Assembly: GCA_036500345.1 (NCBI GenBank)
Contig: DASYCE010000012.1
Coordinates: forward strand, 107,110 to 171,109
Source: Gemmatimonadales bacterium
Lineage (GTDB): Bacteria; Gemmatimonadota; Gemmatimonadetes; Gemmatimonadales; GWC2-71-9
Direction of reading: 5' to 3'
DNA: 64,000 bases
Part shown: positions 1 through 64,000 of the stretch, piece after piece
Numbering within the stretch: position 1 is the first letter of the stretch
How the letters are laid out: the number at the start of each line of letters is the position of its first letter
The notes under the pieces: model-generated
What the model was told of the DNA's origin: nothing
What the model saw: the letters and a program-made list of their open reading frames with translations, nothing else
The model's database searches: none
Translations under genes and position numbers: made by a program

Positions 1-15
1 CGCGGAGGCTGTCCA

Positions 16-1719
16 GTGAAGTTCTCGCATCGCATCGCGCTCGTCCTTCCCCTCGCCCTCGCCGCCGCCTGCCACAAGGAGGCGCCGGCACCAGTCTACC
101 AGGCGATACCCGTCGGGCGGCGGGACATCATCGTGACGGCACAGGCGTCGGGCGCCATCAACCCCGACACCACGGTTCAGGTCAAGTCGAAGGCGTCGGG
201 TGAAATCCTCGACATCAAGGTGTCGACCGGCGACCTGGTCAAGCACGGCACGCTGATCGTCCAGGTCGATCCGCGCATCCCGCAGAACGACGTGGCGCAA
301 GCCCAGGCGGCGCTGCAGGTCGACAGCGCGACACTGGCCAACTCGCAGGCCCAGTTCAATCGCGAGAAGCAGATGCTCGCCGCGAAAGCCGTGACACAAC
401 AGGAATACGAATCGGCCCAGCTCGCCGTCTCGGTGGCCAACGCCGCCGTGATCCGCGACCAGATCTCGCTCGAGAATGCCAAGATCTCGCTCGGCGACAC
501 GCAGGTGCTCGCGCCGATCACCGGGACCGTGATCGAGGAAGCGGTGCAGCGCGGCACGGTGATCTCATCACCGACCAACAGCGCCAGCGGCGGCACGGTG
601 ATCCTCACGATGGCCGACCTCTCGCTGGTCCAGGTGAAGACCTGGGTCGACGAGACTGACGTCGGCAAGCTGCACCCGGGCCAGCAGGCGAATGTCATCG
701 TGGCGGCGTACCCCAACCGTCCGTTCAAGGGCGAGGTGCTCAAGATCGAGCCGCAGGGCGACACCATCCAGAACGTGACGATGTTCCCGGTTGATATCCG
801 GATCGACAACCGCGACAACCTGCTCAAGCCCGGGATGAACGCCGACGTGACCGTCGCCGTGGGCCAGCGCCTCGGCGTCCTGGCCGTGCCGGTGCCGGCG
901 CTCCGGACCGACAAGGATGTATACAGCGCGGGGAGCGTGCTGGGGATCAACCAGACCGACCTGCAGAAGATGCTGGGCGACGCGAAGAAGACCTTCGATG
1001 ATCAGATGGCGCAGCATTCCGACTCGGTGCCGCAGGCGGCGCTCCCCGGTCCCGACAGCTCGGCCGGTGCAGCCGATGCCGGCGCTGGTGCGGGGAGCGG
1101 GCGTCGTGGCCGCCGCAGCGGCGCGGCCGGCGACAGCACTGGCGGCATGGGAATGGGTCGCCGCGGAAACCGCGGCGGCGACAGCACCGGTGGCCATGGC
1201 GGCCGGCGCGGCGGTAACGGTGGTGGCAACGGCGGCGGAAACGCCGAGTCGGCGGGCGGCAACGGCGGCAATGGCGGCAATGGCGGAGGTAACGGCGGCG
1301 GATTTGGTGGTGCTGGTGGTGGTCGGCGCGGTGGCGGTCGAGGTGGCCGTGCTGGCGGTGGCATCGATTACTCGCTTGGCGGGCGCTACATCGTCTTCGT
1401 CATGAAGAACGGGAAGCCGGCGCCGGTCTACGTGCAGACGGGCCTGACCGACCTCGACTATTCCGAGGTGAAGGTCGGACTGGCGCAGGGGGATTCGGTC
1501 CTCCTCCTTCCGAGCGCGTCGTTGGTGCAGAGCCAGCAGCAGCTGCAGCAGCGGATGAGCGCCAACGCAGGGCTCCCGGGTCAGACTCGTCCGACCAGCA
1601 ATGCGCCGGCCGGCGGGCGCGGCGGTGCGGCAACGCCGGCGGGTGGTAGTGCGGGCGGCGGCGGTGGTGGACGCAGCGGCGGCGGCGGCGGCGGCGGTGG
1701 TGGGCGAGGCGGTCGCTGA
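16..1719 (+). CDS. MacA-like periplasmic adaptor (membrane fusion) protein with Gly/Arg-rich insert
   Basis: Periplasmic adaptor that should link an inner-membrane MacB-type transporter to an outer-membrane channel. The start is GTG at 16, seven bases after GGAGG at 4-8. The first 19 residues form a lipoprotein signal ending LALAAAC (Cys19). Next come a lipoyl/barrel-sandwich half with an ASGEI motif, an alpha-helical hairpin (about residues 95-150), and the second lipoyl half and beta-barrel (about 160-300). Residues about 355-450 and 525-567 are very rich in Gly, Arg and Asn, which ordinary adaptors lack; the family usually has 380-420 residues and this one has 567. The stop overlaps the start of the permease gene by one base (TGATG), so the two are translationally coupled. 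The TGA at 17-19 may also close an upstream gene lying outside the window. Family assignment is firm; the export substrate is unknown. Confidence 0.9.
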   Translation: MKFSHRIALVLPLALAAACHKEAPAPVYQAIPVGRRDIIVTAQASGAINPDTTVQVKSKASGEILDIKVSTGDLVKHGTLIVQVDPRIPQNDVAQAQAALQVDSATLANSQAQFNREKQMLAAKAVTQQEYESAQLAVSVANAAVIRDQISLENAKISLGDTQVLAPITGTVIEEAVQRGTVISSPTNSASGGTVILTMADLSLVQVKTWVDETDVGKLHPGQQANVIVAAYPNRPFKGEVLKIEPQGDTIQNVTMFPVDIRIDNRDNLLKPGMNADVTVAVGQRLGVLAVPVPALRTDKDVYSAGSVLGINQTDLQKMLGDAKKTFDDQMAQHSDSVPQAALPGPDSSAGAADAGAGAGSGRRGRRSGAAGDSTGGMGMGRRGNRGGDSTGGHGGRRGGNGGGNGGGNAESAGGNGGNGGNGGGNGGGFGGAGGGRRGGGRGGRAGGGIDYSLGGRYIVFVMKNGKPAPVYVQTGLTDLDYSEVKVGLAQGDSVLLLPSASLVQSQQQLQQRMSANAGLPGQTRPTSNAPAGGRGGAATPAGGSAGGGGGGRSGGGGGGGGGRGGR

Positions 1720-2933
1720 TGCTGATCGGCGAAACGGTCCGCGTCGCCTTCGGGAGCATCCGCGCGAACAAGCTTCGCGCGGCGCTCACCATGCTCGGCG
1801 TGATCATCGGTGTCGCCGCGGTGATCACCGTGGTGGCGATGGGGAGCGGGGCGCAGAAAGCGGTGCAGGACCGGATCAACGCGCTGGGCGCCAATCTCGT
1901 CACCATCAATCCCGGCATGGGACGCGGTGTCGGCGGGGTCGCCTCGGCTGACCGGGCCGCGATGCACGTCGCTGACGCCGATTCGCTCCGCACCGAAGCG
2001 ACGACGCTCGACGCCGTCGTCCCCGAGCTCTCGCGCAACCAGCAGGTGGTCTACCTCAACAACAACATCAACACGAGCATCGTGGGGACCACCGCCAACT
2101 ACGTCTCGGCGCACAACTACACCATCACCTACGGGCGCAACTTCACCGACGGTGACGATGCGTCGCGTCAGCGATATGCGGTTGTCGGCTCCGACGTGCC
2201 GAAGCTCCTCAACGCCAACCCGGCGGCGGTCGTGGGACAGTCGATCGCAATCCGGCAGATCCCGTTCGAGATCATCGGCGTCCTGTCGTCGAAGGGATCG
2301 CAGGGATTCCAGAACCCCGATGAGCAGATCCTGATTCCGCTCAGCACGGCCCGCTTCCGCGTCTTCGGCAACGACCTGCTGCGCTCGATCTCGGTGATCG
2401 TCAACACCAAGGTGCCGCTCGAGCGCGGCATGGTCGACATCGAACGGATCCTCCGCAAGCAGCACAAGATCCGCCCCGGGCAGGACGACAATTTCCAGAT
2501 CCGGTCGCCGAAGGACATCCTGGCGACGCAGCAGCAGACGGCGGAAACGTTCTCGACGCTGCTCCTGTCGATTGCAGCGGTGTCGCTCCTGGTTGGTGGC
2601 ATCGGCATCATGAACATCATGCTCGTGTCGGTCACCGAGCGGACCAAGGAAATCGGCATCCGCAAGGCGCTCGGCGCCACGCGCTTCACCATCATGGCGC
2701 AGTTCCTGGTGGAGGCGCTGGTCCTCTGCGTCTCGGGTGGAACGCTGGGGATCATCATCGGTGTGGGAGCGTCGATCTTCGTGAGCAAGCAGTACGGCAC
2801 CACGACGGTGATCTCGCCGGTGGCGATCGCCAGCTCGTTCGTCTTCTCCGGGCTGGTGGGATTGTTCTTCGGGCTCTGGCCGGCGCGCCGTGCCGCGAGC
2901 CTCGATCCGATCGCGGCGCTGCGCTACGAGTAG
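1719..2933 (+). CDS. MacB-type ABC transporter permease (FtsX family)
   Basis: Inner-membrane permease of the MacB/FtsX class. It has an N-terminal membrane helix (about residues 20-45), a large periplasmic MacB_PCD domain (about 45-270), and a C-terminal FtsX domain with three helices. The FtsX domain carries the typical VGGIGIMNIMLVSVTERTKE and IGIRKALGA segments. The 404-residue length fits a permease without its own ATPase domain, so a separate ATPase subunit, probably upstream of the window, is expected. It overlaps the adaptor gene by one base and ends shortly before a strong terminator. Likely role: energised, mechanotransmission-type export of a lipoprotein, peptide or small molecule together with the adaptor. 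Substrate cannot be read from sequence. Confidence 0.92.
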   Translation: MLIGETVRVAFGSIRANKLRAALTMLGVIIGVAAVITVVAMGSGAQKAVQDRINALGANLVTINPGMGRGVGGVASADRAAMHVADADSLRTEATTLDAVVPELSRNQQVVYLNNNINTSIVGTTANYVSAHNYTITYGRNFTDGDDASRQRYAVVGSDVPKLLNANPAAVVGQSIAIRQIPFEIIGVLSSKGSQGFQNPDEQILIPLSTARFRVFGNDLLRSISVIVNTKVPLERGMVDIERILRKQHKIRPGQDDNFQIRSPKDILATQQQTAETFSTLLLSIAAVSLLVGGIGIMNIMLVSVTERTKEIGIRKALGATRFTIMAQFLVEALVLCVSGGTLGIIIGVGASIFVSKQYGTTTVISPVAIASSFVFSGLVGLFFGLWPARRAASLDPIAALRYE

Positions 2934-2981
2934 CGGCGGGCGCAGTAGAGCGCGGCTACAGTGATCGACGGTACACGACAC

Positions 2982-3019
2982 GGAAAGAGCGACGCGATTG
3001 CGTCGCTCTTTCCTTTGTC
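2982..3019 (+). terminator. Intrinsic terminator after the MacAB-like operon
   Basis: Perfect 14-bp stem GGAAAGAGCGACGC (2982-2995) and its complement (3000-3013) with a GATT loop, followed by TTTGTC. It lies 49 bases after the permease stop and just before the 3' end of the convergent DUF1801 gene. Confidence 0.85.
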
Positions 3020-3051
3020 ACGCTGGCGGCGCGCGATGGTCCACCCCGCCG

Positions 3052-3462
3052 CTACTTCTTCGCCCGCTTCTCCTTTACCGCCGTGGCCACCAACGCTTTC
3101 AATCCCGCGCGGTCGACGTCGGCAAGCGCCTTGACGTGCAGGCATCCGCCGCTCGCCTTGCACTTGCCGAGTTTCCTGATCGCGGGGCCATGGTTCCGGA
3201 GCCCGGGGATATACAGCACGATCGCCGCTTTCCGCGGAGAGAAGCCGGTGAGCGGCCAGTCGAGCTCGCGCCCGTCGGCGTATGTCATTGTGTAACTCCC
3301 AAACCCGACGATGTCGCTTCCCCACATCAGTGGTTCGGTTTTCACCACGCCAGTGAACAGCTTCACCAGTTCGGCGCAGTCGCTGCGGCGCTGCTTGTCG
3401 TCGATCTTCCTGAGGTACGACATCACATTCTCGACGGCCGGGCGTGTCTTTGCCTCTGCCAT
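3052..3462 (-). CDS. DUF1801 domain protein
   Basis: Small cytosolic protein of the DUF1801 (YdhG-like) family. Family hallmarks are an MSYLRKI/DKQRRSDC helix, the WGSDIVGFGSYTMTY strand, the FSPRKAAIVLYI segment and a C-terminal VDRAGLKALV helix. The reading frame extends upstream to a TTG at 3522, but that extension matches nothing in the family and contains a -10-like AT-rich stretch (about 3509-3518). ATG 3462 is therefore preferred, giving 136 residues. The family has no settled biochemical role and adopts a compact alpha/beta fold. It stands alone, convergent with the transporter operon. Confidence 0.85.
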   Translation of the reverse strand: MAEAKTRPAVENVMSYLRKIDDKQRRSDCAELVKLFTGVVKTEPLMWGSDIVGFGSYTMTYADGRELDWPLTGFSPRKAAIVLYIPGLRNHGPAIRKLGKCKASGGCLHVKALADVDRAGLKALVATAVKEKRAKK

Positions 3463-3617
3463 TGCGGTCTCGGTGTGGGATGGGGCGCCGCTGCGAGCGG
3501 CGACAATTAGATATACCGCCAATCGAGCAAAGGGCTATCCGCTGATTCCGGCACGACGGACATTGCCACGATCACCATGAGTGCTGACGGGAGGCGCATA
3601 CCGGCAGCCCCAAAGCG

Positions 3618-4475
3618 CTACTTCCGCGACCACCTCCGCCGTCGCCTCCGCACCGTGCGCGGCATCGGCACATACGGCCGCAGCTCCGGCAGCCGGTCGT
3701 GAATCAGCGCCAGAAAGACATCGATACGCGTACTCAGCAATAGATGGTTTGGTGCCCCATGCTCCTCGATCAGGATCCCCGCCAGCCGGTTTTCCTCGAT
3801 CCGTGCGGGATTGCGCACGCCCGGGGCCCAGATCAGCATGCCGCCGCTCGTGCCGTACAGCGGCGGTGGTGTGACCAGCTGTCCTTCTTCGACGATCGTC
3901 CGCCGCTTGAATCCGATCGCGATATGGACCGCCGGGTCGCCGACCACCGGTTCGTAGCGCGATGCCGCCAACGCATGGCCGAAGTACCTGACCGCCCTCG
4001 GCGTGACACGCGTGCGACCGACACCGCTCCTCACCTTGCTCCGTGGAAAACCTGCCACCACAAAGCGGTCGCTCGGGCGGGCGGAGCAGCCGGGGAAGAG
4101 GTCTTCGGGTCGTAGCCAGCTGCGCCATCCCGTGGGACTGGCCTCGTCGAGCGCGAGGAGCGCGGCGTCCACGGTGTCGTCGTCGGGATTGCGGGTTCCA
4201 CGCGTTGCCGCAAAATGGCTCTCGCCAATAAGTGGACACCAGCAATCGCCGGCGGGCACGTGGACGGTGCTTCCCTGGAAACCGCGAAGGACATGGGTCG
4301 CGGTGAGAACCAGCCGTTGGGGCCCTGCGCGGAGCGCCACCCCGGTCCCGATCAGATCGGGCCGCCCCGACGAGAGCGAGAAGAGCGGGATCATCGCCGG
4401 GCGGAACCGGGCGATCGCGGCAGTGAGCCGCTGGGCGTTGCGCTGGACCTGGCGAGGATCGGCAATCTGCGTCAT
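3618..4475 (-). CDS. Trypsin-fold (S1-like) serine protease domain protein
   Basis: Probable serine peptidase with the chymotrypsin fold. From ATG 4475 the triad candidates are His61 (in TATHV), Asp103 (in DTVDAALL) and Ser210 (in YGTSGGML). Spacing and flanking residues match bacterial S1/trypsin-like domains. No signal peptide is visible, so it appears cytoplasmic. The C-terminal tail is a cluster of Arg residues. ATG 4481 is also possible, but GAGG stands six bases before ATG 4475. It is transcribed away from the M16 genes across a 270-bp gap. Similar stand-alone trypsin-like domains occur as effectors or quality-control proteases; nothing here decides which, and no partner gene is adjacent. 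Confidence 0.7.
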   Translation of the reverse strand: MTQIADPRQVQRNAQRLTAAIARFRPAMIPLFSLSSGRPDLIGTGVALRAGPQRLVLTATHVLRGFQGSTVHVPAGDCWCPLIGESHFAATRGTRNPDDDTVDAALLALDEASPTGWRSWLRPEDLFPGCSARPSDRFVVAGFPRSKVRSGVGRTRVTPRAVRYFGHALAASRYEPVVGDPAVHIAIGFKRRTIVEEGQLVTPPPLYGTSGGMLIWAPGVRNPARIEENRLAGILIEEHGAPNHLLLSTRIDVFLALIHDRLPELRPYVPMPRTVRRRRRRWSRK

Positions 4476-4749
4476 CAGCATCCTCGCTTAATACCTCTTC
4501 GGAAGTCACGGTGCATCATCGTCTTACCGCAGCGCGGCACGTTCCGCGGCAGGGCCGAGAAACTTCCCGGGGCGCGGGTCGTACCGGCAGCTAACAGACG
4601 TGGTAGCGGCGCCGCGGTCGCACGGTAGGGTGAGACTACTCGGCAGTTCGGTCCGAGCGCCGGCTTTGACGCTGTCCCAACTCCCTTCTCCCCTTTCCGG
4701 TCAGCCCATACCTTTGTTCCGATTCGAAATTCCCATCGCAGGAGACCTC

Positions 4750-6165
4750 GTGAGACAAACGCCCATCGTCCTCGCGCTGGCGCTCGCGTCGGCACTTCCG
4801 CCGGCACTCGCCGCCCAGGGACCCAGAAAACAGGCCCACATCCCGGTCACCGCGTACCAGCTTGCCAACGGGCTGACGGTGCTCCTCTCGGAGGATCACA
4901 CCACGCCGGTCGTCGCCGTCGACGTCGAGCATCACGTCGGCTCGAAGAACGAGGAGACTGGGCGCACCGGCTTCGCGCACCTCTTCGAGCACGTGATGTT
5001 CACCGGCTCGGGACACGTGCCGTACGGGACGCACGACAAGTTCACCGAGGGGGTCGGCGGCTCGAACAACGGGTCGACCAACAACGACAAGACCAACTTC
5101 TACGAGTCGGTCCCGGCCAACTACCTCGAAACCGAACTCTGGCTCGAGTCCGATCGGATGGGATGGCTTCTCGACGCGCTCGACATCAACAAACTCAACG
5201 CGCAACGCGACATCGTGAAGAACGAACGCCGCCAGAGCTACGACAATCGTCCGTACGGTCGCGTCGATGAGATCATGAACTCGCAGATGTATCCGGCGGG
5301 TCATCCATACTACTGGCCGGTGATCGGATCGATGACCGACCTCACCGCGGCTTCGGAAGCCGACGTGAAGTCCTTCTACAACAAATGGTACGCGCCGAAC
5401 AACGCCGTGCTCGTGATCGCCGGCGATTTCAACCCGGCGCAGGCGAAGGCGTGGGTTCAGAAATACTTCGGTCCGATCCCGCGCGGCCCCGCGATCACGC
5501 GCCCGGTCGTGCCCGCGGCGCATCTCGATGCGCCGAAGCGCTTCGTTTACGAAGACAACGTGTCGCTCCCCGAGCTCTTCATCAAGTGGCCGGGCGTCGG
5601 CGTCCGCTCCGCCGATCGGGCGGCGCTCAGCGTCATGGGTTCGATCATCAGTGGCGATCGGACCCAGTGGCTCACGCAGGAGTTCGTCTACAGGCGGAAG
5701 TGGGCGTCGTCGATCTCGCTCCGCCCCGACATGGACGAAAACGCCGGTACCATGGATCTCTCTGTGGTGCCGATTCCGGGGACTGACCTCACCAAGCTCG
5801 AGAGCGCGATCGATTCGGTGATCAATCGCTTCAAGGCCGAAGGCCCCACGGCGGAGCAGATGAAGAAGGCGACCGCCGGGAGTGAGTACGCGTCGTATTC
5901 GCAGTTGCAGTCGATGCTCGGCAAGGCGGTGACGCTGGCGAGCGGCTGGATCTATCACGACGATCCATCGTGGTATGCGAAGAACATCACTGATCTCCTC
6001 GCCGTCACCCCGGCCGACGTGAAGCGCGTTGCCAACGAATACCTCGGTCCCAACCGGATCGTCCTCTCCGCCGTCCCGATGGGGAAGCGCGACCTCGCGT
6101 CGCACGCCGCCGAGTCGACGCCGATTACTTCGCCGTTCGCTTCGAAGCAGGAGGTGGGACAGTGA
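4750..6165 (+). CDS. M16 family zinc metallopeptidase, catalytic member
   Basis: Zinc endopeptidase of the pitrilysin/processing-peptidase family. Start GTG 4750, five bases after GGAG at 4741. A signal peptide ends near LPPALAAQG, so the protein acts in the periplasm. The inverted zinc motif HLFEH is at residues 77-81 (His77, Glu80 catalytic, His81), followed by the VKNERRQSYDNRPYG segment that holds the third zinc ligand (Glu). A C-terminal M16 domain without the motif follows. At 471 residues it is a half-size M16 subunit. Its stop overlaps the next gene (GTGA), which encodes the inactive partner, so a heterodimer like bacterial two-subunit M16 enzymes is likely. Frames opening at 4600 lack the RBS and signal peptide and are not used. 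Confidence 0.95.
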   Translation: MRQTPIVLALALASALPPALAAQGPRKQAHIPVTAYQLANGLTVLLSEDHTTPVVAVDVEHHVGSKNEETGRTGFAHLFEHVMFTGSGHVPYGTHDKFTEGVGGSNNGSTNNDKTNFYESVPANYLETELWLESDRMGWLLDALDINKLNAQRDIVKNERRQSYDNRPYGRVDEIMNSQMYPAGHPYYWPVIGSMTDLTAASEADVKSFYNKWYAPNNAVLVIAGDFNPAQAKAWVQKYFGPIPRGPAITRPVVPAAHLDAPKRFVYEDNVSLPELFIKWPGVGVRSADRAALSVMGSIISGDRTQWLTQEFVYRRKWASSISLRPDMDENAGTMDLSVVPIPGTDLTKLESAIDSVINRFKAEGPTAEQMKKATAGSEYASYSQLQSMLGKAVTLASGWIYHDDPSWYAKNITDLLAVTPADVKRVANEYLGPNRIVLSAVPMGKRDLASHAAESTPITSPFASKQEVGQ

Positions 6166-7610
6166 ACCGCCTGATCCAGTACACCGCGGCCGCGGCGCTC
6201 GTCGCCGTGCCGACCCTGCTCTCCGCGCAGGGCGTTGCATCCGCGTTCGACCGCACCAGGCCGCCACCGGTGGCCGGGGCACCGACCTTCAGGGTCCCCA
6301 CCTGGAGCGTCGACACGCTTCCCAACGGCGCGCGCCTCGTCGTCGTCGAGAAGCATGACCTGCCGCTGGTGTCGTTCTCGATCCATTTCGACGGTGGATC
6401 GTTGCAGACCAGCGCGAAACAGGGCGTGGCGAATTTCGTCGGGGCGATGATGCGTGAGGGGACCGCGACCCGCACCGGCGACCAGATCAACGACGAGCTC
6501 GCGCTTCTCGGCACCAACGTCGGCTTCGGCATCGGGACGGAATCGGGGAGCGCGTCGTTTTCGTCGCTGGCGCGCAACTTCGACCCGACGCTCGCGATCA
6601 TGATGGACATGATGCTGCATTCGACCTTCCCGGCGCCGGCGCTCGAACGTCTCCGTGCGCAATCGCTCGCGGCATACACCCGCGGACAGGACGTGGTCGG
6701 AACGGTGGCGGGGGAGATCGCACCGAAGCTGCTCTATGGCGATCAGCCGTACGGTCGCGTCACCGACGATGCTGATATCCGGGCCGTCACGCGCGACGAC
6801 GTCGCGAATCTCGCGAAGGAGTACTTCGTCCCGGCGAACGCGACGGTGTACGTCGTCGGCGACATGACCCGCGCCGAGGCCAGGGCGAAACTGGCGAAGG
6901 CGTTCGAAGGGTGGCCGAGGAGCGGACAGCAGATCGCGATCTCGTATCCGGCGGCCCCGGAACCGAGCGCGACGACGATCTACTTCGTCGACATGGCGAA
7001 CAAGCCGCAGTCGGAAATCGTGCTGACGCGTCCGCTCCCGCCGGAATACTCTCCCGACATGGCGAAGATGGACGTTACCGACGCGATCCTCGGTGGCCTC
7101 TTCCAGTCGCGGCTCAACCTCAACATCCGCGAAGTGCACGGATACTCGTACGGGTTCAACTCGTTCTCCGGCTGGCTCAAGGGCCCGGGGAGTGAGCGCG
7201 CGCAGGGCGCAGTCACGCGCGAGAAGACCGATTCGTCACTGATCGAGGCGATGAAGGAAGTGCGCGGGATGACCGGCCCGAAGCCGGCGACGGCGGATGA
7301 ACTCACGGCGGCGAAGAACTCGCTGACCCTCTCGCTCCCGTCCGATATGCAGTCGATCGCCGGGATTTCGTTCATCGTGTCGCGGATCGTCGACAACAAT
7401 CTCCCGCACGACTGGTGGTCGCAGTACATCACGCAGGTCAACGGCACGACCGCCGCCGATGTGGCGGCAATGTCGGCGAAGTACATGGACCCGAACCACC
7501 TGATCATTCTGGTGGTGGGCGATGGCGCCAAGATCGGCGCGTCGGTGCGCGCGACGGGCATCGCGCCGGTCGTCACGCTCGACAAGACCGGCAAGAAGCT
7601 CAACCAGTAG
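6162..7610 (+). CDS. M16 family peptidase, non-catalytic partner subunit
   Basis: Second half-size M16 protein (482 residues), starting at GTG 6162 inside the stop of the catalytic subunit. A signal peptide ends about LLSAQG. In place of HxxEH, the equivalent position reads QGVANFVGAMM, so the zinc site is absent. The C-terminal domain keeps the family's Arg/Tyr-type region (NIREVHGYSYGFNSFSGW), which in two-subunit M16 enzymes contacts substrate. Known M16 heterodimers (mitochondrial processing peptidase, some bacterial pairs) pair one catalytic with one inactive chain, and the coupled arrangement fits this. The operon ends at a very strong terminator. Confidence 0.93.
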   Translation: MNRLIQYTAAAALVAVPTLLSAQGVASAFDRTRPPPVAGAPTFRVPTWSVDTLPNGARLVVVEKHDLPLVSFSIHFDGGSLQTSAKQGVANFVGAMMREGTATRTGDQINDELALLGTNVGFGIGTESGSASFSSLARNFDPTLAIMMDMMLHSTFPAPALERLRAQSLAAYTRGQDVVGTVAGEIAPKLLYGDQPYGRVTDDADIRAVTRDDVANLAKEYFVPANATVYVVGDMTRAEARAKLAKAFEGWPRSGQQIAISYPAAPEPSATTIYFVDMANKPQSEIVLTRPLPPEYSPDMAKMDVTDAILGGLFQSRLNLNIREVHGYSYGFNSFSGWLKGPGSERAQGAVTREKTDSSLIEAMKEVRGMTGPKPATADELTAAKNSLTLSLPSDMQSIAGISFIVSRIVDNNLPHDWWSQYITQVNGTTAADVAAMSAKYMDPNHLIILVVGDGAKIGASVRATGIAPVVTLDKTGKKLNQ

Positions 7611-7625
7611 CCGCAGTGTGATGGA

Positions 7626-7665
7626 GACTCCGGTGCGCGATGCCCATCGCGCACCGGAGTCTTTT
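7626..7665 (+). terminator. Strong intrinsic terminator after the M16 pair
   Basis: Perfect 17-bp stem GACTCCGGTGCGCGATG (7626-7642) with its complement at 7645-7661 and only a CC loop, followed by TTTT. It serves the M16 operon. The TetR gene on the other strand stops three bases beyond the stem. Confidence 0.92.
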
Positions 7666-8293
7666 ATCGTCCGGCGCCGTCCGTCGCCGGTGCGGTACCG
7701 GCGCCCACGGCGATCGGCCGCCACGCGATCGCTTCCCACGCCGCGTCGAGCGTGGCAATGGCGTGCGGGTGTGTTGCGGTCCATTCCCGCGACGCAACCT
7801 GCTCCACCGCGAACGAGACGAGCGTCAGCCAGACCGCGGTCCAGAGTTCCACCACGCCGGCGCGGACCGTTCCTTCCTGCTTCCCGCGGGCGATCAGGTG
7901 CTCCAGCCCCTGCCGCAGCTCGACGGACGATGCGCGCGACGCGTCATCGAGATCGGCAGCGGCTCGGGGGCCGAGGAGCATTCGCATCCGCGCGGGGTCA
8001 TCCTGTGCCGCTGCGAGCCAGACGCGGCCGAGGGCCGTGAGGCGGTCGCCGACCGTCGGCGCGGTCGAATTCCCGGCGTCGCGCACCAGCGTCGCCCCCC
8101 ACCGCTGCACCTCCTGGTAGGCGACGTTGAGCAGCGCTTCCTTGCTCGGGAAGTGGCGGTAGATCGTCCCCTCGGCCACACCTGCATGCCGGGCAATCAT
8201 CGGCGTGGTGGTGGCGTGGAAGCCGGTGGTGGTAAAGAGGGCACGGGCCGCTTCGAGGAGCCGATCGCGCGTCGTCTGTGGTGCTTCGGCCAT
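7664..8293 (-). CDS. TetR family transcriptional regulator
   Basis: TetR-type repressor of 209 residues. The N-terminal helix-turn-helix is clear (residues about 8-55: TRDRLLEAARALF, then GVAEGTIYRHFPSKEALL). The ligand-binding C-terminal part is not conserved enough to suggest an inducer. It diverges from the lysine-dehydrogenase-like gene, with 68 bp between the starts; a TATTTT hexamer at 8319-8324 lies in that gap. It may therefore control itself and that neighbour. This is inferred from arrangement only. Confidence 0.93.
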   Translation of the reverse strand: MAEAPQTTRDRLLEAARALFTTTGFHATTTPMIARHAGVAEGTIYRHFPSKEALLNVAYQEVQRWGATLVRDAGNSTAPTVGDRLTALGRVWLAAAQDDPARMRMLLGPRAAADLDDASRASSVELRQGLEHLIARGKQEGTVRAGVVELWTAVWLTLVSFAVEQVASREWTATHPHAIATLDAAWEAIAWRPIAVGAGTAPATDGAGR

Positions 8294-8361
8294 CCGCCCT
8301 CTCGCATCCGGGTCCGGTTATTTTCGTCCGGCCAACAGTTTTCTGCCACCAAAGGCAAGCC

Positions 8362-9501
8362 ATGAAGATGCTGGTACTCGGCGCCGGACTGCAGGGTTCC
8401 GCCTGCGCCTTCGACCTCCTGCACGATCCCGACGTCACCCAGGTCACGCTGGCCGATATCCAGCCGGAACGCCGGGCACGCTTCCTCAACGCCGTCAGCG
8501 ATCGACTTCGCCCGGTTCCGCTCGACGTGACAGATCATACCGCAGTCCGCGCGTTGATGGCGGATCATGTCGCCGTGATGAGCGCCCTGCCCTATTACTT
8601 CAACGGCCCGATGGCGAAACTTGCCGTCGAAGTCGGCTGTCATTTCGCCGACCTCGGCGGCAACACCGACATCGTGATGGAGCAGAAAAAACTCAACGAC
8701 GAGGCGCACGCCAAGGGGCTGTCGATCATGCCCGACTGCGGCTTGGCACCGGGGATGGTGAACATCCTTGCCGCTGAAGGGATTCGGCGACTCGATCGCG
8801 CCGACCGCGTGCGGATCTTCGTCGGCGGATTGCCACAGCATCCCGAGCCGCCGCTCAATTACCAGATCGTCTATTCGCTCGAAGGAGCGCTCGACTACTA
8901 CACCACGCCGTCATGGATCCTCCGCGACGGCAACGCGACGACCGTCGACGCATTGAGCGAAGTCGAGCATCTCGCGTTCTCCGAACCGATCGGGACGCTT
9001 GAGGCATTCCATACCGCGGGCGGCGTGTCGACGATGCCGTTCACCTTCGAGGGGAAGGTGCGCGAGATGGAATACAAGACGCTGCGCTACCCGGGACACG
9101 TTGCAATCATGCGGCCGATTCGCGAGCTCGGTCTCCTCGATCTTGAACCGGTCAAGGTGAAGGGCCATCCCGTCGTCCCGCGCGACGCTTTCATTGCCTC
9201 CGTCTCGCCCAAGCTCACCAAGCCGGAGGGCCGCGACCTGGTGGCACTGCGGGTGATCGTGTCGGGCGACAAGCATGGCAAGCCGCTCACCACGCAATTC
9301 GATCTCCTCGACTACTTCGACGAGGCGCACCATGTCTCGGCGATGATGCGCACCACCGGGTATTCGCTCTCAGTCACCGGGCTGGTGCAGGCGCGGCGGC
9401 AGGTGATTCGCTTCGGGGTGACGACGCCGGACGAAGGGATGCCGTTCGATCACTACATCGAGGGGCTCAAGCGGCGCGGGATCGTGATCCACGAATCCTG
9501 A
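8362..9501 (+). CDS. Saccharopine dehydrogenase family protein, resembles L-lysine 6-dehydrogenase
   Basis: NAD(P)-dependent oxidoreductase of 379 residues. An N-terminal Rossmann domain begins MKMLVLGAGLQG (GxGxxG at 7-12) and is followed by the family's acidic turn VTLADIQPE. The CGLAPGMVN motif and the dimerisation/catalytic domain of the saccharopine dehydrogenase fold follow. Length and motifs are closest to single-domain L-lysine 6-dehydrogenases, which oxidatively deaminate lysine to piperideine-6-carboxylate. Carboxynorspermidine/saccharopine-type activity cannot be excluded. ATG 8362 is preceded by AAAGG at a six-base spacing. Upstream in-frame codons from 8278 overlap the divergent TetR gene and are not used. 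Confidence 0.8.
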   Translation: MKMLVLGAGLQGSACAFDLLHDPDVTQVTLADIQPERRARFLNAVSDRLRPVPLDVTDHTAVRALMADHVAVMSALPYYFNGPMAKLAVEVGCHFADLGGNTDIVMEQKKLNDEAHAKGLSIMPDCGLAPGMVNILAAEGIRRLDRADRVRIFVGGLPQHPEPPLNYQIVYSLEGALDYYTTPSWILRDGNATTVDALSEVEHLAFSEPIGTLEAFHTAGGVSTMPFTFEGKVREMEYKTLRYPGHVAIMRPIRELGLLDLEPVKVKGHPVVPRDAFIASVSPKLTKPEGRDLVALRVIVSGDKHGKPLTTQFDLLDYFDEAHHVSAMMRTTGYSLSVTGLVQARRQVIRFGVTTPDEGMPFDHYIEGLKRRGIVIHES

Positions 9502-9546
9502 GCATACGGCGCGGCGATGGGGGGCATGGACGGGATGACCGGCTCG

Positions 9547-10722
9547 CTACCAGCTCCACCCGCTCTGCAGGTAGAACCGTGTCGCATGCTGGGCGCGGCC
9601 AACGGTGGCGGTGAGGACGGCGCTCCGCAGCAGACGGAGCGCAATCCCGCCGCCCGCCCCGACCACCCAATCCTCGAGCGCGCCGCCACTGGTCCGAAGC
9701 GCCGCAACCTGACCCGGGATGCCGACCTGGGTGAGCGTCACGCCGAGCGGCGGAGTGCGGCTCCCGTCGACAAACCCGAGCACCGAAAGGCCGCCGCCGG
9801 GGAACGTGGCGATGCGCTGCCGGATTTCGGCGGTACCAAGGGTCACCTTTGAGCCCGTGAGATCGCCGGTGGGGAGCGCGCGATTCGATTCGAATCCGCC
9901 GCCGGCGACAATTTCATCTTCCCACGCAGGGATGGTGCGCCACGCATCGACGGGGACACCGTCTGACCCGCTCACCACCCGATATCCGCCGCGACCGGTG
10001 ATCACCATCGATGACGTCGCTGGAATCCAGAACGCACCAAGCAGGTAGAAACCGTGGTAGCCGCCAGCCGCCGATCCTCCGAGCATTCCGCCCTGGAGGA
10101 GTGCACCGCGCTCAGTGTCGTATTCCCGGTCGCGGAGGTCGGCGACGACGCCAACCCGGATCCGCGAATCTGACGCGCTCCCCGCGGACGTGACCTCGTC
10201 TCCCTCATCAGGTGCGCTGACCCGGACGACTTCGCCGCGCGCAGCGATCGCAACCGGCCCCGCAATGCGGCGAGTGATCTCGACGCTTCCGAAAGACCGA
10301 TGCGCCCGGACGAAGGTCGACATGCCGGTAAAGCCGGCGTCGGCACGCGAATAGGTCTCACGATCGGCCTGCGCGATCACCTGTGCGCGCCACCCGGTTG
10401 CCAGGTGCGGCATGTCGGCGCGGAGTCGGAGCAACCACATGTCGCGCGTCGAATATCCGCCTTCGATCGCCACTTGCCGGTCAACGGAGGTGCGCGCGTT
10501 CCACCGCGATTGCTGAAACCAGACGACTCGGCCCATCGCCATCACGCCGTCATTCGGCTCGGCGGTGACGTAGGGGAAATACGACAGCCGCCACGGATAT
10601 GAAGCGGTGGAGTCGATTTCGGCCGTCGTTTGCTGCCCCGCAGCCGGACCAATGCCGGCACCGAATATCAGCGCAAGTAGCAAGACGATCGCTCGACTGC
10701 GCAGTCGTTCCCTCGACCCCAC
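9547..10722 (-). CDS. Outer-membrane beta-barrel protein, Omp85 C-terminal-like
   Basis: Predicted outer-membrane barrel. The frame has alternating amphipathic strands, a GGGFESNRALPTGD segment resembling the RGF-type loop region of Omp85/surface-antigen barrels, and ends with an aromatic residue (SGWSW), typical of outer-membrane proteins. No POTRA domains are present. The frame is open up to ATG 10824, but codons about 7-35 of that version translate a dispersed intergenic-type repeat. A good signal peptide (RERLRSR, hydrophobic stretch, AAG then QQ) starts near GTG 10722, so that start is preferred with moderate confidence. No Shine-Dalgarno is evident. The gene lies directly downstream of the asparaginase gene on the same strand. 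Confidence 0.65.
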   Translation of the reverse strand: MGSRERLRSRAIVLLLALIFGAGIGPAAGQQTTAEIDSTASYPWRLSYFPYVTAEPNDGVMAMGRVVWFQQSRWNARTSVDRQVAIEGGYSTRDMWLLRLRADMPHLATGWRAQVIAQADRETYSRADAGFTGMSTFVRAHRSFGSVEITRRIAGPVAIAARGEVVRVSAPDEGDEVTSAGSASDSRIRVGVVADLRDREYDTERGALLQGGMLGGSAAGGYHGFYLLGAFWIPATSSMVITGRGGYRVVSGSDGVPVDAWRTIPAWEDEIVAGGGFESNRALPTGDLTGSKVTLGTAEIRQRIATFPGGGLSVLGFVDGSRTPPLGVTLTQVGIPGQVAALRTSGGALEDWVVGAGGGIALRLLRSAVLTATVGRAQHATRFYLQSGWSW

Positions 10723-10735
10723 GGCCGCGTTGCGG

Positions 10736-10776
10736 CCGCTGCGCTCGGGACGACGGGCCGCCTCGCTCGGGATGAC
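10736..10776. repeat. Dispersed CTCGGGRYGAC-type repeat (two units)
   Basis: Two units, GCTCGGGACGAC at 10742-10753 and GCTCGGGATGAC at 10764-10775, side by side. Related units occur at 60308-60321 and 60373-60386. They look like members of a dispersed intergenic repeat. Confidence 0.55.
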
Positions 10777-10802
10777 AAAGCCGATCCGGCGTCGCGAGCC
10801 GA

Positions 10803-11837
10803 TCACGAATAGAGTACCGCGCACTGCTCGCTGCGAGGACCCTTCTCGTCACACACCGCGAACGGCGACGACGTCATCGCCGCCGCGCCGTATTCGCCCG
10901 CCTTGTTCACGGCGTAGTACTGCAGCTGGAACGTCGGCTTTCCCCCCGCGCCGATCCATTTCGCCGGGATCACCTGCATCACACGCTTGAGTGTCGCCAG
11001 GCATGCATCGGTGGGGTGCATCCCGCGCCGCATGTTGTCGACCGTCAGAGCGCCGCCGGTGGCGAGGATATTCGCCTCGCCGAGGCCGGTGGACCCTGCC
11101 GAACCGACATCGTTGTCGGTGTACTGGCCGGCGCCGACGATGGCAGAATCACCGACGCGTCCCGGCACCTTCCAGGCGACACCGCTCGTCGTCACGATCG
11201 ACGACATGTCGCCCTTGGCGTCGACCAGCATCATCGGATTGGTCCCGGTGGTGTACATCAGGATCTTCTTGTTCGCCGGCACGTCGACGTAGTTGTCGTC
11301 GGCGTTGAGATTGGCGCGCCACCGCAGCCAGGCCTCGCGCGATTCCGGCGTGAGGAGGTCCTCCGCCTTGTACCCGTACGAGACGGCAAACTTCTGGGCG
11401 TCTTCTCCCACCAGCATGATGTGATTGGTGTACTGCATGATCAGCCGGACGATCTCGCTCGGCGTCTTGATCCCCTCCAGCGCACCGACGGCACCTGCCC
11501 GCCTGGTCGGACCGTGCATGCACGACGCGTCGAGCTGCACCACGCCCTCCGCGTTTGGGAGGCCGCCGTATCCCACCGACTGGTCGGCCGGGTCGAGTTC
11601 CTCGATCTTGACTCCTTCGACGCCGGCATCGAGGGTGTCCGCCCCCTTGGCCAGGAGGTCGAACGCCCGCTTCACGCCGCGCAGCCCATTGTTGCTGGAG
11701 ACGACGCACGGACGCGCCGCGGCGCGCCGCAGGATCGTCGGCGCCGCGATCAGCTCGCGCGGAAGGAGCGCGCTCCCGGCGACGGCCGCCCCGGCGGCTC
11801 CGAGAAAGGAACGGCGTGATACGGCGGGTTCCGACAT
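10803..11837 (-). CDS. N4-(beta-N-acetylglucosaminyl)-L-asparaginase (Ntn hydrolase), Tat-exported
   Basis: Glycosylasparaginase/isoaspartyl-peptidase family. These proteins cleave themselves to expose an N-terminal Thr nucleophile and hydrolyse the GlcNAc-Asn bond. A twin-arginine signal SRRSFLG (residues 7-13) points to export in folded form. Family blocks are VGYGGLPNAEGVVQLDASCM, the KVPGRVGDSAIVGAG block and GSAGSTGLGEANI. The usual HDT at the autocleavage site reads TGT (Gly198-Thr199), so Thr199 is kept but the preceding His-Asp is not. This variation may alter maturation. GGAG lies seven bases before ATG 11837. It diverges from the NAD salvage operon. Confidence 0.85.
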   Translation of the reverse strand: MSEPAVSRRSFLGAAGAAVAGSALLPRELIAAPTILRRAAARPCVVSSNNGLRGVKRAFDLLAKGADTLDAGVEGVKIEELDPADQSVGYGGLPNAEGVVQLDASCMHGPTRRAGAVGALEGIKTPSEIVRLIMQYTNHIMLVGEDAQKFAVSYGYKAEDLLTPESREAWLRWRANLNADDNYVDVPANKKILMYTTGTNPMMLVDAKGDMSSIVTTSGVAWKVPGRVGDSAIVGAGQYTDNDVGSAGSTGLGEANILATGGALTVDNMRRGMHPTDACLATLKRVMQVIPAKWIGAGGKPTFQLQYYAVNKAGEYGAAAMTSSPFAVCDEKGPRSEQCAVLYS

Positions 11838-11914
11838 GATTGCTCCAAGTGGGAAAGAAGGAAAGTACGACGCCGTTTCCGGCGTGTCACCTTTGACCTT
11901 GCGCGATTCGCACC

Positions 11915-11920
11915 CAGATT
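11915..11920 (+). promoter_or_regulatory. -10-like hexamer CAGATT, six bases before the pncB-like start
   Basis: CAGATT-N6-ATG arrangement, with no ribosome binding site between. Consistent with a leaderless message, though one base off TANNNT. Confidence 0.45.
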
Positions 11921-11926
11921 TGCCCC

Positions 11927-12991
11927 ATGCCCGAACCGCGCCGTCCCAGGCTCGACCCGTCGATCTTCCATCTTCCGGTCGAGCGGATGCGAGACGGATA
12001 CTATTCCGACAAGTACTTCGTTCGAGCGCGCTCCGTCCTCGAGCGCGATCACTACAATCCCCGCGTCACGGTGCAGGTCTTCGGCAAGGCGAATGCGTTT
12101 CTCGGTGGCATCGACGAGGCGATCGCGATGCTCAAGCTCTGCAGCGCCGACTGGAAGTCACTCGAGGTCCGCGCCCTCTACGACGGCGACCCGATCACCC
12201 CGTTGGAAGTGGTCCTCGAGATCGAGGGCCCGTATGCCGATTTCACCCATCTCGAGACGCTGTACCTCGGCGTCCTCGCGCGCCGCACCCGCGTCGGGAC
12301 CAACACCCGCCGCGTTGTCGACGCCGCCTTCCCCAAGCAGATCATGTTCTTCCCCGCACGTCACGACCACTGGCTGGTCCAGACCGGCGACGGCTACGCG
12401 GCGCACATCGCCGGCGCGATCGGTGTGTCGACCGATGCCCAGGCGTCGTGGTGGGGAAGTGAAGGGATCGGGACCGTACCGCACGGCCTGATCGCCGCGT
12501 ACGGCGGTGACACCGTCCTCGCGTCGAAGAAATTTCTCGAGCACATGGAGAGCGATGTCCGCCTCGTGACGCTGGTCGATTTCGAGAACGATTGCGTCAA
12601 GACGTCGCTCGAACTCGCCGACGCGCTCGGCGACCGGCTCTACGGCGTCCGCATCGACACCAGCGAAATGCTGGTCGACAAGTCGGTGATTCCGCTGATG
12701 GGTCGCACCAAACCGACCGGCGTGACGCCGCAGCTGGTGGAAAATGTCCGCACCGCCCTCGACCAGGCGGGCCACCGCGCGGTGCGCATCGTCGTGTCGG
12801 GCGGGTTCACGGCGGAGAAGATTCGCGAGTTCGAGACGTTGCAGGTACCGGTCGATGCCTACGGCGTCGGCTCGTCACTCTTTCAGGGTCGGTTCGACTT
12901 CACCGCCGACGTGGTGAGGCACGAAGGGAAGCCGTGCGCCAAGGTGGGCCGCGCGTACCGTCCGTCGCCGCGGCTGGAGTACGTCCGGTGA
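11927..12991 (+). CDS. pncB: Nicotinate phosphoribosyltransferase-like protein
   Basis: Converts nicotinate and PRPP to nicotinate mononucleotide, the first step of NAD salvage by the Preiss-Handler route. 354 residues. Family segments include RMRDGYYSDKYF, HLETLYLGVLARRTRVGTNT, GSEGIGTVPHGLIAAYGGDT (the phosphate-binding GT-PH block), LVDFENDC and the barrel-end segment VVSGGFTAEKI. It resembles the short nicotinate/quinolinate-type enzymes more than the long E. coli PncB. The stop overlaps the nicotinamidase start (GTGA), and that enzyme makes its substrate. Confidence 0.87.
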   Translation: MPEPRRPRLDPSIFHLPVERMRDGYYSDKYFVRARSVLERDHYNPRVTVQVFGKANAFLGGIDEAIAMLKLCSADWKSLEVRALYDGDPITPLEVVLEIEGPYADFTHLETLYLGVLARRTRVGTNTRRVVDAAFPKQIMFFPARHDHWLVQTGDGYAAHIAGAIGVSTDAQASWWGSEGIGTVPHGLIAAYGGDTVLASKKFLEHMESDVRLVTLVDFENDCVKTSLELADALGDRLYGVRIDTSEMLVDKSVIPLMGRTKPTGVTPQLVENVRTALDQAGHRAVRIVVSGGFTAEKIREFETLQVPVDAYGVGSSLFQGRFDFTADVVRHEGKPCAKVGRAYRPSPRLEYVR

Positions 12992-13617
12992 GCGTCATCT
13001 GCTGGGATGTCGACACCCAGGTCGACTTCATGATGGCCGATGGAAAGCTCGCTGTCCCCGGTGCCGAAGCGATCATTCCCGCCCTCGATCGACTCACTTC
13101 ATGGGCGCACGCGTCCGGAATCCAGATCGTCGCAACCGCCGACGACCACGACGTCGGCCACGCCGAGATCACGGATCACCCCGACTGGCAGTCGACCTTT
13201 CCGCCACACTGCATGCGCGGCACGCATGGTCAGACGAAAATTGCCGCCACCCGATTGCGCGATCCGCTGATCTTCCAGCCGGTGCCGCTCGATCAGGGCG
13301 AGGTCGAACGGGCGGTTCGCAGGCACACCGGCGATTTTCTCCTCAACAAGCCGGGGACCGACGTCTTCCGCTGGAATCCCAACGCGGCCACGGTGCTCGA
13401 CACGCTGGCGCCCGATCGCATCGTGCTCTACGGCGTGGCGACCGACTTCTGCACCCGGGCCGCCGTCATGGGCGTCGCCCGGCTCCGACCCGAGGCCGAA
13501 TTGCAGATCGTGACCGACGCAATTCGCGGGATCAACGAACCGGCGAGTCGCGCGCTCCTGGTGGAATGGAGTGCCGCGGGATACACCCTCACCACTTCCG
13601 ATGCGGTGACAGCATGA
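12988..13617 (+). CDS. pncA: Nicotinamidase / isochorismatase-like hydrolase
   Basis: Hydrolyses nicotinamide to nicotinate, feeding the phosphoribosyltransferase encoded just before it. 209 residues from GTG 12988, which overlaps the previous stop. Catalytic candidates are Asp9 (DTQVDF), Lys121 (NKPGTDVF) and Cys155 (GVATDFCT). The metal-site region ADDHDVGH and the FPPHCMRGT block typical of nicotinamidases are present. The stop overlaps the aminotransferase start (ATGA). All three genes are therefore translationally coupled. Confidence 0.9.
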   Translation: MSVICWDVDTQVDFMMADGKLAVPGAEAIIPALDRLTSWAHASGIQIVATADDHDVGHAEITDHPDWQSTFPPHCMRGTHGQTKIAATRLRDPLIFQPVPLDQGEVERAVRRHTGDFLLNKPGTDVFRWNPNAATVLDTLAPDRIVLYGVATDFCTRAAVMGVARLRPEAELQIVTDAIRGINEPASRALLVEWSAAGYTLTTSDAVTA

Positions 13618-14684
13618 CGCTGTCGGGGCGCTACTTCATCCCCGGTCCCGTCGAAGTCGATCCCGAAGTAGCCGCGGCGATGCTCCGTCCGATGATGGGC
13701 CATCGCGGCCCCGCGGCACATGAGCTCGTGGCCCGGATCCAGCCGGGATTGCAGGCGCTCTTCGGCACCAGGCAGTCGGTGATGATGCTCACCGGCTCGG
13801 CGACCGCGATGCTCGAGGCGGCGATCCGTTCCGGTGTCCGCGATCGCGCGCTCTGCATCATCAGCGGCCTCTTCGGGCAACGAATGGCCCGCATTGCCGA
13901 ACGGTGCGGCAGGGAAGTGGTCCGCCTGCACGTCCCTGAAGGTGGCGTGCTCGAACCCGAGCTCCTCGACCGCATGCTCGACGGTCCGCCGTTCGACACC
14001 GTCACCATGGTCCATTCGGAGACGTCGACCGGTGCGCTCGCGCCGGTCGAGGATCTGATCGCGCGATTCCGCAACGATCCCGGGGTCGTGACGATCGTCG
14101 ATGCCGTGTCCTCGCTCGGCGGGATCGAGATTGCCACCGATCGCTGGGGCGCCGATTTCGTCTTCACAGGATCGCAGAAGGCGATGGGGCTTCCCCCGGG
14201 TCTCGCCTTTGGTGCGGCCAGCGAAAAGTTCATCGACCGGTGTCGCGGCATCGACGATCGCGGCTTCTATCTCGACGTGATCGATCTCCTCGCCGCGGCG
14301 CAGGAATCGCGCTTTCCGCAGACGCCGGCGCTGCCGATCGTCTATGCGCTCGACACGCAGCTGCAACGGATCGCAGCCGAAGGGCTCGCCGCGAGATTCG
14401 CGCGGCATCGGACCATGCGCGAGATGGTCGAGCGCTGGGTCGCACGCCACCAGCGCTGCGGTATCCTCGCGCCCCCCGGTCGCCGGGCCGATACGGTGAC
14501 GGCGCTGGTGATGGCGCCGGGCCGCTCGGCCGAAGCGGTTGCCGCGACGTTGAAGCACCAGGGATGGGATGTGGCGCTCGGCATCGAGCCGGACAACGAC
14601 CGATTCCTCCGCATCGGGCACATGGGAGACCTTCTCCCCGAGCAACTCGCGGCGCTCCTCGCGGCGCTCGAACCCCTCCTGTAG
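13614..14684 (+). CDS. Class V aminotransferase (PLP-dependent)
   Basis: 356 residues, alanine-glyoxylate/serine-pyruvate aminotransferase type. Features are an N-terminal YFIPGPVEVDPEV segment (substrate/PLP entry), MMGHRGPAAHEL, LTGSATAMLEAA (phosphate cup), DAVSSLGG (Asp163 pairs with the pyridine nitrogen) and SQKAMGLPPG, where Lys189 should form the Schiff base. It starts inside the nicotinamidase stop codon. Substrate is unknown; alanine, serine or glyoxylate are usual for the family. Its fixed position in an NAD salvage operon is unusual and suggests a link to pyridine nucleotide supply or aspartate metabolism, by inference only. Confidence 0.88.
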   Translation: MTLSGRYFIPGPVEVDPEVAAAMLRPMMGHRGPAAHELVARIQPGLQALFGTRQSVMMLTGSATAMLEAAIRSGVRDRALCIISGLFGQRMARIAERCGREVVRLHVPEGGVLEPELLDRMLDGPPFDTVTMVHSETSTGALAPVEDLIARFRNDPGVVTIVDAVSSLGGIEIATDRWGADFVFTGSQKAMGLPPGLAFGAASEKFIDRCRGIDDRGFYLDVIDLLAAAQESRFPQTPALPIVYALDTQLQRIAAEGLAARFARHRTMREMVERWVARHQRCGILAPPGRRADTVTALVMAPGRSAEAVAATLKHQGWDVALGIEPDNDRFLRIGHMGDLLPEQLAALLAALEPLL

Positions 14685-14869
14685 CACCCCCGGTCACGCC
14701 GCCGCTCCGCCGCACTCTGATTCCTGTCTCTCACTCTCGGTGTGCTCCCGGCCCGCCCGATCGTCAGGACAGCGTTCCGCTTCTTAACGCCGTCGCTGCT
14801 TCGCCGTCCTTTGACTGTGCCGGCGATGAAACACCGATCAGGTCACTACACCACTGCGAGGGAATCGAT

Positions 14870-15688
14870 ATGAGGTACACTCGTCTTCTTGTTGCCGGGC
14901 TGCTGGGACTCGCAGCCGCGTGCAGCAGCACGGACAACACCGCGCCAGGGACGTCGACCGACGACGCACAGATCAACGGCGACATTTCGGCCGCGGCCGC
15001 CGACGGATTCGCGGAAGACATCAACGTGATCAGCGGCATGGATGGTCAGGTCGGCTCGACCGCGTCGATCAACGGCGGCGCCGACATCATGGGACGGGGC
15101 GGATGGCGCCCGGGGCTCACCGGCTGCTCGTTCGTCGGTGGATCGTTCAACTGTCCGGCGACGCTCAAGAACGGTCTCAACGTGACGCGGACGATCACCT
15201 TCCTCGACGCGAACAGCCAGGACCAGACCGGGTACGATTCGCTCCTTACCGCCTCGATTCACGTCCTGGCCGAAGTGAGCGGCGATCGCACCAATGGTCC
15301 CTGGAGTGCCACGGTCGACCGGCACCGCGATTTCACCGTCACCGGCCTGCTCGGCAGCGAGACGAGTCGCACCGTCAACGGCACAGGCAACGAAACCGTG
15401 GAGCGGTCGCGCGACACCAAGAACGAGCGGGCGTATGACCTCACCTGCTCGAGCACCATTACCGACGTCGTCCTCCCGGTCCGCGACGATGGCGGCAATG
15501 GATGGCCCACCGCCGGCACGATAACCCGGACCTGCACCATCAACGTGACCGCCGGACCGAACGCCGGGAAGACAGTGACGCGCACCGTGACCATCACCTT
15601 CGGTGGATCGTCGGACGTCACGGCGACGATCGGTGGCGCGACATTCACCATCAACCTCGGCACCGGGACGTCGTCGCTGACCAGCTGA
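14870..15688 (+). CDS. Putative lipoprotein of unknown function
   Basis: Not recognised as a known family. A lipoprotein signal ends LLGLAAACSSTDN (Cys about residue 20). The remaining ~250 residues are rich in Thr, Ser, Asn, Gly and Asp and predicted to form beta strands. A repeated pattern of verb-like T-x-T strands (NVTRTITF, TVTRTVTITF, TITRTCTINVTAG) is visible, and three Cys after residue 100 could pair. GAGGGA precedes ATG 14870 by about six bases. It is monocistronic and ends in a hairpin. Confidence 0.8.
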   Translation: MRYTRLLVAGLLGLAAACSSTDNTAPGTSTDDAQINGDISAAAADGFAEDINVISGMDGQVGSTASINGGADIMGRGGWRPGLTGCSFVGGSFNCPATLKNGLNVTRTITFLDANSQDQTGYDSLLTASIHVLAEVSGDRTNGPWSATVDRHRDFTVTGLLGSETSRTVNGTGNETVERSRDTKNERAYDLTCSSTITDVVLPVRDDGGNGWPTAGTITRTCTINVTAGPNAGKTVTRTVTITFGGSSDVTATIGGATFTINLGTGTSSLTS

Positions 15689-15708
15689 CGCGGGCAGGTT
15701 GCGCTGCA

Positions 15709-15743
15709 CGAACGAAGGGCCTCGCACCGGGGCCCTTCGTTCG
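15709..15743 (+). terminator. Hairpin after the lipoprotein gene
   Basis: Perfect 13-bp stem CGAACGAAGGGCC (15709-15721) with its complement at 15731-15743 and a nine-base loop. No T-run follows, so it may slow or protect transcripts rather than act as a full terminator. The next start (leuS) is 49 bases away. Confidence 0.65.
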
Positions 15744-15779
15744 CAGGCTGATCTCCTTCACTCTCATGCGGTCCCCAGC

Positions 15780-15785
15780 CATATT
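15780..15785 (+). promoter_or_regulatory. -10-like hexamer CATATT, six bases before leuS
   Basis: CATATT-N6-ATG spacing without a ribosome binding site. Fits the leaderless pattern seen at other genes here, with one mismatch to TANNNT. Confidence 0.5.
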
Positions 15786-15791
15786 GGCCGC

Positions 15792-18254
15792 ATGTCGGAG
15801 TACGATCCCCAGGCAGTGGAAGCGAAGTGGCAGGCGCGTTGGCGCGAGGAGCGCACCAACGAGCCTGATCTCGCCCAGGCCAGGCGACCCTTCTACAACC
15901 TGATGATGTTCCCCTACCCCTCGGCCGAGGGATTGCACGTGGGGAACATGTTCGCCTTTACCGGCGCCGACGTGTACGGCCGGTTCAAGCGGATGCAGGG
16001 ATGGGATGTCTTCGAACCGATGGGATTCGACGCCTTCGGGATCCACTCGGAGAACTTCGCCCTCAAGATCGGCGTGCATCCCGCCGAACTGATTCCTCGC
16101 AACATCGCGACCTTCACGCGGCAGCTGACGCGAATGGGGGGGATGTTCGCCTGGGATCACGTGCTGTCGACGACGGATCCATCGTACTACCGCTGGACCC
16201 AGTGGCTCTTCCTGCAGCTCTTCAAGCGCGGGCTCGCCTACCGCAAGAAGGGCGCGGTCAACTGGTGCCCGTTCGACAAGACTGTCCTAGCCAATGAGCA
16301 GGTGATCGCCGGCGCGTGCGAACGCTGCGGAACGATGGTCGAGCAGCGCGTCCTCGAGCAGTGGTACTTCCGGATCACCGACTACGCAGAGCGGTTGCTC
16401 GCCAATCTCGACGATCCGGCGAAGATGGACTGGTCGAGTTCGACGGTCATGGCACAGAAGAACTGGATCGGCCGGAGCGAGGGAACTGAACTCACCTTCG
16501 ACGTGATCCCGCAGTCGGCCGGCAACCGGATCACCGTCTACACCACTCGTGTCGACACGGTGTTCGGAGCGACGTTCATCGTGCTCGCCCCCGAGCATCC
16601 GCTGGTCGACGCGATCGCCACGCCCTCGCGGCGCGCGGAGGTTGACGCCTATCGCGCAGCCGTTGCCGCCCGGGACCTCGTCTCGCGCAAGGTGGGCGAC
16701 AAGGACAAGACCGGTGTCTTCACCGGCGCGGTGGCCACGATCGACGGCATCGGTCGCGAACTTCCGGTCTGGATCGCCGACTACGTGCTGATGGAATACG
16801 GCACCGGTGCCATCATGGGCGTCCCCGGTCACGACGAACGCGATTTCGACTTCGCCCGCAAGTTCGATCTCCCCATCGTGCGGGTGATCGCCGGCGCCGC
16901 CGACGATCCCGCGGCCCCGCTCGACCAGGCATGGGTCTCCGATTCGACCGACGATCGCGTGGTGAATTCCGGTTCATTCACCGGATTGATGCCCGCCGCC
17001 GCACGCGAAGCGATCACCGCGATGCTCGAGGAGGCGGGAACGCCTGCGCATCTGATCGTGCGGCGCAAGACCCAGTACCGCCTCTACGACTGGTGCATCT
17101 CGCGGCAGCGGTACTGGGGTCCGCCGATTCCGATCATCTATTGCGAGACGTGCGGCGCGGTGCCGGTCCCGGAAGATCAGTTGCCGGTGATTCTCCCACC
17201 GCTCGAGGATTTCCGCCCGGACGATTCGGGGATCTCCCCGCTGGCGCGCAACGACGCGTGGTACCGCGTGCCGTGTCCCGCGTGCGGCGCACCGGCGCGG
17301 CGGGAGACCGATGTTTCCGACACCTTCCTCGATTCGTCGTGGTACTTCCTGCGGTATCCGAGTACCGGCGTCGACGACCGCGCCTTCGATCCGGAGATCA
17401 CCCGCCGCTGGCTTCCGGTGACCAGCTACATCGGCGGCAATGAGCACGCGGTACTCCACCTGCTCTATTCCCGTTTCGTCACCATGGTGCTGCATGATGC
17501 CGGACTCCTCGATTTCGAGGAGCCGTTCCGCCGTTTCCGCGCGCACGGCCTGATCATCAAGGAAGGGTCGAAGATGTCGAAGTCGCGCGGGAACGTGGTC
17601 GTTCCCGACGACTACATCGCGCGCTGGGGCGCCGATACGCTGCGCACCTACCTCATGTTCCTCGGGCCGTATCAGGAGGGCGGAGATTTCCGTGACGCCA
17701 GCATCAGCGGCCCGCGGCGCTTCCTCGATCGCGTCTGGGACCTCGTCACGCAGGCGACCGATCCTGATTGCCGCGACGCCGAGATCCGGCACGATGTGAT
17801 GGTCAAGTGGCACCAGACCAAGCAGCGGGTCGCGAGCGAGATCGAGGCGCTGCACTACAACACTGCGATCGCCGCGCTGATGGAACTGGTCAACACGCTC
17901 CGCGACCAGAACTGCTCCGAGCACACGGTGATCGTCGAACTCGTGCAGATGACGGCGCCGTTCGCACCGCATTTTGCCGAAGAGTGCTGGCAGCGACTCG
18001 GTCAGCACGGGTCGGTCTTTGATTCGTCGTGGCCGCCATTCGATCCGGCGCTCACCGTGACCGACGACGCGACGATCGTGGTGCAGGTCAACGGGAAGGT
18101 GCGCGGCAACATCGTCGTGGCGCGGGACGCTGGAGAAGATGCGGTGCGGGCGCTGGCGGAAGCCGACGAATCGGTGCAGCGCCATCTCGCCGGGAAGGTG
18201 GTGCGGAAGGTGGTCTACGTCGCGGGGCGGCTGATCAACTTCGTGGTCGCCTGA
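15792..18254 (+). CDS. leuS: Leucyl-tRNA synthetase
   Basis: Attaches leucine to tRNA-Leu. 820 residues from ATG 15792. Class I signatures are the HIGH-equivalent HVGN (residues 49-52, within FPYPSAEGLHVGNMFAF) and KMSKS at 594-598. A CP1 editing insert lies between them (about 230-420; TRVDTVFGATFIVLAPEHP and YGTGAIMGVPGHDERDFDFA are standard blocks). A Cys4-type zinc-binding segment (CETCGAVPVP and CPACGAPARRETD) sits before the C-terminal half. A C-terminal anticodon-binding domain and short tail follow. Upstream in-frame codons at 15699 lie within the hairpin and are rejected. Confidence 0.97.
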   Translation: MSEYDPQAVEAKWQARWREERTNEPDLAQARRPFYNLMMFPYPSAEGLHVGNMFAFTGADVYGRFKRMQGWDVFEPMGFDAFGIHSENFALKIGVHPAELIPRNIATFTRQLTRMGGMFAWDHVLSTTDPSYYRWTQWLFLQLFKRGLAYRKKGAVNWCPFDKTVLANEQVIAGACERCGTMVEQRVLEQWYFRITDYAERLLANLDDPAKMDWSSSTVMAQKNWIGRSEGTELTFDVIPQSAGNRITVYTTRVDTVFGATFIVLAPEHPLVDAIATPSRRAEVDAYRAAVAARDLVSRKVGDKDKTGVFTGAVATIDGIGRELPVWIADYVLMEYGTGAIMGVPGHDERDFDFARKFDLPIVRVIAGAADDPAAPLDQAWVSDSTDDRVVNSGSFTGLMPAAAREAITAMLEEAGTPAHLIVRRKTQYRLYDWCISRQRYWGPPIPIIYCETCGAVPVPEDQLPVILPPLEDFRPDDSGISPLARNDAWYRVPCPACGAPARRETDVSDTFLDSSWYFLRYPSTGVDDRAFDPEITRRWLPVTSYIGGNEHAVLHLLYSRFVTMVLHDAGLLDFEEPFRRFRAHGLIIKEGSKMSKSRGNVVVPDDYIARWGADTLRTYLMFLGPYQEGGDFRDASISGPRRFLDRVWDLVTQATDPDCRDAEIRHDVMVKWHQTKQRVASEIEALHYNTAIAALMELVNTLRDQNCSEHTVIVELVQMTAPFAPHFAEECWQRLGQHGSVFDSSWPPFDPALTVTDDATIVVQVNGKVRGNIVVARDAGEDAVRALAEADESVQRHLAGKVVRKVVYVAGRLINFVVA

Positions 18255-18256
18255 CG

Positions 18257-18598
18257 ATGGCTGACGTGATCGCCTTCGACGACTTCCTCAAGGTCGATGT
18301 CCGGGTGGGACGCGTCGTCGCGGCGCGACCGAACCCTGCCGCGATCAAGCCGGCGATCCATCTCGAGGTCGATTTCGGGGAAGAGATCGGCATCAAGCAC
18401 TCGAGCGCGCAGCTCACCGTGCACTATACGCCGGAATCGCTCATCGGCCGACTGGTGATCGCAGTGGTGAATTTCGCGCCGAAACGGATTGCCGGCGTCA
18501 AGAGCGAAGTGCTGGTCCTCGGCGTCCCCGACGCGAACGGCGCCGTAGTCCTCCTCCATCCCGACCACGACGTGCCGCTCGGCGGCCGGCTCTTCTAG
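18257..18598 (+). CDS. csaA: CsaA-like tRNA-binding / chaperone protein
   Basis: 113-residue single-domain OB-fold protein of the EMAP/Arc1p tRNA-binding type. Blocks typical of CsaA are FLKVDVRVGRVVAA, KPAIHLEVDFG, SSAQLT, LIGRLVIAVVNF and IAGVKSEVLVLGVPD. CsaA has been described as a secretion-related chaperone, and its fold binds tRNA. It starts two bases after the leuS stop, so it is likely cotranscribed, a sensible pairing with a tRNA synthetase. Confidence 0.92.
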   Translation: MADVIAFDDFLKVDVRVGRVVAARPNPAAIKPAIHLEVDFGEEIGIKHSSAQLTVHYTPESLIGRLVIAVVNFAPKRIAGVKSEVLVLGVPDANGAVVLLHPDHDVPLGGRLF

Positions 18599-19195
18599 CT
18601 ACATCGCCGGCATCGGCGATCCCTCGAGCCGCGCCTTCAATCGCTTCAATTCCGCTTCCGACATCAGCCGGAACGCTGCCACCATCAGCTTCGACCCGAC
18701 ATCAAGGGCCGCGCCCTGCACCTTGCTACCGGTATCGCCGCGGCCGGCGCGCATCGAGTCGATCGCCGGAGATGCGATGGTACTGATCACCTTCGTTGAA
18801 TCGCCGGCCGCAACCAGCGAATCGCGACGCATCGCGAAGATCTGGCCGCTCGAATCACTCCGCATCTGCAGCACGAGCAGATGCGATGGATACACCTCGC
18901 CGACGGTCCAGGTGTAACGATTTCCGGCACTGGTCCCCCGGGCCGTGCGCTGCACCAGCAGCGAATCGCCCGGTGCGACGGTGCCGTGGTGCGACGCAGT
19001 GATCGTCACTCCGTTCCCCATCCAGATCGCCATCGAATCCGGGTCAGCCAGCGAAGCGAACACCCGTTCGGGAGACGCAGCGATCGTGACAGTGGCGGAG
19101 TCTCCACCAGATGTGAGTTTGTGGTATCCATACCAGCCGGCGCCGGCGACCAGCAGAATCAGGGCGACAGCTGCCCCGACGATCCATTTCCACAT
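18599..19195 (-). CDS. Membrane-anchored SRPBCC-like protein
   Basis: 198 residues beginning MWKWIVGAAVALILLVAGAGWYGY, a single N-terminal membrane helix. The remainder (SATVTIAASPERVFASLADPDSMAIWMG and following) has the opening strand and helix of the START/SRPBCC (polyketide cyclase-like) fold, which binds hydrophobic ligands. The frame is open far upstream, but ATG 19195 begins the membrane helix. It converges with csaA with no gap. Ligand unknown. Confidence 0.8.
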   Translation of the reverse strand: MWKWIVGAAVALILLVAGAGWYGYHKLTSGGDSATVTIAASPERVFASLADPDSMAIWMGNGVTITASHHGTVAPGDSLLVQRTARGTSAGNRYTWTVGEVYPSHLLVLQMRSDSSGQIFAMRRDSLVAAGDSTKVISTIASPAIDSMRAGRGDTGSKVQGAALDVGSKLMVAAFRLMSEAELKRLKARLEGSPMPAM

Positions 19196-19284
19196 CGATG
19201 CCCCTCGGTTCGGATTCGCGGCGGAACGTAACCCCGGGCGGGGCGAAGAATGCAACTCGCGACGCCCCGGCCACGTCCGGCATC

Positions 19285-19290
19285 TATACT
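19285..19290 (+). promoter_or_regulatory. -10 hexamer TATACT, six bases before the sigma factor start
   Basis: TATACT-N6-ATG. Transcription should begin at or next to the start codon, giving a leaderless message. There is no ribosome binding site. Supports ATG 19297 over ATG 19315 or 19324. Confidence 0.6.
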
Positions 19291-19296
19291 CTTGCC

Positions 19297-19851
19297 ATGA
19301 CCAAAGCCGTGACCATGGACGCCATGTCCCTACCGGAAGCCGATGCCCTGATCGCCCGAGCCAAGCTCGGCGATCCTGTGGCGCTGGAAGCGCTCTATCG
19401 AGCGCATTCGACGGCCGTGTACAATCTGGCCCGGCGCATCTGCCGGACCACCGAAGACGCGGAAGACATCCTCCAGGAGACCTTCTTCGAGGTATGTCGT
19501 AGTATCCGCAACTACCGAGGCGATGGTTCCATCTGGGGATGGATCCGGAGCGTGGCATCCAGCAAGGCGCTGATGCGGCTCCGGCGGAACAAGTATCGCG
19601 ATACCGATGAACTCGACGACGACCTGACACCCGCCCGGAGCGCCTCGGCAGCGCTCCGGATGGACCTCGAGACCGCGCTGCAGCAGCTGTCGGACACGGC
19701 CCGCGCCGTGGTCTGGCTGCACGATGTCGAGGGATATACCCACGAAGAAATCGCCGGCCAGATGGGGAAGACCGCCTCGTTCTCGAAGTCGCAGCTGGCG
19801 CGGGCGCATGCCCGGCTCCGGGTGTGGCTGGGTGAGGAGGCAGCGGTATGA
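19297..19851 (+). CDS. ECF-type RNA polymerase sigma factor
   Basis: Extracytoplasmic-function sigma factor of 184 residues. Region 2 is ALYRAHSTAVYNLARRIC plus DAEDILQETFFEVCRSIRNYRGDGSIWGWI. Region 4 is ALQQLSDTARAVVWLHDVEGYTHEEIAGQMG, followed by SFSKSQLARAHARLR. The stop overlaps the anti-sigma factor start (ATGA), so the pair is coupled. A PDZ-domain protein follows in the same operon and may be the target or signal sensor. Confidence 0.93.
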   Translation: MTKAVTMDAMSLPEADALIARAKLGDPVALEALYRAHSTAVYNLARRICRTTEDAEDILQETFFEVCRSIRNYRGDGSIWGWIRSVASSKALMRLRRNKYRDTDELDDDLTPARSASAALRMDLETALQQLSDTARAVVWLHDVEGYTHEEIAGQMGKTASFSKSQLARAHARLRVWLGEEAAV

Positions 19852-20459
19852 CCACCGTACATCTCGACATGGAGCAGCTGCTGGCGCTGCGCGATGGCGA
19901 CCGGAGCGAACCCGGCATCGCCTCGGCACAGCAGCACCTGGCACACTGCCCCATCTGTCAGCTTGAACTCGATCGGCTCCATCAGCGTACCGCTCGGTTG
20001 CGGGCGCTGCCGTCGCTCGCACCCGGCCAGAACGAATTCCCGGCCGTGCGCGAGCGGCTCGCCGTCGATCGCCGGCACCGCACCTGGCGTGCGACCGCGA
20101 CCGTCGGGCTCGCAGCTGCCGCGGCGCTGCTCATCACGCTGATCGGCCGCGACCTGATCCGGCCGACGCGGCTCGACGCCGAGGAGCAGCTCAACAGTGA
20201 AATCAGCAAGTCGCAGCAGCTCGAACTCGAGTTGCACGACTGGAATCCGGACCAGCGCGTGATCGACGGCCGCACGGCGGTCGTGGTCGTGCAACTGGAG
20301 AATCGGATCGCCGCACTCGATGCCCAGCTCGCCGCCGCGGCGCAACTCGATCGCAACGCGCGGATGCACCGTGAACTCGAGCTCTGGCAGCAGCGTGTCG
20401 GCTTGATGAGCGCCCTGGTCGACGTGCACCTGACCAAGGCAAGCAACGTCGGAATGTGA
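19848..20459 (+). CDS. Zinc-finger anti-sigma factor with one membrane helix
   Basis: 203 residues. The N-terminal HLAHCPIC (HxxxCxxC) is the ZAS-type zinc motif that holds ECF sigma factors. One membrane helix (about residues 84-100, ATVGLAAAAALLITLIG) is followed by a periplasmic coiled coil (about 105-195) rich in Gln, Glu and Leu. It is coupled to the sigma gene. The topology fits release of sigma on an envelope signal. Confidence 0.88.
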   Translation: MTTVHLDMEQLLALRDGDRSEPGIASAQQHLAHCPICQLELDRLHQRTARLRALPSLAPGQNEFPAVRERLAVDRRHRTWRATATVGLAAAAALLITLIGRDLIRPTRLDAEEQLNSEISKSQQLELELHDWNPDQRVIDGRTAVVVVQLENRIAALDAQLAAAAQLDRNARMHRELELWQQRVGLMSALVDVHLTKASNVGM

Positions 20460-20488
20460 TCCATACCCCCTGGGAAGGAGTTGGCAGC

Positions 20489-21790
20489 ATGCGTCATCTC
20501 ATCGCACTCGGCCTCACCGTTGGCATCGTGGCTCCTGCCATGGCGCAGACCGAAGTGATCATCCGCCGGCCGGGGGAGAAGGATCAGGTGATCCACGTCG
20601 ATTCCACGCGAAACGGGTCGTACTCGTTCAAGTGGGACTCGAACACCTTCAAGTGGGATCAGGCACCTGTGCGCGAGCAGGCGATGCTCCTCAATCGCCA
20701 GGCGGAAACGCTGCGGAATGAGCTCTCGAGCCGTCGGTTCGACTCGTTGATGTCGCAACTGTCCCACATGAAGATCGAGTCCCTCAACGTGCAACGTCTC
20801 GCCACGCGCTCGCGCCAGGCGCAGGACGAAATGAAGAGCGCGATGACCAACATGAATCGCGCGATGGAGCGGATCAACCGCCGCCAGCCGCATCTCGGCG
20901 TGGTGATCGAAACGGCGCCGCGCGGGACCGACAGTTACGGGGCCTACATCAGTGCAGTCACGCCGGGGAGTCCCGCGGAAAAGGCGGGGATCATGGCGGG
21001 TGACATCATCACGCGGATCGCCGGCCAGTCGGTACTGGGCAAGTCCGGGCGCAACGATGACGAAGAGTCGGCATCGCCGGGGCTCCGGCTCATCACGCTG
21101 ATCTCCGCGCTCAAGCCCGGCAAGCAGGTCGACGTCGAGCTCCGCCGCGGCAGCTCGACGCGGACCGTGAAGGTCACGCCGCAGGAAGACGACGACGTGA
21201 TCACGTTGAACATGATGCCGAAAATCGCCCAGGGATTCGGCGAAGGATTCGGGACTGGCGTCGGCGTCGGTGAAGTAAGCCCGCGGGTCCGGCTGCAGGC
21301 AACGCCGATGCCGCCGATGGCGATGTCCCAGGGCTTCGCGTTCGACAATGCGGTGCCGTCGGCATCGACGTTCTACATCTCGGGCACCAATTCGCTCTTC
21401 GGCAACCTCGAGCTGACGGCGATGAACGACAAGCTCGGCTCGTACTTCGGCACTGGCGAGGGAGTCCTGGTCGTGAATACCATGACCGCGCGCCGCCCAT
21501 TCATGATCCAGAGCAGGGGCGCCGACTCGGCGTACCGGGTCGGGCGCGGATCCGCTACGGCTCGTGCGCGGGTCGACACCTTCGACACCGACGGCAACCG
21601 GATGGAGCAACCGAAGACGAGCACCCTCGGTCTCGAACCGGGCGACGTGATCGTTTCGGTCGACGGTCGCAAGGTGACGACCCCATCACAGCTGATGCGG
21701 ATCGTGGCGACCTACGATCACGGCGATGAATTCAAGCTGCAGATCATGCGGCAGAAGCATGCCGAAACCCTTCCGGTCAAGATGCCCTGA
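20489..21790 (+). CDS. Exported protein with two PDZ domains
   Basis: 433 residues from ATG 20489, eight bases after AAGGAG at 20475-20480. Signal peptide MRHLIALGLTVGIVAPAMAQ. A helical region (about 55-125, many Arg/Glu/Met) precedes PDZ1 (about 130-235; HLGVVIETAP and SPAEKAGIMAGDIITRIAG). A linker follows, then a C-terminal PDZ2 half (about 375-433; LEPGDVIVSVDGRKVTTPSQL). No protease triad is present, so it is not a DegP/DegS enzyme. It is third gene of the sigma/anti-sigma operon, and PDZ domains commonly read unfolded C termini, so a role in envelope stress sensing is a reasonable inference. Confidence 0.85.
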   Translation: MRHLIALGLTVGIVAPAMAQTEVIIRRPGEKDQVIHVDSTRNGSYSFKWDSNTFKWDQAPVREQAMLLNRQAETLRNELSSRRFDSLMSQLSHMKIESLNVQRLATRSRQAQDEMKSAMTNMNRAMERINRRQPHLGVVIETAPRGTDSYGAYISAVTPGSPAEKAGIMAGDIITRIAGQSVLGKSGRNDDEESASPGLRLITLISALKPGKQVDVELRRGSSTRTVKVTPQEDDDVITLNMMPKIAQGFGEGFGTGVGVGEVSPRVRLQATPMPPMAMSQGFAFDNAVPSASTFYISGTNSLFGNLELTAMNDKLGSYFGTGEGVLVVNTMTARRPFMIQSRGADSAYRVGRGSATARARVDTFDTDGNRMEQPKTSTLGLEPGDVIVSVDGRKVTTPSQLMRIVATYDHGDEFKLQIMRQKHAETLPVKMP

Positions 21791-21816
21791 GATTCGCCTC
21801 TCCCGGGCACGCCAAC

Positions 21817-21842
21817 GGGGCGCTGACGAAAGTCGGCGCCCC
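21817..21842 (+). terminator. GAAA-loop hairpin after the PDZ gene
   Basis: 11-bp stem GGGGCGCTGAC (21817-21827) with GTCGGCGCCCC (21832-21842), one G-T wobble and a GAAA tetraloop. No clear T-run follows. Confidence 0.65.
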
Positions 21843-21850
21843 GCTGTGCT

Positions 21851-21856
21851 TAGATT
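21851..21856 (+). promoter_or_regulatory. -10 hexamer TAGATT, six bases before a GTG start
   Basis: TAGATT-N6-GTG, only eight bases after the terminator stem, leaving no room for a leader. Strong example of leaderless arrangement. Confidence 0.6.
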
Positions 21857-21862
21857 TGTCGC

Positions 21863-22270
21863 GTGACTCGCCGGCCGATGCTCTTCCTCCGTGCGCTGGT
21901 GCTGCGATGCCCGCATTGCGGCAGGGGCGGCATCTTCCGACACTGGTTTGCGATGAAGGAGCACTGTCCCGCCTGCGGTCTGTCGCTCGCCACGGGGAAC
22001 CGCGTCGGCGCGTACATCCTCAACCTCTTTACCGCCGAATCGCTGCTGCTGGTGATCCTCGTGGTCGTCGTGGTGGAACGGTGGCCCAATCCGCCGTGGA
22101 ATCTCCTGCAGTGGCTGGTGCCGATCTGTGCGCTCCTCGCGCCACTCGCGTTCTACCCGTTTTCCAAGCTCGTCTTCGTTGCGATCGACCTGGCGATGCA
22201 TCCGGGTGCCGAGCCGGATCGACTGGTGCACGAGATCGGGAGTGAACCGGGCGCGTCTGGCAGGTCGTAG
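21863..22270 (+). CDS. DUF983 family membrane protein
   Basis: 135 residues from GTG 21863. An N-terminal zinc-ribbon (RCPHCGRGGIF then HCPACGLSL, four Cys) precedes two membrane helices (about 50-70 and 85-110), the standard DUF983 layout. Family function is not established; members often lie near cytochrome oxidase genes, but none are near here. Confidence 0.87.
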   Translation: MTRRPMLFLRALVLRCPHCGRGGIFRHWFAMKEHCPACGLSLATGNRVGAYILNLFTAESLLLVILVVVVVERWPNPPWNLLQWLVPICALLAPLAFYPFSKLVFVAIDLAMHPGAEPDRLVHEIGSEPGASGRS

Positions 22271-22301
22271 GCCACTGCCCCGCATCCGGCCGTCCAATGC
22301 A

Positions 22302-22337
22302 GGTCGGGCGCGAAGCGCCGGCCATCGGTCGTCGCGG
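22302..22337 (-). repeat. REP-like palindromic repeat, copy A
   Basis: On this strand reads ACCGATGGCCGGCGCTTCG followed by CGCCCGACC. Same element as copies at 36438-36473 and 36486-36522. It forms an imperfect GC-rich hairpin and lies between the 3' ends of the DUF983 and PAP2 genes. Confidence 0.7.
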
Positions 22338-22364
22338 AACTCGCGTGCGCCACAGGGGAACGAT

Positions 22365-22928
22365 TTAGTCCCGCCACTTCCTCCAGATCAGCGCGACGAG
22401 GAAGTACGCGACCACTGCTCCCACCGTCACGTCGCTGAGGAAGTGCGCCTGCGCCTCGACACGCGTGATGGCGCACGCCGTCGCGAGCCCAACCCAAACC
22501 GGCCATGCACGCGGATAGAATCGGCACAGCAACCACGCGCCGCTGAATGCCACCAGCGCATGACTGCTCGGCAATCCGATGTCCGTGGTCTTGAACGGCT
22601 GGATGCTGAATGGGCGGAAGTAGTAGGCACCCTGATGCAGCCCCGGTCGCTCTCGGCGCAGCAAAATCTTGAGGATCTCGCAGAGCGCGCCCCCCGCGGT
22701 CGGAACCAGCGCCAGCAGCAGCGCTCGCCGCGTGTTCCGGGTCTCGAGCCAGAGCGCCAGCGCCATGAGCAGCCAGATCGGGAGGTAGCCGACGGTACGC
22801 AACATCCGGCCGAGGTCGCGGTCGTAGATTCCCGGGCTGACGAGATGACGGAACGCCCATCTGTCGCCGAGGTGGGCCAGGACGATCGCCACCACCGCCA
22901 GGATGGCAATTCGAACCGAAGAGCGCAT
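22365..22928 (-). CDS. PAP2 superfamily membrane phosphatase
   Basis: 187 residues from ATG 22928, with about five membrane helices. The three acid-phosphatase motifs are present: KILLRRERP, PSSHA (in GLPSSHALVAFSGAW) and RVEAQAHFLSDV. These enzymes dephosphorylate lipid phosphates such as phosphatidate or undecaprenyl pyrophosphate. The start lies 19 bp from the divergent DUF3187 start with a shared AT-rich -10, so the longer frame to 23057 is rejected. Confidence 0.9.
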   Translation of the reverse strand: MRSSVRIAILAVVAIVLAHLGDRWAFRHLVSPGIYDRDLGRMLRTVGYLPIWLLMALALWLETRNTRRALLLALVPTAGGALCEILKILLRRERPGLHQGAYYFRPFSIQPFKTTDIGLPSSHALVAFSGAWLLCRFYPRAWPVWVGLATACAITRVEAQAHFLSDVTVGAVVAYFLVALIWRKWRD

Positions 22929-22933
22929 CGCCC

Positions 22934-22941
22934 AATATATT
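22934..22941. promoter_or_regulatory. Shared bidirectional -10 element AATATATT
   Basis: Perfect 8-bp palindrome in the 19-bp gap between two divergent start codons. It offers TATATT-N6-ATG rightward (DUF3187 gene, ATG 22948) and TATATT-N5-ATG leftward (PAP2 gene, ATG 22928). Both messages would be leaderless, and the two promoters could not be melted independently. Confidence 0.6.
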
Positions 22942-22947
22942 CGAACG

Positions 22948-23940
22948 ATGCGACCGACTTCGATGCGCCTTTTCGCCGCCGCCGCGGTTGCTCTCGGCGC
23001 ATCCGCCGCGCCCGCTGCGCTCGCGGCGCAGGACATCCCGCCATACGTGCCGGCCAATCCGCTGCTGGCATCGCGAAGCGCGCTCTATCTCCAGCCGTTC
23101 ATTGCACCGCACGGGGGATGGCAGGTCCGGATCCTCGGCGACTACTACAACGCAATCGAAGTCGCCGACGCACCGGTGGCCGGCGGAGGATTCCACAGCA
23201 CGCTCTTCGACGCCGAGGTCCTGCAAGCTGACGTCTGGGCCACCAAGGAGATTTCGTCGCATGCATTCGTGATCGCGAATCTTCCGATTCGCGGCGGATA
23301 CAATGGCTTTCTCGACGGGTTCCTCAACTGGTATCACCGGCTGATCGGCATCGCCGTCCCGGCGCGGAACCAGCAGCCGGACAATCAATTCCAGTGGCGG
23401 TTCACCCTCCCCGACACCGTCGTCTCACGCGATGCACCGGGAACGTTCATCGGCGACGCGCGGGTCGGTGGCGGGCTCCGGTTCGGCCGCGCCGAACTGA
23501 TCGGCACGGTGACTGCGCCGACAGGGAACACCGACGGGTGGACGCGTCACACCATCGGAACGTCAGTCACGCTGGTCGCCGATGTCGTGCGCAACGATCG
23601 CATCACCCTCGACGCGGGCGCGACCGGGGGAATCACGCCGCGGAACGGACCGCCTTCGATTGCGCAATTCGAACGGACTGCATTTGCCGGAGGTTTTGCC
23701 GGCCTTCGTTGGCGTTTCGCCGGACGCCAGGCGGTCTTCGGCACCGCCTGGGTTCAGTCAGCCAATTGGCAGGGAACCGGGTGGGACGCCTGGGACAATG
23801 GCGAGGTCACCACCGACTTCGGCTTCCTCCTTCGCCCGTCGCGCCATGGTCCGGAGCTTCAACTTGGCATGACGCAGGACCTCATTCCACGCGGCCCTGC
23901 GATGGATGTCGGCTTCACGATCGGATTGCGTTGGCATTGA
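22948..23940 (+). CDS. DUF3187-type exported protein
   Basis: 330 residues with a signal peptide (MRLFAAAAVALGASAAPAALAAQ from ATG 22963, or 15 bases earlier at ATG 22948, where the -10 spacing fits). Beta-rich body with blocks typical of DUF3187: PANPLLASRSALYLQPF, GGYNGFLDGFLNWYHRLIG, GDARVGGGLRFG and TAPTG. C terminus GLRWH suggests an outer-membrane barrel. Function unknown. Its stop codon abuts the stop of the convergent gene with zero spacing. Confidence 0.75.
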   Translation: MRPTSMRLFAAAAVALGASAAPAALAAQDIPPYVPANPLLASRSALYLQPFIAPHGGWQVRILGDYYNAIEVADAPVAGGGFHSTLFDAEVLQADVWATKEISSHAFVIANLPIRGGYNGFLDGFLNWYHRLIGIAVPARNQQPDNQFQWRFTLPDTVVSRDAPGTFIGDARVGGGLRFGRAELIGTVTAPTGNTDGWTRHTIGTSVTLVADVVRNDRITLDAGATGGITPRNGPPSIAQFERTAFAGGFAGLRWRFAGRQAVFGTAWVQSANWQGTGWDAWDNGEVTTDFGFLLRPSRHGPELQLGMTQDLIPRGPAMDVGFTIGLRWH

Positions 23941-24474
23941 TTACCTGACCGGAACATCGTTGTTGGCGCCGAGCGGCGTGTGCATCGCTTCCATGCGCAA
24001 CACCGGATGGTGACGCCAGAGCCAGATGACCATCGCCGCACCTGCGAGCGCGTTCGCGGCCAGGACCCCGAGGAATGGAAACATCCCGCGCACCACTTCC
24101 GATCCGACCGACAGCACACCATAGAAGAAGAAGAGAAAGACGACCAGCAGTTGCACCACGGCGTATCGCACCAGCGCGCTCGTTTCCGACGCGCGAGTCA
24201 GCGCCGCCAGCAGGAGGCCGAACGCGATGAATGCGCCGAAATGGAAGACGGTATACGCGATCACCGCCGCCGTGTCCGGCGTATTCACCAGAATCGGCTG
24301 ATGGAGAATGAACGCTTCACCGAGCACCGAGGGGGTCATGAACGGATGGCCGCGCGTCAGGTCGACGATGAAGTAGAAAACCGCCACGACCAGGGCGCCG
24401 AGCACCCCCGTGATGATACCCTCGCGCCGCAGTCTGGCGTCGTGGGGCGGTCTCGTCCCGAATGGTTCTGTCAT
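23941..24474 (-). CDS. Membrane protein of unknown function (four helices)
   Basis: 177 residues from ATG 24474, with GGGAGG five bases upstream. Four hydrophobic helices at about residues 22-40, 70-95, 103-125 and 133-152. No family recognised. The cytoplasmic N terminus is charged and the C terminus holds VIWLWRHHPVLRMEAMHTPLG. Next to a convergent DUF3187 gene. Confidence 0.7.
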   Translation of the reverse strand: MTEPFGTRPPHDARLRREGIITGVLGALVVAVFYFIVDLTRGHPFMTPSVLGEAFILHQPILVNTPDTAAVIAYTVFHFGAFIAFGLLLAALTRASETSALVRYAVVQLLVVFLFFFYGVLSVGSEVVRGMFPFLGVLAANALAGAAMVIWLWRHHPVLRMEAMHTPLGANNDVPVR

Positions 24475-24521
24475 CGATCCTCCCTGGATGGGGCTCACTC
24501 AGGGGACGAATGAAGCAACCG

Positions 24522-24773
24522 CTAGGGCACGCGGTCTGCCGCCCCCGCTCCGAAGAGGAACTGTTCCAGGTTACGGAGGAGGAATTCCCGCGCCTTGGGC
24601 TGGTGAGGGATCAATCCATAGTGGTTGATCAGCTGTTGCTGCTGCTTGAGCCAGTCGCCCCAGCAATCCTTGCAGATCGAATCGTAGATCCGCTGCCCCA
24701 GCTCGTTCCCGAACGGCTTGAACGCCTGCCGTTCGCCGTCACGACCGCAGCGGACGCAATGCACTGTCGCCAT
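24522..24773 (-). CDS. YggX-like Fe(2+)-trafficking/oxidative damage protection protein with two CxxC pairs
   Basis: 83 residues. The core (AFKPFGNELGQRIYDSICKDCWGDWLKQQQQLINHYGL and the C-terminal FLLRNLEQFLFG) matches YggX, which protects Fe-S clusters and limits oxidative damage. The E. coli protein has a single conserved Cys near residue 7. This version has Cys6-x2-Cys9 and Cys34-x2-Cys37, enough for a zinc or iron knuckle. ATG 24773 lies six bases from TAATTT. Confidence 0.85.
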   Translation of the reverse strand: MATVHCVRCGRDGERQAFKPFGNELGQRIYDSICKDCWGDWLKQQQQLINHYGLIPHQPKAREFLLRNLEQFLFGAGAADRVP

Positions 24774-24779
24774 CGCTGC

Positions 24780-24785
24780 AAATTA
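24780..24785 (-). promoter_or_regulatory. -10 hexamer TAATTT, six bases before the YggX-like start
   Basis: TAATTT-N6-ATG on the minus strand with no ribosome binding site. Leaderless pattern. Confidence 0.55.
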
Positions 24786-24793
24786 GCGCGCCG

Positions 24794-25084
24794 CTATTCG
24801 CCCCGCTTGAGCGCCTTGATGCCGCTCGCCGTGCCCACGCCCGTGGCACCACCGACGATCAACGCGGTGCCGACGCCGACCAGCGGGAGAATCGCAACCA
24901 CCGGAATGAGGATGACCGTCGCGACAAAGAACGCGATCCATGGCGCCAGCGGATGGCGAACGGCGTCGACATACCGCAGCCGGTTGCGGACATATTCGCG
25001 AGCCATCCCGAAGGCGAAGAGCGCCCCGCCAACGGTGACCACGAATCCGACCAGCGAAAAGAGCGATCTCAGGAAATGGAACAT
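24794..25084 (-). CDS. Small membrane protein of unknown function
   Basis: 96 residues, two or three helices (about 8-28, 46-68 and a glycine-rich one at 68-88). Ends KALKRGE. Not recognised. It sits just upstream of the YggX-like gene on the same strand, 20 bp away, but that gene has its own promoter-like element. Confidence 0.6.
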   Translation of the reverse strand: MFHFLRSLFSLVGFVVTVGGALFAFGMAREYVRNRLRYVDAVRHPLAPWIAFFVATVILIPVVAILPLVGVGTALIVGGATGVGTASGIKALKRGE

Positions 25085-25150
25085 CGGGTACCTGCCGATA
25101 AAGGATGTGTTGCAGTACGAAACACGCGCTCAAAAGATTCACGCCAGTCA

Positions 25151-27418
25151 CTATCGCCGGAAGAGATACGCCAATTTCACGAAGAAGCCGTCCTGCTGAC
25201 GCGTCAGGTACCGGAAGGTGAAGGGCCTGTCCCCTTCGAGGGTCGAGCCGTATCCCAGGAAGAACTCCGTTCCCGGGTGCGGCTGGTAGGAGAGGAGCCA
25301 GTCGACCCGCAGGGAGTCGGATCGCGACGCGACAGCGGGTACCCCCGCGATCGCGACCGGCAAACCCGTGGCACCGTCCTGAAGCGCGGCCTGGCGCTGC
25401 GAGAGGTACTGCGCCACGACCCGCACGAAGAGCGCCCGCGTCGGCTGAACTTCGACCTTGAGCCGCGGAATGATCGTGCGCGCGAACTCGCTCCCATCGT
25501 TCGCACGTCGCAGCCGCGAATAGGTCAGCGTCGCGAACGCCCGGACCGAACTCGACGCCCGCACCGTCAGTGATGCGTTGACGTTGAACGCGGTGCCGCG
25601 CGCAGCTTCCGGAAAGATCGGTGTTGTCCCGCCAGACACATTGACCGACGCTTCGTAGTGCTGAAAGAGCGGCGTCGCCACCGTAATCCCGTCATTCCAT
25701 GCCCCAAAGATCCCGCTCGGCACCACGAACGGCACCACGAGATCGCCGGATTGCACCGCGTATGACGCGTACGTCGACCGATCGAAGCGGGTGAAGGCAT
25801 CGGCGCCGTTCGCGGTGAGATTCCAGCCGCCGCGGAGCCGGAGCGTCGCCGTGATGTCGCCGTCGCCCTCGATCGGCCGGCGATGGAGGAAGTCGTCGTA
25901 ATTCCAGATCTGCTGCGTCCCGCCGAAGACCGAGAACTGCTCGATCGCGGCGCCGCGCGCACCATACCACGAGAAGCGGTTGTACGCGTGGGACATCACC
26001 ACGCCGGTGCGCGGCACGAATCCGCTCTGCGCCGAGAAGTCCTGGTCAATGCCGGTGGCGAGATAGTTGAACCCCCACGCGCGGCCGGTGCGGTCGTACT
26101 CGAGATCCCAAAGCGGTGCCGACCGGGTGGCACCGTTCGAAGAATCGCGCGTCGACGATCCGGCCAGCTGCGCCTGGACGTAATACACTTTGCCGAAGAG
26201 AATCCGCGTGTCGGCTGACGCCACGCGATTGAACATGCCGTCCGCTTCGCGATCGGTGACCGTGACGCCGGCCACCGAATTCGACCCGATATCGTGCCGG
26301 ATCCGCGTCATGTTGGCGAGCGCTTCGGGCGCGCCAGTCGGCTCATCGATCGCAGTCAGGTGTGCCACCGTCCACGGACCGAACTTGCCGGTGAGCTTCA
26401 GTCCACCGGCCGGATCGACGATCGTCCGCGTGTAGACAAGGTTGTTCGGCGACGCGAAGAGTTCGATCCCTTCGAGAAAGAACGGCCGGCGCTCGGGATA
26501 GAAGAGCGCAAAGCGCTGGTTGATCGTCACCAGCCCGGCGTCCGATTCCACCTGCGAGAAATCGGGGTTGACCGTGCCGTCCAGCGTGACGCTGGTGAAG
26601 CCGAGTCGCGCGTTTCCGCCGAGGCTTGGCTCGACGTTGCCGCGCTCGAATGAGCCGCCGGGAGTCCGGTTCCCTTCGAGCTGCGCCGTCATTTCAGGCT
26701 GCACTTCGGTGACGACGCCGCGATGAATCCCGTGAATCCCGGTGATGGTGCCGTCCTGCGCCAGGAACGACTCGCTGGCCCGCCGGACATCGGTCCAGGT
26801 GTCCTCGTAGCCGGTGCGCTGCGTGATCCGGTCGACGTTGATTCCCCACGTCTGCTCGTTGCCGCCGGCGTATCGCAACGACTTGAACGGAATCCGCATC
26901 TCGATCACGTACCCGAATGCGGTACGCTGGCCCTTGCTCTCGTAGATGAAGTCGGGATTGCGATCGAGCGTCCCGGGTGAATTCGACGACGTGGAGAAGC
27001 CCCCTTCGCTTCGCACGCCATCATCCTGCACGCCGAGCGGGTTGCTTCCGAAGACGTACGCGCGGCGCCGGTCGTTGAAGGTGTCGAGATAGATGGTGAT
27101 CTCGTCATCGCTCGCGATATTGTCGCGTCCCGAGAGCGTGGCGTGCACCAGTGATGGTTCGCGGTCGTAGGCGCGAATGCCGAAATAGATGGCGGTCGGC
27201 GAGTACCAGACCAGAACGACGGTCGAGTCCTCGGCGGGGCGCGAGTCGACCGGGCGGTACTGCTTGAACTGGTCGAGACGCGCCGCCTGTTGCCAGACCG
27301 GTTCGTCGAGGACGCCGTCGATCGCGGGCTGGGCGTCGATCCGAGGAATGCGCACCGCTGGCGCCTGCGCGCCGAGCGACGCCGCGGTGAGGAAGAGCAG
27401 ATATGTCGGGGATTTCAC
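25151..27418 (-). CDS. DUF5916 outer-membrane protein with N-terminal CBM9-like domain
   Basis: 755 residues from GTG 27418. Signal peptide, then a CBM9-type sugar-binding fold (about 25-200; IDGVLDEPVWQQA, VLVWYSPTAIYFGIRAYDREP, DDEITIYLDTFND). The DUF5916 barrel follows (GINVDRITQRTGYEDTW, GTVNPDFSQVESDAGLVTINQRFALFYPERRPFFLEG and C-terminal VKLAYLFRR). Widespread in Bacteroidota and Gemmatimonadota, thought to be an outer-membrane protein; substrate unknown. TATCTT lies six bases before the GTG. Confidence 0.9.
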   Translation of the reverse strand: MKSPTYLLFLTAASLGAQAPAVRIPRIDAQPAIDGVLDEPVWQQAARLDQFKQYRPVDSRPAEDSTVVLVWYSPTAIYFGIRAYDREPSLVHATLSGRDNIASDDEITIYLDTFNDRRRAYVFGSNPLGVQDDGVRSEGGFSTSSNSPGTLDRNPDFIYESKGQRTAFGYVIEMRIPFKSLRYAGGNEQTWGINVDRITQRTGYEDTWTDVRRASESFLAQDGTITGIHGIHRGVVTEVQPEMTAQLEGNRTPGGSFERGNVEPSLGGNARLGFTSVTLDGTVNPDFSQVESDAGLVTINQRFALFYPERRPFFLEGIELFASPNNLVYTRTIVDPAGGLKLTGKFGPWTVAHLTAIDEPTGAPEALANMTRIRHDIGSNSVAGVTVTDREADGMFNRVASADTRILFGKVYYVQAQLAGSSTRDSSNGATRSAPLWDLEYDRTGRAWGFNYLATGIDQDFSAQSGFVPRTGVVMSHAYNRFSWYGARGAAIEQFSVFGGTQQIWNYDDFLHRRPIEGDGDITATLRLRGGWNLTANGADAFTRFDRSTYASYAVQSGDLVVPFVVPSGIFGAWNDGITVATPLFQHYEASVNVSGGTTPIFPEAARGTAFNVNASLTVRASSSVRAFATLTYSRLRRANDGSEFARTIIPRLKVEVQPTRALFVRVVAQYLSQRQAALQDGATGLPVAIAGVPAVASRSDSLRVDWLLSYQPHPGTEFFLGYGSTLEGDRPFTFRYLTRQQDGFFVKLAYLFRR

Positions 27419-27424
27419 CCCGTA

Positions 27425-27430
27425 AAGATA
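27425..27430 (-). promoter_or_regulatory. -10 hexamer TATCTT, six bases before a GTG start
   Basis: TATCTT-N6-GTG on the minus strand, inside the 15-bp gap that separates this gene from the upstream metallophosphoesterase gene. Gives the DUF5916 gene its own leaderless promoter. Confidence 0.6.
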
Positions 27431-27433
27431 CGC

Positions 27434-28708
27434 TCAGCTGGCCACGATCGTCCCGGTCATCCGCGGGTGCAGCGAGCAGTAATAGTGGTACGTCCCCGGC
27501 GACCGGATCACCGTGCGGTAGCGCTGGTCGGTATCGAGGACTGTTGACGGATTGAACTTCTTCTCGACGTTGACGATCAGGTGCGGGACGTCATCCTGAT
27601 TGATCCAGGTGACGGTATCTCCCGCCTTCACACGGAGCACCGGCGGTGTGAACGCGAAGTTGTCGATCCCGATCTCGCCCGCACCCAGCGCGATCGTCTT
27701 CCGCGCGCTGCGCTGGGCATTGGCCGCGTCGCGGGTGGCAAGATCGAACGCCGGCGCCTCCCCCGACAGCGTCCGATCGACGACCGCGAGATGCGTTCGT
27801 CCCGGGATGTAGGTGACGTTGGCGATGCCGAGGACGCTGGTGAGCCGGCCGGCGTCGACGGTCATCGGGCCGGGCCCGGGCGCGGTGCCGGGCGCCGGCT
27901 GCGGGAACGCCGTCGACATCGCGGTATGGAAGGCGACGTTTCCCTCGACCTTCTGCATGATCTGGTGGATGTGCCCGTTGAGCACCGTCACCGACCCGAA
28001 TCGCTTGAGCAACGCCAGCGCCTCCGCGGAGTCGTCGGTCCCCCATCCCCATTCTGGATAGACATTCCAGAGGGGGATATGCGCGAACACCACGACCGGC
28101 GTACTCGCCGATACTCCCGCGAGGTCGCGCCGCAGCCAGGCGAGTTGTTCGTCGCCGAGGGCGCCGAGGCCGCCGGCCTTGAGATTGAGCACGTTGACCA
28201 GCCCCACGAAATGGACGCCGCTGTGGTCAAAGCTCTGCCAGCCGCCGCCGCGCGTGCCCCGGCCGTAGCGCTGCAGGTACGCTGCTCCATTATCTCCGGC
28301 GACATCGTGCTCGCCGGGCACATAGATGATCCGTTCGGTGCGCGCTCCCTTCAGCACTTCGCTCGCGGTGTCGAATTCGCTCGCCTTGGCGAGCTGGGTG
28401 ATGTCGCCTGTGTGCAGGATGAAGGCGGGCTGCTGCGGCAGTGCGTTCAACCGGTCGACCGCCTGTCGCAGCGTCGCGGTGACGTCGCTGTTCGCCGCCT
28501 TGTTGAATCCGATATGGGAATCGCTGACCTGGGCGAAGAAGATGCTCCCGCGCTCCTCGGCGGTGAGATCGCCCAGGCGCGACACCGCGAAGGAGGTTGG
28601 CACACCGGCCTTCATCCCCCAGACCACTCCGGTCCCCGCCCACGCCATGCACTTGAGGAATCCGCGCCGGTCGATGCCGTCGCCGCCCTGTTCGTCGCTG
28701 CTCATCAT
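27434..28708 (-). CDS. Tat-exported metallophosphoesterase fused to a cupredoxin domain
   Basis: 424 residues. Twin-arginine signal DRRGFLK (13-19). Calcineurin-type phosphoesterase domain (about 55-310) with metal ligands in DSH (63-65), GD (101-102), GEHD (132-135, usually GNHD), His210 and GHIH (245-248). A C-terminal cupredoxin domain (about 340-424) has all four type 1 copper ligands: His376, Cys411, His414 and Met417 (in YYCSLHPRMTG). Such cupredoxins bind or transfer copper electrons. Its combination with a phosphoesterase in one exported chain suggests a copper-linked hydrolase. It diverges from a sigma/anti-sigma pair, with 141 bp between the starts. SD-like GGGGGAG precedes ATG 28708. 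Confidence 0.9.
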   Translation of the reverse strand: MMSSDEQGGDGIDRRGFLKCMAWAGTGVVWGMKAGVPTSFAVSRLGDLTAEERGSIFFAQVSDSHIGFNKAANSDVTATLRQAVDRLNALPQQPAFILHTGDITQLAKASEFDTASEVLKGARTERIIYVPGEHDVAGDNGAAYLQRYGRGTRGGGWQSFDHSGVHFVGLVNVLNLKAGGLGALGDEQLAWLRRDLAGVSASTPVVVFAHIPLWNVYPEWGWGTDDSAEALALLKRFGSVTVLNGHIHQIMQKVEGNVAFHTAMSTAFPQPAPGTAPGPGPMTVDAGRLTSVLGIANVTYIPGRTHLAVVDRTLSGEAPAFDLATRDAANAQRSARKTIALGAGEIGIDNFAFTPPVLRVKAGDTVTWINQDDVPHLIVNVEKKFNPSTVLDTDQRYRTVIRSPGTYHYYCSLHPRMTGTIVAS

Positions 28709-28780
28709 CTCCCCCGGAGGTTGGCTGCTCTCCTTGCGGAGACTCGCGCCGGGGCCGTTCTATTCCGTCGCAGGAGGCGG

Positions 28781-28806
28781 GGAATAAACCGGCGCCACGG
28801 CGAGTC
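28781..28806 (+). promoter_or_regulatory. Candidate ECF-type promoter before the second sigma factor
   Basis: GGAAT at 28781-28785 and GTC at 28804-28806, with 18 bases between, resemble ECF autoregulatory promoters (GGAAC and GTC/CGT). Weak evidence, read by eye only. Confidence 0.25.
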
Positions 28807-28867
28807 CCTATCTGAGGGGCAGGGCACCCGGGCGCTTCGATGACGAGGAGTGGTACTGCAACGGACA

Positions 28868-29407
28868 ATGGCGGCAACCGTGATCGGGGCTGAAGCGGCG
28901 GGCGGTCGTCTCGAGGAATTCGAGGCGATGGTCCTCCCGTTCCTCGACGACGCCTACACCCTCGCGCGCCACCTCACTCGCCACGAGTTCGACGCGCAGG
29001 ATGTGGTGCAGGAGGCATCGCTCCGCGCGTGGCGCCATTTCGACGGCTTCCGTGGCGGCAATCCGCGCGTCTGGCTCCTGACCATCGTCCGCCACACCGC
29101 ATACACCTGGCTCTCGCGCGCGTCACATCGCGCCACCGAAGCGCTCGACGATGTCGGCGACGACGTGATCGCGGCCGCCGCCCAGGCCGACGACGCCCTC
29201 GCCGTGAGTGAACAGCGAGCCGTGGTGTCGCGCGCCCTGGCGCAACTTCCGCGAGAATCGCGTGAAATCGTCGTGCTCCGTGACATCGAGGATCTCTCGT
29301 ATCAGGAGATCGCGCGTGTACTCGGCGTTCCGATCGGGACGGTGATGTCGCGCCTTGCGCGAGCGCGCCAGCGTCTGCGGACCATCCTCAGCGGATCGGA
29401 GCGATAG
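28868..29407 (+). CDS. ECF-type sigma factor
   Basis: 179 residues from ATG 28868 (GTG 28850 also possible; neither has a good ribosome site). Region 2: FLDDAYTLARHLTRHEFDAQDVVQEASLRAWRHFDGF, then VWLLTIVRHTAYTW. Region 4: ALAQLPRESREIVVLRDIEDLSYQEIARVLGVPIGTVMSRLARARQRL. An anti-sigma gene follows three bases later. Divergence from the phosphoesterase-cupredoxin gene suggests that gene may belong to its regulon. Confidence 0.93.
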   Translation: MAATVIGAEAAGGRLEEFEAMVLPFLDDAYTLARHLTRHEFDAQDVVQEASLRAWRHFDGFRGGNPRVWLLTIVRHTAYTWLSRASHRATEALDDVGDDVIAAAAQADDALAVSEQRAVVSRALAQLPRESREIVVLRDIEDLSYQEIARVLGVPIGTVMSRLARARQRLRTILSGSER

Positions 29408-29410
29408 CCG

Positions 29411-30193
29411 ATGCGATGCGACGACGTACTCCCTTTGCTCGACGGCTACATCGACGGTGAGCTGTCGATGCCAGAGTCGGAATCGGTTGCCTCGCATCTC
29501 GCCGTGTGTTCATCGTGCAGCACCGAGTACGCCGCGAGGCTCGAATCGGTGAGCGTGACCCGCGGCGCGTTGCAGAGGGATGTTGCGCCGGACATGCTTC
29601 GGTCACGGGTGCGCGCCTCGCTTCGCGAGGCCGCCGCACCGCGCGCCGCACCGGTTGTCGTCGAGTCGTCCCGGCGCCGATCGCTGGTCGCGAACCGCTG
29701 GTTCCCGATCAGCATCGCCGCGCTCTTCTGTCTGGTCGTCGGTGGCGGGTGGCTTGCCGCGCATCGACAGTCGAGCGAGGGCGCGATCGTCGAGGAAGCG
29801 CTGGAGAGTCACGTCCGATCGCTGATCGGCGAGCATCTCGTCGACGTGCCGTCGAGCGACCAGCACACCGTCAAGCCGTGGTTTGCCGGGAAGATCGATT
29901 TCTCGCCGCAGGTGCCGAAGCTCGACAGTCTCGGCTTTGTGCTTGTTGGTGGGCGTCTCGACTATCTGCACGGGCGACCGGTTGCCGCGATCGTCTACCA
30001 GCGCAGGCGTCACGTGATCAATCTCTACTCGTGGCCGGAGACGGATGCCGGTCCGGCAACGCCGGAGCAGATCGATCGCAACGGCTACCACTTGCTCCAT
30101 TGGGGACGCGACAACACCGAGTACTGGGCGGTGTCGGATGTGGCGCCGGCAGATCTCAGGGCATTCGAGGTTGCGTTCGAACAGGCGCGGTGA
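29411..30193 (+). CDS. Zinc-finger anti-sigma factor with periplasmic domain
   Basis: 260 residues. N-terminal HLAVCSSC (HxxxCxxC) ZAS motif (residues about 29-36), one membrane helix (about 95-115), and a ~145-residue periplasmic domain containing a beta-rich SLGFVLVGGRLDYLHGRPVAAIVYQRRRHVINLYSW segment seen in membrane anti-sigma factors (RsiW/ChrR-like group). Follows the sigma gene immediately. Confidence 0.88.
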   Translation: MRCDDVLPLLDGYIDGELSMPESESVASHLAVCSSCSTEYAARLESVSVTRGALQRDVAPDMLRSRVRASLREAAAPRAAPVVVESSRRRSLVANRWFPISIAALFCLVVGGGWLAAHRQSSEGAIVEEALESHVRSLIGEHLVDVPSSDQHTVKPWFAGKIDFSPQVPKLDSLGFVLVGGRLDYLHGRPVAAIVYQRRRHVINLYSWPETDAGPATPEQIDRNGYHLLHWGRDNTEYWAVSDVAPADLRAFEVAFEQAR

Positions 30194-30390
30194 AGTCGAC
30201 CCGTCACGCCGTCCTCACCGAATTGTCATCCAGCAGTACCGCCTCCCGCCATGCAACGCCGCGACACTAGGCATCAATCAGGGTGTGCGCGGATCACTCG
30301 CCTTGTGAAAAGAGGTGCGAACCGCGCCGTCGCGCGATGACTCAATGATCTCGCCATCGCGTTGCATCTCCACCCGTCCGAGGAGGCGCA

Positions 30391-32400
30391 ATGTCACTCC
30401 GCATCCCGCTGCAGCTCGGTTCACCCGCACTCGCGCTGCTCGTCCCGGCGTTCCTCGCCGCGCAGGCCCCATCCCCACACACCCTGCTCCCGGTGCGTGC
30501 CGTCACGCTCTTCTCGTCCGGGGTCGGCTACTTCGAACATGCGGGGACGGTGCACGGCGACGCCACCGCCGAGCTCAGATTCACCGCCGCCCAGATCAAC
30601 GACGTCCTCAAGTCGCTCACGCTCGCCGATCTCGACGGCGGCCGCATCGCCGCGGTGACGTACCCGTCGGAGGACCCGGTCGCGAGAACGCTTCGTTCCT
30701 TCGACGTCGACATCACCGCGAACCCCGACATGATGACACTCCTCAACCAGTTGCGCGGAGCCAGCGTTACGGTCGACGTGCAGGGCGATCACGTCACCGG
30801 TACGATCCTGGGCGTCGAAAGTCGCAGGCGAGCGATGGGTGCCGGGAATCCTGTCGACGTGCCGACACTCAATCTCCTTACTGCCGCCACCATCCGGTCA
30901 GTCGAGCTTCCGTCAATCACGTCGCTCACCCTCGACGATCCGCAATTGCAGGGAGAGCTGTCCAAGGCGCTCGCCGCGCTGGCCCAGGCGCGCGACGCAG
31001 ATCGGAAACCGATTGTCGTCAACTTCACCGGCAACGGTGAGCGGCGAGTGCGCGTCGGCTACGTCGCGGAAGCGCCGATCTGGAAGGCAAGCTATCGGCT
31101 GATTCTCGGCGACAAGCACTCGTCGCTGCAGGGATGGGCGATCGTCGAGAATCAGACCGAGAGCGACTGGAACGACGTCTCGCTCACACTGGTGAGTGGT
31201 CGCCCGATCTCGTTCATCATGGACCTCTACAAGCCGATCTACGTGCAACGACAGACCGTGGCGCTTGATCTGTATGAGGAGTTGATGCCGCAGCTCTACC
31301 GCGCCGGTTTGGCGAATGGGGTGATCGGCGGAACGGCCGGGCTGTCGCTGAGCCAGAAGTTCGACGCCGCCTCGTTCAGCGGGAAGGGGGTCGACGGCGG
31401 GATTGCCCAGGGCAGGGTCGGCCCATCCGTTCATACCGCTCGTACCGGGGCGCTCTTCCAGTACACCATTCCCGGCGTAACACTCGCCCGGCAGAAGTCG
31501 GCGATGCTCCCGTTGGTGACCGATACCATGAGCGTGCAACGGCTGTCGATCTACAACGCGGGCGTCCTGGAGGATCACCCGCTCAACGGTGTGCGGCTTC
31601 GCAACACCTCGGGGAAGGACCTGCTGCAGGGACCGATCACGGTCTTCGACGGCGGCAGCTACGCCGGCGATGCACGAATCGAAGACCTTCCGGCCGGTCA
31701 GAGCCGTCTCCTCTCCTACGGCGTCGATCTCGACATGCTGGTCCACCCCGATTCACGCCGCGGCATCGTTTCGTCGATCGTGACAGCGAAGATCGTCAAG
31801 GGGGTGCTGCTGGTGAGCCGCCGGCAGCTGCTGGAAATGCGATACACCATCGACAATCATGGCCTGAAAGAGAAGACGGTGCTGGTCGAAGTGCCGATCC
31901 TCGCTGGGTGGAAGCTCGCCGATGGGATGACCCCGGTGGAAACGACGGCGACGGAGTACCGATTTGAGCAGAGCGTCGCAGCGGGAACGGAGCTTGCGCT
32001 GCCGGTCACCCAGGAACAGCTGTATCAGGAGAGCATGCGCATCCTGGCAGCTGATACTGTTGCACTGCTCACCTATTCCCGCAACGGAGAGATTCCGGCG
32101 GACGTTCGTGCCGCGCTGGCCAGGGTCGCATCGATGAAGGCGGCACTCGCTGATGTCAAGGCAGAGATCGCAGCGCGCGATTCGGAGATCGAAGCGATCA
32201 GCACGGAGCAGGGACGGATCCGCGAGAACATGAAGACGGTCGACGGCAAGTCGCAGTACTACGAGCGGCTCCTCGCCAAGCTCAACGATCAGGAATCACG
32301 GATCGAAGCGTTGCAGCAGGAGCGCGCCGGACTGATTGCGAAGCGGGATGCACAACAGCGGGCGATGGAGGAATACCTGGAGGGATTGACCATCGGATGA
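30391..32400 (+). CDS. DUF4139 domain protein
   Basis: 669 residues, signal peptide (ends FLAAQAP), GAGGAGG before ATG 30391. N-terminal DUF4140-like segment (VTLFSSGVGYFEHAGTV), then DUF4139 body (VGYVAEAPIWKASYRLIL, WNDVSLTLVSGRP), and a C-terminal coiled coil (about 560-665; repeated Arg/Glu/Ala heptads). Related proteins in other bacteria are called mucoidy inhibitor-like or simply DUF4139; the molecular role is not known. Probably periplasmic. Confidence 0.85.
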   Translation: MSLRIPLQLGSPALALLVPAFLAAQAPSPHTLLPVRAVTLFSSGVGYFEHAGTVHGDATAELRFTAAQINDVLKSLTLADLDGGRIAAVTYPSEDPVARTLRSFDVDITANPDMMTLLNQLRGASVTVDVQGDHVTGTILGVESRRRAMGAGNPVDVPTLNLLTAATIRSVELPSITSLTLDDPQLQGELSKALAALAQARDADRKPIVVNFTGNGERRVRVGYVAEAPIWKASYRLILGDKHSSLQGWAIVENQTESDWNDVSLTLVSGRPISFIMDLYKPIYVQRQTVALDLYEELMPQLYRAGLANGVIGGTAGLSLSQKFDAASFSGKGVDGGIAQGRVGPSVHTARTGALFQYTIPGVTLARQKSAMLPLVTDTMSVQRLSIYNAGVLEDHPLNGVRLRNTSGKDLLQGPITVFDGGSYAGDARIEDLPAGQSRLLSYGVDLDMLVHPDSRRGIVSSIVTAKIVKGVLLVSRRQLLEMRYTIDNHGLKEKTVLVEVPILAGWKLADGMTPVETTATEYRFEQSVAAGTELALPVTQEQLYQESMRILAADTVALLTYSRNGEIPADVRAALARVASMKAALADVKAEIAARDSEIEAISTEQGRIRENMKTVDGKSQYYERLLAKLNDQESRIEALQQERAGLIAKRDAQQRAMEEYLEGLTIG

Positions 32401-32437
32401 CGTGGTCGAAGATCGCCGACGCGCGTTCAGCGCCGCC

Positions 32438-33055
32438 TCACTGACGCAACAGTGCGGCGGCGATCCTGAGATCCTCGACGAACGCCGCATGTTCGCGCCG
32501 CCGATCTGCGTCGGTGCGCTGCCGCAGGATCGACGATGGATGGATCGTCGCCATCCCGTGCGGCGCGAGTGATGTCTCAAGCGGCTCGCCGCGATCGCGC
32601 GTCACGCGGACCTGATTGCCGAAGAGCGACCGTGCCGCCGTCGCTCCAAGTGCCACCACCACCTGCGGATGGACCAGGGCGATCTCGGCGGTGAGCCACG
32701 GACGGCAGGCATTCACTTCGCGCGCCGACGGCTTCTTGTGCAGTCGCTTCCCCTCCGCCGGCGCCCACTTGAAATGCTTCACCGCGTTGGTGACGAAGAC
32801 CGTGGTACGGTCGATCCCCGCCTCTTCGAGCGCACGATCGAGCCGCTTTCCCGCGGGGCCGACAAACGGTTTCCCGGCGAGATCCTCGTCGTTACCGGGC
32901 TGCTCGCCGACGAGCAGGAGCGCCGCACCGGCTCGGCCAACCCCCGGGACGGCCTGCGTCGCACGGCGGTAGAGCGGACACCCCTCGCACGCCTGCATCG
33001 CCTTTCGGACGCTGGTCAGCGACGGGTGCTCCGGGAGAAACGGTTCGGCGCTCAC
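32438..33055 (-). CDS. udgX: UdgX-type uracil-DNA glycosylase (family 4/5 superfamily)
   Basis: 205 residues from GTG 33055 (GTG 33067 possible). Four Cys expected for an iron-sulfur cluster begin with CEGCPLY (Cys23, Cys26). Motif A is GEQPGNDEDLAGKPFVGPAG (50-69). A KRLHKKPS loop (103-110) places His106 where UdgX of Mycobacterium smegmatis has His109, the residue that forms a covalent bond to the abasic site after uracil removal. Motif B region is HPSSILR. It is followed downstream only by the DUF4139 3' end. Product would excise uracil and stay attached, blocking repair intermediates. Confidence 0.9.
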   Translation of the reverse strand: MSAEPFLPEHPSLTSVRKAMQACEGCPLYRRATQAVPGVGRAGAALLLVGEQPGNDEDLAGKPFVGPAGKRLDRALEEAGIDRTTVFVTNAVKHFKWAPAEGKRLHKKPSAREVNACRPWLTAEIALVHPQVVVALGATAARSLFGNQVRVTRDRGEPLETSLAPHGMATIHPSSILRQRTDADRRREHAAFVEDLRIAAALLRQ

Positions 33056-33103
33056 GATCGGGGCGACGAGCGGCCTCCCCCTCGCTGCACATCGCAATTC
33101 TCG

Positions 33104-33109
33104 TATTTT
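33104..33109 (+). promoter_or_regulatory. -10-like TATTTT upstream of the 33137 gene
   Basis: TATTTT would place a transcription start near 33116 and a short leader of about 21 bases before ATG 33137. Confidence 0.35.
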
Positions 33110-33136
33110 GATGGACCACCCCGACTGCGAGCGCCG

Positions 33137-33643
33137 ATGCGTCTCCGATTGATGGCCTCTGTTGTCCTCGCGGCAGCGCCGCTGCGGGCGCAGGCCCTCC
33201 ACCCGGACTCACTCTTCTCCCGCCTCGCCGGCCACTGGGTCCTCCGCGGCACGATCGCCCGGCAGCCGACCACCCACGACGTCGACTTCACCTGGATGCT
33301 CGGCCGCGAATACCTCCAGATGCACGAGGTCTCCCGCGAGCGCGGCGCCGACGGGAAGCCGTCGTACGAAGCGGTCGTCCTCTTCGGCCGCAATCCAACG
33401 ACCGGCGAATATGCCTGCCTCTGGATGGACAACACGGCGTCGAGCGCATTCGATCCGGCCGGCACCGGACACGGCTTCGTCGTCGGCGATTCGGTACCGT
33501 TCGTCTTCGATTACACGCCGGCCACCAAGTTCCACACTACGATGCAGTACCACGGCGCACGCGACGCCTGGGAATGGCACATGGACAACGACAGTCTTGG
33601 CGTGCGCCGGCCGTTCGCGCGGGTGACCCTGACGAGGAACTGA
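33137..33643 (+). CDS. DUF1579-like exported protein
   Basis: 168 residues, signal peptide MRLRLMASVVLAAAPLRAQA, then LAGHWVLRGTIARQ, DFTWMLGREYLQMHEV, YEAVVLFGRNPTTGEYACLWMDN and a closing set of strands. Resembles the DUF1579/lipocalin-like fold. Function unknown. It is followed by two small membrane protein genes on the same strand, the first one base away. Confidence 0.65.
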   Translation: MRLRLMASVVLAAAPLRAQALHPDSLFSRLAGHWVLRGTIARQPTTHDVDFTWMLGREYLQMHEVSRERGADGKPSYEAVVLFGRNPTTGEYACLWMDNTASSAFDPAGTGHGFVVGDSVPFVFDYTPATKFHTTMQYHGARDAWEWHMDNDSLGVRRPFARVTLTRN

Positions 33644-33644
33644 T

Positions 33645-33911
33645 ATGTCCAGATTCTGGCCGCGCCTCCGGGCGCTGATCACGCTCTCCGCGATCGTCGG
33701 CGTCGCGTGGGCACTGCTCATGATGGGATGGGTGGGCTTTTCGATGGTCCGCGGTCATTTGCCGGTGACATGGATGTGGACGTGGATCGTCAACACGGCG
33801 CCGCTCATCTTCTTCATCGGCTTGGGCTTCGGCACCGCGTTCATCGCGGCACTCGCAACGCTCCGGCCGAAGGATGGGCTCCGTTCGCCGGTAAGTCATC
33901 GCACGCAATAA
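33645..33911 (+). CDS. Small membrane protein (unknown), paralogue of the next gene
   Basis: 88 residues, two helices (about 9-31 and 45-72). Opens MSRFWPRLRALITLSAIVGVAW, matching the opening of the next gene (MSRWSRVRAFAVLSTIVAVGW), which suggests tandem duplication and divergence. Confidence 0.65.
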   Translation: MSRFWPRLRALITLSAIVGVAWALLMMGWVGFSMVRGHLPVTWMWTWIVNTAPLIFFIGLGFGTAFIAALATLRPKDGLRSPVSHRTQ

Positions 33912-33936
33912 CCCACGTTCACGGAAGGGGACCCGT

Positions 33937-34401
33937 ATGAGCCGCTGGTCACGTGTCCGTGCGTTTGCCGTCCTCTCGACGATCGTTGCCGTCGGATGGA
34001 TTGCGGCGCTGGCGATTTTCGCCGTGCTCCAAGGCTTCTCGCGTGAATGGTCGCTCGCGCAGATCGGGCGAGCCTGGCTTCGCGGCCTCCCGTTCACGGT
34101 CGGCACCGGCGCCATCATGGGGCTCGGCTTTGTTGTTCTCCTTCGTGCGCTCCGGCCGCAGCAGGGATTCGGCGCACTCGGACTGGCGCGAGTTGCCGTT
34201 TTCGGATTTGCGGCATCACTCTTTTCATACATGCTGATCATCAAGCTGTTTCTCGCCCGCTACTTCTTGACTTCACTCCACACGGGATTGACGATCTTCG
34301 TCGGTGGCCTCGGCTCGGCCGTCGCCGTTGGGCTGGTGCTCACTGCGCGGCGGGGGAAGGAATTGCCACCGGGTGATCCAGGCGTACTGCTGAATCGATA
34401 G
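33937..34401 (+). CDS. Membrane protein of unknown function
   Basis: 154 residues, four predicted helices (about 8-30, 50-70, 82-105 and 115-140). GGGG lies before ATG 33937. Convergent with the ECF42-type sigma gene, ending 26 bp from it. Not recognised beyond similarity to the preceding gene. Confidence 0.65.
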   Translation: MSRWSRVRAFAVLSTIVAVGWIAALAIFAVLQGFSREWSLAQIGRAWLRGLPFTVGTGAIMGLGFVVLLRALRPQQGFGALGLARVAVFGFAASLFSYMLIIKLFLARYFLTSLHTGLTIFVGGLGSAVAVGLVLTARRGKELPPGDPGVLLNR

Positions 34402-34427
34402 TGCTGTTCGATTCAACTCATCGGCGT

Positions 34428-35675
34428 TCAGCTCCGCAGCCGCTCGAGTTTTCGCTCCAGGAATCTTCGCTCGCCGTCGTTCCGTGCCAGTCGCAACGCC
34501 TCCTCGAAATACCGCGCTGCGGCCTCGGTGCGCCCGAGTCGCGACTCCAGCTCGCCGCGCGCCGCCGGAAAGAACGGATACGCCGCGAGTCGATCATCGC
34601 CGTCGAGTTCCTGCAACGCGGCAATTCCCGCCGGCGGTCCGTCGCGCTCCGCGAGGCTCACCGCGCGGTTGAGCGCCACCACCGGTGACGGCGCGATCAC
34701 CATCAACTGATCATACAGCTCCACGATCGCCCGCCAGTCGGTCGCCGCGACCGATGCCGCGCCGACATGTACCGCCGCGATCGCCGCTTCGACGTGATAC
34801 GATGACAGCGCTGTCCCGCTCGCCGATCGATCGAGCAGCGCCCGGCCCTGTGCAATGCGATCGCGATCCCATCGCTGCCGGTCCTGATCCCAGAGTGCGA
34901 TGAGATCACCGGCCGCGTCGAGACGCGCCGGCAACCGCGCCGCATGCAACAGCATCAACGCGCCGAGCGCAAAGGTCGCCGGCACCGCGGTTGCCTCGTG
35001 CTCGCCGAGGAGCGTGACGAGCCGGATCGCTTCTTCGCACAGCTGCGCGCGAACGACACCGCGACTTGACGAGCCGTGGTATCCCTCATTGAACAGGAGG
35101 TAGAGCGTTCGATGTACCGCGGCGAGCCGCGGTGCGAGATCGCCGGCACGCAGATCGGTGAGCCGCGATGTCGAGGCGAGCACCTTCTTCCCGCGGGTGA
35201 TCCTCTTTTCGATGGCGGATCGGCGTTCGAGAAAGGCGGCGGCGATCTCCGGCGCGCCGAAACCGCAGAGGATGTTGAGGACGAGTGCGATCTGCGCCGA
35301 TTCCGGAAGGTCGGGGTGGCAACAGGCGAAAATCATTCGCAGCAGTTCGTCGCGAATCAGCGCCGGGGTGAACGCCTCGTCGACCAGCGCAGCCGCGGTC
35401 CATTCACTGTCGAGGAGCCGGGCAATCTCCGGTGCGAAGGTGCTCGCGGTGCGTTGCTGCCGGATCACGTCGAGCGCGCGGTTGCGAGCAGTGGTCATCA
35501 GCCACGCCGCGGGATTGGGCGGTACGCCCCGGCGCGGCCAGAGTTCGAGGGCGCGGCAGAAGGCGTCCTGGACCACGTCTTCTGCCAGCGCCAGGTTCTG
35601 CATTCCGAAGAGGCGGGTCAGCGCCGCCGTCATCCTCCCCGCTTCGTGCCGAAAGAGGTCTTCGTGCAGCTCCAC
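34428..35675 (-). CDS. ECF42-type sigma factor with long C-terminal extension
   Basis: 415 residues, more than twice a normal ECF sigma. Region 2 (AEDVVQDAFCRALELWPRRGVPPNPAAWLMTTARNRALD) and region 4 (AQIALVLNILCGFGAPEIAAAFL) are followed by the DUF6596 extension (about 180-405; VLYLLFNEGY-like run VHRTLYLLFNEGYHGSS, ALGALMLLHAAR, NRAVSLAERDGP). The extension is thought to regulate the sigma activity because these proteins lack an anti-sigma partner. The partner gene, a YCII/DGPF protein, lies four bases upstream. Confidence 0.93.
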   Translation of the reverse strand: MELHEDLFRHEAGRMTAALTRLFGMQNLALAEDVVQDAFCRALELWPRRGVPPNPAAWLMTTARNRALDVIRQQRTASTFAPEIARLLDSEWTAAALVDEAFTPALIRDELLRMIFACCHPDLPESAQIALVLNILCGFGAPEIAAAFLERRSAIEKRITRGKKVLASTSRLTDLRAGDLAPRLAAVHRTLYLLFNEGYHGSSSRGVVRAQLCEEAIRLVTLLGEHEATAVPATFALGALMLLHAARLPARLDAAGDLIALWDQDRQRWDRDRIAQGRALLDRSASGTALSSYHVEAAIAAVHVGAASVAATDWRAIVELYDQLMVIAPSPVVALNRAVSLAERDGPPAGIAALQELDGDDRLAAYPFFPAARGELESRLGRTEAAARYFEEALRLARNDGERRFLERKLERLRS

Positions 35676-35679
35676 TCGA

Positions 35680-36045
35680 TCAGAAGTCCATCTTCATCAC
35701 GGGACGGACCTCGACCGCGCCATTCGGTCCGTCGAGCGCCGGGCACCCCTTGGCGAGTTCCGCTGCTTCGGCGAGATCCTTCGCCTCGATGATCGAGTAG
35801 CCGCCAACGACGTCCTTGATCTCGACGAACGGCCCGTCGGTGATGATCCCCTTGCCGCTCCCGCCACGGACGACCTTGCCGCCCTTCTCCAGCGGTTGCC
35901 CCGCCGACTTGAGATGGCCGCCCTGCTCCAGTCCACGCATCCATTCCATCCAGCGGGTCATGTTGCGCTGCGCCGCTTCCGGCGACCCCATGGCGGCGTC
36001 GCGTTCCTGCGGCGTGTTGTGATAGAGGTAGATGAATTCAGCCAC
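35680..36045 (-). CDS. YCII-related (DGPF domain) protein
   Basis: 121 residues from GTG 36045, nine bases after AAGGAG. Contains ITDGPFVEIKDVVGGYSIIEA, the DGPF signature, and the ferredoxin-like YCII fold. In many bacteria DGPF proteins accompany ECF42 sigma factors, which this pair matches. Probably cytosolic; enzymatic activity unknown. Confidence 0.9.
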   Translation of the reverse strand: MAEFIYLYHNTPQERDAAMGSPEAAQRNMTRWMEWMRGLEQGGHLKSAGQPLEKGGKVVRGGSGKGIITDGPFVEIKDVVGGYSIIEAKDLAEAAELAKGCPALDGPNGAVEVRPVMKMDF

Positions 36046-36437
36046 GGTGATGCTCCTTCAGCGTATCGAGTTGGGCAGCGGCACGGTGCCGGCGCCGCGA
36101 GGGATCGTCCGTCGTCCCTCGTCCTGTGCCACTACAACGTGCGAGGGAAGCGGTTCCGGACATCGCTACCGGGCGTACTTCGCCCCAATCACCCAATCGT
36201 TCCAGAAGGTAAGGACGAGATCATGGTGGGCTGCTCGGTACGCTGGATATTCCCTGGCAATGCCGCCGTCGACGCGGCGCAGCATCCTCCGTGAAGGCGC
36301 GCTCCCAACATATCTCCGCCGCACGCCAGGCATCGCGGGAGGGCGCGCAAGATGCCGGACAGAGGGAGGCGCGGGTGTCTGAGCAGCGCGCCTCTTGCCG
36401 AAAAGTGATCGTCGCCACTCGGCGCGCGCGAGTTCCG

Positions 36438-36473
36438 CGTCGACCGATGGCCGGCGCTTCGCGCCCGACCAGC
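36438..36473 (+). repeat. REP-like palindromic repeat, copy B
   Basis: Reads CGACCGATGGCCGGCGCTTC then GCGCCCGACCAGC. Identical core to copy A (22302-22337, inverted) and copy C. GC-rich imperfect hairpin. Confidence 0.7.
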
Positions 36474-36485
36474 ATTGAGATCCCG

Positions 36486-36529
36486 CGACGACCGACTGGC
36501 CGGCGCTTCGCGCCCGACCAGCGTCGGGA
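36486..36529 (+). repeat. REP-like palindromic repeat, copy C, next to the hutH 3' end
   Basis: Same core as copies A and B, with an extra outer inverted pair (ATCCCGCGACG before and CGTCGGGAT after). It stands directly after the hutH stop and may act as its transcript end. Confidence 0.7.
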
Positions 36530-38068
36530 TTAGCGCAGCGCCCCGACCACTGCCTCGACCGCGTCACGCAGGCTCCGCGACACGATCAGGTCCCGCACCG
36601 CCGCAAGATCGCCGGTCATGATCCGGTCGCCCTCGAGCGGCGGCACTACGCTCCGCACCAGCCTGATCGCCGCACCAACGCCGGGCCCGGGCTCCAGCGG
36701 TTTGTGGAACTCGAGCGCCTCGGTGGCACTCAATACCTCGATTGCGGTGACCCAGCGCGCGTTCTCCAGGATCGACGCGCACTGGCGCGCCGCGATCGTC
36801 CCCATCGAGACGTGGTCTTCCTGGTTGGCGCTCGTCGGGATCGAATCGACGCTCGCCGGATGCGCCAGCACCTTGTTCTCGCTCACCAGCGACGCCGCCG
36901 TGTACTGCGAGATCATCAATCCGGAGTGCAGTCCCCCCTGCCGTGCCAGGAACGCCGGCAATCCCGACACCGCCGGGTCCATCATGTGTTCCACCCGCCG
37001 CTCGGCGATGTTGGCGAGTTCCGCGATCGCGATCTTGGCGTAGTCCATCACCACCGCGATCGGCTGGCCGTGGAAGTTGCCGGCCGAAATCACCGTATCG
37101 TCGGCGGCGAAGATCAGCGGATTGTCGGTCACCGCGTTGATCTCTCGCGTGACCACCTCGGCCGCATGCCGCAACGCGTCACGCGAGGCGCCGTGCACCT
37201 GCGGCACGCAGCGGAGCGAATATGCATCCTGGATCTTGTCGCAGTCGGCGTGCGACGCATGAATCGGAGAATTCGCCGAGACCGCCAGCACATTGGCGGC
37301 GACTTCGATCGCGCCGTGGTGAGGGCGAATCGCCGTCACTCGCGGATCGAACGGCGTACGCGATCCCTTGAGCGCTTCCAGCGACATCGCGGCGGCGATA
37401 TCGGCGGCGCTGGCAAGCTCCAGCGCGTCACTCACGGTGAGCGCCGCGATCGCGGTCATCGCCTGCGTGCCGTTGATCAGCGCCAGCCCTTCCTTCGCCT
37501 CGAGCGTGATCGGCACGAGTCCCACTTCCTCGAGCGCCCCCCGGGCGGGGAGGAGCGCGTCGCCGAGCTCGACCTTCCCCTCGCCGATCAGTGCCAGTGC
37601 CATGTGCGCCAGCGGGGCGAGGTCTCCGCTCGCGCCGACCGAACCCTGCGACGGAATCACCGGATGGATGCCGTGATTGATCATCCCGATCAGCAGCTCG
37701 ATCACGTCGATCCGCACGCCGCTGTATCCCATCGCCAGCGATTGCGCCCGCAGCAGGAGCATCGCGCGCACGACTTCCTGCGATAGCGGCTCGCCGACCC
37801 CCATCGCATGGGAGCGCACCAGGTTCCGCTGCAGTTGCTGCACATCAGCCGGTGGAATCCGCACGTTGGCGAGCTTCCCGAAGCCGGTCGTGACGCCATA
37901 GACGGTGCGGTTTTCGGCGACCAGCCGCTCGATGTAATCGCGGCTCTTCGCGACCCGCTCGCGCGCCTCGAACGCAAGCGCAACCGGCGCGCCGTCGTTG
38001 GCGACACGGACCACGTCCGCAAGGGTCAGTGGTGCCCCGATCATCACCGCGTCAATGTGGTCGCTCAT
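36530..38068 (-). CDS. hutH: Histidine ammonia-lyase
   Basis: First step of histidine breakdown: histidine to urocanate plus ammonia. 512 residues. Ala146-Ser147-Gly148 (in GSVGASGDLAPLAHM) will cyclise to the MIO electrophile. Other family blocks are VYGVTTGFGKLANV, LINGTQAMTA, FHGQPIAVVMDYAKIA and TSANQEDHVSMG. ATG 38068 overlaps the hutI stop (ATGA). Cytosolic tetramer. Second gene of a hutI-hutH operon. Confidence 0.97.
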   Translation of the reverse strand: MSDHIDAVMIGAPLTLADVVRVANDGAPVALAFEARERVAKSRDYIERLVAENRTVYGVTTGFGKLANVRIPPADVQQLQRNLVRSHAMGVGEPLSQEVVRAMLLLRAQSLAMGYSGVRIDVIELLIGMINHGIHPVIPSQGSVGASGDLAPLAHMALALIGEGKVELGDALLPARGALEEVGLVPITLEAKEGLALINGTQAMTAIAALTVSDALELASAADIAAAMSLEALKGSRTPFDPRVTAIRPHHGAIEVAANVLAVSANSPIHASHADCDKIQDAYSLRCVPQVHGASRDALRHAAEVVTREINAVTDNPLIFAADDTVISAGNFHGQPIAVVMDYAKIAIAELANIAERRVEHMMDPAVSGLPAFLARQGGLHSGLMISQYTAASLVSENKVLAHPASVDSIPTSANQEDHVSMGTIAARQCASILENARWVTAIEVLSATEALEFHKPLEPGPGVGAAIRLVRSVVPPLEGDRIMTGDLAAVRDLIVSRSLRDAVEAVVGALR

Positions 38069-39288
38069 CCCACCTCCGTTCCGCCGATAAAGATGCTCCG
38101 AAACGGCGACGCGCCAAGCGTGTACACGGCATCACGCCAGTCGGCGGAGTCGAGGATCAGCAGATCGCCCCGCTGCCCGGCGACGAGCCGGCCGCGATCG
38201 TCACGGCCCAGCGCTGCCGCGGCGTTGGCGGTGGCCGCAGTAAGCGCCTCGGCCGGCGTGAGGCCGTTGAGCCGCACCGCCAGCGCCATCGCGAGCTGGG
38301 TCGAGAAGAGCGGTGACGATCCCGGATTGAGGTCGCTCCCCACGGCAACGGCCGCTCCCGCTTCAATCAGTCGTCGTGCCGGGGCCGCGGGAAGTCCGAG
38401 ATGCAGCGTGACGCCGGGGAGGATCGTCGCCACCGTGGCACTCGCACCGAGTGCCGCGATCTCGGCATCGCCCGACGCTTCGAGATGATCGGCCGACAGT
38501 GCACCGTGCGCGATCGCGAGCTGCACCCCGCCGATCGCGTGGAACTGGTCGGCGTGCGCCTTCACGCCGAGCCCGGCGGTGCGCGCCGCGTGGAAGATCA
38601 GCTCCGCTTCGGCAACGGTGAAGGATTCGCGTTCGATGAAGACATCCACCGCCGTCGCGAGTTGTCGCGCAGCGGTCGCCGGAATCAGTTCGTCGACCAC
38701 GCTGCGCAGATAGTCGGCGCGATGACGCTCCTCACGCGGCGGGACGTGAATCAGCAGGGTGGCGGCGATCGTTGCATCGGCGCCGGCCGCCGCCGTGGCA
38801 ATGATCTCGAGGAGCCGCAGTTCTTCCGCGACCGTGAAACCGTAGCCGCTCTTCACCTCGATCGTCGCAGCACCACTCGACTGCAGCGTAGCAATCCGGC
38901 GCGCCGTGGCGTCGGCCAGCGCGGCGTCACCGGTGGCGTTGGTCTTCTCGATCGTCGACCGGATCCCGCCGCCGCGCTTGAGGATCTCCTCGTACCCCAC
39001 ACCGGATGCGCGCGCCTCGAAATCGTCGAGGCGATCTCCGCCCCAGATCGCGTGGGTATGCGGATCGATCAGGGCAGGGATGACCGCGGTACCGAGCGCG
39101 TCGACCTCGTCCTCCCTGTCGCCGTCCCATCCGCTCCGCGGACCAGCCCACACGATCATGCCGTCCGCGATGGCAATCGCCGCGTCGGGCGTGACATCGA
39201 GCAACCCCATCGCGTTGCCGCGAGATGCACCGGTCCCGGCGGGGCTCACCAGCATTCCAATGTTGGTCACCAGGGTATCGGCGCGCAT
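38065..39288 (-). CDS. hutI: Imidazolonepropionase
   Basis: Third step of histidine breakdown: opens the imidazolone ring to N-formimino-glutamate. 407 residues of the amidohydrolase barrel with metal-binding HTHAIWGGDR-type motif (DPHTHAIWGGDRLDDF), KSGYGF, VKAHADQFHAIGG, ADHLEASGD and SDLNPGSS. ATG 39288 lies six bases after TAGATT. Coupled to hutH. Confidence 0.96.
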   Translation of the reverse strand: MRADTLVTNIGMLVSPAGTGASRGNAMGLLDVTPDAAIAIADGMIVWAGPRSGWDGDREDEVDALGTAVIPALIDPHTHAIWGGDRLDDFEARASGVGYEEILKRGGGIRSTIEKTNATGDAALADATARRIATLQSSGAATIEVKSGYGFTVAEELRLLEIIATAAAGADATIAATLLIHVPPREERHRADYLRSVVDELIPATAARQLATAVDVFIERESFTVAEAELIFHAARTAGLGVKAHADQFHAIGGVQLAIAHGALSADHLEASGDAEIAALGASATVATILPGVTLHLGLPAAPARRLIEAGAAVAVGSDLNPGSSPLFSTQLAMALAVRLNGLTPAEALTAATANAAAALGRDDRGRLVAGQRGDLLILDSADWRDAVYTLGASPFRSIFIGGTEVG

Positions 39289-39294
39289 GGGGTG

Positions 39295-39300
39295 AATCTA
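39295..39300 (-). promoter_or_regulatory. -10 hexamer TAGATT, six bases before hutI
   Basis: TAGATT-N6-ATG on the minus strand, no ribosome binding site. Leaderless promoter for the hutI-hutH operon. Confidence 0.6.
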
Positions 39301-39355
39301 GGGGTGTTTGCCAATGAGCAGTTCCGGTGCGATTCTGCATCATGCGGAGAGAACG

Positions 39356-40300
39356 ATGATGCGGGCTCGCCCAGGTTTCGCACCTCTCGCCCAGGTCATG
39401 GCGCTGCTGGTGCTGCTGCTTCCACACGCCGGGGAAGCCCAGGGCTTCGCCGCGACCGTCATGCGCGCCGACACCGAAGACAGCAGCGGCCATCACGCGG
39501 CGGCCGCGACGCTCTATGAACAGGCGTACGCGATGTCCGGCTTTGATCCGTCGGGGCTGGCACTCGCGGCGGAGAGTTACGCCGCGGCCGGCAACACGGC
39601 GGCGGCATTTCGCGATCTCGGCCGTGCCATCGATCAGGGATTCCTGCACCTGCAGGTCTTCGGTGACACGGCGTTCAACCATGTCACTGGCGATCCGCAG
39701 TTCAAGGCGCTGAGGGCGCGGATGCAGCGGAAGATCGCCGCGCTCGATGCATCGCTCCGTACCGAGCTGATCGGTATCGCCGCGCGCGACCAGCAGAACC
39801 GCGCCACGCTCAATCAGGTGATGACGAAGTACGGCGCCAAGTCGCCGCAAGGGGATTCAGCGTTCCGCGCCCTCGACGCCGCAGACTTCCCGTTGCAGCA
39901 GCGCGTCAAGGCAATCATCGCCGAGAAGGGATGGCCGGGACGATCGCTCGTGGCGGACGATGGCGCGCACGCGGCGTGGCTGGTGGTGCAGCACATGAAC
40001 GCGGCCGACCAGGCGGCACTCCTCCCCAAGTTGAAGGCCGCGGTCAAGGCGGGCGAGGCGCAGGCGGGCGACGGCGCGCTGCTCGAAGACCGCGTGCTGG
40101 TGGCGCAGCACCAGCCGCAACGCTACGGAACGCAGCTCAAGTACTCACCGAATGGCGGACCACCGACCCTCGATCCGATCGCCGATGAGGCGTGCGTCGA
40201 TACGCGGCGGAGATCGGTGGGACTCGAACCGCTGGAGAGCTATCTCAAGGGGTTCGGCGTGGTGTGGCACGCGAAGGGGACGTGTAGAGCGCCTTCGTGA
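39356..40300 (+). CDS. Exported DUF6624-like protein
   Basis: 314 residues from ATG 39356, after GGAGAGAAC. Signal peptide (to about HAGEAQG). Two TPR-like helical pairs (about 25-110; AAATLYEQAYAMSGFDPSGLALAAESYAAAGNTAAAFRDLGRAI) then a DUF6624-like C-terminal part (LRTELIGIAARDQQNR, VKAIIAEKGWPGRSLVADDGAHAAWLVVQHMN, LLEDRVLVAQHQPQRYGTQLK). Function unknown; family occurs in Bacteroidota and Gemmatimonadota. Confidence 0.75.
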   Translation: MMRARPGFAPLAQVMALLVLLLPHAGEAQGFAATVMRADTEDSSGHHAAAATLYEQAYAMSGFDPSGLALAAESYAAAGNTAAAFRDLGRAIDQGFLHLQVFGDTAFNHVTGDPQFKALRARMQRKIAALDASLRTELIGIAARDQQNRATLNQVMTKYGAKSPQGDSAFRALDAADFPLQQRVKAIIAEKGWPGRSLVADDGAHAAWLVVQHMNAADQAALLPKLKAAVKAGEAQAGDGALLEDRVLVAQHQPQRYGTQLKYSPNGGPPTLDPIADEACVDTRRRSVGLEPLESYLKGFGVVWHAKGTCRAPS

Positions 40301-40381
40301 TTTCGGCTCCTGCCAGACGGTCCCTAGGACACTAGGATATCTCCTGGTGGTCGACCCGTGCACCGGCCCGTACACTATCAA

Positions 40382-40397
40382 GTGTTCACCCGAACAC
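40382..40397. promoter_or_regulatory. Perfect palindrome GTGTTC-ACCC-GAACAC, operator candidate
   Basis: Lies 44 bases before the peptide gene. A further half-site GAACAC occurs at 40424-40429. No regulator gene is adjacent. Confidence 0.5.
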
Positions 40398-40440
40398 AGA
40401 TAGGTGCTCGCGCACTTTCACTCGAACACGGGAGAGTCGT

Positions 40441-40632
40441 ATGACCCTCCGTACACGTATCATCCTTGTTCTCGGAATGATGGTTGGTGGAACGGTCGGC
40501 GCTGCCGTCCAAGCTCACGCCGACACCGGCACCGTCTGGTGTCAGGCTTCGACGAACGACAAGTGCTACAGCGATTGCAACGGCGGCCCCGGGACGGACT
40601 GTTTCATGGCGAATTGGAAGAACCAGGCGTGA
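40441..40632 (+). CDS. Small exported cysteine-containing peptide
   Basis: 63 residues. Signal peptide to about AVQAHA. The mature part is about 36 residues with four Cys (in VWCQ, DKCY, SDCN and TDCF), and no charge-rich tail. ATG 40441 is preceded by GGAGAG at 40431-40436. Its stop overlaps a GTG start of the next gene (GTGA). The arrangement resembles Bacteroidota NVEALA-type small exported proteins beside 6-bladed beta-propeller lipoproteins. This is a likely secreted signal or RiPP-like precursor. No maturation enzyme is nearby except the thioredoxin-like protein. Confidence 0.65.
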   Translation: MTLRTRIILVLGMMVGGTVGAAVQAHADTGTVWCQASTNDKCYSDCNGGPGTDCFMANWKNQA

Positions 40633-41735
40633 GACCGCGACTCGGACGACATCGGCCGCGACGACCGGTGTCGTTCGGTGTTCCCTCCGCCGATGGCAAA
40701 CCGCGCGTCCTTCACAGGCGAGCCTCAGCGCTGCGCGGCCTTTTATTCGCGTTGCTCTCGGCATGTTCCAGAAGCCCAGGGCACGACGATGTTAACACGA
40801 TTGAAGTCATAGGGACGCGAGCGATTCCCGTCGCTGATGTTAGTTCGATATACTCGTTAGCTGTCACAGACGATCAGCGCCTAATCGTTCTTGACCAGCA
40901 AGGCCCGTGGTTCCTTATGCTGCTCGATGGTCGGACCGGACGCGCGATCGCAAGATTTGGTCGGGACGGCGAGGGGCCGGGCGAGCTTACAATGCCATAC
41001 AACTTCAAGCTCACCGCTGGTGCGGACCCAAAGCTCTGGGTTCTTCAGCCGAATATCCATTTGCTTACCGGCTATGATCTCTCACGCGACCCGAAATTCG
41101 TCGGATCAATCCGATTCTCCGGCAAGACTGCAGCAACCGACGCGCTCTTGCTACGCAGCGGGTTATTGACAACTGGTCCGATTCGCGACTCGGCAATTGT
41201 CACAGCCGGAGATTCGAACCTGGCGCGACCCCGTCGTTGGGGGCACGCACCTTACCTGCCAGCCGACCTTCCGCCCGTGCTCGTGTTCGATGCCAATGAC
41301 CTGGTCATGGCTGCGAACCGAACTCAAGATCGAGTCGCCGTTGCATTCAAGTACGCATCGGAGCTTGAGGTGCTAGACACGAATGGGGTGGTCATTAAGG
41401 AATGGAAGATCCCTGGGAGCGCGGTTCCAAGAGTGCGTCAACGCAACGCAAAGCCTGTCACATTCGATCGTGACCTGTCGCGCGTTGCTGTTACGAGTAT
41501 TGCCGCGTCGGATAGCGAAGTTGTCGTTGCGAATTGTCTCTGTGACGGGAAAAAGGCATGGGAGGAGGCGGGGACTCGTCGGATTGAATTCTATCGCTGG
41601 GACGGAACGCCGATGGGGCATATTCCATTTGCCAAGCCGGTCGGCGCTGTGGCGATCTCCGGAGACGGTCATACCGTCTACGTTGCAACCAACCAACCGG
41701 AGCCACAGATCGTTGTTTTCACCGTGAAGTACTGA
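40629..41735 (+). CDS. Lipoprotein with 6-bladed beta-propeller-like repeats
   Basis: 368 residues if GTG 40629 (coupled to the peptide gene) is the start. GTG 40668 would place the lipobox Cys at 33 instead of 46 and is a serious alternative. The lipobox is LLSACSRS. The body has repeated four-strand units, such as SSIYSLAVTDDQRLIVLDQQGPWFLMLLDGRTGRAIARFGRDGEGPGEL, which are typical of NHL/BF3944-type six-bladed propellers. The GxGPGEL motif is characteristic. Base composition is noticeably less GC-rich than the genes around it. Follows the peptide gene and precedes the thioredoxin gene. Confidence 0.75.
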   Translation: MRPRLGRHRPRRPVSFGVPSADGKPRVLHRRASALRGLLFALLSACSRSPGHDDVNTIEVIGTRAIPVADVSSIYSLAVTDDQRLIVLDQQGPWFLMLLDGRTGRAIARFGRDGEGPGELTMPYNFKLTAGADPKLWVLQPNIHLLTGYDLSRDPKFVGSIRFSGKTAATDALLLRSGLLTTGPIRDSAIVTAGDSNLARPRRWGHAPYLPADLPPVLVFDANDLVMAANRTQDRVAVAFKYASELEVLDTNGVVIKEWKIPGSAVPRVRQRNAKPVTFDRDLSRVAVTSIAASDSEVVVANCLCDGKKAWEEAGTRRIEFYRWDGTPMGHIPFAKPVGAVAISGDGHTVYVATNQPEPQIVVFTVKY

Positions 41736-41743
41736 GGTTTTCC

Positions 41744-42274
41744 ATGCCAAAGTGGTTTAAGGATGTTCTGCTAGTTGTAGCGGTCGCCGGCGCGGCATAT
41801 GGGGTCGCTCGGTTGGTCGTGAAGCACAGCGCGCAAAATGGTGCGGTGGGGACATCTATCAGCAGTATTTCGGTTCAGCGCATGGGCGAAGATTCAGTCA
41901 GCAAGATTCAGTTTGGCAATAGCCCAGTGCTGCTCTATATTTTTGAAGAATCATGCCAATATTGCGAACAGCAAGTCTCCGGCTGGGAGCAATTAGCTAA
42001 TCGTGCTGCGCCATACGCCCGTGTCCTGGCAATTTCAACTCGGCCGCTGATTCCGACATCCGATGCGAAGCTGCTACACACGGATGGCGTCGAGTATGTC
42101 GGCGCCGCCTCCTTCACTTCTCTTCAGAAGCAGTTTGGCATCGCGGGTGTTCCTGTGACGATCGTAATTTCTCGCAGCCATCGAATCCAGGAAGTGCGCA
42201 GCGGTTTGCAGCCTGAGCTATCGCTCGCCGAAATCCTCGATATTGCCAAGCGAGCCAACTCATCTCAGAAGTAG
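41744..42274 (+). CDS. Membrane-anchored thioredoxin-like protein
   Basis: 176 residues, N-terminal membrane helix (about 7-27), then a thioredoxin fold with Cys71-x2-Cys74 (SCQYCEQQ) and cis-proline segment GIAGVPVTIVIS. Resembles TlpA/redoxin proteins that handle periplasmic disulfides. Starts eight bases after the propeller gene stop. The four-Cys peptide at the head of the operon is a natural substrate candidate. Composition is low in GC for this window. Confidence 0.8.
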   Translation: MPKWFKDVLLVVAVAGAAYGVARLVVKHSAQNGAVGTSISSISVQRMGEDSVSKIQFGNSPVLLYIFEESCQYCEQQVSGWEQLANRAAPYARVLAISTRPLIPTSDAKLLHTDGVEYVGAASFTSLQKQFGIAGVPVTIVISRSHRIQEVRSGLQPELSLAEILDIAKRANSSQK

Positions 42275-42431
42275 CCGATTCCATATGGCGCTCCCATGGA
42301 ACTCGGTGGCTTCTCCTTACCATCAGACGTCAGCCTCCGCATCATCGAATCCGCTTCCTTCATCAGGCCGCTGTGCCGTCCCTCTCCTCCGCGGGGCATT
42401 CGGTCCCTCTCACCGTGGCCCGACACGACGA

Positions 42432-43598
42432 CTACCCCACTACCGTCTTTTCGTTCAACACGGCCAGGTACTCCCGGTACGCATACACCCTGTTTCTCAC
42501 TCGTCCAGTCACCTCGTCCACAATCCCCATCTCGCCAAGAAGCTCGAGCGCCGCACTCGCGCTCGGAAAGGACATCTCTGCCGCATCGGCTGCTCGCGAG
42601 ATCGACAGCATCGGCGTCCGCTTCAGCGCCTCGAGGAGTTGCAGCGCCGACCGGCCCCGGCGTTTGATCGGGAGCAGCCGCGCGCAATCTCGTTGGAAAA
42701 GCGCGTTGAGCCGTTCGGCGACAATGACCCCTTCCGTTGCGGTCTCGGCGATCCCTTCGAGAAAGAATACCAGCCACGCTTCCCAGTCTCCCGTCGTCCG
42801 GACGTCGGTGAGCAGGCGGTAGTATTCGTCCCGATGTTCCTTGAGATACAGCGAGAGATACAGCATCGGCTCGCGCAAGACCCTCGCATGACATAGCTGC
42901 AGCGTGATCAGCAGTCGGCCAACGCGGCCGTTGCCATCGAGGAACGGATGAATGGTCTCGAACTGCACGTGCGCCAGTGCTGCTCGCACGAGTTGTGAGA
43001 TCTCCTCCGATCGGCCGTGAATGAACTTCTCCAGCGTCCCGACTGCGTCGGCCACCTCGGTCGGCGGCGGTGGAACAAAAACCGCGTTCCCCGGACGGGT
43101 CCCGCCAATCCAGTTTTGGGTCCTCCGGAACTCTCCGGGATCACTGGTACTGCCGCGGCCGCTTCGCAACAGGATGCCATGCAACTCACGCAGCAGTCGG
43201 CCCGAGAGCGGGAATCCGTCCTGCATCCGGCTGATGCCGTGATTCATCGCGGCGACGTAATTGGCCGTTTCCACCACGTCGTCATTTCCCGGCGGCGCGC
43301 CGGTCTCATCCAGTTCGAAGAGAAGGAGGTCTGACAGCGACGATTGCGTTCCCTCGATCTGCGACGAGAGCACCGCTTCCTTCCTCACGTAGCTGTAGAG
43401 AAAGAGCGACCTGTCAGGAAGGAGGGCGACAACAGCGTCGAGGCGGCCGAGCGAAAGGAGCGCCGGTTCGAACGCTCGCTGGACCGCGCCGTCGAACACG
43501 AGCGGCGGGGCCGGTGGCAGTGGACGAGGGATGAACGCCTTCACCTCTTCGCCGCCAGCAGTCGATTTCTGGTATCGTCCCGTCACCCCGCGCTTCAT
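42432..43598 (-). CDS. Fic domain protein (adenylyltransferase type)
   Basis: 388 residues. N-terminal inhibition motif SSQIEG (78-83, fits the class II (S/T)xxxE(G/N) pattern). Fic core HPFLDGNGRVGR (217-228; His217 catalytic, Asp221, Arg225). A winged-helix-like C-terminal domain follows (about 310-385; ISRAADAAEMSFPSASAALELLGEMGIVDEVTG). Transfers AMP or similar to a hydroxyl side chain, often inside the same cell. Carries its own inhibitory motif, so no separate antitoxin is needed. Upstream region is very AT-rich. Confidence 0.92.
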   Translation of the reverse strand: MKRGVTGRYQKSTAGGEEVKAFIPRPLPPAPPLVFDGAVQRAFEPALLSLGRLDAVVALLPDRSLFLYSYVRKEAVLSSQIEGTQSSLSDLLLFELDETGAPPGNDDVVETANYVAAMNHGISRMQDGFPLSGRLLRELHGILLRSGRGSTSDPGEFRRTQNWIGGTRPGNAVFVPPPPTEVADAVGTLEKFIHGRSEEISQLVRAALAHVQFETIHPFLDGNGRVGRLLITLQLCHARVLREPMLYLSLYLKEHRDEYYRLLTDVRTTGDWEAWLVFFLEGIAETATEGVIVAERLNALFQRDCARLLPIKRRGRSALQLLEALKRTPMLSISRAADAAEMSFPSASAALELLGEMGIVDEVTGRVRNRVYAYREYLAVLNEKTVVG

Positions 43599-43634
43599 CG
43601 ACCCCTGCTATCTGAAAGTTGAAGAACCCTCACT

Positions 43635-43682
43635 CTTATTAAAATATACAGCGTATTTTTTAATAAGCTAGATTCTTATTAA
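43635..43682. promoter_or_regulatory. AT-rich element with three CTTATTAA boxes before the Fic gene
   Basis: CTTATTAAAA at 43635-43644 and its inverse TTTTAATAAG at 43658-43667 form an inverted repeat. A third CTTATTAA is at 43675-43682. It lies 37-84 bases upstream of the Fic start and is the most AT-rich stretch in the window. Confidence 0.65.
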
Positions 43683-43836
43683 GGGTTCGCGACCTCCTCA
43701 GGCAGCAATTTGCGCCGCTTTGTCAGTGCTCCGACGGGCTTCCTCCCATCATTGCCAAGCACCGACGGCTAATCCGATCCCTTCATCCGACCGCCGTTCT
43801 TCCCTCAATACCGCCACCCTCCCTCCTCACCCCGTC

Positions 43837-44250
43837 TGCCTCCTTCAACACGCCGTCGGTGCAACCCGAGAACGCGATCAGTTCCTCCCGCAGCGCGTTG
43901 GTGTCCCTCGCGCGGCCGTCCGTCTCTTCCGCAAGCCGTTGGCCTGACCCGACAAGCCATTCGTCTCCTCCGCAAGCCGTTGGCCTGACCCGACGAGCCA
44001 TCCATCTCTTCCGCAAGCCGTTGGCCGGACCCGACGAGCCGTTTGCCTCACCCGCCGCCGAGTTGGTACACCCCGACACCGCTTTGACCCACCGCCGCAA
44101 CCGATTCGGGTCGTCCGACCACCCGTTTGCCTCTTCCGCAACCCGTTGGCCTCACCCGACGAACCGTTTGCCTCTTCCGCAACCGATCCGTGTCACCGGC
44201 ATTCGAATCTGCCTCGCGCGGCAACTTCACCAGCCATGACACGAGGAGTG
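43837..44250. repeat. Degenerate 41-bp tandem repeat, about ten units
   Basis: Units begin near 43837, 43880, 43921, 43962, 44003, 44044, 44085, 44128, 44169 and 44210. Most spacings are exactly 41. Each unit is two related halves: CTCTTCCGCAAGCCGTT type and CTGACCCGACGAGCCGTT type. Not a multiple of three, so it is not a simple coding repeat. No spacers, so not CRISPR. Confidence 0.85.
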
Positions 44251-44275
44251 GGTTGTCTTTATTCCCGACGTTTAT

Positions 44276-44313
44276 TGTCCGAATTCCAGACAACATGTCC
44301 TGAATTAAGGACA
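44276..44313. promoter_or_regulatory. Two tandem palindromes TGTCC-GAATT-GACA / TGTCCTGAATTAAGGACA
   Basis: First: TGTCCGAATTCCAGACA (44276-44292). Second: TGTCCTGAATTAAGGACA (44296-44313). Starts are 20 bases apart, about two DNA turns. Resembles paired operator sites. Confidence 0.55.
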
Positions 44314-44583
44314 CTTCGTCGGCCGCCCATTTCGTGATTAAACAACACTTCACTACCACCAGAAATGGCGCTACTTCAATCGCCACAACGACTTCGCTGC
44401 TGGCCTCGCACCCCGAAATGATTCTGGCACGCCATTCGCCTCATCCCCTTGCACGGGCGGTGACGCTCACAATCACCCCCGTTTCCCATTCACAATCCCT
44501 GTTTGCGCGCCGCGACGCGCACCTTCTCACCCCTTGGATGGATGGGCCGAACCATGCTCGCAACTACCCGCAGGAAACTCTCG

Positions 44584-45270
44584 ATGTCGGTGCGTTCCCT
44601 CGAATTCTCCCAGGCGCACCCCGACGACGATCCCAGCTATACCGGCGTCGTCACCCAGCTGGCGCAGATCGTCGACCGCGCCACCCTCCTGGAAAAGCAG
44701 GAGGTCCAGGGACACCTCGACGAACACGCCGCGATCGATCGGCGACATACGGTGAACGGCGCGATCGCCGACACGGTGCGTCACATCGCCCGCGTCTGTC
44801 GCGCCGCCGCGGTCATGACGCCCGAGCTGTCGGGCCAGATCCGGGCGATCGGTCGCAACCGGCCGGTCCGCGCCTTCGTTGCGGCAGCGCAGGTGGTCGT
44901 CGACGAGGCGACCGCCAACAAGGATCTCCTCCTCAAGTTCGGCCTCGGCGCCACGACGATCGACGACCTGACGAAGCTCCTCGCCCAATTCCAGAGCGAG
45001 ACGTCGACGTCGCACGTCGGCCGGAACCAGCACTCCGGCGCACACACCGAACTGGATACGCTGATGAGTGAGGCGGTGCTCGCCGTCGGAATCCTCGACG
45101 GACTCAACCGCGCCCGATTCAAGCCGGGTTCGGAAGAACTCGGTGCCTGGAAGAGTGCCACGAACGTTGCCGGTCCCTTCAAGCGGAGCACACCAGTGGC
45201 GTCGCCTCCTGCGCCCACTCCGCCCGCGCCCGCGCCAGCACCTGATCTCGACGCGGCCCGCAAGAAGTAG
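44584..45270 (+). CDS. Protein of unknown function
   Basis: 228 residues from ATG 44584; AGGA lies about nine bases upstream. Predicted mostly helical (MSVRSLEFSQAHPDDDPSYTGVVTQLAQIVDRATLL, then RRHTVNGAIADTVRHIARVCRAAAV) with a proline/alanine-rich tail (PPAPTPPAPAPAPD). No signal peptide or membrane helix. I recall similar hypothetical proteins in Gemmatimonadota and relatives but cannot assign a role. A tandem repeat array and paired palindromes lie upstream. Confidence 0.7.
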   Translation: MSVRSLEFSQAHPDDDPSYTGVVTQLAQIVDRATLLEKQEVQGHLDEHAAIDRRHTVNGAIADTVRHIARVCRAAAVMTPELSGQIRAIGRNRPVRAFVAAAQVVVDEATANKDLLLKFGLGATTIDDLTKLLAQFQSETSTSHVGRNQHSGAHTELDTLMSEAVLAVGILDGLNRARFKPGSEELGAWKSATNVAGPFKRSTPVASPPAPTPPAPAPAPDLDAARKK

Positions 45271-45290
45271 GATCGCGGCGTTCATCGAAG

Positions 45291-45319
45291 AGCCGTCGGG
45301 GGAAACTCCGGCGGCTTTT
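45291..45319 (+). terminator. GNRA-loop terminator after the 44584 gene
   Basis: 11-bp stem AGCCGTCGGGG (45291-45301) and CTCCGGCGGCT (45306-45316), two G-T wobbles, GAAA loop, then TTT. Confidence 0.85.
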
Positions 45320-45389
45320 CGCTTGTCCATCGGGGCCGGCATATTCTACCACGCCTCTTGCCCCATGACACTCACTCACGAGAACGTCG

Positions 45390-45725
45390 ATGCGCACCGT
45401 CCTCCTCCTCTTCTGCTCCAACATCTTCATGACCTTCGCCTGGTACGGCCACCTGCGGAACCTTCAGCACAAACCGCTGATCGTCGCCATCCTGGTGAGC
45501 TGGGGGATCGCCTTTTTCGAATACTCACTGCAGGTCCCCGCCAACCGGATCGGCTACCAGACCTTCACCCTGGCGCAGCTCAAGATCATCCAGGAGATCA
45601 TCACGATGATCGTCTTCGCCGGCTTCGCCTACTGGTACATGAACAAGCCGATCACCCTCAACTACCTCGGCGCGGCGCTCTGCATCGTCGGCGCGGCGTT
45701 CTTCATCTTCAGGCAGCCGGTGTGA
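45390..45725 (+). CDS. DUF486 (DMT-like) small membrane protein
   Basis: 111 residues, four membrane helices. Sequence MTFAWYGHLRNL, VSWGIAFFEYSLQVPANRIGY and LNYLGAALCIVGAAFFIF match DUF486, a half-size relative of drug/metabolite transporters that probably dimerises. Substrate unknown. Converges with the serine hydrolase gene. Confidence 0.92.
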   Translation: MRTVLLLFCSNIFMTFAWYGHLRNLQHKPLIVAILVSWGIAFFEYSLQVPANRIGYQTFTLAQLKIIQEIITMIVFAGFAYWYMNKPITLNYLGAALCIVGAAFFIFRQPV

Positions 45726-45735
45726 TCCCTGGTCG

Positions 45736-47172
45736 CTAGCTCACCGGTTCCACAAGGAACTGCTCGATCTTCCCGTCGGGCATCGTGAACGTCGACAGGT
45801 TGACCTTCTTCCCGCCCGCGAATTCCACCGCAAAGCCCCGGAACGTCATCCCGCCGCGCTGAAAGTTCGATGTCTGGGTCACCGACGAGATCGCGCCGAG
45901 GGGCGCGAGCGACACGCGATAGTCGGCGACGGCGCTCTTGTCGAAATAGAAATTGCAGTTCGCCGTGAAGAGTGAACGGTCGATCGTGCCGCGCTGGAAT
46001 CCGGCGAGGACCTTCCGTGCCAGCGCCTCGGCTGCTGCGGCCCCTGCATTGCTTCCTGCCTCGCTCCCTGCCGCTGGTGCCACGATGCCGAGAATCGCGC
46101 GGCCGATCTGACCCGCGGCGGGACTCGCTTCCTGATTGGTGAGCACGGCCACCGCGATCTTCGTTTCGGGGATCACGTAGTTCGCCGCCACGAATCCGCC
46201 GACTTCTCCGCTATGCGACACGATCTTGCGGCCGTTCCAGGTGCCGATCGAGAATCCGAGCCCGTAATTGCTCGTCTTGCCGCTCTTCAGCTTTGTCGGC
46301 GCCTCCATCTCGGCGTACGACGCGGGCGACAGCAGCGACTGATCGAGCACCGACACGTCCCACTTGAGCAGGTCGGCGACCGGCATCGCGATCTCGCCGT
46401 CGGCGAAGTACCACCCCGGCGCCTCTTCGAGTGCCGGACGAAGCGGGCCGAGCGCGTGGCGGAAGTAGCCGACCGGCTCGAGGAGATTGTGCTGGGTGTC
46501 GAGGTCGATGGTGTTCGGCAGGCCGACCGGATCAAGGACGCGGCGCTTGAGGAACTGCCAGAACGGTTCGCCGGCGACCTTCTGCACGATCAAGCCGACG
46601 ATGTTGTAGTTGGTGTTGCTGTACTGGTACTCGGTCCCGGGTTCGAAGTCGAGCGGCTTCGTTGCCCACTCATGGACGATCTTCTCCGCCGATGTCGCCC
46701 TGGTCCAGTCGGGAATGGTGTAGTCCTGCGGCGCATAATCCTCGTACCCCGACGTGTGCGACATCAGGTTGCGCAGCGTGACTTCGTTCGAACGCGTCAG
46801 TTCGGGGAGCCACTTCGACACCGGATCGTCGATCGAGAGCTTCCCCTCCTGCTGCAGCAGCATCACCGCGGCGACGGTGAACTGCTTCGAGATCGATCCG
46901 ATCGCGTAATGCATTGATGCCCGGGCCGGCACCGGCGGCGAGAGCTTCGCCATCCCGAACGCCCTGGCATACGCGATCCGGCCGTTCATGACGATCCCGA
47001 CCGATGCGCTCGGCACCTTGGTGTCGGCGATCACCTTCTGCACCGCGGCCGCCACCTTCGCGGCTACGTCGGGGGGAAGGGAATCGACCCCCTGCGCAAG
47101 GAGTGCGTGCGGTGCTGCGGCGATTGCCGCCGCTACGAGAACGTATCTGGCGCGACAAATCGAGGTCGGCAT
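45736..47172 (-). CDS. Serine hydrolase, class C beta-lactamase/DD-peptidase fold
   Basis: 478 residues, signal peptide (ends ALLAQG). Catalytic SISK at residues 93-96, YSN at 184-186 and HSG (in IVSHSGEVGG) are the three active-site motifs. C-terminal ~100 residues form an extra beta domain. Probably a peptidase or esterase rather than a resistance enzyme. 90 bp after the ADOP gene stop on the same strand, with TATTAATA in the gap. Confidence 0.9.
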   Translation of the reverse strand: MPTSICRARYVLVAAAIAAAPHALLAQGVDSLPPDVAAKVAAAVQKVIADTKVPSASVGIVMNGRIAYARAFGMAKLSPPVPARASMHYAIGSISKQFTVAAVMLLQQEGKLSIDDPVSKWLPELTRSNEVTLRNLMSHTSGYEDYAPQDYTIPDWTRATSAEKIVHEWATKPLDFEPGTEYQYSNTNYNIVGLIVQKVAGEPFWQFLKRRVLDPVGLPNTIDLDTQHNLLEPVGYFRHALGPLRPALEEAPGWYFADGEIAMPVADLLKWDVSVLDQSLLSPASYAEMEAPTKLKSGKTSNYGLGFSIGTWNGRKIVSHSGEVGGFVAANYVIPETKIAVAVLTNQEASPAAGQIGRAILGIVAPAAGSEAGSNAGAAAAEALARKVLAGFQRGTIDRSLFTANCNFYFDKSAVADYRVSLAPLGAISSVTQTSNFQRGGMTFRGFAVEFAGGKKVNLSTFTMPDGKIEQFLVEPVS

Positions 47173-47262
47173 CTGGCCGGTCCTGGTGAGGGGACGGAAG
47201 ATCAGGCTCCCCTATTAATAACGTTCCGTCCGTGCCACAGAAACCGGTCCCTCGCGCGGGCC

Positions 47263-49935
47263 TCAGTCCGCGCGAAGCACCCTCACCGGATCGACCCGCG
47301 CCGCGCGCCGCGCCGGGGGGACGGTGGCGATCGCCGCCGCAATCGCGAAGAGCGCAAATGCAGTGAGGTACGCGGCGGGGTCGACGGCGTGCACGCCGAA
47401 GAGATACGGCGTCAGGAAATGCCCCAGCCATGCCGCCGCCGGAACGCCGAGCGCGATCCCCCACCCGGCGCCAATCGCCGTTTCGCGGAGCATCAGCGCG
47501 GTGAGCGACCCAGCGCGCGCGCCGAGTGCCACGCGGATCCCGGCCTCGCGAGTGCGGCGTGCCACCGTCCGTGCGATCACGCCGAACATCCCGATCGACG
47601 CCAGCACCGCGCCGATGATGCCGAACAGCGAGCCGAGCAGCGTGCGGTACGATTCCTCGCCGTACGATTTCCCGATCAGCACCGGCGCCTGAGCGATCGA
47701 CTCGGGGGCGACCGACGGATTCACCGACTTGAGCGCGCCGCGGACTGATCGGATCAGTGCATCGGCATCGCCGCGCCCGCGGACCACGAACGTCATCCAG
47801 TCGCCGGCGCGCTCGGCGTCAGGGACGTAGATCATCGGTTCGACGTCCTTCGACAGCCGGGCATACCGGATATCCCCGGCGACGCCGACAATCGTCCAGT
47901 CCTGCCCTTGCCAGTGGACCCGCTGGCCGATCGGCGACGTTCCCGGAAAGTCGCGAGCTGCCTCGGCGCGTGAGATGATCGCGACCGGCTCGGAGCCGAG
48001 CCGATCGTTCGCGTCGAAGGCGCGCCCCAGAGTGATCGGAATCGCCATGGCGTGGAAGTAGTCGTCGAGGACGACGCGCTGCTGCACCGGATGCGCCAGC
48101 GACGGATCGCGGCCAGGGAGATTGAGCGGCGAGCTGCTATACCCGTAGGTGAACGGTGCACCGGTGGCCCCGCTTGCGGCAGTCACGCCCGGAAGCGCAC
48201 GCAGCGCCGCGAGGACCTGGCGGTGGTAGTCGACCACCTTGGCACTGTCGTCCCAGAAGTGCGGCGTCGGAGTCATCTCGGCGATGACGAGGCCGTTCGC
48301 GGTGAACCCGGGATCGACCGACGCGAGCCGCACCAGCGAACGCCCGAGAAGCGACGAGCCGATGAGCATGACCAGCGACAGCGCCACTTCGGCGGCGACC
48401 AGCGCGCGCTGGATGCCGATCTCGCCGCGAGCAGTCTGTCCCGCTCCGATCCGCACCGACGAATGGCGTCCCCACCTGAGCAGCGCGAAGCCGGGAAGAA
48501 TCCCGAACGCGATCCCGGTCACCAGCCCCGCGACCGCGGTGAAGAGGAGTACCCTGCCATCCATGCGAATGTCGGCGAGTCCAGGAATGTTGGGCGGCGC
48601 AAGACGGACGAGCACCTTGGTGAGTCCCCATCCGAGTCCGGCACCAATCACCGCCGCCGCTCCCGCGATCACCAGGCTCTCGGTGAGCAGCTGTCGCGCG
48701 AGCCGCCCCGGTGTGGCGCCGAGTGCCGTGCGCGCGCCGATTTCCGGCTGCCGGCGAGTCGCTTCGCCGAACATCAGCGTCGCGACATTGACACACGCGA
48801 TCAGCAGGAGCAACCCGACCGCGCCGCCGAGGATGATCATCGATGCGCGGATCGAGCCCGTCTGATCTTCCTGCCACGAAATCGCCCGCCCCGATGTGCC
48901 GCCTGCGGTGCCGTGCCACGACACCTTGTCGCTGGTGATGATCGAAGAGACTTCAGCGCTCGCCTGCTGCACCGTCACGCCATCCTTGAGCCGCCCGAGA
49001 CCGACGTAACTGCGATTGTGCTGCGCCGGGATGTCGTCCTTTTCCTGGAATGCCGGGACCCAGACCGATGGCGCGGCCGTTGCCCGATCGAGCCGGATCC
49101 CCGGCGGGAGGACGCCGACGATGGTGTAATTCTTCTCGCCGAGCGTCACGCTGCGTCCGATGACCGCGCTGTCGCCATTGAACCGGCGCTGCCAGATATC
49201 GTACCCGATGTCCGCGACTGCAGGACCGTTGAGGACGTCCTCTCCCGGCCGGAGGACGCGGCCGAGATACGGGTGAATGCCGAGCATCGGGAAGAGCGAG
49301 GCCGTGACGCGCACTGCGACGATCTGCTCGTACGCCTTTCCGTCGCCGAGCATTCCGTCGGTACGACCCCACGCGGCGAGCTCGCTGAATGAATGCGCGC
49401 GCTGCCGTAAGGCCTGATACTCGCTGTTGCCGATCACCACGCGATTCCAGGTGATCGAGCTGGCAACTTCGTGATGCCACCCTTCCTCGACCGCCCAGAT
49501 CGCGACCAGTCGATCGGGATGCGGAAACGGCAGCGGCCGCAGCATGATTCCGTCGGCGACGCTGTACATCGCGGTGGCTGCGCCGATCCCCAGAGCGAGC
49601 GGGAGAATTGCGAGGAGGGCGAACGCCGTCCGCCGCCGCAGGGTGCGCAACGCGAAGTGAATGTCCTGGAGGATGTTGGCGAAATAGCGATGACGACGCA
49701 CGGCATGCTCCCGTTCGGTGGCGAGGACGTGACATTCAGCGGCGACCCGCGACAGATCGTCGAAGCGCGCGCGCGCCAGACGCTCGGCGTCCTCACGCTC
49801 GTAGCCTCGCGCGACGAGCTCGCGGATCCGCATGTCGAGATGGAATTGCAACTCGTCGGCGACCTCGTCGGCTGGTGTCGACTCGAAGATCGGCTCCGGC
49901 AGCGGACGATCACCCGGTTGGCGCGGGTCGCTCAT
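47263..49935 (-). CDS. ADOP family ABC transporter permease
   Basis: 890 residues from ATG 49935, which overlaps the PadR stop (ATGA). N-terminal cytoplasmic segment of the Acidobacterial duplicated-orphan-permease type (DEVADELQFHLDMRIRELVARGYEREDAERLARARF), then two MacB_PCD plus FtsX units (first about 90-470, second about 540-890; blocks ARTALGATPGRLARQLL and AGIRVALGARAGSLTALML). Typically encoded next to PadR. Substrate unknown; no ATPase nearby. Confidence 0.93.
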   Translation of the reverse strand: MSDPRQPGDRPLPEPIFESTPADEVADELQFHLDMRIRELVARGYEREDAERLARARFDDLSRVAAECHVLATEREHAVRRHRYFANILQDIHFALRTLRRRTAFALLAILPLALGIGAATAMYSVADGIMLRPLPFPHPDRLVAIWAVEEGWHHEVASSITWNRVVIGNSEYQALRQRAHSFSELAAWGRTDGMLGDGKAYEQIVAVRVTASLFPMLGIHPYLGRVLRPGEDVLNGPAVADIGYDIWQRRFNGDSAVIGRSVTLGEKNYTIVGVLPPGIRLDRATAAPSVWVPAFQEKDDIPAQHNRSYVGLGRLKDGVTVQQASAEVSSIITSDKVSWHGTAGGTSGRAISWQEDQTGSIRASMIILGGAVGLLLLIACVNVATLMFGEATRRQPEIGARTALGATPGRLARQLLTESLVIAGAAAVIGAGLGWGLTKVLVRLAPPNIPGLADIRMDGRVLLFTAVAGLVTGIAFGILPGFALLRWGRHSSVRIGAGQTARGEIGIQRALVAAEVALSLVMLIGSSLLGRSLVRLASVDPGFTANGLVIAEMTPTPHFWDDSAKVVDYHRQVLAALRALPGVTAASGATGAPFTYGYSSSPLNLPGRDPSLAHPVQQRVVLDDYFHAMAIPITLGRAFDANDRLGSEPVAIISRAEAARDFPGTSPIGQRVHWQGQDWTIVGVAGDIRYARLSKDVEPMIYVPDAERAGDWMTFVVRGRGDADALIRSVRGALKSVNPSVAPESIAQAPVLIGKSYGEESYRTLLGSLFGIIGAVLASIGMFGVIARTVARRTREAGIRVALGARAGSLTALMLRETAIGAGWGIALGVPAAAWLGHFLTPYLFGVHAVDPAAYLTAFALFAIAAAIATVPPARRAARVDPVRVLRAD

Positions 49936-50261
49936 CCCTCGACCTCCAGGAGGCGCGCAACCTCGCGGGCGAAGGCGACCCACTCCCGCTGTTCGGCCTG
50001 GAGGTGGCGTCGTCCCGCGGGGGTGAGCTGGTAGAACTTCGCGGGGCGATCGAGCTCGGAGATCCGGCGATCGCTGCGGACCCAGCCCCGCTTTTCCATC
50101 CGGTACAGCGCGGGATAGAGCGAGCCATCCTCGACCCGCAGGAGATCGCTCGACGTCTCTTCAATCCATCGCGCGATGGCATAGCCGTGGCGCGGCCCCC
50201 AGGTCAGCGTCTTGAGCACCAGAAGTTCGAGGGTCCCGCGAAGGTGGTCGCGCGAAGCCAC
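49932..50261 (-). CDS. PadR family transcriptional regulator
   Basis: 109 residues from GTG 50261 with GGAGG about five bases upstream. Winged helix: ELLVLKTLTWGPRHGYAIARWIEE, VEDGSLYPALYRMEKRGWV. Typical local regulator of ADOP permease genes; coupled by ATGA overlap. Operator not identified, though GTTCGATATATGATAG lies just upstream (50280-50295). Confidence 0.92.
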   Translation of the reverse strand: MASRDHLRGTLELLVLKTLTWGPRHGYAIARWIEETSSDLLRVEDGSLYPALYRMEKRGWVRSDRRISELDRPAKFYQLTPAGRRHLQAEQREWVAFAREVARLLEVEG

Positions 50262-50327
50262 GGAGCCTCCATACCTAGAGTTCGATATATGATAGACACA
50301 TGAGGGGGGAAAAGCGTTGCAGAGGGC

Positions 50328-51998
50328 CTACTGAAGGCTTGGCATATCGACGCCGCGGTCGCGCGCCACGTCGATCGCCTTCTCGTACCCCGCGTCGGCG
50401 TGGCGGATCACTCCCATCGCCGGATCGTTGGTGAGACAGAGCGCCAACCGCCGGTCGGCGTCGCTCGACCCGTCGGCGACGGCGACGAGCCCGGCGTGCT
50501 GCGAGTATCCCATTCCCACGCCGCCGCCGTGATGAAACGACGTCCACCCAGCACCGCTCGCCGTCCCGACCGCGAAGTTGAGGAGCGCCCAGTCGCTCAC
50601 GGCGTCGGATCCGTCCTTCATCGCTTCGGTTTCGCGATATGGCGACGCGACCGATCCGGCATCGAGATGATCTCGCCCGATGACGATCGGCGCCTTGAGT
50701 CGTCCGTCGCGCACCATCTCGTTGAAGAGGAGCCCGGCCTTGTCGCGCTGCCGGTATCCGAGCCAGCAGATCCGCGCCGGCAGTCCCTGGAACGCGATCC
50801 GTTCGCCGGCCCAGCCGAGCCACTGCTGCATCCGTCGATCGTCGGGGAAGAGCTCCAGCATGGCGCGGTCGGTCGCCGCGATGTCGGCTGGATCGCCCGA
50901 GAGGGCGACCCAGCGAAACGGCCCGCGCCCTTCACAGAACGAGTCGCGGATGAATGCGGGGACGAATCCCGGATAGTCGAAGGCGTTCTTCAGTCCGCCG
51001 AGCTGCGCCTGTGCCCGGAGATTGTTGCCGTAGTCGAACGCGACCGCTCCGCGTCGCTGCAATTCGAGGATCGCCTCGACGTGCCTCACCATCGCTTCGC
51101 GCACGCGTTTGAGGTATTCATCCGGCTGTTTCGCACGGAGTTCGTTGATGTCTTCGTCCGGCTTCGAGGGCGGGATGTAGCCCCACATCGGATCATGCGC
51201 CGATGTCTGGTCGGTGACGAGCTGCGGCGTGAAGTTGCGGTGAACCAGATCGGGGAGCAGGTCGGCGGCGTTGCCGTGCACGCCGATCGAGAGTGCCTTC
51301 TTGTCGCGTGCCGCGCGTTGCGCCTTGGCGATCGCGTCGTCGAGCGATGTGGCAACGACATCGAGATACCGCGTTTCGAGGCGGCGTTCGATCCGGTGAG
51401 GATCGATCTCGATGCAGATGCTCACGCCACCGGCCAGCGAGACGGCGAGCGGCTGCGCACCGCCCATGCCGCCGAGTCCCGCGGTGACCGTGATTGTCCC
51501 GGCGAGCGATCCGCCGAAATGTTTCTCCGCCGCCGCCGCGAACGTTTCGTACGTGCCCTGCAGGATCCCCTGCGTGCCGATGTAGATCCATGACCCGGCC
51601 GTCATCTGGCCGTACATCATCAGGCCGAGGCGATCGAGCCGATCGAACTCCTCCCACGTCGCCCATTTCGGCACGAGATTGGAATTGGCGAGGATGACGC
51701 GCGGTGCCATGTCGTGCGTGCGAAGGACGCCGACCGGCTTGCCGCTCTGGATCAGGAGGGTTTCGTCGTTCTCGAGACGATCGAGCGTCGCCACGATGGC
51801 GTGATAGGCGTCCCAGTTCCGCGCCGCCTTGCCGCGACCGCCATACACGATCAACTCGTCCGGCTTTTCTGCCACCGCCGGATCGAGGTTGTTCATCAGC
51901 ATCCGCTTGGCGGCTTCCTGGATCCAGCCGCGGGCGGTCCGCGTGGCACCGTGCGGAGCATGTATCGGCATCGACAAGTCACGGAAGAACGTGGACAC
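50328..51998 (-). CDS. hutU: Urocanate hydratase
   Basis: Second step of histidine breakdown: urocanate to imidazolonepropionate. 556 residues from GTG 51998; ATG 51971 (547 residues) is equally plausible. Blocks: [55 protein letters not shown] (NAD binding), [31 protein letters not shown]-like [30 protein letters not shown]. Stands alone, 12 kb from hutH-hutI. Confidence 0.96.
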
Positions 51999-52038
51999 GA
52001 GCGCATTGGTTCAGCGCGGACTTGAAGATAAGGCGGGA

Positions 52039-52446
52039 TCAGGCCGCGAACGGCACTCCTTCGAGTACTTCGCGGACCTTGCCGATCAACCGCGTCGTGC
52101 CGAACGGCTTGGCGAGAAAAGCCGACTCTCCGTCATCGAGGAGGCCGTGCCGCGAGATCGCCTCGGTCGGATAGCCGGAGAGATAGAGGACGCGCGTCTC
52201 CGGCGAGTTGCGGGCAAACTCGCGCGCCAGCTCCGGGCCGCTCATCCCGGGCATCACTACGTCGGTGAGCAACAAGTCGATCGGCGCGTCGGTCAGGAGG
52301 GCGAGGCGGAGCGCCTCGTCGCCGTGCGATGCGGTGTACACGGTATAGCCGCGCGCCTCGAGGACGCGCCCTGTCACGTGCCGTACGTTCGGATCGTCCT
52401 CGACGACAAGAATCGTCGCCGGCTCACCCGCCAGCTTGCTGGTCAT
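52039..52446 (-). CDS. Stand-alone response regulator receiver domain
   Basis: 135 residues from ATG 52446. CheY-like fold: ILVVEDDPNVR (acidic pair), LLLTDVVMPGMSG (phosphorylatable Asp), YLSGYP, AFLAKPF (Lys). No output domain, so it probably relays phosphate or docks to a histidine kinase located elsewhere. Divergent from the beta-lactamase gene. Confidence 0.93.
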   Translation of the reverse strand: MTSKLAGEPATILVVEDDPNVRHVTGRVLEARGYTVYTASHGDEALRLALLTDAPIDLLLTDVVMPGMSGPELAREFARNSPETRVLYLSGYPTEAISRHGLLDDGESAFLAKPFGTTRLIGKVREVLEGVPFAA

Positions 52447-52583
52447 CACGGTACCGCTCCCCCTGTTTGGACCGCGCCGATCTGATCGTTCGGCTTGGTG
52501 ACCCGACAACGGGCAAGAACGGTGCCCAAGGTCAGCCAGCCGGAAAGGCTGAATTTATAAGCACTTAGCAAAAACCAACGTCA

Positions 52584-52601
52584 AGAAACTGGTCAGTTTC
52601 T
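52584..52601. promoter_or_regulatory. Palindrome AGAAACT-GGTC-AGTTTCT before the beta-lactamase gene
   Basis: Perfect 7-bp inverted repeat, 38 bases before ATG 52640. Operator candidate; no regulator of beta-lactamase type is adjacent. Confidence 0.5.
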
Positions 52602-52639
52602 CTCTGAGTATTCTTCTGCCGTCGAAAATGGAGGTGGGA

Positions 52640-53560
52640 ATGGCAGTGCGTTGGAGGCAGCGGATCGGGACGCTGGGAATTGTCATTGCCGCCGGCGCCA
52701 TGGCGGCGGCCCGGATCGAGGGGCAGGTCCCTCATCGGCTGGCGAGAAGTGGCTCCGCGATCGGAAAGATTGCCGCCGCGATCGACGGCCGGGTCGGAGC
52801 CGCAGGGCTGGTGGTCGAGACCGGCGACCGGGTCGATTTTCGCGGCAACGAACGGTTTCCGATGCAGAGCGTCTACAAGGTCCCGATCGCGATGGCGGTG
52901 CTCCAGCAGATCGACGCCGGCAGGGTGACGCTGAGCCAGTCGATGCATCTGCGGCGCGGCGATCTCGTGCCGGAGGTGCATTCACCGATTCGCGATGCCA
53001 ATCCCTCGGGCGGCGATTTCACCGTCCGCGAACTCCTGCGCGGCGCGATCGTCGAGAGCGATGGAACGGCGTCGGACATGTTGCTCACCATGACGACTCC
53101 GGAGAACGTGACGCACCTGCTGCGGACCGCCGGCATCGACAGCGTGGTGGTCGCAACCACGGAGCGCGCGATGACTCGCGGCCCGACGGTGCAGGATCGC
53201 AACTGGTCGACCCCTCGCGCCGCGGTGCAACTCCTTCGCGAACTCCAGCGCGGTCGTACCATCTCGGCGCCGAGTCGTGCGCTGCTGCTTGGCTGGATGG
53301 AAGAGACCACGATCGGTGCCGACCGGATCAAGGGTCGATTGCCGAAGGGAACGATCGTGGCGCACAAGACCGGGTTGGATCAGACGCGGAACGGCATGGT
53401 CCGCGCGACCAACGACATCGGCCTGGTGACCCTTCCCAACGGGCAGCACCTGGCGATCGCCGTGTTCATCCGCGATTCGCGCGCTCCCGAAAGCCGCCGT
53501 GCCGACGCGATTGCGCGCATTGCACGCGCGATGTGGGACGCGGCGACCGCCAGGAGATAA
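52640..53560 (+). CDS. bla: Class A beta-lactamase-like protein
   Basis: 306 residues from ATG 52640, five bases after GGAGG. Signal peptide, then SVYK (SxxK), ESDGTASD (SDG replaces the usual SDN), TTERAM (the Glu166 region) with QDRNWSTPRAA, and HKTG. The set and spacing fit subclass A2 (PER/CfxA-like) penicillinases/cephalosporinases. Whether it hydrolyses beta-lactams cannot be told from sequence; the SDG change may weaken it. Confidence 0.85.
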   Translation: MAVRWRQRIGTLGIVIAAGAMAAARIEGQVPHRLARSGSAIGKIAAAIDGRVGAAGLVVETGDRVDFRGNERFPMQSVYKVPIAMAVLQQIDAGRVTLSQSMHLRRGDLVPEVHSPIRDANPSGGDFTVRELLRGAIVESDGTASDMLLTMTTPENVTHLLRTAGIDSVVVATTERAMTRGPTVQDRNWSTPRAAVQLLRELQRGRTISAPSRALLLGWMEETTIGADRIKGRLPKGTIVAHKTGLDQTRNGMVRATNDIGLVTLPNGQHLAIAVFIRDSRAPESRRADAIARIARAMWDAATARR

Positions 53561-53596
53561 CTCCGGCGCCGCGGCGGCGGAGTGCGCGATCGAGAG

Positions 53597-54487
53597 CTAC
53601 TTCTCCGCCGCGCTCAATGCGTTGCGAATTCCCTGCAACAGCGCCGGGAGCGGAGCGTCCCCCCAGAAGTGGAGGAAGTAGATCTCCGGTGACGCGCCGA
53701 TGAGATGCGTGTGCAGTGCCGTCGCCGTGATCCCCGCCGCCGTGAGCGCACGGATCACCGGTTGCACCTGCCCCGCCGTCATGGCGAAGTCGCCGGTCGC
53801 CACAGCGCGCGCCGGTGTCACCTGCTGGATTGCGATCGACGTCCCGTATGCGAGCGCCGGCACGAGTGCGTTTCCGCCCACTGTGACCGGTGGGGCGACG
53901 AGCATCGCCGACAGAGACGCAACGGCGCCCGACGCGCGACTGTGCAGTCCGAGGACGCGAAAGACTTGCGCCGTATCGATGGTAACCACGGCGGAGTTCG
54001 CGGGCGGGTGTGCACCAGGGTGCGGTGCCTCCGTCACGCGCATCACGCTGTTCACGCGCGTCGCGAGATCGACGGCACTTCCGCTGCCGTGAAAGTGGAT
54101 GTAGGCGAGGCGCGGTGTCTCGCCGTTGAGATGATCGTGGATCGCGGCGACATCGAGATGCCCGGCAACGATCGCGTGGAGCACCTTCGGCAATTCCGAT
54201 TCCGTGGCGATGATGTCACCCATCGCCTCCGCCCTGGCCGGCGTCCCGGCGAATCCCGCCCAGCTACCCAGGGCCAGCGCCGGCGCGATCTTCACGTCGC
54301 CGACCATCACGTTGAGGTCGGTGCGGGGAAGGGTGTATCGGGTGTATCCCCCGCCGTCGGCCGGGGGAGCGCCGAGGATCGCCGCGACAGTGTCGCGCAC
54401 GGGGTCGAACGGTGATTGTGCCTCGACGTACATCGGCAGCACGCCAGCGATTGCGATGCTGATCGTGACTGCTGTGCGAATTCGCAT
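53597..54487 (-). CDS. DUF1259 (LppY/LpqO) exported protein
   Basis: 296 residues, signal peptide (ends MYVEAQS), GAGGAG six bases before ATG 54487. Two copies of the DUF1259 unit (about 35-160 and 165-290) with repeated IHDHLNGETPRLAYIHFHGSG and LHTHLIGASPEIYFLHFWGDA. Function unknown in this family. Downstream of the monooxygenase gene, 33 bp away. Confidence 0.88.
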   Translation of the reverse strand: MRIRTAVTISIAIAGVLPMYVEAQSPFDPVRDTVAAILGAPPADGGGYTRYTLPRTDLNVMVGDVKIAPALALGSWAGFAGTPARAEAMGDIIATESELPKVLHAIVAGHLDVAAIHDHLNGETPRLAYIHFHGSGSAVDLATRVNSVMRVTEAPHPGAHPPANSAVVTIDTAQVFRVLGLHSRASGAVASLSAMLVAPPVTVGGNALVPALAYGTSIAIQQVTPARAVATGDFAMTAGQVQPVIRALTAAGITATALHTHLIGASPEIYFLHFWGDAPLPALLQGIRNALSAAEK

Positions 54488-54520
54488 CTTCAGCTCCTCG
54501 TTGTTGGTTTCCGTTTCGTG

Positions 54521-56059
54521 TCATGTCGTCCTCGGTTCGCCGTGTCCCAATCCGCGGGCTGCGAGAAATGATCGCAGCATGGATCCCGTCGCCCCGGCGA
54601 GCGCGACGTAGCCGTCGGGGCGGATCAGGTACCCCGCGTCGCGCTGGAGCCCGGCGGCCTGCATCGACGGGTCCCAGGCGAATCGATGGATCGGAATGCC
54701 GTGTTCGTCACAGACGACGCGGAGCGAGGTCGGGACGTCACCGTAGACGTGCATCTGCCAGTCGAGCGACGCGAGCGGCGCAAAATTGTCCTGGCCTTGA
54801 CCGAGCTTGATCCACGGGAGCCGATCTCCACCGCGGACGCTGCCGGCACGCCCTGCGTTCCAATGGACATGCCGGTAGGTGATCTCGGTCTGCGACACGG
54901 TGCGGTAGAGGAATCGCTGCACCCGTTTGCGCCGGAGCAGCCAGGGGAAGAGTCGCGGTACCACGCGGCTCCGCATCGTCCGTGCGATGAAGCCATCGCG
55001 GGTGACGAAGGTGAAGGCGCGATCGGTCGATTGCACCAGCTGTCGCGCGAACCCGATTCGCTCCGGTTCGTAGCTGTCGAGCAGGGTTGCATTGGCTCGG
55101 CGCTGGATCACGTCGGCGAGTTTCCAGGCGAGATTGACCGCATCACCGATCCCGGTGTTCATACCCTGTCCGCCGACCGGCGAGTGGATGTGCGCGGCAT
55201 CGCCGGCGAGAAAGACGCGGCCGCGACGGAAGGTATCGGCGACTCGGTGATGCACGTGATAGGTCGAGAACCACTTCACGCCGTGCACGGAGATTCCCAT
55301 CCCGCCGATGACCCGCTGCGAGACGTCTTCCCACGTGAGCGTGCTGCCGGGCGCCGCCGGGTTTGCGACGACCGTGCCGACCAGGCGAACGGTACCCGTG
55401 TCGCGAAGCGGGAAGACCAGGAGGAAGTCGGCGTCGTCGATCACGACATGCAGTTCGTTGTTGGCGACGGCGCCGGTCGCCTCGACATCGGCGACGTAGA
55501 ACATCCGCTGGTACGTCCCGCCGGGGAAGCCGGCGCCGATTCCCTGGCGCACCACCGACGACGCGCCGTCGCAGCCAACGAGATACCGTGAGATGCAGCT
55601 CGAGGTGACGTCGCCGGAGCGGACGGTCGTTTCGACCCGCTCGCTCAGGTCGCGGAACGAGATGACCTCGACGCCTCGTTCGACGTGAACGCCGACGGCC
55701 TCGAGTTGCTCGATCATCAGCCGTTCGTGGAGCTCCTGCGGCAGCACCAGCATGTACGGAAAACGGGTGATCCCCTCGCCGGCGAGGGAAAGCGGTGCAC
55801 GGGCAAGGTGCCGTCCATGCGCCCAGAGATTGACGCCGGGGACCTCGACGCCGCGCGCAATGGCAACGTCGGCAAAGCCGAGCTGCTGGTAGAACTCGAG
55901 GGTACGGGCCTGGACCGCGAGGGCGCGCGAGGTCGTTCCGGGCGCCGCCGCCTTGTCGACAATCCGCAGCCGCACCCCTCGCCGGGCGAGCCAGAGGGCG
56001 AGGACCAGGCCGGTGGGACCCGCACCTGCGATGAGGACATCGACGTCGCCGGACGCCAT
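54521..56059 (-). CDS. FAD-dependent aromatic monooxygenase (PheA/TfdB type)
   Basis: 512 residues. FAD motif AGAGPTG (11-17), second motif VGCDGASSVVR, and GDAAHIHSPVGGQGMNTGIGDAVNLAWKL (about 287-315). Hydroxylates phenolic or polyketide aromatic rings using NAD(P)H and oxygen. C-terminal ~130 residues are divergent. Substrate unknown. 33 bp upstream of DUF1259 gene on the same strand. Confidence 0.9.
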   Translation of the reverse strand: MASGDVDVLIAGAGPTGLVLALWLARRGVRLRIVDKAAAPGTTSRALAVQARTLEFYQQLGFADVAIARGVEVPGVNLWAHGRHLARAPLSLAGEGITRFPYMLVLPQELHERLMIEQLEAVGVHVERGVEVISFRDLSERVETTVRSGDVTSSCISRYLVGCDGASSVVRQGIGAGFPGGTYQRMFYVADVEATGAVANNELHVVIDDADFLLVFPLRDTGTVRLVGTVVANPAAPGSTLTWEDVSQRVIGGMGISVHGVKWFSTYHVHHRVADTFRRGRVFLAGDAAHIHSPVGGQGMNTGIGDAVNLAWKLADVIQRRANATLLDSYEPERIGFARQLVQSTDRAFTFVTRDGFIARTMRSRVVPRLFPWLLRRKRVQRFLYRTVSQTEITYRHVHWNAGRAGSVRGGDRLPWIKLGQGQDNFAPLASLDWQMHVYGDVPTSLRVVCDEHGIPIHRFAWDPSMQAAGLQRDAGYLIRPDGYVALAGATGSMLRSFLAARGLGHGEPRTT

Positions 56060-56077
56060 CAGGATTTGCCGATCGGT

Positions 56078-56599
56078 TCAGGGATTCGCCCGCAACCTGA
56101 GTGGTACGACGGTCGTTCCCCAGTGGAGTTGCACCACGGCGGAGTCGGCGTCGACCATCGGGAATTCCCACTGCAGCGTTTCGACGTGATCACCCCGGAC
56201 CGGCAGCGCCTTCACGCGCAGCACATCCTTGCCGCTCGGATACCGGAGATGAAAGGCAACTGCCGTCCGGTTGAAAATGATCGTCCACGCGGTGGAATCC
56301 GGGATTGTCCAGATGCTGTAGCTCCCCGCGGCGAGGCGGGAACCATTGATGTCGAGCGGTGCGGAGAGCGTAATTCGCGCCGCGCTGTCGGCGCTGGGCG
56401 TCCAGATCTGACCCCAGGGCACCAGTGAGCCGAACAGTGCCCGACCTCGCGCCACCGGACGACGGTAGACGATCTCGACCCGGGTCCCGGCAATGAGCTG
56501 CGATACCGTGCCGAGCTGGCTCTTGGGAGTCGCCTGCGCACAAGCGCTCGCGCCGGGGACGGCGACGAGGAGCGCGAGGGTAAGGGAAATGAATCGCAT
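56078..56599 (-). CDS. DUF2911 exported protein
   Basis: 173 residues from ATG 56599 (TATTAT five bases upstream). Signal peptide (to ASACAQA), then DUF2911 blocks VEIVYRRPVARGRALFG, PWGQIWTPSADSAARITLS, GSRLAAGSYSIWTIPD and WTIIFNRT. Beta-sandwich of unknown role. Its start overlaps in opposite sense with an upstream ATG of the ilvA-type frame. Confidence 0.88.
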   Translation of the reverse strand: MRFISLTLALLVAVPGASACAQATPKSQLGTVSQLIAGTRVEIVYRRPVARGRALFGSLVPWGQIWTPSADSAARITLSAPLDINGSRLAAGSYSIWTIPDSTAWTIIFNRTAVAFHLRYPSGKDVLRVKALPVRGDHVETLQWEFPMVDADSAVVQLHWGTTVVPLRLRANP

Positions 56600-56705
56600 G
56601 GCGGATAATACAGCGCCGGCGCGGTTGGTGGTCGGCGGGATCATCGGCGTCGCGCTAACTTCTCCCGGTCACCGTTTCACCAACGCACCGACTGCGAGCC
56701 ATTTC

Positions 56706-57665
56706 GTGTTCACATTGACCGTCGGCGATTTCCAGCAGGTGCGCGACCGGATCGCGCCGCACATCAAGCGCACGCCGCTGCTCACGTCACGCCAGTTGAG
56801 CGAGCTCACCGGTTACGACGTGCGTCTCAAGGCCGAACTCTTCCAGCGCGGCGGCTCCTACAAGATCCGCGGACCGCTCAACAAGCTGTCGCAGATGTCG
56901 GATGAAGAGCGGCGCCGCGGCGTGGTCTGCTCATCGGCGGGGAATCACGCGCAGGGCGTCGCCCTCGCGGCGAAGATCCACGGAGTGCGCGCCGTGGTCT
57001 GCATGGCGACGAACGCCACGCCGTCGAAGATCGCGGCGACAAAGGGATACGGCGCCGAGGTGGTCCTGCACGGCAGCATCTGGGATGAAGCGAACGAGAA
57101 GGCGAAAGAACTGGTCCGCGACGAGGGGCTGACCTACATCCATCCGTTCGACGACGAGCAGCTGATCGCGGGACAGGGGACGCTCGGACTCGAGATCGTG
57201 CAGGATTGGCCGGAGGTTGACGCGATCGTGGTGCCGATCGGCGGTGGCGGGCTGATCAGCGGCACCTCGATGGCCGCCAAGAGCCACAACCCCGCGATCC
57301 GCGTGATCGGGGTTGAATCGTCCGATGGCCCGGCGATGAAGACCAGCGTCGAACGAGGCGAGCTGACGACGATCGAGTGCAACACCATCATCGACGGCCT
57401 GCGGGTACGGCGCACCGGTGTCATCAACTTCGGTGTGGTGCAGCGCTTCGTCGACGAGATCGTGGCGCTTCCCGATCGCGAGATTTTCGAGGCGATGATC
57501 TGGGTGATGGAGCGGTGCAAGCTGGTCGTCGAAGGCGCGGCTGCGGCACCGGTCGGAGCGCTGCTTCACGACCTGGTGAAGCTTCCCAGGGGATCGAAGG
57601 TTGCGGTGGTCCTGAGCGGCGGCAACGTGAGCCTCGACCAGCTTCGCGGGCTGCGCTGGAACTGA
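56706..57665 (+). CDS. ilvA: Threonine/serine dehydratase
   Basis: 319 residues from GTG 56706, close to the length of short catabolic threonine dehydratases (about 330). PLP Lys53 in RGGSYKIRG, SSAGNHAQGVA, PIGGGGLISG, LSGGN. No C-terminal regulatory domain, so not feedback-inhibited by isoleucine. Upstream ATG 56598 would add 36 residues that do not match the family. TAACTT at 56656-56661 may be its -10. Confidence 0.88.
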   Translation: MFTLTVGDFQQVRDRIAPHIKRTPLLTSRQLSELTGYDVRLKAELFQRGGSYKIRGPLNKLSQMSDEERRRGVVCSSAGNHAQGVALAAKIHGVRAVVCMATNATPSKIAATKGYGAEVVLHGSIWDEANEKAKELVRDEGLTYIHPFDDEQLIAGQGTLGLEIVQDWPEVDAIVVPIGGGGLISGTSMAAKSHNPAIRVIGVESSDGPAMKTSVERGELTTIECNTIIDGLRVRRTGVINFGVVQRFVDEIVALPDREIFEAMIWVMERCKLVVEGAAAAPVGALLHDLVKLPRGSKVAVVLSGGNVSLDQLRGLRWN

Positions 57666-57710
57666 GCCGCACGGGCTCGGCGCTTTTCATCGACGAAACG
57701 GACACGACGC

Positions 57711-58190
57711 ATGGCACAGCAGTCACCATACCGCACACTTCCGGGAACTCAGCGGCTGTCGCTGGTGGCGCATGACATTGCCACCAGCACCGACGCCCGC
57801 GACGGATACATCCGCGCCATCGTGTCGCGCGGCGGCGGCTTCCGTCCCGAGAAGTTGCGGAAGTGGCCGCCGGAGCAGCTGGCGCGCGAGGTGGTGCGGC
57901 ACAATCTGGAGACACCGCACGACGAGCTCCGGCTGCTGGTGATCCTGTACGTCGATGTGGAACCGGCACTGCAGATCGAATTTCTCGATGCCACCGGCGT
58001 GCGGCGCGAGGGGGCGTCGATCCCGGAAGATGTCGAACCGCCGTTCGCGGCGGCCGACGTGATCCGGACCGCGGCGAGCGCGCTGGTGGCGCAGCACGGC
58101 GACGAAGCGCGTCGGTATCTCCGGACGATTTCGATCTACAACGACGCGGCATGGCCCGGCCTGGCCGACCTGCTGCCGACGCTCGCGTGA
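57711..58190 (+). CDS. Protein of unknown function
   Basis: 159 residues, cytosolic. RIRAIVSRGGGFRPEKLRK-like basic segment, then a regular alpha/beta body (LRLLVILYVDVEPALQIEFLDATGVRREGASIPEDVEPPFAAADVIRTAASALV). Not recognised. It is followed by a MaoC gene sharing one base (TGATG), so it likely works with it. Confidence 0.6.
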   Translation: MAQQSPYRTLPGTQRLSLVAHDIATSTDARDGYIRAIVSRGGGFRPEKLRKWPPEQLAREVVRHNLETPHDELRLLVILYVDVEPALQIEFLDATGVRREGASIPEDVEPPFAAADVIRTAASALVAQHGDEARRYLRTISIYNDAAWPGLADLLPTLA

Positions 58191-58627
58191 TGTCGCCGGC
58201 CGACGGGAATTCGGCGTTGCTGGTGGTGGGCCAGAAGGCGCGTCGTTCGCAGACCTTCACCGCCCTGGACGTGGAGCGGTACGCGGTCCTGAGCGGCGAT
58301 CGCAATCCGCTCCACTTCGATTCGGCGTTTGTCGCGGGGACATCGTTTGGCAAGCTCGTGGTGCAGGGCGGTCTCACCACCGGCGTGCTGCACGCCCTCG
58401 TCGCCACCGATCTGCCGGGACCTGGAACGGTCTTCCTGAGCCAGAACTGGAAATTCACCGCGCCGGTCTTCATCGGCGACACGGTGACCGCCGAGGCCGA
58501 GGTCGTGAGCGTGCACGCGTCGAAACCGGTGACGCAACTGGCGATCCGCGTCTGGCGGGACGACGGAACCACGGTACTCGAGGGCGAAGCGTGGTGTTAC
58601 CGCTTTCAGCCCGCACCGCCTCCCTGA
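58190..58627 (+). CDS. MaoC-like (R)-enoyl hydratase domain protein
   Basis: 145 residues, hot-dog fold. DVERYAVLSGDRNPLHFDSAFV contains the catalytic DxNPxH-type motif, followed by FGKLVVQGGLTTGVL and FTAPVFIGDTV. Adds water to 2-enoyl-CoA or a related thioester. Coupled to the preceding gene; its last 22 bases overlap the 3' end of ftcD on the other strand. Confidence 0.88.
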   Translation: MSPADGNSALLVVGQKARRSQTFTALDVERYAVLSGDRNPLHFDSAFVAGTSFGKLVVQGGLTTGVLHALVATDLPGPGTVFLSQNWKFTAPVFIGDTVTAEAEVVSVHASKPVTQLAIRVWRDDGTTVLEGEAWCYRFQPAPPP

Positions 58628-60273
58628 AGCTTGCTGTTCACGATCGCGAGAATTGTCGTCTCGCGTTGCTGTGCTTCCTGTTCGATTCGCGCACCCTGAG
58701 CCACAATCCCGTCCGCGAACGCCCGGTCGGCGAGTTGTGCGGCGTTGATCCGGACGTTGAGGTAGGCGCCCATCACCGCACTGCGGGCGCACAGCGCGCC
58801 GACACCGGCGTCCGACACCGAACTCTCCTGACCCTTCTTCGCCATCGCCTCGATCACTGACATCGATGCGAGGGCGGTTTCCATGACGCGCAGCGGCACT
58901 TCGGTGGCGTACCGCGTCGCCGCCTGGATGGCCTCCCGGCGCGCCGCCTTTTCGTTTTCGGTCCCCTTGGGCATCCCCATCGCGGTCATCACGCGAGTAA
59001 AAGCCCGGGTGTCCTCGTCGACCAGGTGAAGGAGTTCGCGGGTATGGCGCTGCCCGGCATCGGCGACGTCGCTGAACTCCTTCCAGCGCTCGTCCCAGCC
59101 GCGCTTGTGGCTGGAGAGATTCGCCACCATCGTGCCGAGTGCCGCGCCGAGTGCCCCGATGGCGGCGGCCACCGATCCGCCGCCGGGCGCGGCGCTCTCG
59201 CTGGCGGTTTCGGCGGTGAAGTCGGCGAGCGTCATCGATACCAGCCGCGTATCGGCGGGGTCACGCAGCAGATATTCGATCACCCGTTCCTCCGGATTGA
59301 ATGGCGCGAGTTCGTCGAGGCCGAGGGACCGGATCGCAATCCGGACCAGCTCGGCTTCGGAGACCCCGCTCGACCGCTGCTGCTTGTGCAGGAAGTAGCG
59401 GCCGGCATCGACCAGCGATTGCAGTGGCACCAGGCCGACCAGTTCGGATCCGGTCACCCGCACGCCGCGCGCGTTGGCGGCGCGGCAGACTTCGTCGAAC
59501 GCGACATGCAGCGGCGTGACGGAGATGTTGGTGAGGTTGATCGAGACCTGGGCCACGCCGTATTCCGCGATGTACCACCCGATCGCCTTCACTGCTTTCA
59601 GTGTGCCGGGGAGGACGACGTCCTTGCCGCCGGCATCCTTGACCGTGCGCCCCGCTTCACGCACGTCGAATGCGATGGCGTTGGCGCGCCGTGTCGACGT
59701 CGTGTTGAGGTTGACGTTGTACGCCACGAGGAAGTCGCGCGCGCCGATCACGGTTGCACCGCTCTGCGCGTTGAACGTCGCCGGCCCGAAATCGGGTTTC
59801 CATGCGGGATCGGCGAGCTTGCGTTCGAGCCCCTCGTATTCGCCCGCGCGGATCACCGAGAGATTGTTGCGGGCGCGATCGGGTTGTGCCGCTTCGTAGA
59901 GGTACACCGGAATCGAGAGCTCGCGCCCGACGCGCTCGGCGAGCTGCCTGGCGTATGCCACGGTCTCGTCCATCGTGATGCCGGAGATCGGGACCAGCGG
60001 GCAGACGTCGGTGGCACCCATGCGTGGATGCTCGCCCGTGTGGTGCCGCATGTCGATCACGCTTGCGGCGATCTTGATCCCCCGGAACGCCGCTTCGATG
60101 ACCGCGTCGGGATCGCCGACAAAGGTGACCACGGTCCGGTTGGTGGCGGCGCCGGGGTCCACGTTGAGGAGGCGGACGCCGGAAACTGCGGCGATCGCGT
60201 CGGTGATCTGGCGGATGACCGCACTGTCGCGGCCTTCGGAGAAGTTGGGGACACATTCGATGAGACGGGGCAT
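58606..60273 (-). CDS. ftcD: Glutamate formimidoyltransferase / formimidoyltetrahydrofolate cyclodeaminase (fused)
   Basis: 555 residues: formimidoyltransferase N domain (1-180; His82 in HTGEHPRMG matches the known catalytic His), C subdomain (180-330) and cyclodeaminase (about 345-545; helical, PGGGSVAAAIGALGAALGTMVANL). Uses N-formimino-glutamate from HutI to make glutamate and 5-formimino-THF, then 5,10-methenyl-THF. The fused, vertebrate-like arrangement is less usual in bacteria. CATATT-N6-ATG start. Confidence 0.95.
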   Translation of the reverse strand: MPRLIECVPNFSEGRDSAVIRQITDAIAAVSGVRLLNVDPGAATNRTVVTFVGDPDAVIEAAFRGIKIAASVIDMRHHTGEHPRMGATDVCPLVPISGITMDETVAYARQLAERVGRELSIPVYLYEAAQPDRARNNLSVIRAGEYEGLERKLADPAWKPDFGPATFNAQSGATVIGARDFLVAYNVNLNTTSTRRANAIAFDVREAGRTVKDAGGKDVVLPGTLKAVKAIGWYIAEYGVAQVSINLTNISVTPLHVAFDEVCRAANARGVRVTGSELVGLVPLQSLVDAGRYFLHKQQRSSGVSEAELVRIAIRSLGLDELAPFNPEERVIEYLLRDPADTRLVSMTLADFTAETASESAAPGGGSVAAAIGALGAALGTMVANLSSHKRGWDERWKEFSDVADAGQRHTRELLHLVDEDTRAFTRVMTAMGMPKGTENEKAARREAIQAATRYATEVPLRVMETALASMSVIEAMAKKGQESSVSDAGVGALCARSAVMGAYLNVRINAAQLADRAFADGIVAQGARIEQEAQQRETTILAIVNSKLQGGGAG

Positions 60274-60279
60274 GGCGGA

Positions 60280-60285
60280 AATATG
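60280..60285 (-). promoter_or_regulatory. -10-like hexamer CATATT, six bases before ftcD
   Basis: CATATT-N6-ATG on the minus strand, no ribosome binding site. One mismatch from TANNNT. Confidence 0.5.
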
Positions 60286-60307
60286 GTGGCGGGCGGGGTC
60301 CGTTGCT

Positions 60308-60386
60308 TCGCTCGGGGTGACGGCGCGCTTTGCGACGATTGGGTGACCACTGAGTTGAGCGACCCCTCGCGGCGCTCGGGGTGACG
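60308..60386. repeat. CTCGGGGTGAC repeat, two units
   Basis: TTCGCTCGGGGTGACGGCGC at 60307-60326 and GGCGCTCGGGGTGACGGCGC at 60371-60390, 64 bases apart. Related to units at 10736-10776. Fills most of the 158-bp gap between ftcD and the debranching-type gene. Confidence 0.6.
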
Positions 60387-60431
60387 GCGCGCCGGGTGGC
60401 GGAGATGGGTATTACGCCGCGAGGCGCGCTG

Positions 60432-62615
60432 TCACTTGATTACCAGGACCTTCACGTCTCCGTCGCGCCGCGCAATCGTCACGCCGACGTCGTCATGGTC
60501 GCGATAGAGCTCGAGGTCGAGCGCCGCGTCGCCGACGGTGAGGTTCCGGATCGTGACCCGGTCGAGCCAGCTTGGTAGTTCCGGATAGCGAAACTGCACC
60601 TCCCGCTTTGGTGCATTGATGCTGAGCCCCATGCAGCTCTGCAGCAGCAGGAAGACCGACGCCGCGGCCCAGCTCTGCGGCGCACAGGCCACCGGATACG
60701 CCGTCGGCCCTTCGTCCTGCCGTCGTGGAAAGCCGCAGAAGAGTTCGGGCATCCGGTGAATGTCGACGAGCATGCTGGCATCGAAGAGCCCGGTGAGGAT
60801 CCGCATCGCGCCGCTCTTGACGCCGTAGCGTGCCAGGCCGAGACCGATCAGCGCGTTGTCGTGCGGCCAGATCGACCCGTTGTGATACGACATCGGATTG
60901 AACCGCGCTTCCGAGGTGGCGACGGTTCGCACGCCCCAGCCCGAGAACGACGTGGCATCGAGCAGGGTGTCGGCGGTGCGCAGGGCGTGCTCGCGACTGG
61001 GGACGCCGCAAAAGAGGAGATGGCCGGCGTTCGACGCCCTGACGGCACATTGCTGCTTCTTGCCGTCGAGCGCGAGGGCATAGGTCCCGATTGCCTCGCA
61101 CCAGAACGCCTCCTCGATCCGTTGCTGCAGCGTGGCTCCGTGCTGGCTCAATTCGGCAGCGCGATCGGCGTGACCGAGCGCCTGTGCCAGGTCGCTCGCG
61201 GCGCGAAGCGCGGCGCACGCGTAGCCCTGGATCTCGCAGAGGGCGATCGGCGGCTCGGCAAGCCGGCCGTCGTGGTGGAAGACGGAATCGTGCGAATCCT
61301 TCCACCCCTGATTGTCGAGTCCGTTCTTCGATTGGCGATTGTATTCAAGAAATCCATCGCCATCGGCGTCGCCGTATTTCCACATCCATTCAAGCGCGCG
61401 CTCGACGTGCGGCCAGAGGTGGTCGGCGGTCTCGCGGTCGCCGGTCCGCTCGTAGTACGCGCCGGCGAGCATCACGAAGAGCGGGGTGGTATCGGCGGCG
61501 CCGTAGTACCGTCCGAACGGGACTTCCTTGAGCACCGCCATTTCGCTGCGTCGCGTTTCGTGGAGGATCTTCCCCGGCTCGGCGTCCTCGGCCTTGATCA
61601 CCTCGGTGGCCTGCGTGGCGGCGAGATAGCGCAGCACCCCCCGGGCGACTTCCGGATTGATCCACAAGTATTCGAGGGCGGTGATGATCCCGTCACGACC
61701 GAACGGCGTGCTGAACCACGGGACGCCGGCGTACGGGTACGGCCCCTGGGCTGTCTGCGTGATCATCATGTGGACATCGGCCGCAGACCGGTTGAGCCAG
61801 CTGTCGAATTGCTCGTTCGAGGTCGACACCGCCGATTCGATGCTGCGGCGGCGGGTCAACGCATCGAACGCCGCGGCAAGGGCGTCGTCGTACTGCAGCG
61901 GCCGCGCACCGGAACTTCCGACATCGAAGATCCAGGTGATGAAGATCGTCTCGGCGGCCTGGGCCTCGAGCGAGATGTCGAACCGCATCTCTCCTGCGTC
62001 CGATACCTGCGGTGATGGGTCGGTAGCGACCCGCGTGGTGCGCTTGACGTCGTCGAGCCCGGCGTACACAATGCGCGGTTCCGAGCCGCTCATGGCGTAG
62101 GTCCGCACACCGCGAGCGCTGCGTGGCGATCCGCGCACCTCGAAGATGTCGGCAAAGTCGGCGTCGTAGCGGATCGACACCGACGCCTCGATCGGCGACA
62201 GCGAGTGATTGGCGAGCCGCAGCCGTTCGTAGCAGCATCCTTCCCAGAGGAAGATCGACCGGAACAGGTGCAATGAGCCGCGCGCCACGAGCACTCGCTG
62301 ATCGTCGAAGATGTCGGGATTGGTCAAGTCCACCGACAGCAGCGCGTTGTCCTGGCGGACGGTCGAACTGAGCAGCAGCGGCAGTTCATCATTGAGGAGC
62401 AATTCGAGGTGCGACAGCATCCGCGTGCCGTCGCAGTAGATCCCCTGCTCACGATTACCGACCTGCTTGATGTCGCCGTGCCGGTCGAAGACGGCGAAGG
62501 TATCGCCGTACTTGAGGACGCGGGTGCGATCGTCGGCGCGTTCCTCGGTGGCGAGGATGTAGTACTGATTCTCTCCGCCGTTCGCCGGCATCGCGAGGCG
62601 CCGCTTACGCGGCAT
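60432..62615 (-). CDS. Amylo-alpha-1,6-glucosidase-type protein (glycogen debranching family)
   Basis: 727 residues from ATG 62615, overlapping the glycosyltransferase stop by 11 bases (ATG 62591 possible). N-terminal GDE_N_bis domain (about 20-230) and a C-terminal alpha/alpha barrel with the amylo-glucosidase blocks GVPWFSTPFGRDGIITALEYLW, WKDSHDSVFHHDG, MSYHNGSIWPHDNALIGLGLARYG. Probably removes alpha-1,6 branches or acts on a similar sugar. Operon with the GT4 gene. Confidence 0.9.
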   Translation of the reverse strand: MPRKRRLAMPANGGENQYYILATEERADDRTRVLKYGDTFAVFDRHGDIKQVGNREQGIYCDGTRMLSHLELLLNDELPLLLSSTVRQDNALLSVDLTNPDIFDDQRVLVARGSLHLFRSIFLWEGCCYERLRLANHSLSPIEASVSIRYDADFADIFEVRGSPRSARGVRTYAMSGSEPRIVYAGLDDVKRTTRVATDPSPQVSDAGEMRFDISLEAQAAETIFITWIFDVGSSGARPLQYDDALAAAFDALTRRRSIESAVSTSNEQFDSWLNRSAADVHMMITQTAQGPYPYAGVPWFSTPFGRDGIITALEYLWINPEVARGVLRYLAATQATEVIKAEDAEPGKILHETRRSEMAVLKEVPFGRYYGAADTTPLFVMLAGAYYERTGDRETADHLWPHVERALEWMWKYGDADGDGFLEYNRQSKNGLDNQGWKDSHDSVFHHDGRLAEPPIALCEIQGYACAALRAASDLAQALGHADRAAELSQHGATLQQRIEEAFWCEAIGTYALALDGKKQQCAVRASNAGHLLFCGVPSREHALRTADTLLDATSFSGWGVRTVATSEARFNPMSYHNGSIWPHDNALIGLGLARYGVKSGAMRILTGLFDASMLVDIHRMPELFCGFPRRQDEGPTAYPVACAPQSWAAASVFLLLQSCMGLSINAPKREVQFRYPELPSWLDRVTIRNLTVGDAALDLELYRDHDDVGVTIARRDGDVKVLVIK

Positions 62616-63648
62616 GACGTTCCGGTCCTCTCGCCAGCCGGGCATACAGCGCGAGGTAGTCACGCGCCATCCGGTCCGCGGTGAATCGCTGGTCGAACGT
62701 CTGCCGGCACCCGGCGCGGTCGACCTCGCCGATCCGCCCGAGGGCAGCGACCGCCTGGTCGACGTTGTCCACCACGAAGCCCGTGACCCCGTCGGTCATC
62801 ACCTCCGAGACCGAGCCGCGCCGGAAGGCGATGACCGGCGTACCGCATGCCATCGATTCGATCATCACCAGGCCGAACGGCTCCGGCCAGTCGACCGGAA
62901 AGACCGTCGCCAGGGCGTTGCCGAGAAAGTCGTTCTTGGCGCGATCATCGATTTCACCGATCAGTTCGATCAACGGTCCGCCCAGGAGCGGCTCGATCTC
63001 GCGGGTGAAGTACTCGGCGTCGGCGCGATCGATTTTCGCCGCGATCCGGAGCGGAATGCCGGTCTGCTGCGCAATGGCGATCGCCCGATCCACGCCCTTC
63101 TCCGGCGACACTCTCCCCACGAACGCGAGATATGATCCGGGCTCGGGATGAAAGGTATAGAGGTCGCGCGGGATGCCGTGGTACACCGTTCCCTGCCAAT
63201 TGAGCCACGGGAGTGGCGTCCGCTGGGCGTTGGAGATCGACACCACGGGTACCGTGGGAAATTCCCGGTACAGCGTCACCAAGTCGGGGATATCGAGCCG
63301 TCCGTGCAATGTGGTGAGCGCCGCTGCGTTGAGGCGGCGGGAAATCGGGTAGTGGAGATAATCAATGTGGTAATGTATCAGATCGAACTCGGACGCCATC
63401 CGTGCGATCTTCTCGAGCATCACCACGTGATGCGCCAGTTGATCCTCGCAGGTGGGATCGAGCCGCAATGAGCGATCGGAGCAGGGGATCAGTCGCGCAC
63501 TGGTCACCGAATCGCCGCTGGCGAAGAGCGTCACATCGTGTCCCTGCGCCACGAGTTCTTCGGTGATGTTCGACACGACGCGTTCGGTTCCGCCATACGC
63601 CTGTGGCGGAACGCTCTCATAGAGCGGAGACACCTGGGCGATACGCAT
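62605..63648 (-). CDS. Family 4 glycosyltransferase
   Basis: 347 residues from ATG 63648. GT-B fold: MRIAQVSPLYESVPPQAYGGTERVV, nucleotide-sugar half with FVGRVSPEKGVDRAI and E-x7-E (EPFGLVMIE). Sugar donor and acceptor unknown. Followed by the debranching-type enzyme, suggesting a glycan or trehalose/glucan role. Divergent from the RNA methyltransferase gene. Confidence 0.93.
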   Translation of the reverse strand: MRIAQVSPLYESVPPQAYGGTERVVSNITEELVAQGHDVTLFASGDSVTSARLIPCSDRSLRLDPTCEDQLAHHVVMLEKIARMASEFDLIHYHIDYLHYPISRRLNAAALTTLHGRLDIPDLVTLYREFPTVPVVSISNAQRTPLPWLNWQGTVYHGIPRDLYTFHPEPGSYLAFVGRVSPEKGVDRAIAIAQQTGIPLRIAAKIDRADAEYFTREIEPLLGGPLIELIGEIDDRAKNDFLGNALATVFPVDWPEPFGLVMIESMACGTPVIAFRRGSVSEVMTDGVTGFVVDNVDQAVAALGRIGEVDRAGCRQTFDQRFTADRMARDYLALYARLARGPERHAA

Positions 63649-63752
63649 GATGGTGCCGCGGTCTCCTTTCGCGTGGTACGAATGATGTCGCAGACCCGCT
63701 AGCGGAGACGAATGAAGCGCGCCCCGTCTCACGAATCGCCGCGGCGCCGCGC

Positions 63753-63758
63753 TATCAT
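63753..63758 (+). promoter_or_regulatory. -10 hexamer TATCAT, six bases before a GTG start
   Basis: TATCAT-N6-GTG. Supports GTG 63765 over ATG 63789 for the partial methyltransferase gene. Confidence 0.55.
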
Positions 63759-63764
63759 TCCCCG

Positions 63765-64000
63765 GTGCAGACCCCTGACGGCGCCACCATGATCGCCCGA
63801 TTCCGCGCCGCCCGCGCCGACGAGCGATGGGCGGTGCTCGAAGGGCTTCACGCCATCAAGCACGCCATCCGGTTCGGGGCAGCGATCGATCTGGTCATTG
63901 CCCACGACACCGGCGCGGTCGGCCGGCTTGCCGAGCAGCTTGCGCCGGATACAGCAACGCGGCTGACCGACATGATGCGCGCGGTCGATCGAGCGACCTT
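63765..64000 (+). CDS. RNA methyltransferase, TrmH/SpoU type (5' part only)
   Basis: Only the first 78 codons are present. RFRAARADERWAVLEGLHAIKHAIRFGAAIDLVIAHD resembles the N-terminal substrate-binding domain of SpoU/TrmH 2'-O-methyltransferases (VLEGLHALKHALR pattern). The SAM-binding knotted domain would lie outside the window. GTG 63765 preferred because of the promoter spacing. Confidence 0.55.
   Translation, partial: MQTPDGATMIARFRAARADERWAVLEGLHAIKHAIRFGAAIDLVIAHDTGAVGRLAEQLAPDTATRLTDMMRAVDRAT

What the first reader, a model, noticed from the sequence alone, without database searches (positions are those of the whole stretch)
40382..42274. Exported Cys peptide, beta-propeller lipoprotein and thioredoxin in one operon
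A 63-residue exported peptide with four Cys in its 36-residue mature part overlaps (GTGA) a beta-propeller lipoprotein gene. A membrane-anchored thioredoxin follows. The last two genes are visibly less GC-rich than their surroundings, suggesting acquisition. A perfect 16-bp palindrome lies upstream. Known from families: Bacteroidota carry small NVEALA proteins beside 6-bladed beta-propeller lipoproteins, which I recall; the same layout in a GC-rich Gemmatimonadota-like genome with a thioredoxin is not one I know described. Inference: a peptide signal or RiPP-like product whose disulfides are set by the thioredoxin and which is bound by the propeller.
Basis: partly seen in the sequence, partly recalled or inferred. 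Interest (0 to 1): 0.85.

Follow-up and report, generated by a model that had tools for sequence, protein, structure and literature searches.

The report
Exported cysteine peptide, propeller, thioredoxin operon
A bacterium of the phylum Gemmatimonadota carries a small operon for an exported four-cysteine peptide, a lipid-anchored beta-propeller and a membrane thioredoxin; the same kind of three-part cassette recurs in about ten places across related genomes with very different peptides, and it appears to be undescribed.

Summary
The three genes are real, and so is the peptide frame. A genome of another family (G175, Gemmatimonas sp. S08.Bin118) has the same gene order with overlapping start/stop codons, and its peptide keeps the four cysteines (KCYxDC...CF..N.K). 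Following each gene separately through 288 genomes of the order, the cassette 'exported Cys peptide + thioredoxin-fold protein + 6-bladed propeller lipoprotein' recurs in about ten loci of three families, in varying order and with several unrelated-looking Cys patterns. Related thioredoxins without a propeller are paired with 8-Cys peptides whose profile matches defensins, scorpion toxins and plectasin (CS-alpha-beta). Peptide-type thioredoxins lie beside such a peptide in 15 of 17 loci, canonical TlpA relatives in 0 of 13. The window peptide itself is not CS-alpha-beta, does not match NVEALA and has no known family. Best reading: a secreted disulfide peptide folded by a dedicated membrane thioredoxin and bound by the propeller. 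Disulfides are likely; binding is inference; the role (bacteriocin-like, signal, other) is unproven. Two cassettes have a thioredoxin with a degraded CxxC, which counts against a simple oxidase. The 'perfect 16-bp palindrome' is only 6-bp arms around a 4-nt spacer.

The parts
40382..40397 (.). inverted repeat GTGTTC-N4-GAACAC (not a perfect 16-bp palindrome)
40387..40431 (+). direct repeat CACYCGAACACRG (40387-40399 and 40419-40431), possible operator; weak statistics
40430..40436 (+). Shine-Dalgarno-like GGGAGAG before the peptide ATG
   Evidence: sequence
40441..40632 (+). exported peptide gene, 63 aa; signal 40441-40521, mature 36 aa DTGTVWCQASTNDKCYSDCNGGPGTDCFMANWKNQA
   Evidence: homologue in G175 with same synteny and Cys
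40629..41735 (+). 6-bladed beta-propeller lipoprotein gene (GTG 40629 overlapping the peptide stop, or GTG 40668)
40752..40766 (+). lipobox LLSAC of the propeller
   Evidence: sequence
41535..41543 (+). C-x-C (Cys290, Cys292 counted from 40668), the only Cys of the propeller besides the lipobox Cys; invariant in the four closest propellers
41744..42274 (+). membrane-anchored thioredoxin-fold protein, 176 aa
41954..41965 (+). active-site motif CQYC; not preceded by the W that most canonical TlpA/ResA relatives here have

Best explanation
The three genes are one operon for a secreted disulfide peptide. The peptide is exported through Sec and cut by signal peptidase I to 36 residues (inferred from sequence). 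In the periplasm the neighbouring membrane-anchored thioredoxin, a specialised relative of TlpA/ResA, forms or reshuffles its two disulfides (inferred from the recurrent pairing of this thioredoxin type with exported Cys peptides). The lipid-anchored propeller binds the folded peptide at the envelope, as receptor, carrier or protective (immunity-like) partner (inferred). The product most likely acts outside the producing cell, in competition or signalling between cells (inferred). Shown here: the genes, their order, the homologous cassettes and the pairing statistics. Not shown: disulfides, binding, activity.
For: Same gene order in G175 (Gemmatimonas sp. S08.Bin118) with ATGA overlaps at both junctions; mature peptides align with only 1 of 20,000 composition-preserving shuffles as good. 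Peptide-first search for the 5-Cys class: all 8 loci with enough contig lie beside a propeller, against 0 of 57 unrelated loci. Thioredoxin-first search: of the peptide-type thioredoxins with readable flanks, 15 of 17 lie beside an exported Cys peptide (exceptions L151, L158); 0 of 13 canonical TlpA-like genes do. Three-part cassettes with different thioredoxin families (TlpA-like or DsbA-like) in G000, G175, G140, G156, G158, G099, G071, G051 and G296, G093 less certain, and a second one in the window's own genome (L082). Recruitment of different thioredoxin families beside Cys peptides argues for a disulfide role. Leader alike while core differs between window and G140 peptides, and arrays of paralogous peptides in G051, fit a diversifying secreted product. 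One branch of partner peptides is defensin-like.
Against: The G175 thioredoxin has CPWS and a G051 one has SCGSS instead of CxxC, so a dithiol oxidase/isomerase cannot be general. No release system or dedicated immunity gene is seen next to the operon. The window peptide has no measurable similarity to the defensin-like set. No structure was obtained for the peptide (pLDDT 43.7), so binding could not be tested. Only one other genome has the same peptide class; propeller relatives are found in 15 of 288 genomes. The tree does not show one origin for the peptide-type thioredoxins.
Confidence: 0.42

Rival explanations
1. Bacteriocin-like or defensin-like weapon with the propeller as immunity protein (a specific form of the best explanation).
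For: Defensin-like partner peptides of related thioredoxins; known antimicrobial bacterial defensins such as actifensin occur in multi-copy operons (PMC6989792); patchy distribution and low GC; a SoFic-type gene is the convergent neighbour.
Against: The window peptide lacks the CS-alpha-beta pattern; defensin-like partners mostly occur without a propeller; no ABC exporter beside the operon.
Confidence: 0.2
2. Propeller-based enzyme or redox complex: the peptide is a small structural subunit that stays in the periplasm, tightly or covalently bound to the propeller, and the thioredoxin is its assembly factor, as MauD serves methylamine dehydrogenase.
For: Same kinds of parts (propeller, disulfide-rich small subunit, membrane thioredoxin; general knowledge of the mau system); the four closest propellers share an invariant C-x-C and the window propeller has no other Cys outside the lipobox; genes overlap, so fixed stoichiometry is possible.
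Against: Propeller matches are of the 6-bladed NHL type, not the 7-bladed amine dehydrogenase type; the Trp near the first Cys of the window peptide is absent from the G175 peptide; peptide cores vary far more than a subunit interface should; arrays of paralogous peptides in G051.
Confidence: 0.15
3. Envelope redox or metal sensing: the peptide is a redox-sensitive or metal-binding ligand whose thiols are kept reduced by the thioredoxin and which the propeller reads.
For: Odd Cys number (5) in the class B peptides leaves a free thiol; C-x-C in the closest propellers; thioredoxins of the TlpA/ResA type usually reduce (general knowledge).
Against: Defensin-like folds among the partner peptides need closed disulfides; no regulator or metal transporter next to the operon.
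Confidence: 0.13
4. The 40441 frame is not a gene; the propeller reading frame starts further upstream and the peptide is a chance ORF.
For: The propeller frame is open back to 40404 and covers the whole peptide ORF.
Against: Homologous peptide in the same place in G175; ribosome site, signal peptide and lipobox positions; only such ORF in 64 kb.
Confidence: 0.03

Closest known systems
Bacteroidota NVEALA peptides (PF14055) beside TolB_like (PF15869) and other 6-bladed propeller lipoproteins
   Same: Small exported peptide next to a 6-bladed propeller lipoprotein (layout recalled, not tested here); 10 of 14 members of the window propeller's alignment match PF15869
   Different: No NVEALA match in this genome or peptide; the window propeller itself has no PF15869 match; thioredoxin partner
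Sublancin operon of Bacillus subtilis SPbeta (sunA, sunT, bdbA, sunS, bdbB)
   Same: Secreted disulfide peptide with dedicated thiol-disulfide oxidoreductases in its operon (PMC6391423)
   Different: No glycosyltransferase or peptidase-ABC exporter seen beside the operon; Sec signal instead; has a propeller
Bacterial CS-alpha-beta defensins (xanthusin, actifensin)
   Same: Partner peptides of related thioredoxins in Gemmatimonadota show the CS-alpha-beta pattern and profile match
   Different: The window peptide does not; the published set of 74 comes from Proteobacteria, Acidobacteria and Actinobacteria only (PMC11561630), and its main text does not mention thioredoxin or Gemmatimonadota
Methylamine dehydrogenase (mau) system, from general knowledge
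   Same: Propeller subunit, disulfide-rich small subunit, thioredoxin-like MauD
   Different: 7-bladed propeller, much larger small subunit with a Trp-derived cofactor; no sequence match found here

Membership tests
NVEALA peptide family (PF14055) | match to the PF14055 model | tested here: not met
TolB_like 6-blade propeller (PF15869) | match to the PF15869 model | tested here: not met
   window propeller has no match; 10 of 14 members of its alignment do
6-bladed NHL-type beta-propeller fold | fold or profile match to solved 6-bladed NHL propellers | tested here: met
   model pTM 0.70, mean pLDDT 65.8; TRIM2 and Brat NHL domains TM-score 0.67-0.70 by target length; family profile match E 4e-14
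TlpA/ResA-type thioredoxin | thioredoxin-fold profile match, CxxC, membrane anchor | tested here: met
   CQYC; single-sequence Pfam scores stay below the curated cut-offs, the family profile matches solved TlpA/ResA/DsbE-type proteins (best E 6.6e-10)
CS-alpha-beta defensin | C..CxxxC..GxC..CxC pattern and profile match | tested here: not met
   window peptide. Met for most 8-Cys partner peptides of related thioredoxins
RiPP | dedicated modification enzyme in the cluster | tested here: not met
   direct neighbours are DUF6624 (39308-40300) and Fic (42432-43598); the rest of the window was not scanned for this
Methylamine dehydrogenase | 7-bladed large subunit and TTQ small subunit | tested here: not met
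Bacteriocin | killing of related cells and self-immunity | not testable with these tools
   needs experiment

The most novel reading that the evidence does not exclude
Gemmatimonadota use a so far undescribed class of secreted disulfide-peptide systems, built from a diversifying exported Cys peptide and a dedicated membrane thioredoxin, with defensin-like peptides in one branch and propeller-coupled peptides in another (the window's). In the window's branch the peptide keeps a CxxxC as in the defensin frame but lacks the CxC, while its propeller carries an invariant CxC, so peptide and propeller could even be joined by disulfides in trans; this last step is speculation (about 0.05).
Probability: 0.4. 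Interest if true: 0.85.

Novelty: new variant of a known kind. Interest (0 to 1): 0.7.

Why it matters
It turns one odd operon into a recurrent module that can be tested: a small, easily synthesised peptide with its own thioredoxin and a lipoprotein partner. It gives a functional context for 6-bladed propeller lipoproteins, a common group without an assigned role, and it would add a phylum with defensin-like peptides to the few known in bacteria, together with a dedicated folding partner.

Tried and rejected
Peptide search in the window's family alone gave only noise; the homologue lies in another family. NVEALA membership: no match. Genome-contig scan with the single propeller: nothing; with the alignment: only G175 itself. 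Structure of the peptide with two sequences: useless (pLDDT 43.7). Profile comparison of the window peptide class with the 5-Cys and 8-Cys classes: nothing outside the signal peptide worth the name. Test of a recent insertion through the neighbouring DUF6624 gene in congeners: the gene is absent there too, so the site cannot be compared. Idea that C-x-C in the propeller marks only the 4-Cys class: weakened, G363 has CGC with a 5-Cys peptide. Literature: no held paper contains NVEALA, none holds '6-bladed beta-propeller' together with Gemmatimonadota, and searches by the Pfam names gave nothing relevant.

Full report
What is there. The operon at 40441-42274 holds three plus-strand genes: a 63-aa exported peptide, a lipoprotein that overlaps it by GTGA, and a membrane-anchored thioredoxin-like protein that starts 8 nt after the lipoprotein stop. 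The peptide has a Shine-Dalgarno-like GGGAGAG, a Sec-type signal ending in AHA and a 36-residue mature part with Cys in the pattern C-x7-CxxxC-x7-C. The lipoprotein has the lipobox LLSAC. Only weak Pfam matches exist: DUF5128 for the propeller (E 0.009) and AhpC-TSA/Thioredoxin_2 for the thioredoxin (E 0.001-0.002). GC is 59% for the peptide gene, 57% for the propeller and 54% for the thioredoxin, against 65% for the window. The claimed perfect palindrome is a 6+4+6 inverted repeat.

Is the peptide a gene? The family-level search with the peptide alone gave noise, but the relatives of the propeller in the order were fetched and read. In G175, a genome of another family (Gemmatimonas sp. S08.Bin118), a peptide with the same cysteines precedes the propeller and a thioredoxin follows; both junctions are ATGA overlaps. 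The mature peptides share KCYxDC, CF, N and K; only 1 of 20,000 shuffles with the same composition scores as high.

How general is it? Three separate entries were used. (a) Propeller first: most loci with intact flanks have an exported Cys peptide within a few hundred bases; the common class has five Cys (ND.C..CC..GS.C..C). (b) Peptide first: the profile of the 5-Cys class finds 13 genomes (the weakest hits are doubtful), and all 8 loci with enough sequence have the propeller next door, against none of 57 unrelated loci. (c) Thioredoxin first: the best-scoring relatives have CxxC sites without the preceding Trp of most canonical TlpA relatives, and 15 of 17 with readable flanks sit beside an exported Cys peptide; of 13 canonical TlpA-like loci none does. 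Six of these positive loci were not in the profile alignment (L149, L150, L152, L155, L156, L157). A tree of these thioredoxins groups the window with G175 (94/82, with a long-branch warning) but leaves the deeper branching weak, so one origin is not shown. The control rate of such peptide ORFs is 5 in 200 kb, most of them doubtful. Several loci come from related genomes, so the counts are not fully independent.

Three-part cassettes. Peptide-propeller-thioredoxin: window, G175, G296 (DsbA-like, another family of the class) and probably G093 (its 224-aa partner has a CxxC but no Pfam match). Peptide-thioredoxin-propeller: G140 (two peptides, DsbA-like). Thioredoxin-peptide-propeller: G156, G158, G099. 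Mixed: G071, G051. The window's own genome has a second one on contig C16 (L082: DsbA-like thioredoxin, 10-Cys peptide, 610-aa ORF, propeller, all on one strand).

What the peptides are. The window and G175 peptides have 4 Cys; others have 5, 6, 8 or more. The 8-Cys peptides paired with thioredoxins and mostly without a propeller match the published CS-alpha-beta expression in 14 of 17 cases, against about 1.5% of shuffles; their profile finds plant defensins, scorpion toxins and plectasin as almost all of its best PDB matches (best E 0.0017), and single members approach the Pfam AtDEF-like cut-off. A peptide-first search for this class finds 9 genomes, and in those with readable flanks the thioredoxin is usually next door. 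The published survey of bacterial defensins lists Proteobacteria, Acidobacteria and Actinobacteria (PMC11561630), and its main text mentions neither Gemmatimonadota nor thioredoxin. The window peptide is not of this type.

The propeller. The AlphaFold model (4 sequences, pLDDT 65.8, pTM 0.70) matches NHL 6-bladed propellers, as does the family profile. Besides the lipobox Cys it has only C290 and C292, invariant in the four closest propellers; the 5-Cys class mostly has FSG there, with exceptions (G363 has CGC).

Mechanism. Shown: operon, homologous cassettes, pairing. Inferred: Sec export, disulfides set by the thioredoxin, binding by the propeller, action outside the cell. Against a simple oxidase: CPWS in G175 and SCGSS in one G051 gene. 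The nearest known analogue for a secreted disulfide peptide with its own oxidoreductase is sublancin with BdbB (PMC6391423). The nearest analogue for a small exported peptide beside a propeller lipoprotein is the Bacteroidota NVEALA layout, which is recalled, and whose family model is not met here.

Verdict.

Noticed in passing
L082 (G000:C16:64000-76000) 5223-9419, minus strand: Second cassette in the window's own genome: DsbA-like thioredoxin, exported 10-Cys peptide, 610-aa ORF, propeller.
   Followed up: partly
L139/L140 (G051:C1:38000-64000): Array of about seven paralogous 76-79 aa defensin-like Cys peptides with several thioredoxins; divergent ~430-aa lipoproteins with a repeated SLVISE...ELYNNSDTT.YLDGM domain lie between them.
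   Followed up: partly
window 42432-43598 (-): Fic protein, SoFic-like in PADLOC (E 2.5e-115), convergent neighbour of the operon.
   Followed up: no
window 43915-44197: 41-bp tandem repeats (90% alike over 43915-44040) in a stretch with strong GC skew.
   Followed up: no
window 40387-40431: 13-nt direct repeat CACYCGAACACRG, two copies 32 nt apart upstream of the peptide; possible operator.
   Followed up: partly
L065/L141 (G175) and L139 9228-9899 (G051): Thioredoxin-like partners with degraded active sites (CPWS, SCGSS).
   Followed up: partly
L133/L105 (G140:C397): Two tandem exported peptides sharing the leader end VFNPAEAG with different six-Cys, knottin-like cores.
   Followed up: partly
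window 39308-40300 (+): DUF6624/TPR exported protein directly upstream of the operon, not found in nine congeners.
   Followed up: partly
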